From a virus: 25,306 nt of DNA. The notes under the pieces are model-generated. The model was not told where the DNA came from, did not search any database, and worked only from the letters and a program-made list of their open reading frames with translations. Shown piece after piece: positions 1 through 25,306 of the stretch. The position numbers and the translations under genes are program-made. The stretch lies in the IMG/VR virus record IMGVR_UViG_3300042400_001593, positions 1 through 25,306 of that record. One strand, written 5' to 3'. How positions within the stretch are numbered: position 1 is the first letter of the stretch; each line of letters opens with the position of its first letter.

Positions 1-1
1 A

Positions 2-598
2 ACAACAGTAAAACCATCAGGAACTTCGTCATTAGTTTTGGGAACCTCATCAGGAATTCATGCTTGGCATAATGATTACTATTTAAGAAGAATACGTGTT
101 GGAAAAAATGAAGCAATTTATTCTTATTTAGCCATTAATCATCCTGAACTTGTTGAAGATGAATATTTTAGACCACATGATACTGCGGTAATTACAATAC
201 CACAACATGCACCTGAAGGATCAATTTTAAGATATGAATCTGTTTTTAACATGTTAGAAAGAGTTAAAAAAGTTGCACAAGAATGGATTAAAAGTGGGCA
301 CAGAACAGGTCAAAATACCCATAATGTTTCGGCAACAGTCTCAATTAAAGAAGATGAGTGGGAATTAGTTGGTGAATGGATGTGGAATAATCGTAAGTTT
401 TATAATGGATTGTCGGTTTTACCATATAATGGTGGTACATACACACAAGCACCTTTTGAGGATTGTACAAAAGATGATTTTGAAAGATTATTAGGGGCAT
501 TAAAAGATGTTGACCTTACAAAAGTAGTTGAGTTACAAGATAATACTGATCTTAGAGGTGAAGCAGCATGTGCTGGAGTGGCTTGTGAAATTGTTTAA
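2..598 (+). CDS. nrdJ: Ribonucleotide reductase large chain, C-terminal part (probably class II, B12-dependent); 5' end outside window
   Basis: Only the last 198 residues lie in the window; the open frame continues upstream of base 2. The enzyme reduces ribonucleotides to deoxyribonucleotides and so supplies phage DNA synthesis in the cytoplasm. The visible sequence opens with TVKPSGTSSLVLGTSSGIH, the conserved RNR segment near the end of the catalytic barrel. It ends with a tail carrying Cys190 and Cys195 (CAGVAC), the CxxxxC pair that passes electrons to the active site in class I and class II enzymes. The GTSSGIH variant and the AWHNDYYLRRIR that follows look more like adenosylcobalamin-dependent RTPR than NrdA, but the cobalamin-binding part is not visible, so the class is an inference. 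A TTG at 38 could be read as a start but lies inside the conserved motif and is not one. The gene ends two bases before a possible mini-ORF. Confidence 0.85.
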   Translation, partial: TTVKPSGTSSLVLGTSSGIHAWHNDYYLRRIRVGKNEAIYSYLAINHPELVEDEYFRPHDTAVITIPQHAPEGSILRYESVFNMLERVKKVAQEWIKSGHRTGQNTHNVSATVSIKEDEWELVGEWMWNNRKFYNGLSVLPYNGGTYTQAPFEDCTKDDFERLLGALKDVDLTKVVELQDNTDLRGEAACAGVACEIV

Positions 599-600
599 TC

Positions 601-678
601 ATGAAAATAAAATGGGGTAACGATATAACGCTAACATATCAAATATTGTTGGCGTTATATAATCTTAGAAAAAAATAA
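601..678 (+). CDS. Possible 25-aa mini-ORF after the RNR gene
   Basis: An ATG two bases after the RNR stop opens a 25-codon frame (MKIKWGNDITLTY...NLRKK) with a basic end, closing five bases before the next gene's start. I recognise no family. The spacing fits a translationally coupled small gene, but most of the frame is also a 13-bp hairpin, so the reading frame may be incidental to an RNA structure. Codon bias cannot be judged at this length. Confidence 0.25.
   Translation: MKIKWGNDITLTYQILLALYNLRKK
623..660 (+). other. Imperfect inverted repeat / RNA hairpin between RNR and the DUF5522-like gene
   Basis: The arms ATATAACGCTAAC (623-635) and GTTGGCGTTATAT (648-660) pair over 13 bp with a single G-T wobble around a 12-base loop. 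It is the only GC-containing long stem in this AT-rich gap. No T run follows (the next bases are AATCTTAGAAAAAA), so it is not a standard intrinsic terminator. It may be an mRNA processing or stability element, or a protein-binding palindrome. Confidence 0.55.
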
Positions 679-683
679 TTAAA

Positions 684-908
684 ATGAATGTAGGAGCTTC
701 TAAAGATTGGGTACAACAATTATATGTTAGAGAATTTGGTCCGAAATTACAACCAAAAGATTTTTATTATAATTCTGATGGCAAGATTGTTATGACAGAA
801 GAATACCATATGAAAAGAGGTAAGTGCTGTGGTAATCATTGTTTACATTGTCCTTATGATCCACTTTATCAAAAAGGAAACACAAATTTAAAAGAATCAC
901 TGAAATAA
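684..908 (+). CDS. Small Cys-rich protein, DUF5522-like
   Basis: This 74-residue protein of unknown function carries, at residues 36-58, IVMTEEYHMKRG followed by CCGNHCLHCPY, with cysteines at 48, 49, 53 and 56. The 'YHxKRGxCCGxxCxxCPY' pattern is the signature I associate with DUF5522, a family of short proteins common in Bacteroidota. The spacing suggests metal (Zn or Fe-S) binding, but that is inference. It sits between the RNR gene and the structural genes and ends inside the stem-loop of a terminator, so it is probably the last gene of the RNR transcription unit. The ATG at 684 is preceded by an A-rich leader (GAAAAAAATAATTAAA) with no Shine-Dalgarno. It may be a captured host gene. Confidence 0.75.
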   Translation: MNVGASKDWVQQLYVREFGPKLQPKDFYYNSDGKIVMTEEYHMKRGKCCGNHCLHCPYDPLYQKGNTNLKESLK

Positions 909-925
909 CAGTGATTTTTTTATTT
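895..925 (+). terminator. Rho-independent terminator of the RNR / DUF5522 unit
   Basis: A perfect 8-bp stem, AATCACTG (895-902) with CAGTGATT (909-916), encloses an AAATAA loop and is followed at once by a T-rich run (TTTTTATTTAT). The loop contains the TAA stop of the small Cys protein, so the terminator overlaps the gene end. It separates the nucleotide-metabolism transcript from the baseplate genes. Confidence 0.85.
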
Positions 926-927
926 AT
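921..927 (+). promoter_or_regulatory. TATTTAT element upstream of the gp25-like gene (candidate phage promoter motif)
   Basis: TATTTAT followed by ATAAAAC lies just after the terminator and 31 bases before the gp25-like start; a second copy at 947-953 lies 5 bases before the start. The same heptamer is found in four other gaps of this window. It resembles the reverse complement of the T4 late promoter TATAAATA. Function is unproven and the AT-rich background makes chance copies likely. Confidence 0.3.
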
Positions 928-958
928 ATAAAACTTAAAAAGAATATATTTATTTGAT

Positions 959-1417
959 ATGGCAAATGGATTAACATATGGAATAACTTTTCCTTTTAGA
1001 GATTCTTTTAATGGAAAATTTTTAGATTTAACTGATTATGCGTCAGAAGAAGTTAGAACCGATTTAATACATTTATTATTAACAAGAAAGGGTAGTAGAT
1101 ATTTTTTACCTGACTTTGGAACAAGGCTTTATGAATATATTTTTGAACCATTAGATGGACCTACATTTGCAGAAATTGAATCTGAAATAAGAGATTCTGT
1201 TGAAGAATATATGCCAGGAGTATTAATAACAAATATAAAAATTACAGATGCATCAGAAGAATTAGAAAATAAAGGATCTTTTATTAATGGAGATGATCAA
1301 AGAGAATTTACTGTCCCTAATATTTCACAAAAAGAACACACCGCAAGAGTTAAAATTGATTATAAAATAACTTCAGAATCCTTTCAAAGTAGTGATTTTA
1401 TTATTTTAAATATTTAA
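959..1417 (+). CDS. gp25: Baseplate wedge protein, gp25-like (GPW/gp25 family)
   Basis: At 152 residues this fits the GPW/gp25 family, lysozyme-like-fold baseplate wedge subunits of contractile tails (T4 gp25, P2 gpW). Residues 32-62 contain the family's conserved helix and loop, TDLIHLLLTRKGSRYFLPDFG, then the TRLYEYIFEP segment (55-64) and an acidic helix ending EEYMPGV. T4 gp25 helps join the wedge to the sheath and inner baseplate. A longer than usual charged insertion lies near residues 98-127 (ELENKGSFINGDDQREF) before the final strands. The ATG at 959 follows TTTGAT with no Shine-Dalgarno. It starts four bases before the gp6-like gene finishes being reachable: its own TAA is four bases ahead of that next ATG, and 25 next to 6-like is a common wedge pairing, so the two are surely co-transcribed. 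Confidence 0.92.
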   Translation: MANGLTYGITFPFRDSFNGKFLDLTDYASEEVRTDLIHLLLTRKGSRYFLPDFGTRLYEYIFEPLDGPTFAEIESEIRDSVEEYMPGVLITNIKITDASEELENKGSFINGDDQREFTVPNISQKEHTARVKIDYKITSESFQSSDFIILNI

Positions 1418-1421
1418 TAAT

Positions 1422-3263
1422 ATGGCAGATAAAAAAATATCTTATACAACTAGAGATTTTCAGGGAGTAAGAACAGAATTAGTTAATTATGTTAAAACAT
1501 ATTATCCTGAATTAATACAAAACTTTAACGACGCTTCAGTTTTTTCTGTTTTGATGGATATAAATGCGGCTGTTGCCGATAATTTAAACTATCAGATAGA
1601 TAGAAGCATCCAAGAAACAGTTTTACAATATGCGCAACAAAAAACATCACTATTTAACATTGCAAGAACTTATGGATTAAAAATACCTGGACAAAGACCA
1701 TCAATTTCTTTGGTGGATTTTTCAATCGTAGTTCCAGCATTTGGAGATAAAGAAGATATCAGATATTGTGGTATATTGAGAAGAGGAACACAAGTTAATG
1801 GTGCAGGACAATCTTTTGAAACAGTATATGATATCGACTTTTCATCTCAATATAACGGAGAAGGACAACCAAATTCAAGAATCGTAAGACCAAATATAGA
1901 TGCAAACGGAATAATACAAAATTATACGGTCACTAAAAGAGAAGTTGTTTTAAATGGTTTGACAAAAGTTTTTAAAAGAACAATAACACCTAACGATGTA
2001 AGGCCGTTTTTTGAGTTGTTTTTACCTGAAAGAAATGTTCTTGCGGTAACAAGTGTTATAGTTAAAGATGGTGCACAATATAGTAACGTACCATCTGATC
2101 AAGAATTTTTATCAACTAATAATAGATGGTATGAAGTAAGAGCTTTGGTTGACGATAGAGTTTTTGTTGAAGATCCATCAAAACCTTCAGACGCTCCCGG
2201 AATAAAAATTGGAAAATACATAACAACAAGTAATAAATTTATTACTGAATATACACCACAAGGTTTTATGAAGTTAACATTTGGTGGTGGTAATAATTCG
2301 GCCGAAGAACAACTTAGAGAATTTGCAAGAAATGGACAATCAATAAACATAAATAAGTATGTTAATAATTTAGGTTTAGGAAACACATTAAAATCAAACT
2401 CAACTTTATTTATTCAATATAGAATTGGGGGTGGGGTTTCTAGTAATGTAGGAATAGGGGTCATAACACAAGTACAAAAAAGTAATTTTTTTGTTAACGG
2501 ACCTTCAGAAAATCTAAACACAAGTACAGTTAATTCTTTAAGTTGTACAAACCCAATTGCGGCGGTTGGAGGAGCAGGGACCCCAACACTTGAAGAAATA
2601 AGAAATTTTGTATCTTTTAATTTTTCTTCACAAAATAGAGCCGTAACTGTAAACGATTATGACTCAATTTTAAGAAACATGCCATCACAATTTGGAGCGC
2701 CATCAAAAGTATCAATAGTGGAAGAAAATAATAAAATAAAAATAAAACTTTTATCTTATGATTCTAATGGTGTTTTAACTTCTGTTGTGCCAAACGCCTT
2801 AAAAACAAATATCGCAAATTACTTATCAAATTATAGAATGATAAATGATTATATTTCAGTTGAAAGTGCAAATGTAATTGATTTAGGTTTTGATATATCG
2901 GTTGTTTTAGATTCATCACAAAGTCAAGGATCAATAATTGCTAAAATAATTGATCTTATATCTACTTATATGTCACCAACATCAAGACAATTAGGAGAAA
3001 ATGTTAATGTATCTGAAATAAGAAGACTCGTTCAAGGGGAAAACGGAGTTTTATCTATTTCTGACATACAAATCTTCAATAAAGTTGGGGGACAATATTC
3101 TTCGTCACAAACATCACAACCATATTCAAATCAGTCAACAAAACAAATAGAATTAATATCAGATACTATATTTGCTGAACCAACACAAATATACCAAGTT
3201 AGGTTCCCAAATAAGGATATTAGAGTAAGTGTTGTTAATTTATCTTCTGTTACCTTTTCTTGA
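1422..3263 (+). CDS. gp6: Baseplate wedge protein, gp6 / baseplate J-like
   Basis: This 613-residue protein is close to T4 gp6 (about 660 residues). Residues 8-60 (YTTRDFQGVRTELVNYVK, then a segment with VFSVLMDINAAVADNLNYQ) match the start of gp6/baseplate-J proteins, in which this helical region packs against the wedge core. Residues about 383-450 hold the second typical element: TPTLEEIRNFVSFNF, then NRAVTVNDYDSIL, then a strand-rich part where J-like proteins read 'AVTxxDYExL'. In T4, gp6 forms the ring linking wedges. The position right after the gp25-like gene supports the call. The C-terminal 60 residues are Ser/Gln-rich (QYSSSQTSQPYSNQSTKQ) and less conserved. The stop is TGA, followed by a probable terminator. 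Confidence 0.88.
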   Translation: MADKKISYTTRDFQGVRTELVNYVKTYYPELIQNFNDASVFSVLMDINAAVADNLNYQIDRSIQETVLQYAQQKTSLFNIARTYGLKIPGQRPSISLVDFSIVVPAFGDKEDIRYCGILRRGTQVNGAGQSFETVYDIDFSSQYNGEGQPNSRIVRPNIDANGIIQNYTVTKREVVLNGLTKVFKRTITPNDVRPFFELFLPERNVLAVTSVIVKDGAQYSNVPSDQEFLSTNNRWYEVRALVDDRVFVEDPSKPSDAPGIKIGKYITTSNKFITEYTPQGFMKLTFGGGNNSAEEQLREFARNGQSININKYVNNLGLGNTLKSNSTLFIQYRIGGGVSSNVGIGVITQVQKSNFFVNGPSENLNTSTVNSLSCTNPIAAVGGAGTPTLEEIRNFVSFNFSSQNRAVTVNDYDSILRNMPSQFGAPSKVSIVEENNKIKIKLLSYDSNGVLTSVVPNALKTNIANYLSNYRMINDYISVESANVIDLGFDISVVLDSSQSQGSIIAKIIDLISTYMSPTSRQLGENVNVSEIRRLVQGENGVLSISDIQIFNKVGGQYSSSQTSQPYSNQSTKQIELISDTIFAEPTQIYQVRFPNKDIRVSVVNLSSVTFS

Positions 3264-3296
3264 TAATTTCCTTTTTAAATAAAAGGATTATTTTTC
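3264..3296 (+). terminator. Probable AT-rich intrinsic terminator after the gp6-like gene
   Basis: TCCTTTT (3269-3275) pairs with AAAAGGA (3281-3287) around a five-base TAAAT loop. The stem can extend through a two-base bulge to TAAT/ATTA, and TATTTTTC follows. It starts right after the TGA stop. The stem is weak (two G-C pairs), so read-through is possible, but position and T run fit a terminator. Confidence 0.6.
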
Positions 3297-3313
3297 TAAA
3301 ATAGGAAATAAAC

Positions 3314-3320
3314 TATTTAT
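3314..3320 (+). promoter_or_regulatory. TATTTAT element upstream of the 1817-aa gene
   Basis: TATTTAT lies between the terminator and the next gene, 15 bases before the ATG at 3336. The spacing is close to that of the copies before the genes at 22184 (14) and 24464 (15). Its last two bases are the AT of a mini-ORF start codon. Candidate promoter or leader element only. Confidence 0.3.
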
Positions 3321-3336
3321 GAAGAAAAGAAATTAA
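3319..3336 (+). CDS. Five-codon leader mini-ORF (MKKRN) overlapping the next start as TAATG
   Basis: ATG AAG AAA AGA AAT TAA lies immediately upstream of the 1817-residue gene, and the A of its stop is the A of the big gene's ATG (TAATG). The same TAATG junction joins several confirmed gene pairs here (11284, 13370, 21852). It could drive re-initiation on the giant ORF. It may equally be chance, since the purine-rich GAAGAAAAGAAA could simply be the ribosome-binding leader. Confidence 0.3.
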   Translation: MKKRN

Positions 3337-6300
3337 TGCCACATTCATATAGAATAAGAACAAACATAGGTGTTGATAAATCTGTAAATTTAAAGTTTGA
3401 TCAAGATTTTGATTTTATAGAAATATTATCGTTAAAATTAACACAGGCTGAAATATACGAAAGAAGATGTGCCGATTATGGTGTAATAGCAGGAAGAGTG
3501 TCTGTTAATGGAGGATTTGGTTTAGCTAATGTAAAATTATCCGTTTTTATTCCACTCACAAATGAGGATGAGATAAACCCAATAATAAGTGAATTATACC
3601 CATATAAAACATTAAATAATAAAAATGAGGATGGTTATAAGTATAATTTATTACCTAAATCACCACAATATGATGGACATGTACCAACAGGTAGTTTTTT
3701 TGATAGAGAAGAGGTTATTTTAGAAAAATCAGTTATTGAAGTATACGATAAATATTATAAGTATACAGTTAGTACAAACGATAGTGGTGACTTTATGATA
3801 TTTGGTGTACCAACAGGACAACAAACACTTGTCATGAATCTCGATCTTTCAAACATTGGTTGTTTTTCTTTAACACCACAAGATTTAATAGATAGTGGTT
3901 TTGCGGTTGAAAGTCAATTTAATGGATCAAGTTTTAAATCATCAAATAATTTAAGTGAATTACCACAAATAATAACACTAGTAAAACAAGTTAATGTAGA
4001 ACCATTATGGGGGGAACCTGATATATGTTTTATTGGTATAACAAGACAAGATTTTGATTTATCAGAAGAAGTTAATTTGTCAATAAGACCTACATCGATA
4101 TTTATGGGTTCTATTGCAACAACCCAAGATGAACAAGCATTAAAAACAAATTGTAGAGTACCTTCAGCCGCTGGAACTTTTTGTTCACTAAAGTCGGGAC
4201 AAGGAAGAATATCTGCGATTAGACAAACAATAAATGTAGACGGTAATGGGTATCCAAAATTAGAAAACTATGAAATAGAACAAGGGGGTAAAATAATAGA
4301 TGGAGATGGGACATATTTGTTAAAAGTCCCTATGAACCTTGATTATATTGTAACTGATGAATTTGGAAATCAAGTTATTTCTTTAGACCCTACGGTAGGT
4401 ATACCAACAAAAGGTAAATATAGATTTAAAATAAGTTGGCAGAATGATGGAGGTATAGAAAATGAAATTTTAAGAGCGAACTTTTTAGTACCAAATATAA
4501 AAGAATATGGTTGGGCATCAACAACACCAAACGCCGACCCAACTTTAGGAATACCATTTAATATTTCAGTTTCTGTTCCAGGTACAACAACAAGTTTAAA
4601 TCCAGCGTTTACCTTACCCGCACAAACAGGAGGTTTAATTTTACAATCTTATGTTAATAGTCAAGATGTAACGATAACAATAAATGGGGTTCCTTACACT
4701 GGAAGTTTAAGTAGTATACCAATAACTTCACCAGGGTCTGTAATAGGTATAAACTCAACCGCCGTAGATACATCTCAAACCCAAGATTTTGATTTTACTT
4801 TTTATGATCAAGCAACATATGATTCATTTAGATCGTATGCCTTTAGTTTAGATTGGGATGACTATGGAGATTCTTCTATGATACAAGAGGCCATTAATTG
4901 TGAAGATAGGTTTTATGAGTTTAATTACAACAAGGTCTATACCACAGCTATGTTTTTAGATAGATATAAAAATGGTATATGGAGATCAAGACATTTAGGA
5001 ATAAAAGAAATAGATGATAGGGAATGTATCTCTAAAAATAACCCATTTCCTGTTAATGATGCAATACAAAAATTTGACTTCATTTATTTCTTGGCTATGT
5101 TGTTACTTAACATATTAACATTTCCAATATTAGTTTTATTATTTGTTGCTCACTTTGTTGCTTGGGCTTGGCCTGTTTTGAAGTGGGTTTTAATTATATT
5201 ATGTATATATTTCCTTTACATACAAGTAAGAGAAACTATAGACGCGGTACAATCAGCACTTGAAAGTGCGGCAACCGCGATACCTGGAGGTCCTGTATTT
5301 AACATTGGAGTTATCCTTAGAGCCGCTTGGCAAATACTACAGGCCGTTTTTAAGTTGGCATTATATATTGTATTTTTTGCTTTTGTTATTGTTTTTATAG
5401 TAAGACTTAAAGGATTCCCAAGAATAGGTTTACCAATGATATCATATCCTGAATGTAATGCTTGTTCTTGTGACTGTGGAAGTGCTGGAATTGATGACGA
5501 TTTTGATATTAGTTCTGTTACGCAACAAATTAATAATGAATATAATAATCAACAATCACAGGCTGGTAATCCCGCAGAATCCGCAACTGATAATACCTTT
5601 TTGGCTCCTTTAAGTTCTCCTGCCACCTATTCTTTAGCGGAACATCCTAACTATCCACAATCAAGTTCGGATTACGATACAGATTGTGATAGTTGTGGTA
5701 ATTTCTATTGTTTAACCACCCTTCAATACAAATCACTTATTAATAGAGTTTTTGAAGAAGAAATAACAGGGGATGTATTAACTCAGGCTTTATTAGATTA
5801 TAAAAGAATATTTTCAGGATATGATTTAATAGACTCGACAAATTTATATAAATTACATGCACCACAACCATTCTTATTCGCAGCTGAATTAAGTTCAGGT
5901 AGTGATGAAAGGTTTTTTGCTTACCCTAGAAGGGAAACATATCCACAAAAGTTAAATGAATTTAACACGAGAGATAAATATTTTTATAACTCAACCTCAA
6001 ACACACCAAACAGTGGTGTTAATAAGATTAAAACAACAGTAAATCCTTCATTAATAACACCTAGTCAACCTTTTGAGGATCAAGTTTTAGTTATAATTGC
6101 AAAAGCCGGAATGATACAACAATTAGGAATTGGAGAAGTAATAACTTTCCAAGACCCTAAATTATCGGGTGGTTGGTCTAACTTAACAGGGGCAACACAA
6201 AATCAATTTAATAATAACGCAATTACAGGTACCACATTAACGGGTGATAGTGTAACACCTATACCTGTTGTAATTAATTATGCAAACCCATCTAACGGAT

Positions 6301-8789
6301 CTTTATCTTCCGCAAATGTTTATTTAGTTAACACGGGACAAACAGACTATTTTTTAGAATACCCAACAGATATAGAATATTTCCAAGTAATAACTGGATA
6401 CACATATAATTCATTTACCACAAATCCAAATTTTGACGCATCAGATGCAACTAAATTCCCATTAAATTATTTATTTCATCAAATTGGTTTTTACTATGGT
6501 GATGAATGTGCTTTAACAACTCCACAATTTTACTCATCAGGTAGAGCCATAGATGCTATAGCAAGTGGTACAAGAAATAGTTATGAAATTATAATTTTAA
6601 CAAGAGGTGTTGATCCATTCACGCCAAAACAAGAAATAGAATATGATTTATCTTATATTTTTGGTAACTCATCTTATGGTGTTGGACCTATAATTACAGG
6701 ACAATATTATTTAAATCAACCAATACAACCTTTACCAACGGTAGTTAAGCCGTTAAGTCATGACACAACAGATAACACTGTTAATAATTTATATTTCCCA
6801 TCATTTACGTTCACATTAACACCAGGTCAGTATAGTGGGTACACATCAACATTACCTTATTATTATTTGTCAACAGATGATAACTCAGGATCATACAGCC
6901 CAAACTCCCCATTTTTTGATAATATAGGTATAATTTCTTCACCACCATATAATTTAAATACATTAGTTCCATATAATAATGTTATACCAAAATATGTACA
7001 AGATTACTTTGTTGGTGGGACATTTATTGGATCTGAAGTACAAGCTGGACCATTACCAAACCCAACTGTATTAAATCTTTATGATTTTATAAGTTCTGTA
7101 AGTGGTGCTGATGTTTACGGATCTCCTGGTAGCGGGTACAATGCCTTATATTCAAGAGCTTATTATAGATATTTAACAGGTTCTGTTAACTTTTCTGATG
7201 AGACAAGATTAATTATGAGAAGTGATAGAATACCAACATCAACAAGAACAGAAAACGGTAGTTCATCTGAAACAGGTTACGGTCTTCACCAAAACAGTAA
7301 TTTTTATTTTTATAAAGGGTCAGGAGTTGATTCAAACCCTAGTATATCAGCACCTGGTACACCACCAACAGGTAATTATGCCGACTCAACACCTTTGGTA
7401 ACTGGAATTACATCAACATTAACATGTGAAGGATTAGTCCCTTTAAAATGTTACTCAGGTACGGGAACAGGTATTACAGTTAATACAAACTGTGACATAC
7501 CTAGTGATAGAGTCGTAAAAGGATGTTATTGTTTATTGAATAAAAAATATATATCACAATATGATGATGACGTTAAATTATTTTTAGAATGGAAAGTTAG
7601 ATACCTTATAATGTTAGCTTCTTGTCGTGGAGTATTTGCAAGAGTTTTCCAAAATAACTGGATAAACGGATTCCTATATATGCCTTCATTTAATAAAACA
7701 TCAACATATGGACCTAATTCAATAACAGACCCAACATATAATTATTGTAAAGATACAATTGTATTTGATGATGCACAAAATAGTTTTTACTATAGATCAT
7801 CACCTTGGGATAGATTTATAAATCAATTTATCGGAAAACCATCCCCAACACCACCAAATAATTTACTTTCTTTGGTTGTTAATAATCCTGGGTATAATAC
7901 AAAACAATTACAAAGCCCAACAACAATAGTGGATTTAGGACCAAAAGATAAGTTCATAAATCAAATTTGTAATAATGAAAATTTAGAAGGTTATTTTGCA
8001 AATCAATTAAGATCAACATCATATAGTGATGATTCGGATATAATGCAAATGGGATTTATCTCAAGATTACTAAATCAAACTATAATACAACAAATGTTTC
8101 CTATATCAACAAACGGTAATCAAGGAGAAGGTATTGGAATAGTACAGTTTTTTAATAGTACTAGAGGTGGAGATAGGATTGACGGAGATTTCGCTCAAGC
8201 GATTTCAACAAATAGTGAATTTAAAGTAACTCCTTATTTAAATGAAAATTACCCAAGTAATTATTTGTTTATTGGAGACGACTCTCAGTCACCATCAAGA
8301 CCGATATTTGGAGTGTTTTTTCAATCTAATAATGAAGAAACAGTAACAAGAAAAAGATTAACACCAGGAATACAAACTTATAATTTATCTCCTTTTGTTG
8401 GATACACTTACGGATACCCAACAACACAAGAAGTTCCATTTTATAAATGGCAAATAACATCACCATCAAATTTTATATTTGGTACTGAAAATAATAATTG
8501 GTTTACCGCACCTTTCACAACTACTGGCGGTTTTTACAAAAATAAGTATCAAAGTTTAGATTTTTTAACTTCTGATTATTTTAAAACAACAACAATACAA
8601 GAAGGTCATATTGTTAACTTTACACCAGGACCTGATCCTACAACAGTTAACGTAACTTATGGAGCCCCCGGTGCGGATCCTATAGTTGTTGGAGCACCAT
8701 TCCATTTTTATTTTGGGTTAAATAATGGTTTTACGGCACTTGATAGATTTATTAAACTATATGTAAATAATAGTGAAACAAATGGGTAA
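3336..8789 (+). CDS. Giant baseplate/tail structural protein with a central membrane-like segment and Cys cluster (gp7 position)
   Basis: A 1817-residue protein I cannot assign to a named family. Residues about 45-170 look like a carboxypeptidase-regulatory or CNA-B-type beta sandwich (VIAGRVSVNGGFGLANVKL; later TVSTNDSGDFMIFGVPTG). Residues about 390-480 are Thr/Ser-rich and beta-like. Strongly hydrophobic stretches at about 582-631 (IYFLAMLLLNILTFPILVLL...) and 667-692 (VFKLALYIVFFAFVIVFIV) look like two or three membrane helices. A Cys cluster follows (C707, C710, C712, C714, then C784, C787, C792). The remaining 1000 residues are Tyr/Asn/Ser-rich and beta-rich, typical of virion proteins, and end with FHFYFGLNNGFTALDRFIKL. 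It follows the 25-6 pair, where T4 has gp7 (1032 residues), so a wedge role is plausible by position only. Its stop overlaps the next ATG by eight bases. Confidence 0.7.
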   Translation: MPHSYRIRTNIGVDKSVNLKFDQDFDFIEILSLKLTQAEIYERRCADYGVIAGRVSVNGGFGLANVKLSVFIPLTNEDEINPIISELYPYKTLNNKNEDGYKYNLLPKSPQYDGHVPTGSFFDREEVILEKSVIEVYDKYYKYTVSTNDSGDFMIFGVPTGQQTLVMNLDLSNIGCFSLTPQDLIDSGFAVESQFNGSSFKSSNNLSELPQIITLVKQVNVEPLWGEPDICFIGITRQDFDLSEEVNLSIRPTSIFMGSIATTQDEQALKTNCRVPSAAGTFCSLKSGQGRISAIRQTINVDGNGYPKLENYEIEQGGKIIDGDGTYLLKVPMNLDYIVTDEFGNQVISLDPTVGIPTKGKYRFKISWQNDGGIENEILRANFLVPNIKEYGWASTTPNADPTLGIPFNISVSVPGTTTSLNPAFTLPAQTGGLILQSYVNSQDVTITINGVPYTGSLSSIPITSPGSVIGINSTAVDTSQTQDFDFTFYDQATYDSFRSYAFSLDWDDYGDSSMIQEAINCEDRFYEFNYNKVYTTAMFLDRYKNGIWRSRHLGIKEIDDRECISKNNPFPVNDAIQKFDFIYFLAMLLLNILTFPILVLLFVAHFVAWAWPVLKWVLIILCIYFLYIQVRETIDAVQSALESAATAIPGGPVFNIGVILRAAWQILQAVFKLALYIVFFAFVIVFIVRLKGFPRIGLPMISYPECNACSCDCGSAGIDDDFDISSVTQQINNEYNNQQSQAGNPAESATDNTFLAPLSSPATYSLAEHPNYPQSSSDYDTDCDSCGNFYCLTTLQYKSLINRVFEEEITGDVLTQALLDYKRIFSGYDLIDSTNLYKLHAPQPFLFAAELSSGSDERFFAYPRRETYPQKLNEFNTRDKYFYNSTSNTPNSGVNKIKTTVNPSLITPSQPFEDQVLVIIAKAGMIQQLGIGEVITFQDPKLSGGWSNLTGATQNQFNNNAITGTTLTGDSVTPIPVVINYANPSNGSLSSANVYLVNTGQTDYFLEYPTDIEYFQVITGYTYNSFTTNPNFDASDATKFPLNYLFHQIGFYYGDECALTTPQFYSSGRAIDAIASGTRNSYEIIILTRGVDPFTPKQEIEYDLSYIFGNSSYGVGPIITGQYYLNQPIQPLPTVVKPLSHDTTDNTVNNLYFPSFTFTLTPGQYSGYTSTLPYYYLSTDDNSGSYSPNSPFFDNIGIISSPPYNLNTLVPYNNVIPKYVQDYFVGGTFIGSEVQAGPLPNPTVLNLYDFISSVSGADVYGSPGSGYNALYSRAYYRYLTGSVNFSDETRLIMRSDRIPTSTRTENGSSSETGYGLHQNSNFYFYKGSGVDSNPSISAPGTPPTGNYADSTPLVTGITSTLTCEGLVPLKCYSGTGTGITVNTNCDIPSDRVVKGCYCLLNKKYISQYDDDVKLFLEWKVRYLIMLASCRGVFARVFQNNWINGFLYMPSFNKTSTYGPNSITDPTYNYCKDTIVFDDAQNSFYYRSSPWDRFINQFIGKPSPTPPNNLLSLVVNNPGYNTKQLQSPTTIVDLGPKDKFINQICNNENLEGYFANQLRSTSYSDDSDIMQMGFISRLLNQTIIQQMFPISTNGNQGEGIGIVQFFNSTRGGDRIDGDFAQAISTNSEFKVTPYLNENYPSNYLFIGDDSQSPSRPIFGVFFQSNNEETVTRKRLTPGIQTYNLSPFVGYTYGYPTTQEVPFYKWQITSPSNFIFGTENNNWFTAPFTTTGGFYKNKYQSLDFLTSDYFKTTTIQEGHIVNFTPGPDPTTVNVTYGAPGADPIVVGAPFHFYFGLNNGFTALDRFIKLYVNNSETNG

Positions 8790-10515
8790 TAATGAAAACA
8801 TACAAATATTATTAGGTTCTAAAAGAAACAAAATCTCCTCAAATGTTGATGAGGCAATTAGAGTACCATTAAATCAGACATTTAAACAACAAGTTGAATT
8901 TGATAGAACAGAAGAAATAAACTTGGCCCAACTTTTCCAAAAAGAAAGGGAACAATCAACAATTTTTAGACCAACAACTAAGGTAGTATTTCTATTCAGT
9001 AATGAATATAGTGGTAGTACTTCATATGTACCATTTAAAAATAATCTTTTTTATAATAACTCAATTTCAAATGCGATAACAACAACAGGAAACCCATCCG
9101 CTCCTTGGGACGGATTTCCACAATATTTTGAATTTGATTTTATTAGAACTGACAATAATGTAAATGGTTATACAACAGGATTAGGTAATCATGTTAATTT
9201 TATTAACAAAAGCGCATCAACTTATAATTGGTTATATTATTTAACCTATCCACATTTAAATGTTAATAGACAATTATATGCTGACGATGAATTAACCACA
9301 AATACTTGGACTTGGCAATCCTTTGATGGAATCCCATTTATTATTGAAAACAATACGTTATTTGGAGATGATGTTATTTCTTTTAGATGTCCAATGAAAC
9401 ACGGACTATTGGTTGGAGAATACGTTAAACTTAATTTTAACTACAATGGGGTTGATTTATTTCAAATAACATCATTAGGAAATGAAAATTATGGTTCAGG
9501 AGACTACATTTTTAATGTACAAAACATAGGATATACAGGTACAACCTTTAATAATAACACAACAGGTACATTTAAAAGAGTTATTAATAATACAAATGAG
9601 TTAGACACCACTTCAAATTATTATATAAGAACACATAAAATTCTTACAAAAATAGAAGATTCAGTTTTAGTTAATTCTGGTTTTGAAAAAAATATTTTTG
9701 GTAAAGTTACTAAATTTGAAAAGGCGGTACTAACACCAAATGGTTTAGATAGAACATCAATAAAAGAAGGATCTGACAGCTATAATTTAATGTTTAATAG
9801 TAATATAGATATAAAAGGACTTAGAGATAATTTAAATAGGCCTGTTAGCGAACTATTTTTTAGTTTTGTGTGGAAAGGATTTTTTGGATGGACTCTGGGA
9901 CCGAACTCAAATTTAAAAGAAGGATATGAGTTTAACCTTCCATTGGAAGGGGGGCAACCAAGTGTTTGGTGGGATCAAACAAATTTACAATCAAATACAG
10001 GTATACCAACAAATAATTACACATCAAACGGTAATATCTTTTACTACGTTGATAACTTATCAACAGGAGATACTATAAATGGAGATTTTTGTGAGTTTAA
10101 TTCCTACGAACAAAAAGAAAGAATAATTTCTTCAATATATCAAAAATTTACTTATAACCCAAGTTATTTTTCATCCCCATCACTATTAAATCCTAATAAT
10201 CAATTAGGATATTATTATAAAGTACATCACCCAATGACAATAAAAGTCTTTTCAACATCGATAAATGAAGAAGGATATCAAAATATTAATTTAGTTCCTG
10301 ACTATGCTTACTTTTCAATAACAAGTCAAACTTTTAGATGGAGAGATATTTACCCATATGGGTATAAAGATAGTGAAGGATTTGGAGTTGACTACCCATT
10401 TTTAAATGGGTCTCATTATCCTTATAGTCAAATAATTTTTAGATTAATTGGAGATGGAAGTAATATAAATAACCCTAATATAATTGCAGAACCTACCATA
10501 GATGATTGTGAATAA
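8782..10515 (+). CDS. Probable baseplate/tail structural protein (gp8 position)
   Basis: A 577-residue protein with no domain I recognise. The N-terminus (MGNNENIQILLGSKRNKIS) leads into a short charged helix (FDRTEEINLAQLFQKEREQ, about residues 41-59). The rest is Asn/Tyr/Phe-rich and strand-rich, for example SVWWDQTNLQSNTGIPTNN and FRWRDIYPYGYKDSEGFG, as in phage tail proteins. A GTG at 8773 would add three residues, but I prefer the ATG at 8782 because ATGGGTAA overlaps the stop of the preceding giant gene, a typical coupled junction. It lies where T4 has gene 8, and a link to gp8 (334 residues) rests on order alone. It overlaps the next gene by 14 bases, so both are made from one message. 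Confidence 0.65.
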   Translation: MGNNENIQILLGSKRNKISSNVDEAIRVPLNQTFKQQVEFDRTEEINLAQLFQKEREQSTIFRPTTKVVFLFSNEYSGSTSYVPFKNNLFYNNSISNAITTTGNPSAPWDGFPQYFEFDFIRTDNNVNGYTTGLGNHVNFINKSASTYNWLYYLTYPHLNVNRQLYADDELTTNTWTWQSFDGIPFIIENNTLFGDDVISFRCPMKHGLLVGEYVKLNFNYNGVDLFQITSLGNENYGSGDYIFNVQNIGYTGTTFNNNTTGTFKRVINNTNELDTTSNYYIRTHKILTKIEDSVLVNSGFEKNIFGKVTKFEKAVLTPNGLDRTSIKEGSDSYNLMFNSNIDIKGLRDNLNRPVSELFFSFVWKGFFGWTLGPNSNLKEGYEFNLPLEGGQPSVWWDQTNLQSNTGIPTNNYTSNGNIFYYVDNLSTGDTINGDFCEFNSYEQKERIISSIYQKFTYNPSYFSSPSLLNPNNQLGYYYKVHHPMTIKVFSTSINEEGYQNINLVPDYAYFSITSQTFRWRDIYPYGYKDSEGFGVDYPFLNGSHYPYSQIIFRLIGDGSNINNPNIIAEPTIDDCE

Positions 10516-11284
10516 TTATAAAATATTAAATAAACCAACTGATACGTTTATTAACATTCCTGTTGAAATAAAGTGGGATATTGATGGTAATGACGACTCC
10601 ATTGACCAATTTGTTGTTGAAACTATTGATGAGGTGATAGGTAAAGAAAATGATTTTGAAATTGCAAGATTTTCACATAAAAAACACGATAATAACGATA
10701 GAACTGATATAAATTATGATTTTAGTTTTTTTGATTCTTCTGGTAATATATGGAACTCATCTTATTTAGATGAAGGATTTAGTGTTAATGAAGTTTATTA
10801 TTTCACAAAACCATTTACAAAAAGTTTTTTTAAGCTTGATCTTTATGATACTAAAGATTCCTCAACACAAAAAAATTATTTAACCATAATATTACCTGTA
10901 CAACAGGGAGCAACTCAAAATAATTTAGTTTTAAGTTCATCACTTCCTCTTGTGGATATAAAAAAACCTGAATTTAAGTTAGACTTTATTGGGGATAAAG
11001 AAGGTTATTTTTTTTATTGGGTTAGAAGTAGAGATTTTATTAATATAGATACTTTTTATATGAGAGCAAAATTTTTTAATGGTAAAACGGGTAGTTATGT
11101 TATTATGACAAACACACCACAAACAAATATACTACCAACTCAATATAATTTTGATCCTGCCGAGTATTTTTATTATGAAGTAAATTTAGACTATAGTGAT
11201 TTTACATATGTTGTTATTGATAATAATGGTAATAGAGTAGGAACAACAACACCAATAAACTGGTATGAATATATTAACCCATAA
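10502..11284 (+). CDS. Hypothetical structural protein, 260 aa
   Basis: No family recognised. The sequence is acidic and beta-rich, apparently two sandwich-like halves: about 1-140 (NIPVEIKWDIDGNDDSIDQF...) and about 150-260 (FKLDFIGDKEGYFFYWVRS...). There are no cysteines, signal peptide or membrane segments. The ATG at 10502 lies inside the end of the previous gene; a GTG at 10508 is an alternative start. The TAA shares its last base with the following ATG (TAATG). Being fixed between two structural genes with no gaps points to a virion component, perhaps a small baseplate or fibre-connector protein. Confidence 0.6.
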   Translation: MIVNNYKILNKPTDTFINIPVEIKWDIDGNDDSIDQFVVETIDEVIGKENDFEIARFSHKKHDNNDRTDINYDFSFFDSSGNIWNSSYLDEGFSVNEVYYFTKPFTKSFFKLDLYDTKDSSTQKNYLTIILPVQQGATQNNLVLSSSLPLVDIKKPEFKLDFIGDKEGYFFYWVRSRDFINIDTFYMRAKFFNGKTGSYVIMTNTPQTNILPTQYNFDPAEYFYYEVNLDYSDFTYVVIDNNGNRVGTTTPINWYEYINP

Positions 11285-12426
11285 TGGAAGAACAAAGATA
11301 TTATATACAAATTGGTCTTGAAGATATAAAAAATAAGATTTTTCCTGTTAATTGGACCGGACATTGTGAAGAAATTTATGTTGAAGACCCATGTTGTCCT
11401 ACGGGAGTAACCTACGTTAATTGCGAAACAGGAACAACGTACGTATACTCCTCAATGACACAGTTGTTGTCAGGAGGAACAAATGGTGACTCGTTATTAA
11501 CAGGGTTAACAATCCCTATTATGTTAACTCAAACATCTTATGATATGGGTTGGTATTCTGTTTTTGATGGTTTAGTTTACCAAAAAGAAACTTTAAATAA
11601 TTTTATTTTTTCTTCAGATACGATAAACCCTTATACTTTTTATGTTTATAATACATCAAATAATGTAACACAGTCAACTTTTACAGTAGATTGGGGAGAT
11701 GGATCCCCAATAGTCCCTATTAATATATTTTCACCATCATTCTTAAATCACACGTATCCAGCAAGTAATGGCACTTACACAATAAAAATAAAAGGTACAA
11801 CACCTTGGGGAATAACGGAAGTATCAAAAACAATAAATGTACCTTATCAAAATATAATACCAATTAACCCTAATGGAACTGTTGTTTTTTATCAACAAGG
11901 AGGCAATTGGGCTAACATTCCTATAAGTTATGATTTTTTATTTACCGGAGACTCAAATACAAATATAGTTGATTATATAAGCTCAAGTTATATTGGGGTG
12001 CCATTTTTAATTACGGGAACAACAAATTCAACACTATCGGATTTAGAACAATATGGACCAACACCTTACCCTATTGGAATACAAGTAACAGGAGAAACAG
12101 GTGTTGTTGGAACTTATTATGGGTCTATACCTAATGGTTCTTATTCAGCATATACTATAAATGGTGTTGATTACTGGGATTTAAGTGGAGGAACAACCTT
12201 ATATTTTGTTCAGTCTTCAGGATTAACACAAAATGATTTAGTTTTATCTGCAATAACAAAAGAAGAGGCTCTTATTGGAGTTGCTTATGAACCTGAGATT
12301 AGGTCTGACATTTTTATAGAAAGAGGTAAGAATTCCGCATTAGAGTCAATTGAACGTTTAGGTGAAGTTGATAATATTGGCGATTTACTTAAATATGGTT
12401 ATGGATTTTTTAACGTAGAAACTTAA
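11284..12426 (+). CDS. Tail/baseplate protein with an internal PKD-like domain
   Basis: A 380-residue protein. Residues about 115-187 form a PKD-like Ig fold with the typical VDWGDGSP turn (135-142), then LNHTYPASNGTYTIKIKG (154-171) and a final strand ending TINVP. PKD domains are interaction or spacer modules on surface and virion proteins. The N-terminal 50 residues hold a Cys group (C28, C37, C38, C47) in the stretch EDPCCPTGVTYVNCETG. The last 50 residues (AYEPEIRSDIFIERGKNSA, ERLGEVDNIGDL, YGYGFFNVET) are helical and charged, unlike the rest, and look like a docking tail that binds a neighbouring wedge protein. The start is fixed by the TAATG overlap at 11284. It ends the compact four-gene run; a 35-base gap follows. 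Confidence 0.65.
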   Translation: MEEQRYYIQIGLEDIKNKIFPVNWTGHCEEIYVEDPCCPTGVTYVNCETGTTYVYSSMTQLLSGGTNGDSLLTGLTIPIMLTQTSYDMGWYSVFDGLVYQKETLNNFIFSSDTINPYTFYVYNTSNNVTQSTFTVDWGDGSPIVPINIFSPSFLNHTYPASNGTYTIKIKGTTPWGITEVSKTINVPYQNIIPINPNGTVVFYQQGGNWANIPISYDFLFTGDSNTNIVDYISSSYIGVPFLITGTTNSTLSDLEQYGPTPYPIGIQVTGETGVVGTYYGSIPNGSYSAYTINGVDYWDLSGGTTLYFVQSSGLTQNDLVLSAITKEEALIGVAYEPEIRSDIFIERGKNSALESIERLGEVDNIGDLLKYGYGFFNVET

Positions 12427-12433
12427 TTAATAA

Positions 12434-12440
12434 TATTTAT
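12434..12440 (+). promoter_or_regulatory. TATTTAT element upstream of the 302-aa gene
   Basis: TATTTAT followed by AAAATAAC in the 35-base gap, 21 bases before the ATG at 12462. Candidate promoter element, one of five gap copies. The rest of the gap is A/T only apart from a few C, with no hairpin seen. Confidence 0.3.
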
Positions 12441-12461
12441 AAAATAACAAAATAAAATAAC

Positions 12462-13370
12462 ATGGCAACAGGTACATATGGAACTATAAGACCGGCAGAC
12501 GTAAGCCCAACGGATGTTGACATTATATTAAATTATACTCAATCTAGAGACGTTACAAACGATTTCCAATTAACTAAACTAAACTCATCCGCAATTTTAA
12601 CACCATACTTTCATAATAATAATACTGGTGGTAATTCAGGTGTTGAAATATTAGGAGGACTATATAATTTAAGATTACCATCTAATATTTTTAATCAATT
12701 AGGGATTTATACTCTTTATATAAAACCAGCGGAAATAAGAACCAAAATAACAGATTGTGGAATTTTAGCCGCACTACCAAATATAAAAGGAATTGTTATT
12801 GACATTAGTAATGTACCCGTAGCATTTAGAGATAAATTTGTAAATCAAGGTTTAATTGGTTATAGGGTTGAATACTTACAATCTAACGGAGCAAAAATAC
12901 CCAATTTTTTTAGAATAATAACATCGTCATTTTATTGTGAGCCGGTTGTACAAAACACAACAAACACATCAACAAGTACTGTTAGGTATCAATATGTAAA
13001 TGGAGTAACAAATTTAATATTTTGTACTTTGTCACCATCATCATCACCCTCAAACAAACCAAATGCAACACCATTTATTGGACAACCTGATCAAGACATT
13101 ATAATAAGTAACACCTTTTTTAATCCAATAACTATGGAGATTGAGATGGTTGAACATGACATCTCAACATTGGCTATAGCATTATTTGGTAATCAAACAA
13201 AATCTCTTAATGATGGTATATATACACTTTACGATAGTCAAAATAATATTTACAAACAATACAATCTTTATGAAATTAGAGATCAATTTAATGAATTACT
13301 TTATGAAGTAAGAGAAGATAGAAATAATAATATAGATTTTAGTAAAAACTTTACAAATATAACACAATAA
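12462..13370 (+). CDS. Hypothetical virion structural protein, 302 aa
   Basis: No named family recognised. The N-terminus MATGTYGTIRPADVSPTDVD is followed by a mixed alpha/beta region with a hydrophobic segment ITDCGILAALPNIKGIVIDI (96-115). A low-complexity Thr/Ser stretch follows (NTTNTSTST near 165, then SPSSSPSNKPN near 191). The end is helical and charged (YNLYEIRDQFNELLYEVRED). The lack of a signal peptide or membrane segment and the position between the PKD protein and the tail-tip protein suggest a baseplate or connector component. The ATG at 12462 has an A-rich leader (AACAAAATAAAATAAC) without Shine-Dalgarno. The TAA overlaps the next ATG as TAATG, so the 1000-residue protein is translationally coupled to it. 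Confidence 0.6.
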   Translation: MATGTYGTIRPADVSPTDVDIILNYTQSRDVTNDFQLTKLNSSAILTPYFHNNNTGGNSGVEILGGLYNLRLPSNIFNQLGIYTLYIKPAEIRTKITDCGILAALPNIKGIVIDISNVPVAFRDKFVNQGLIGYRVEYLQSNGAKIPNFFRIITSSFYCEPVVQNTTNTSTSTVRYQYVNGVTNLIFCTLSPSSSPSNKPNATPFIGQPDQDIIISNTFFNPITMEIEMVEHDISTLAIALFGNQTKSLNDGIYTLYDSQNNIYKQYNLYEIRDQFNELLYEVREDRNNNIDFSKNFTNITQ

Positions 13371-16300
13371 TGGCAGTAATTAAATATAAGTGGCCACCAC
13401 AGGTAGATACAGGTGATAGTTCTTTTTCCGATGATTTGGTTGGAGTACAATTAGTTGCCGGCGGAGGACTTACAAATGCTAATTTTGAATTTACAACAGG
13501 GATAACCGAAAAACAAAATAGAAATTTTAGTATCGGGTCTTTTTCAAACCCAATAAGTTTAACAGATTTAAATATAAAAGATATAGAGGAATCTAAAGTA
13601 ATTGTTGCAAAAAACTTACAAGTTTATCCAAATTTTGATCTAAGTCAAATAACAAATTTTACATTATTTGGGTCTTTAACTAAAAGGATTTCAACCTCTA
13701 TAACAAAAATAATAAATTATTTTCCGGCAGGAATAGAAAGTAACCAATATAATTTAGATTTTATTACTGGTTTAACCGCTGTTAATATATCACACAATAA
13801 AGTATTAGATGAAACTTATTTAGAATTACCTTTAAATTGGATAAAAAATCCTTTTGATATAGATTTTACAACAAATGCGGTAAGAAACTTTGAATTAAGT
13901 GAGGTAACGGTTTCTCCACTAAGAAATTTAACAACACAATATAAAAACTACTCAATTTTTGTTAATGGTTTAGAATATAATGTTGTTTTTTTAGATTCCG
14001 TGGATCAAACAGATAATTTTTTAAAATTATATGTTAATGGTAATCCTTTTTCTGGTCTTTCTGCAACTACTGAAACAATAGTTTTAAGACCAAATACTTT
14101 ATATACTGAAAAATCATTTAACGATTTTTTTGATGAGGTAGAAAAATTTTTATTAAATAGGTTAATATTACCAATTTATACTGCAACATTTACTGTCCCT
14201 CAAGAAAATGATGATGGGACTTATACAACTACAAGTCAAAATATTAGTTGGCCTTTAGATGGAGTTTGGAATTTAGATATTAGGACAGATAATTTTGAAA
14301 AATATTTAACAACTCTTAATGAGATATGTGAAAATTTAGATTCATATAATACAAATTTAATATCAAGGTTTTTAACTACCGGAGCATTAAAAGAATTTGA
14401 TACCAACGATAGAAAAGTAGAAAAAGTATTACAAATATATGGTAGAAGTTTCGATGAAGTTAGAAAATTTGTTATGTCATTGGCAAATATGACATCTGTT
14501 AATTATAATACAGGTAACGACATCCCATCTCAACTATTAAAAAATCTTGCAGAAACTTTAGGGTGGAAAACAAATGTCTCACCAATAAGTAATGAATCAC
14601 TTTTAGATTCTATTTTTGGAACAAATCAAGAAAGTAATTTTCCCGGATACTCAAGATCATTAACACCAGATGAAATTAATTATCAATTTTATAAAAATTT
14701 AATTTTAAATGCCGCCTACCTTTTTAAATCAAAAGGGACTCGTAGAAGTATTGAAATTCTTTTAAGACTTATTGGTGCTCCAGAAGCACTAATTGACTTT
14801 AATGAATACATTTATATTGCTGATGAAAGAATTAACCTATCACAATTTGAAAAACAGTTTACGAATATTTCGTTTGGTTTTTATGGAGAACAAATACCCG
14901 TTTTAGACCCAACAGACGTTTTTTCAATAATGGGAGTACAATATACAGGATTTACATTACAAACAAATTTAAGCACAGTAACATCTATAAGAGAAGATTA
15001 TCCTATGGATAATTTAGGGTACCCAACAGCACCTATAGAAACAGAAAGTTTCTTTTTTCAAATAGGGGGTGGATGGTACGAGTCAACACCAGATCATCAT
15101 ATGCCTGAACAAATTGTACAGACAAATGAATTATTTGTAGGTCAAAACCCAAATTATCAGACAAGTCTATTACCTTTTAACTATGGACAAACATATCTTG
15201 ACAGATATAGAAAATTTCCTTTTATGAGTTTAGGTTATGATTTAGTTAAAATAATTGACAATAAAAAAAGTTGGACAATAAATAATATTGGGTTAAGAAA
15301 TAGTTCTGATGGAGGATTTAATGCTTATTATAGAGTTTACGATGAAAGATTTGTGGTTAATGTAAAAAATGTTGATGTTTTTTTAAACCCATCACAAGGT
15401 TTAGTTTATGATGTTTGGTCCATGTCTAGAACTTATAATTACCCTATCCCAAATGAAGGTTTAGATTATGTTGAACCAACATATTGTAACCCAAATCCAA
15501 ACGGACCATATCCTAATAGGGGGGGTATAGATTGGACAGAAATAAATCCAAAACCAAAAGAAAAAACATTTTTTGAGTTTGCACAAACGTTTTGGAAAAA
15601 CATGATAAATGTAAGAAATAGACAATTTATAACTGATGGTAAAACAGGAGGATACCCAACCCTACAATCAATTTATTGGAAATATTTAGAATCTAATACG
15701 GCTATTAATATACCTAACGATAATTTTACATATAGATCTATGATTGACTATGTTAATGGTCTTGGTGATTATTGGATAAAATTAGTAGGTCAAATGATAC
15801 CGGCAACAACTTTAATCACATCTGGTGTTAGATTAGAGAATTCTATATTCCATAGACAAAAATTTGTTTGGAGAAGACAAATGGGATGTCAAATAATACC
15901 AATACCATGTAAACCATGTTCCTTAGTGGGACAATTATTTGCGGTAGATTGCCCAATACAAAAAGTTACTTGTCCTATATATCCTTGGATTGGAGATCCT
16001 ACTGTAACTTCTTTTGCGGTTGTGTTAAATAAACTTTTACAAGATAATGGATATCTTAGCCCAACATGTAATGTAAATTCATTAATTAGCACTTGGTATG
16101 TTGATTTAATATTAAATGGAAATATTTTAGTTCATAATGAATTTTTTACCGGTTATGGAAACTCTAACCCAATTGCAAGTTATCCATCACAAAGTGATTG
16201 GTTAAATGCTCTTGAAACAAGTTTAACTAATTTACAATCTGAAGGTTTAAATTATGTTATTAACAATGATGATACTGTAACAGTATATAACGGTAATTGT

Positions 16301-16372
16301 ATTCCTTTAAGTGTTACTCAAGATTTTAAGATAGATGTTGGAATAAACTTTAATTTACTTTGTTTACAATGA
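13370..16372 (+). CDS. Large tail-tip/baseplate protein with a P2 gpI-like core and Cys-rich C-terminal region
   Basis: A 1000-residue protein. Residues about 440-475 contain the most telling motif: LNAAYLFKSKG leading into KGTRRSIEILLRLIGAPE (KGTRRSIE at 455-462). This helix with a Lys-Gly-Thr-Arg turn is typical of P2 gpI-like tail proteins, which sit at the tail tip and help attach fibres. Before it, residues about 300-400 are helical (EKYLTTLNEICENL, VEKVLQIYGRSFDEVRKF), as in that family. After it, beta-rich parts lead to NSIFHRQKFVWRRQMGC (824-840) and a Cys group (C840, C848, C851, C862, C868: spacing 7, 2, 10, 5). The last ~100 residues look like a small separate alpha/beta domain. 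Its TGA overlaps the following ATG (ATGA), tying it to the SprB-repeat adhesin. The fibre-anchoring role is inference. Confidence 0.65.
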   Translation: MAVIKYKWPPQVDTGDSSFSDDLVGVQLVAGGGLTNANFEFTTGITEKQNRNFSIGSFSNPISLTDLNIKDIEESKVIVAKNLQVYPNFDLSQITNFTLFGSLTKRISTSITKIINYFPAGIESNQYNLDFITGLTAVNISHNKVLDETYLELPLNWIKNPFDIDFTTNAVRNFELSEVTVSPLRNLTTQYKNYSIFVNGLEYNVVFLDSVDQTDNFLKLYVNGNPFSGLSATTETIVLRPNTLYTEKSFNDFFDEVEKFLLNRLILPIYTATFTVPQENDDGTYTTTSQNISWPLDGVWNLDIRTDNFEKYLTTLNEICENLDSYNTNLISRFLTTGALKEFDTNDRKVEKVLQIYGRSFDEVRKFVMSLANMTSVNYNTGNDIPSQLLKNLAETLGWKTNVSPISNESLLDSIFGTNQESNFPGYSRSLTPDEINYQFYKNLILNAAYLFKSKGTRRSIEILLRLIGAPEALIDFNEYIYIADERINLSQFEKQFTNISFGFYGEQIPVLDPTDVFSIMGVQYTGFTLQTNLSTVTSIREDYPMDNLGYPTAPIETESFFFQIGGGWYESTPDHHMPEQIVQTNELFVGQNPNYQTSLLPFNYGQTYLDRYRKFPFMSLGYDLVKIIDNKKSWTINNIGLRNSSDGGFNAYYRVYDERFVVNVKNVDVFLNPSQGLVYDVWSMSRTYNYPIPNEGLDYVEPTYCNPNPNGPYPNRGGIDWTEINPKPKEKTFFEFAQTFWKNMINVRNRQFITDGKTGGYPTLQSIYWKYLESNTAINIPNDNFTYRSMIDYVNGLGDYWIKLVGQMIPATTLITSGVRLENSIFHRQKFVWRRQMGCQIIPIPCKPCSLVGQLFAVDCPIQKVTCPIYPWIGDPTVTSFAVVLNKLLQDNGYLSPTCNVNSLISTWYVDLILNGNILVHNEFFTGYGNSNPIASYPSQSDWLNALETSLTNLQSEGLNYVINNDDTVTVYNGNCIPLSVTQDFKIDVGINFNLLCLQ

Positions 16373-19300
16373 GTTGTGGGGCAATAAATATAACAAACTA
16401 CAATATAACTGGTGATTGTACTAATTTAGGTTTAGGGGCAATTTCATTCTCAATAACAGGAGGATCACCAAACTATACTGTAAGTGAAATAACAACATCA
16501 GGGTTATTACCTTTATCCTCAAATACAACAAGTTATTCCGCAACAAGTCTAACGGCAGGAACATACGTTTTGGAAATAATTGATAGTTGTTTAGTTTTAC
16601 CCTTAATTCCAAGATATATTGAGTTTACAATTTCTTCTGGCACTTGTGTTTCAATAGAAAGTAGTGGTACTACTTGTGGGTTAAATAATGGAAGTATAAC
16701 CGCAACAACGACAAATTTTTATGGAAATGCGTCATATTATCTATATGAGAACACAATTGGATATATAACAAGTGGTGATAGTTTTTCTAATGTATTTAAC
16801 AATTTATCACCTGGATTTTATTATGTTATTGGTAATGATGGTGGAGGATGTACAGGAAGAAGTGAAGTTTGTTTAATAAAAGAAAGTAATATTCTTGATT
16901 TTGGTTTATATGTTGTTAATGACGCAAGTTGTGTTCCAATAGATGGCACTGGTAAAATATTTGTAACAGGATTAACAGGAAATCCACCATATAGTTATGT
17001 TTGGTCACCAAATGTTATATCACAAACAGGCCCTGAAATAACAGGATTGACATCAGGAACATACACATTAACTATAACAGATTCTGAAGGCTGCTCAACA
17101 ATAAAAAGCGTTATATTGTCAGATGTACCAAATTTAGGGGTTGCGGCAATGTTAACCACAGTACAACCATCTTGTTTTTCAAATGACGGTGAGGTAGACG
17201 TTATTATTTCAGGAGGAACGGCACCATATTATTTTTCAGGATCAAACGGGGAAATAACTATACAATATAGTAATACTTTTACCTTCACAGGTTTGTCTTC
17301 AGGTGTATTTACCGTATCAGTTACAGATGCCGGATTATGTAATGTTGTTAGTTCAGTATCACTTATAACACCAAATGGTTTTATTGTAACAACAATGACT
17401 GTTACAAATTCTAATTGCAACGCAAATGACGGTTCTGTTCATATTGAACTAAATAACGGGTTAGCACCTGGAAATTATCAGTATACACTCCTTGATTTCA
17501 ATGGAGGTAGTACCGTACAAACAACAAATTCAATATGTGATTTTGGGGGACTCGCTAGCGGTAATTATACTGTATTAATACAAGATGTTCCTAATAATTC
17601 TGGTTGTATTTATACTGGAAATTTTACTGTAGTAAATGTAAATAAATATGAAATAAATGTTAGTTATTCAGACACAACTTGTGGACAAAATAACGGTATT
17701 GCAATTATTAGTGCAACTTCAGGTGGTGATCTACCTTTAACTTATAGTTTATCAGGGGGAACCCCAAGTACAACAACAACACAATTAACAAATGTTTTTA
17801 ATAATTTAAGTCCTGGTTTTTATTTGGCTTCAGTAACAGATTCAGGAGTACCTACGTGTACACAAACTGAATTATTTTATATTGCACCATCACAATCTGT
17901 TGATTTTAATTTAGTAACAAATCCACCGATTTTAGGAAATGATGGTGAAATATTTTTAAATATTACTAACGGAACTCCACCATTTTTAGTTAGTTGGAGT
18001 CCTAATGTAGGGTCTCAGACAGGTCTACACGTTACAGGATTAACGAGTGGTGTTTATACAGTTACAGTTGCTGACAGCAATGATTGTGTGAAAACTGAAA
18101 GTGTTTTATTAAAAGGGACGGAAATAACTACAAATTATGTTTCATACACAATTTGTTCTGATAATTTTATTAATACTGAAACTTACGGTAAAAGAGGAAT
18201 CTTACAAATGATGAATGAAGGATTTTTTGACCTAACAAGTGGAGATAGTGGTTGTGTTATTGTAAACGCAACATTTACAACCCAAGTTGAAATTGATGGA
18301 ATTATTAAAGAGGATTTATTTTATACTTACACTGGTGGTTCATTTGCACAATACGCCGACATAATTTGGACACAAAGTCTTAAAAATACTTTAAAAAAAT
18401 ATCCACAAGTTGGTGATGTTATAATTGATATGGCAAAAAATAAAATAACAATAACCAATAAATGTAATGAGGTTATTAAAGATTGTCAGATAACTAATTT
18501 TAATGATTTTGGAGATACTAATGTAAAAATTAATTTATTAATTGACTATTTAATAAATTGTCGAATTTGTGGCAAGGCACCTGAGTGTATAAATTTTATT
18601 GGTACAATGGAATTGATTGAAAACTGTAATAACTTTAATGCTGATATAACAATGTTACCAACCTGTGTTTGTTATATTTTAACAAATAGCGGTAGAGGTG
18701 TTGCTGATTTTGAATATGTAGATTGTCAAACTCAAACATTACAAACTATTACCGTTGGAGACGGATTACAAGAGTATGTTTGTTCTAATGAACCCCCAAC
18801 AATAATTTCAGGGGTAGGTACTATTGTTATTACAGAAAATAATTGTGTTGATGGTGTTTGTATTACAACAACAACAACTGTAGGGCCACCACCAAACTTG
18901 TTAGAATGTGATGTTATTGCAATTACTAATGGTGGAAATAATGTATTCTCATATTACCCATCAACAAATACCGGTGATATATTAACACCTTATATAACTG
19001 GTTGGGTAACAGGATCTGGAGACATTGCTCATACTAACAATAAATTATGGATAAGTAGGGCATCTGCAAGTGCTATAACCGAATATAATATAACATTAAC
19101 ACCTTTTAACGGTACTTATAATAGAGATATACTTATAAATGATTGTTTACTTGGTGCAGGATTAACCGCAATAGACGATACGACGTTAATAACAACAACA
19201 GGAGATACAACAGTCATACCTTTCCAAGAAAGAGTAATTGAGGTTGATATAAGTGGAGTGTTTCCTATTATAACAGATAAATTTTTATTACCTTCAGATA

Positions 19301-19623
19301 GGTCTGTATCCGGAGACATAATTTATACAACAACAAATAAATTAATAGTGACTACAGAAAGTTTAAGCACAATTAATTCTTATATATCACAGTACGATTA
19401 TACTACAGGTATTTTGGAAATAGATATTGATATATCTACAGTATCTAAACCATTTGGTTTATTTACAGACTCAGGTAAAATAACAATAACAAACTCAAAT
19501 GGAAAAATATACACTATAGATGAAACAACACCGTATAATTTAAACTTTTTACAAACCGCACCTGTTACATTTGGTGGGGCTTCTCAAGTCCCATCTTGTG
19601 AAACTATTAATTTTATAATTTAA
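16369..19623 (+). CDS. Repeat-rich phage adhesin: seven SprB-like repeats, middle domain, Thr linker, possible C-terminal beta-propeller
   Basis: A 1084-residue protein. Residues 1-582 hold seven imperfect repeats of about 75-85 residues, each with a Cys near its start, a GG/GxxPY strand and an end of the type 'GLTSGTYTLTITDxxGC'. Approximate bounds: 1-92, 95-170, 178-250, 258-333, 340-422, 428-505, 510-582. This is the SprB repeat pattern (SprB is a Flavobacterium gliding adhesin). A mixed domain follows (about 590-830, with NTETYGKRGILQMMNEGFF). Next come a linker, TTTTTVGPPPN (833-843), and a beta-rich end (ECDVIAITNGGNNVFSYYP onward) whose repeated short blades recall a beta-propeller or NHL-like surface. 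I chose the ATG at 16369 (overlapping the previous TGA as ATGA) over a TTG at 16360. Likely a distal tail adhesin binding a host surface glycan or protein. No signal peptide. Confidence 0.75.
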   Translation: MSCGAINITNYNITGDCTNLGLGAISFSITGGSPNYTVSEITTSGLLPLSSNTTSYSATSLTAGTYVLEIIDSCLVLPLIPRYIEFTISSGTCVSIESSGTTCGLNNGSITATTTNFYGNASYYLYENTIGYITSGDSFSNVFNNLSPGFYYVIGNDGGGCTGRSEVCLIKESNILDFGLYVVNDASCVPIDGTGKIFVTGLTGNPPYSYVWSPNVISQTGPEITGLTSGTYTLTITDSEGCSTIKSVILSDVPNLGVAAMLTTVQPSCFSNDGEVDVIISGGTAPYYFSGSNGEITIQYSNTFTFTGLSSGVFTVSVTDAGLCNVVSSVSLITPNGFIVTTMTVTNSNCNANDGSVHIELNNGLAPGNYQYTLLDFNGGSTVQTTNSICDFGGLASGNYTVLIQDVPNNSGCIYTGNFTVVNVNKYEINVSYSDTTCGQNNGIAIISATSGGDLPLTYSLSGGTPSTTTTQLTNVFNNLSPGFYLASVTDSGVPTCTQTELFYIAPSQSVDFNLVTNPPILGNDGEIFLNITNGTPPFLVSWSPNVGSQTGLHVTGLTSGVYTVTVADSNDCVKTESVLLKGTEITTNYVSYTICSDNFINTETYGKRGILQMMNEGFFDLTSGDSGCVIVNATFTTQVEIDGIIKEDLFYTYTGGSFAQYADIIWTQSLKNTLKKYPQVGDVIIDMAKNKITITNKCNEVIKDCQITNFNDFGDTNVKINLLIDYLINCRICGKAPECINFIGTMELIENCNNFNADITMLPTCVCYILTNSGRGVADFEYVDCQTQTLQTITVGDGLQEYVCSNEPPTIISGVGTIVITENNCVDGVCITTTTTVGPPPNLLECDVIAITNGGNNVFSYYPSTNTGDILTPYITGWVTGSGDIAHTNNKLWISRASASAITEYNITLTPFNGTYNRDILINDCLLGAGLTAIDDTTLITTTGDTTVIPFQERVIEVDISGVFPIITDKFLLPSDRSVSGDIIYTTTNKLIVTTESLSTINSYISQYDYTTGILEIDIDISTVSKPFGLFTDSGKITITNSNGKIYTIDETTPYNLNFLQTAPVTFGGASQVPSCETINFII
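16651..18114 (+). repeat. Protein-coding two-repeat block duplicated within the SprB-like adhesin
   Basis: Repeats 2 and 3 (16651-17118) resemble repeats 6 and 7 (17650-18114) more than their neighbours. Repeats 2 and 6 share TTCGxNNG and VFNNLSPGFY; repeats 3 and 7 share PPxxxxWSPNVxSQTG and TGLTSGxYTxTxxDS. This points to duplication of a two-repeat unit, with repeats 4 and 5 between. The DNA has diverged and there is no exact long repeat. Confidence 0.6.
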
Positions 19624-19653
19624 AATAAACATAAAAAAATATATTTAAAATAA

Positions 19654-21852
19654 ATGGCATTACAAGTTAACATAACAAATATCACCCAAGCAACATATCC
19701 TGTTGATGTATATGTTTGTAGCGGATGTCCTGATAATAACTGTACTTTAGTTGATACAATTAATTCTGTCCCATCGATAATAACAATACCAGGGCCTTAT
19801 AGTGGATATTCATCTTTTGGTGTAAAAATAATTGATAGTAAAAATTGTGAGTACTGTCAAACTTTTCAATCAGGAACAACTACAACAACAAGCTCTACCT
19901 CAACAACAACAATTAACCCATTATGTTTTAGTTGTGACGTAGGGTTTGATTTTTATGACACTAATCCTATATCTGAAATATCCGTAGGTTTGGTAACCGC
20001 AAGTTGTGATCCTAGTGTTACCGACTATGTAATTGAATGGTATGGACCTGGAATTGGATCAACGACTGTTGCCTTAACATCAGGATATGGAACAGACTAT
20101 ACCGGTGATTACTCATATACCCATCCTTTGACAGGATCTTCTGCAGTACCTGTTGTTGCCGGAATATACACGCCAATAATACAAAAAATTAAACTTAATG
20201 GTGTTGAATATACAGATCTTAATTGTTTTAACTCTACGACAGTTGATGTGGATGCTTTAACTTGTGATAATGGACCAGGATCAACAAACCCTGATTATTC
20301 ACATAGCATTAGTTTTACTGCAAATACAAATGTAACACCACAACCTCTAACAACAACTTTTGTTTTAGACCCAACAAAACCATATTTTGCTTTTAGGTTT
20401 GAGACAGAACTAATTTATGATACTTTAAAGGTTACTTTTTATGGTACTTCATATTCTGACCCAATAGTTATTGAATATATTACTGTTGGTGATGACGCTC
20501 CCCCAACAAATTTAAATTTATCTTTAACCCCAAAAACAGCAAAAACTATATTTTATAATCCATTTAATAATTCTAACTTTGCTAAAGTATTAAATTTAAG
20601 TAATTTTACAATAAATTCTGGTGATTATTTAGAGCTAGAAATAATACCAAACCCAATAAATAATAACACAAATTGGAAGTTATATTGTGAATGTTTAGAA
20701 ACATTTAATTGTGACATATGTTATGATACAAATATAACGCAACCTGTAAAAATTATTGAATCATCAATTAATGTTACTCTTGACTCATGTAATCGTGCTG
20801 ATATAAGTATTGATTTAAGTGCATGTACTAATAGTGACATATATAAATATTTAATGCAAGGAGGTGCTTGGAATAACTTAGCTTGGAATGGTGATTATTG
20901 GGAAAAATTTAGTGAATTAGCCAATAACCTAAGTGCGTCTTTTTATAATAATTGTTCAAGTAGTGGGCCTGCATTTGGTTTACAGTGTAATCCACCATCA
21001 ACATCAACAATTACTTATGATAAAATAATTTCTGGAGGCCAAGGATTAATTACAATGACATTTACAAATTACAATGATATGTCGGATTTATATAATGATT
21101 GGCAATTAAAGTACATCTCATATTCCGGTAATCCAACAGATTGTAATGATCCTGATTATTATAGATTTTTTAAAATAAAAATACCTTTGGCGGTGGGAAC
21201 TCAAAATTGTGGAGATTTAACAGGGTATCAAGATTATTATATTCACCCATCGGCTTTGGTTACAAGTGGAGGAACGGGTCCTTGGACAATTTCAATTACA
21301 ATGCCAACAATTACAGATTGTATAACATATAATATTTGTGATTTTAATTGTCAAGATAGTAAACAATCAATAATTGATTATATAAATGAAAGCTCAACAG
21401 GAATTACTAATAATATATCAATAACTAATAATGTAGGTTCTAGATTAGATGGATTAGTGGAGTCAACTGGAATATTTAAAATTAACTCAACTATTTTTAG
21501 TGCTGCAACTTTATTTAGTGGTGCTTTTTTACCTAAATATACTAACCAAACAATTCCTTATTCAGGTTCTCCATTAACTATAATACCATCTTTAAGTGCT
21601 GAAACATGCTCTCTTAGTGATTGGAAACTTGTTCCAGGTAATCCATTACTAAATAATGATTATTACATATATATGGCATATCAGTATAAAATTATAATGG
21701 TTAATCCTTTAGATAATGAAGATTTTGAAATTTGGGCTCCAACCTTTATAAACGGAGCATGGGTTGGTTATCCTTCACCCCCAATTTATAATAAAATATA
21801 TGACTATATTGGAGGAGTTGCAACGATATATGACTCAAATTATTTTATATAA
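19654..21852 (+). CDS. Large modular virion/fibre protein sharing its N-terminal module with the 102-aa protein
   Basis: A 732-residue protein. Residues 1-72 are an Ig-like or beta module (YPVDVYVCSGCPDNNCTLVD, SIITIPG, VKIIDSKNCEYC) plainly similar to the whole core of the next, 102-residue protein. A Thr/Ser linker (GTTTTTSSTSTTT, 74-86) joins it to a Cys-containing beta region. Later segments (about 200-400) look like carbohydrate-binding or Ig sandwiches, and a Trp-rich part near 425-445 (QGGAWNNLAWNGDYW) could bind ligand. A hydrophobic or Tyr-rich end (NNDYYIYMAYQYKIIMV) closes it. No family is recognised beyond the module. The ATG at 19654 has a pure A/T leader plus one C, with no Shine-Dalgarno. 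TAATG joins it to the 102-residue gene. A virion fibre or adhesin role is inferred from composition, context and the linker shared with neighbouring adhesins. Confidence 0.65.
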   Translation: MALQVNITNITQATYPVDVYVCSGCPDNNCTLVDTINSVPSIITIPGPYSGYSSFGVKIIDSKNCEYCQTFQSGTTTTTSSTSTTTINPLCFSCDVGFDFYDTNPISEISVGLVTASCDPSVTDYVIEWYGPGIGSTTVALTSGYGTDYTGDYSYTHPLTGSSAVPVVAGIYTPIIQKIKLNGVEYTDLNCFNSTTVDVDALTCDNGPGSTNPDYSHSISFTANTNVTPQPLTTTFVLDPTKPYFAFRFETELIYDTLKVTFYGTSYSDPIVIEYITVGDDAPPTNLNLSLTPKTAKTIFYNPFNNSNFAKVLNLSNFTINSGDYLELEIIPNPINNNTNWKLYCECLETFNCDICYDTNITQPVKIIESSINVTLDSCNRADISIDLSACTNSDIYKYLMQGGAWNNLAWNGDYWEKFSELANNLSASFYNNCSSSGPAFGLQCNPPSTSTITYDKIISGGQGLITMTFTNYNDMSDLYNDWQLKYISYSGNPTDCNDPDYYRFFKIKIPLAVGTQNCGDLTGYQDYYIHPSALVTSGGTGPWTISITMPTITDCITYNICDFNCQDSKQSIIDYINESSTGITNNISITNNVGSRLDGLVESTGIFKINSTIFSAATLFSGAFLPKYTNQTIPYSGSPLTIIPSLSAETCSLSDWKLVPGNPLLNNDYYIYMAYQYKIIMVNPLDNEDFEIWAPTFINGAWVGYPSPPIYNKIYDYIGGVATIYDSNYFI

Positions 21853-22160
21853 TGGCTCAGATACAGATACTAACAACAAGTTTTATTTTTACATCATACA
21901 ATGTGTTTGTATGTGATGTTTATGGTAATAACTGTGTTTTAGTTGCAAATGTGGTACCACCACAACCACCAACAATTACAATAACAATACCATCACAATT
22001 TAATACGGCACCTGCGGTTGGAATAAAAGTTATAGACTCAACGGGTTGTGAACTATTTAAGTTATTTGATTGTACATCACAAACACTAACACCAAAACAG
22101 TTTCAAGATGGAGAGTTCTTTTATTTTATGGATAATGAAATTTATGATTTTGAAACTTAA
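21852..22160 (+). CDS. Small stand-alone copy of the N-terminal fibre module, 102 aa
   Basis: Residues about 1-72 align with the start of the preceding 732-residue protein: NVFVCDVYGNNCVLV against DVYVCSGCPDNNCTLV, TITITIPS against SIITIPG, and VGIKVIDSTGCELF against FGVKIIDSKNCEYC. The C-terminal 25 residues (PKQFQDGEFFYFMDNEIYDFET) are acidic and aromatic and replace the long fibre region of the larger protein. It may be a capping or adaptor subunit that occupies the same site on the virion, or a remnant of a duplicated fibre gene; the intact frame and TAATG coupling favour a working protein. A gap of 23 bases follows. Confidence 0.65.
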   Translation: MAQIQILTTSFIFTSYNVFVCDVYGNNCVLVANVVPPQPPTITITIPSQFNTAPAVGIKVIDSTGCELFKLFDCTSQTLTPKQFQDGEFFYFMDNEIYDFET

Positions 22161-22162
22161 AA

Positions 22163-22169
22163 TATTTAT
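22163..22169 (+). promoter_or_regulatory. TATTTAT element upstream of the 413-aa fibre gene
   Basis: TATTTAT followed by an A run sits 14 bases before the ATG at 22184. The sequence at the start (TATAAATG) also resembles the T4 late promoter box. Candidate promoter or A-rich translation leader. Confidence 0.3.
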
Positions 22170-22183
22170 TAAAAAAAATATAA

Positions 22184-23425
22184 ATGGCATTTTTAACAGA
22201 CAGATCTTTAGCAACAGGAGTAACATTAGATGATTTAATTCACATAGTTATAACGGGAGATACCTCACAAGGAAACCCAGCGGGTTCATCATATAAGGCA
22301 AAAGTTAGTCAGGTAGGTAATGCATTCTCAAGTTTATTTGTTAATCAAAGTGGGGATACAATGACAGGACCACTTATAGTCCCAACAATTTCTGCAACAA
22401 CATATCAAAATTTACCACAAGACATCTATGTTACAGGAATGACATTTAACAATTCTAACTATGACTTAACAATTTACCGTAATGATGGTGTGTCATTTTC
22501 AGATGATTTATCAATTTTAGCTTCCGAAATAACAATAACGGGTGGGACATACAATCCAATAACAGGTGTTGTTGTTTTCACAAATAACACAGGGGGTACA
22601 TTTGATGTGTCTGGTTTTACAACAGGTTATACGGATATAAAAGTAACTGCTTATACGTATAGTTCAAATACTTTTACGATATACGAAACAGATGGTAGTA
22701 CGCACGATGCGACAATAAACACTATGACAGGATTAACCATTAATGGAAATTTAAATGTTACTGGTAATACAAATACTGGCCCAACAACGGCCTCAACCTT
22801 AAACATATCATCAACACCAACAACAGATACAGGGTTAACTGCAAACTATTTAACGAGAGATGGGTCAACGGGGGAAGTTAAAGTTAAAACAATACCTGGA
22901 CCTACCGTTTATGGGTTATTTGCTCAAACGGGAAATAGTGTTACAGCAACAGCAACAACACAAACATCACTTATAGATGGTGGTGTTGGTAGTCTATCTG
23001 TTCCCGCAAATGGTTTTAGTGTTGGTGATAGTTTTAGAGCTGATTTTGGTGGTTTAATAAGTGTAAAACCTGGTGGTGACACAATAAGAATTAGAGTTAC
23101 AAGTAATGCCGGCGCAATAACACTAGCAGATACTGGTAATTTATCGGTTGACCAAATTAATCCTGCAGATGTTTGGAATTTAGTATTAAATTTTACAGTA
23201 AGACAGATTGGTGGTGCGGGAACCGCATCAATTGTAACACTTGGTAATTTACATGTTGTTAAAACGTCAAGTGGAACACCATATAGTTATGGGTTTAATG
23301 TTGTAAACCAATCAACATTTAATACAACAATATCAAATCAATTAGATGTTACTGTAGCATGGGGTAGTACCAACGCAGCAAACACCATGTATTCAGATAT
23401 ATTTGTTTTAAATAAGATTTATTAG
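22184..23425 (+). CDS. Tail fibre-like protein with GDTMTGPL motif and all-beta C-terminal head
   Basis: A 413-residue protein. The N-terminus (MAFLTDRSLATGVTLDDLIH, then VITGDTSQGNPAGSSYKAKV) is a probable attachment region. Residues 56-64, SGDTMTGPL, are the motif repeated in many phage tail fibres. The middle (about 80-235) consists of short Gly/Thr/Asn strands with NGNLNVTGNTNTGP (187-200), typical of a trimeric beta shaft. Residues about 242-413 (VYGLFAQTGNSV, LIDGGVGSLSVPANGFSVG, MYSDIFVLNKIY) form a compact, Cys-free domain that looks like a jelly-roll or TNF/C1q-like head, likely the receptor-binding tip. The start at 22184 is the only good ATG after the gap. TAG is used as stop. The fibre role is well supported by composition; the receptor is unknown. 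Confidence 0.75.
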   Translation: MAFLTDRSLATGVTLDDLIHIVITGDTSQGNPAGSSYKAKVSQVGNAFSSLFVNQSGDTMTGPLIVPTISATTYQNLPQDIYVTGMTFNNSNYDLTIYRNDGVSFSDDLSILASEITITGGTYNPITGVVVFTNNTGGTFDVSGFTTGYTDIKVTAYTYSSNTFTIYETDGSTHDATINTMTGLTINGNLNVTGNTNTGPTTASTLNISSTPTTDTGLTANYLTRDGSTGEVKVKTIPGPTVYGLFAQTGNSVTATATTQTSLIDGGVGSLSVPANGFSVGDSFRADFGGLISVKPGGDTIRIRVTSNAGAITLADTGNLSVDQINPADVWNLVLNFTVRQIGGAGTASIVTLGNLHVVKTSSGTPYSYGFNVVNQSTFNTTISNQLDVTVAWGSTNAANTMYSDIFVLNKIY

Positions 23426-23460
23426 ATTCACTTTGTTTATTTTACAAATATATTTTATCT

Positions 23461-24438
23461 ATGAAAGATATTGTATTTGTAACCGCACAACCTGATGTAC
23501 CCTATTTTCATTGGCAGGCAAAATTGTACGTACATAATTTTATTCAAAAAGGAATAGATCCTAAAAATATTCATGTAATTTTTGCGATGGTACATGGATC
23601 TAAAAAACCAACAGAAGAGGCATTAACTTTAAAAAAATTTGGAATTAATGTTCATTTTTATGAAGATAATAGAGATATTAAAACATATATACCAAGTATT
23701 AAACCTTATTTAATTTCTAAATGGTTAGAAGAATACCCTCATTTTGGTAAATTGTTTTTTTTACATGATGCTGATATTATATTTAACTACTTGCCAAATT
23801 TTGAAGATCTATTAAATGATGATATAACATATCTTTCAGATACAATAGGTTACATTGGATATAACTACATTATGGACTGTTGTAATAGATATGAAACACA
23901 ACACCCAAACTCAAAAAAAGGTCAATTATTGCAAGAAATGGTTGATGTTGTTGGCGTTACGGTAGAATGTGTAAAATGTAATCAAGAAAATTCAGGAGGA
24001 GGACAATACCTTATAAAAAACACAGATTATATGTTGTGGAAAAAAATTTACGACGACTGTTCCCCGTTATATTATAAAATGCTAGATTATCAAAAAAGAT
24101 TTCCAATAAACCCAGGACAAATACAGTTTTGGACTGCAGAAATGTGGTCATTACTTTGGAATCTTTGGTTAAATGGTAATGAAACAAAAATAACAAAAGA
24201 ATTGGACTTTTCTTGGGCAACTGACAAAGTTCAAATCTATGCAAAAAAACCAATACTACACATGGCAGGAGTAACAGACAATTTAAAGAATACTAAATTC
24301 TATAAAGGCGATTTTATTAATGTAAATCCGATAGAAAAATTAAGAAATGATAGTACCTATTTTGATTATGTTGAAAAAGATAGCTCGACAATCAAATATA
24401 TAGATGTTATGAAATCTTTCATTGAAAACAATAAATAA
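23461..24438 (+). CDS. Glycosyltransferase, GT-A type, resembling the HPAT/SERGT O-glycosyltransferase group
   Basis: A 325-residue soluble protein. It opens with a strand, MKDIVFVTAQPD, typical of the nucleotide-sugar half of GT-A enzymes. LFFLHDADIIF (98-108) contains the DxD metal and sugar-nucleotide motif (D103-A-D105). SGGGQYLIKNTDYMLW (178-193), WTAEMWSLLWNLW (224-236) and LHMAG (266-270) follow, in the order seen in plant hydroxyproline arabinosyl- and serine galactosyltransferases, where the late His helps bind the metal. The family call is from memory of these motifs, so donor and acceptor are unknown. Cys pairs at 140-141 and 170/173 are unusual. The gene lies between a tail fibre gene and a Thr-Pro-rich adhesin gene. 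A role in glycosylating phage fibres is plausible; altering host surface sugars is the main alternative. The ATG at 23461 follows TTTTATCT, with no Shine-Dalgarno. Confidence 0.75.
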   Translation: MKDIVFVTAQPDVPYFHWQAKLYVHNFIQKGIDPKNIHVIFAMVHGSKKPTEEALTLKKFGINVHFYEDNRDIKTYIPSIKPYLISKWLEEYPHFGKLFFLHDADIIFNYLPNFEDLLNDDITYLSDTIGYIGYNYIMDCCNRYETQHPNSKKGQLLQEMVDVVGVTVECVKCNQENSGGGQYLIKNTDYMLWKKIYDDCSPLYYKMLDYQKRFPINPGQIQFWTAEMWSLLWNLWLNGNETKITKELDFSWATDKVQIYAKKPILHMAGVTDNLKNTKFYKGDFINVNPIEKLRNDSTYFDYVEKDSSTIKYIDVMKSFIENNK

Positions 24439-24441
24439 TTG

Positions 24442-24448
24442 TATTTAT
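24442..24448 (+). promoter_or_regulatory. TATTTAT element upstream of the Thr-Pro adhesin gene
   Basis: TATTTAT followed by AATTAAAAAAAG, 15 bases before the GTG start at 24464. Spacing is nearly the same as for the copies before 3336 and 22184. Candidate promoter element. Confidence 0.3.
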
Positions 24449-24463
24449 AATTAAAAAAAGAAA

Positions 24464-25306
24464 GTGGGATCAACAGAACGACCAAAACCAAGTATTGCAC
24501 CAAGAAATGAGTGTGATGTCATCACAATATTTCCAATGGGAGCAAAGTGTTTTACAAAAGAACCTACTAATGTTACAACATTTGATGGGGCCGTTTCTGT
24601 TGGGGTTACAGGAGGTACACCTCCATACACAATAGCTTGGGAAAATGGTAACGTAGCTCCTGCAATATCTAATTTAGGTGTTGGAGAATATCCAGTAACA
24701 ATAACAGATTCTTATGGTGATTTTGTTGTAAACACAACTTGTGTTATAGTTGCTACCGCATTACCAACTCCGACACCAACTCCGACACCAACAATAACTC
24801 CGACACCAACAATAACTCCAACACCAACAACCACACCAACAACCACACCTATACCAAGTTTAACACCTTCAACAACTCCAGAACCATTAATATGTTTTAC
24901 GACTGATTCAGAAACTACAGGTGAAATATACACGGTAATACCATCAAATAATAATTTTAATGGAAAACCATCATATGTTGTTGTTGGAAATCCATTCGAC
25001 GCTTATGTTTGGTGGAATTTATCGGCAAATAGGTGGGAAATGACAACATTTTTAGGTGGCGGTTTACTACTTGCGTATTTACCATCCACCAATAATTATC
25101 CTGTTGATAATACTGTTGATTGGGTTGATGTTAGAGTTACTTATATGTTAACATCATACGGGTTGTGTGATTATCCACCAACAGAAATTTGTTTTTTAGT
25201 TGAAAAAAATGAAAACAGTACTTTAGTTTCTTGCACTGGAATTATTGTTGGTACTTATAATAATAAATTCTTTTATCAAATTAATAATACAACAGTATCT
25301 CCATCT
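24464..25306 (+). CDS. Adhesin with one SprB-like repeat and a Thr-Pro stalk; 3' end outside window
   Basis: An open frame of 281 residues runs off the end of the window. An in-frame TAA at 24452 limits the start. The GTG at 24464, after a purine-rich AAAAAAAGAAA leader, gives MGSTERPKPSIAPRNECDVI; the next in-frame ATG (about 24536) would cut into the first domain, so GTG is preferred. Residues about 43-95 form a SprB-like repeat (VGVTGGTPPYTIAWENGN, LGVGEYPVTITDSYGD). Residues 101-141 are a Pro/Thr stalk (PTPTPTPTPTITPTPT and on). A third domain follows (about 143-225, with GKPSYVVVG, YVWWNLSANRWEMTTFLGGG), Trp-rich and possibly ligand-binding, then a Cys-containing segment. Probably a tail fibre or adhesin; the stalk would be an extended, perhaps glycosylated, spacer. 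The glycosyltransferase gene ends 25 bases upstream. Confidence 0.7.
   Translation, partial: MGSTERPKPSIAPRNECDVITIFPMGAKCFTKEPTNVTTFDGAVSVGVTGGTPPYTIAWENGNVAPAISNLGVGEYPVTITDSYGDFVVNTTCVIVATALPTPTPTPTPTITPTPTITPTPTTTPTTTPIPSLTPSTTPEPLICFTTDSETTGEIYTVIPSNNNFNGKPSYVVVGNPFDAYVWWNLSANRWEMTTFLGGGLLLAYLPSTNNYPVDNTVDWVDVRVTYMLTSYGLCDYPPTEICFLVEKNENSTLVSCTGIIVGTYNNKFFYQINNTTVSPS
24764..24847 (+). repeat. Tandem 12- and 18-base repeats encoding the Thr-Pro stalk
   Basis: Two copies of CCAACTCCGACA (24764-24787), then CCAACAATAACTCCGACA and CCAACAATAACTCCAACA (24788-24823), then two copies of CCAACAACCACA (24824-24847). All units are multiples of three, so gain or loss changes stalk length without a frameshift. 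The opposite strand shows a spurious Val-Gly frame caused by this repeat. Confidence 0.85.

Follow-up and report, generated by a model that had tools for sequence, protein, structure and literature searches.

A phage glycosyltransferase among baseplate and adhesin genes

The locus studied here raised the question of what a predicted glycosyltransferase modifies when its gene lies among the adhesin genes of a phage. The stretch of DNA analysed (the window) was a 25,306-base IMG/VR virus record, which started with the end of a ribonucleotide reductase gene and contained T4-type baseplate wedge genes, indicating that it is a piece of a baseplate/adhesin region from a myophage. The window's proteins carried SprB repeats, which pointed to a Bacteroidota host. 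As its 1000-aa tail protein had no match among 50,697 isolated phage records, the window's own lineage is uncultured.

The enzyme gene (23461..24438, + strand) encoded 325 aa and carried all of the landmarks attributed to it in a preliminary description of this DNA: the DxD motif DAD (residues 103-105; 23767..23775), GGGQYLI (residues 179-185; 23995..24015), WTAEMW (residues 224-229; 24130..24147) and LHMAG (residues 266-270; 24256..24270), all on the + strand. Within these motifs D103, D105, G180, Q182, W224, M228, H267 and G270 were invariant across Bacteroidota and Bacillota members, as scored in alignments of 31 and 25 sequences, and H267 probably occupies the metal-ligand position of GT-A enzymes. 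The sole family matched by the protein was phrog_4417, a 'prophage pi2 protein 34'-like family of unknown function, which it matched over its full length (E=1.4e-65; residues 6-319 against profile positions 3-290 of 293). No family was matched in Pfam or NCBIfam, and PDB sequence searches with both the protein and the profile returned no match.

An AlphaFold model built with 31 sequences had a pLDDT of 95.4 and a pTM of 0.93. The top Foldseek matches to this model in the PDB were all GT-A enzymes (E about 1e-6, TM 0.42-0.47), including WbbM, glycogenin, ABO transferase, xyloside xylosyltransferase and UGGT, and a search of BFVD matched a relative, orf49 of phage LP65, at a TM of about 0.7. The predicted fold was therefore GT-A, as had been proposed from motifs, and by modelled fold and DxD motif we regard the protein as a GT-A glycosyltransferase whose catalysis is predicted. 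A common GT-A fold, the DxD motif and a C-terminal His link it to the GT8 enzymes (glycogenin, xyloside xylosyltransferase), the GT6 ABO transferase and UGGT, but it shares about 10% identity with GT8 and other GT-A enzymes, at the TM values given above and with no Pfam match. Membership of GT8 by sequence was ruled out, as Pfam GT8 matched neither the window protein (E<=1) nor any relative (E<=0.1), and the likeness is one of fold only.

Threonine tracts in the window and its Bacteroidota relatives

Three of the window's genes had been singled out for Thr-rich stretches that might accept O-linked sugars. The stalk gene directly downstream of the enzyme (24464..25306, + strand; GTG start, open at the window end at 25306) encoded a SprB-like (E=3.3e-6) and Hoc-like (E=2.4e-4) repeat together with the expected Thr-Pro stalk, a (TP)n array of 39 residues (101-139; 24764..24880, + strand) that was equalled in 0 of 5000 residue shuffles. 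In the second gene (19654..21852, + strand), which encoded a 732-aa putative virion/adhesin protein, the linker GTTTTTSSTSTTT was present as described, and its Thr/Ser run TTTTTSSTSTTT (residues 75-86; 19876..19911, + strand), written in mixed Thr codons, was likewise beyond chance (0/5000 shuffles). The third gene, for an SprB-repeat adhesin (16369..19623, + strand; SprB E=6e-18), did contain TTTTTVGPPPN, but the run of five threonines (residues 833-837; 18865..18879, + strand) was matched in length by 958 of 5000 shuffles because the protein is so Thr-rich. We therefore rejected this run as evidence of glycosylation, and the adhesin is a weak acceptor candidate.

Relatives of the window were gathered via the 1000-aa tail protein, divided by enzyme presence and dereplicated, giving 26 loci with the enzyme and 12 without, many of the records being fragments. 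Thr runs of five or more residues occurred in 22/26 loci with the enzyme compared to 3/12 without (p=6e-4), whereas (TP)n stalks were about equally frequent in both (23/26 and 10/12, p=0.64). The same held for single genes: among homologues of the stalk gene, poly-T (Thr/Ser) runs were present in 45 of the 72 accompanied by the enzyme and in none of the eight lacking it, five of those eight having kept (TP)n, and homologues of the 19654 protein had Thr/Ser runs in 5/10 cases with the enzyme and 0/6 without. Since (TP)n was equal with or without the enzyme and poly-Thr runs were not, the acceptor that co-varies with the enzyme is poly-Thr rather than Thr-Pro, and the Thr-Pro stalk, which had been put forward as the tell-tale acceptor, was rejected as diagnostic. 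The best acceptor candidate within the window is the 19654 protein; the (TP)n stalk is a possible acceptor, though not an enzyme-dependent one.

These comparisons bear on an alternative in which the enzyme is a plant-type arabinosyl- or galactosyltransferase, similar to HPAT or SERGT, with the Thr-Pro stalk encoded next to it as its substrate. HPAT and SERGT (plant hydroxyproline O-arabinosyltransferase and serine galactosyltransferase; GT95/GT96) resemble the proposed enzyme in acting as peptide O-glycosyltransferases on low-complexity motifs, and the position of the stalk gene directly 3' of the enzyme fits such a reading. The window enzyme comes from bacterial phages, however, and its proposed substrate is poly-Thr, not hydroxyproline. 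Pfam HPAT weakly matched one of 25 relatives (E=0.0058) but neither the window protein nor any of ten further relatives, so that the HPAT/SERGT resemblance noted in the preliminary description is a weak lead and not membership. With (TP)n failing to co-vary with the enzyme, and with PDB fold neighbours such as glycogenin, ABO transferase, xyloside xylosyltransferase and UGGT, we consider this alternative unlikely.

Tracts tied to the enzyme were also found away from its gene. A 274-kb relative had tracts in 10 of 323 genes, five of the ten being no more than six genes away from the enzyme (p=6.5e-6), and one belonging to the tail sheath, 47 kb away. Across relatives (L506-L526), the linker of the tail sheath had Thr runs in 15/17 records with the enzyme, two sheaths lacking a run despite it, and in 0/3 without; in those three an unrelated insert occupied the position of the Thr-rich linker. 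One Bacteroidota contig group (L157-L159, L169) had the enzyme and no tract in nearby genes, which may reflect either a distant acceptor or another substrate. In several Bacteroidota relatives (L443, L447, L433) the module of stalk genes and enzyme was apparently inverted relative to the tail genes.

Poly-Thr tails on head and tail proteins of Bacillota phages

Homologues of the enzyme were identified by tblastn in 74 isolated-phage records, from phages of Lactobacillus, Enterococcus, Staphylococcus and Lactococcus as well as one Arcanobacterium and one Chryseobacterium phage, and also in many viral contigs and prophages. No mycobacteriophage was among the 74 records matched. In bacterial genomes the enzyme was rare, with 3/300 in one order and 1/297 in a Bacteroidota sample, a known carrier being counted in each.

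Major head and tail proteins encoded next to the enzyme in Bacillota phages bore C-terminal poly-Thr tails such as TTTTTTKPTTTTTTT and TTTTTTKPTTTTTTTQA, and the major tail protein (orf50) of bIL285, a prophage of L. lactis IL1403 whose enzyme is orf45, carried TTTTTTTTT near its C terminus. By PHROG, the Thr-tailed carriers were major tail proteins (phrog_238, phrog_88) and major head proteins (phrog_544, phrog_10). After dereplication to enzymes <90% identical to one another, 48 of 49 Bacillota loci had a C-terminal Thr tail in some gene no more than eight genes from the enzyme, which in 40 of the 48 was the gene directly upstream. In the enzyme-free control loci, such a tail was found in 1 of 728 genes.

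The pairing also held within families of homologues. In one family of major tail proteins (54-80% identical to the query), the Thr tail was present in 14/14 with the enzyme and 0/66 without, or 14/14 and 0/40 when restricted to records with adequate flanks. On the best tree of these proteins enzyme presence changed nine times, three of the changes being forced by well-supported branches. In all three independent pairs on such branches the Thr tail differed in the same direction as the enzyme, on a tree that is weakly resolved overall and with a sign test that is not significant for three pairs alone. Major head proteins 84-86% identical to Thr-tailed ones occurred with neither tail nor enzyme. 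Enzyme absence was confirmed over whole records for 40 control records, 32 with a major tail protein of the above family and eight with the major head protein. A different style of tail was seen in Lactobacillus herelleviruses, with KPTTVAPTTV in SAC12B and TTTETQTQTQ in LP65, whose neighbouring orf51 bears an annotation as a virion protein detected by mass spectrometry. A single enzyme-free record (L388) had kept a TTTTTTTTTT tail on a 105-aa protein of the head-tail region while its major tail protein was tailless, possibly a case of recent enzyme loss.

Chromosomal relatives in lanthipeptide-like clusters

Homologues encoded on the chromosomes of Chitinophaga, Pedobacter, Mucilaginibacter and Sphingobacterium were longer proteins. 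In Sphingobacterium detergens (L230) the glycosyltransferase domain sat in a two-part protein, with lantibiotic dehydratase N and C domains, HlyD and a C39-peptidase ABC exporter as neighbours and an 81-aa putative precursor ending in CDTTTTTTTTTTTTTKAPAVIL, with a 13-threonine run near its end; this region (L230:4253-14823) is a candidate glycosylated lanthipeptide cluster. A simple C39 motif was found in 19/33 chromosomal loci, and a small ORF with a GG leader and a clear Thr run in only 2/33, so the lanthipeptide-like context is suggestive only in favouring a peptide substrate for the enzyme. In a 582-aa Chitinophaga homologue (L191:10001-11749) the C-terminal part formed a further domain that matched Glyco_transf_7C (E=2.9e-7), giving two glycosyltransferase domains in one RiPP-like gene.

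An alternative that keeps virion proteins as the substrate is that the sugar is placed elsewhere on them, the poly-Thr serving as a flexible spacer or as an ice-binding-like or adhesive surface. No glycosite is known, and the style of the tracts varies (TTTTTT, TTVKP, TTTETQTQ), both of which would suit this reading. Against it, the tract itself co-varied with the enzyme on unrelated carrier proteins, and Thr-run precursors accompanied the same enzyme in lanthipeptide-like clusters. We find it quite unlikely.

Gene context and codon usage

Many phage glycosyltransferases modify the host envelope. It could be argued from this common activity that the present enzyme does the same, in seroconversion or superinfection exclusion, and that the Thr tracts are unrelated structural spacers. 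Its genomic setting speaks for another role. In Enterococcus, Lactobacillus, Lactococcus and Staphylococcus phages and in Bacillota prophages, the enzyme gene lay directly 3' of a major head or tail protein gene; more generally it was located within or near the structural module, as in phage virion-glycosylation systems. Homologue neighbours of known function were virion or RiPP-like genes, and no polysaccharide locus was noted in this non-systematic annotation of the neighbours. This context disfavours a role in host polysaccharide modification, and the placement of the gene inside the head/tail module, usually directly behind a head or tail gene, together with tracts that come and go with it at fixed sites of homologous proteins, makes a host-envelope substrate very unlikely.

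One database name in these modules was misleading. In phiFL2B (GenBank GQ478085) gp49 (L083:5995-6903) is the enzyme misnamed 'major tail protein', the true one being the Thr-tailed gp48 directly upstream, and the homologues in VPE25 and VFW are named 'prophage pi2 protein 34'.

Thr codons within tracts were mixed, with 174 of 560 neighbouring pairs identical where 192 were expected, which indicates selection at the protein level and led us to reject an origin of the runs as DNA microsatellites. That the runs are such microsatellites or chance low complexity, associated with the enzyme through inherited phage relatedness only, draws on the Thr-rich proteins of these Bacteroidota phages and on the T5 run of the 16369 gene, which was within chance, but is scarcely credible given the codon mixture without excess of identical neighbours, several joint gains or losses of enzyme and tail on one tree, and the recurrence of the pairing across head and tail protein families that are unrelated.

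A proposed mechanism for glycosylation of poly-Thr tracts

We consider it highly likely that the enzyme is a phage-encoded protein O-glycosyltransferase that modifies poly-Thr tracts in virion proteins encoded by the same phage. The proposal is directly backed by the GT-A fold, the invariant DxD and His, the virion-gene context, and Thr tracts gained and lost with the gene. Because the enzyme has a GT-A fold and is nearly confined to phages with Thr runs in their head or tail proteins, it is very probable that phages with a phrog_4417 enzyme glycosylate their own particles. This agrees with the central suggestion of the preliminary description, that the phage decorates its own virion proteins, which gains support from the virion-gene neighbours and from a tight coupling to poly-Thr across two phyla. 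Its wording as fibre glycosylation proved too narrow, since the predicted acceptors extend to the major proteins of head and tail and to the tail sheath.

In the proposed mechanism, a cytoplasmic GT-A enzyme would use a nucleotide sugar as donor and link the sugar to Thr (and Ser) hydroxyls within low-complexity poly-Thr tracts; its substrates would be virion proteins of the same phage, modified before or while particles assemble. The acceptor tracts of Bacillota phages would be the C-terminal tails of major head and tail proteins. Those of the window's Bacteroidota lineage would be linkers, located in the tail sheath and in adhesin/stalk proteins, which in the window means the 19654 protein. 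Particles would thereby acquire a mucin-like surface brush of glycan-coated Thr residues. For this scheme we infer the reaction, the donor sugar, the exposure at the surface and the benefit, which may be shielding, protease resistance or stiffness.

A broader reading, which we favour with some reservation, is that the tract and the enzyme form a portable pair of tag and writer. Nearly any protein on the outside of the virion, be it in head, tail tube, sheath or adhesin, could bear a Thr tract, and one dedicated phrog_4417 enzyme would glycosylate it, producing a mucin-like coat in phages of at least two bacterial phyla, and the same domain would modify Thr-run peptides in Bacteroidota lanthipeptide clusters. 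The presence of the enzyme domain alongside such peptides would then mark the family as a general poly-Thr writer.

Relation to known systems and implications

Virions of the mycobacteriophages Che8, Corndog and Myrna are glycosylated on capsid and tail-tube proteins by phage-encoded glycosyltransferases, with reduced antibody binding reported, according to the passages of PMC12363180 that cite Freeman et al. 2023. The glycosyltransferase genes of Corndog are located in the structural region (PMC4351075). Judged from its genes, the present system would work in a similar way, having a phage-encoded glycosyltransferase near virion genes. It differs in its hosts and in a homopolymeric Thr tract that is gained and lost along with the enzyme, and whereas Corndog has several glycosyltransferases and an O-methyltransferase, here a single phrog_4417 enzyme with a GT-A fold is present. 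In the literature searched, most subscription journals lying outside the search, no paper described poly-Thr tails together with this enzyme, and the pairing of a poly-Thr tag with its writer may be a new variation on known phage virion glycosylation.

The analysis provides a testable function for phrog_4417, a widespread phage family previously without one, and predicts the exact sugar-bearing virion residues in cultured phages: Lactococcus bIL285 and 1706, Enterococcus phiFL1 and VPE25, Lactobacillus Bacchae and Chryseobacterium MA9V-3. If the proposal is true, a short transplantable glycosylation tag together with its writer would make a useful tool enzyme, and virion glycosylation would be far more widespread than the mycobacteriophage cases, with a simple Thr tail predicting it.
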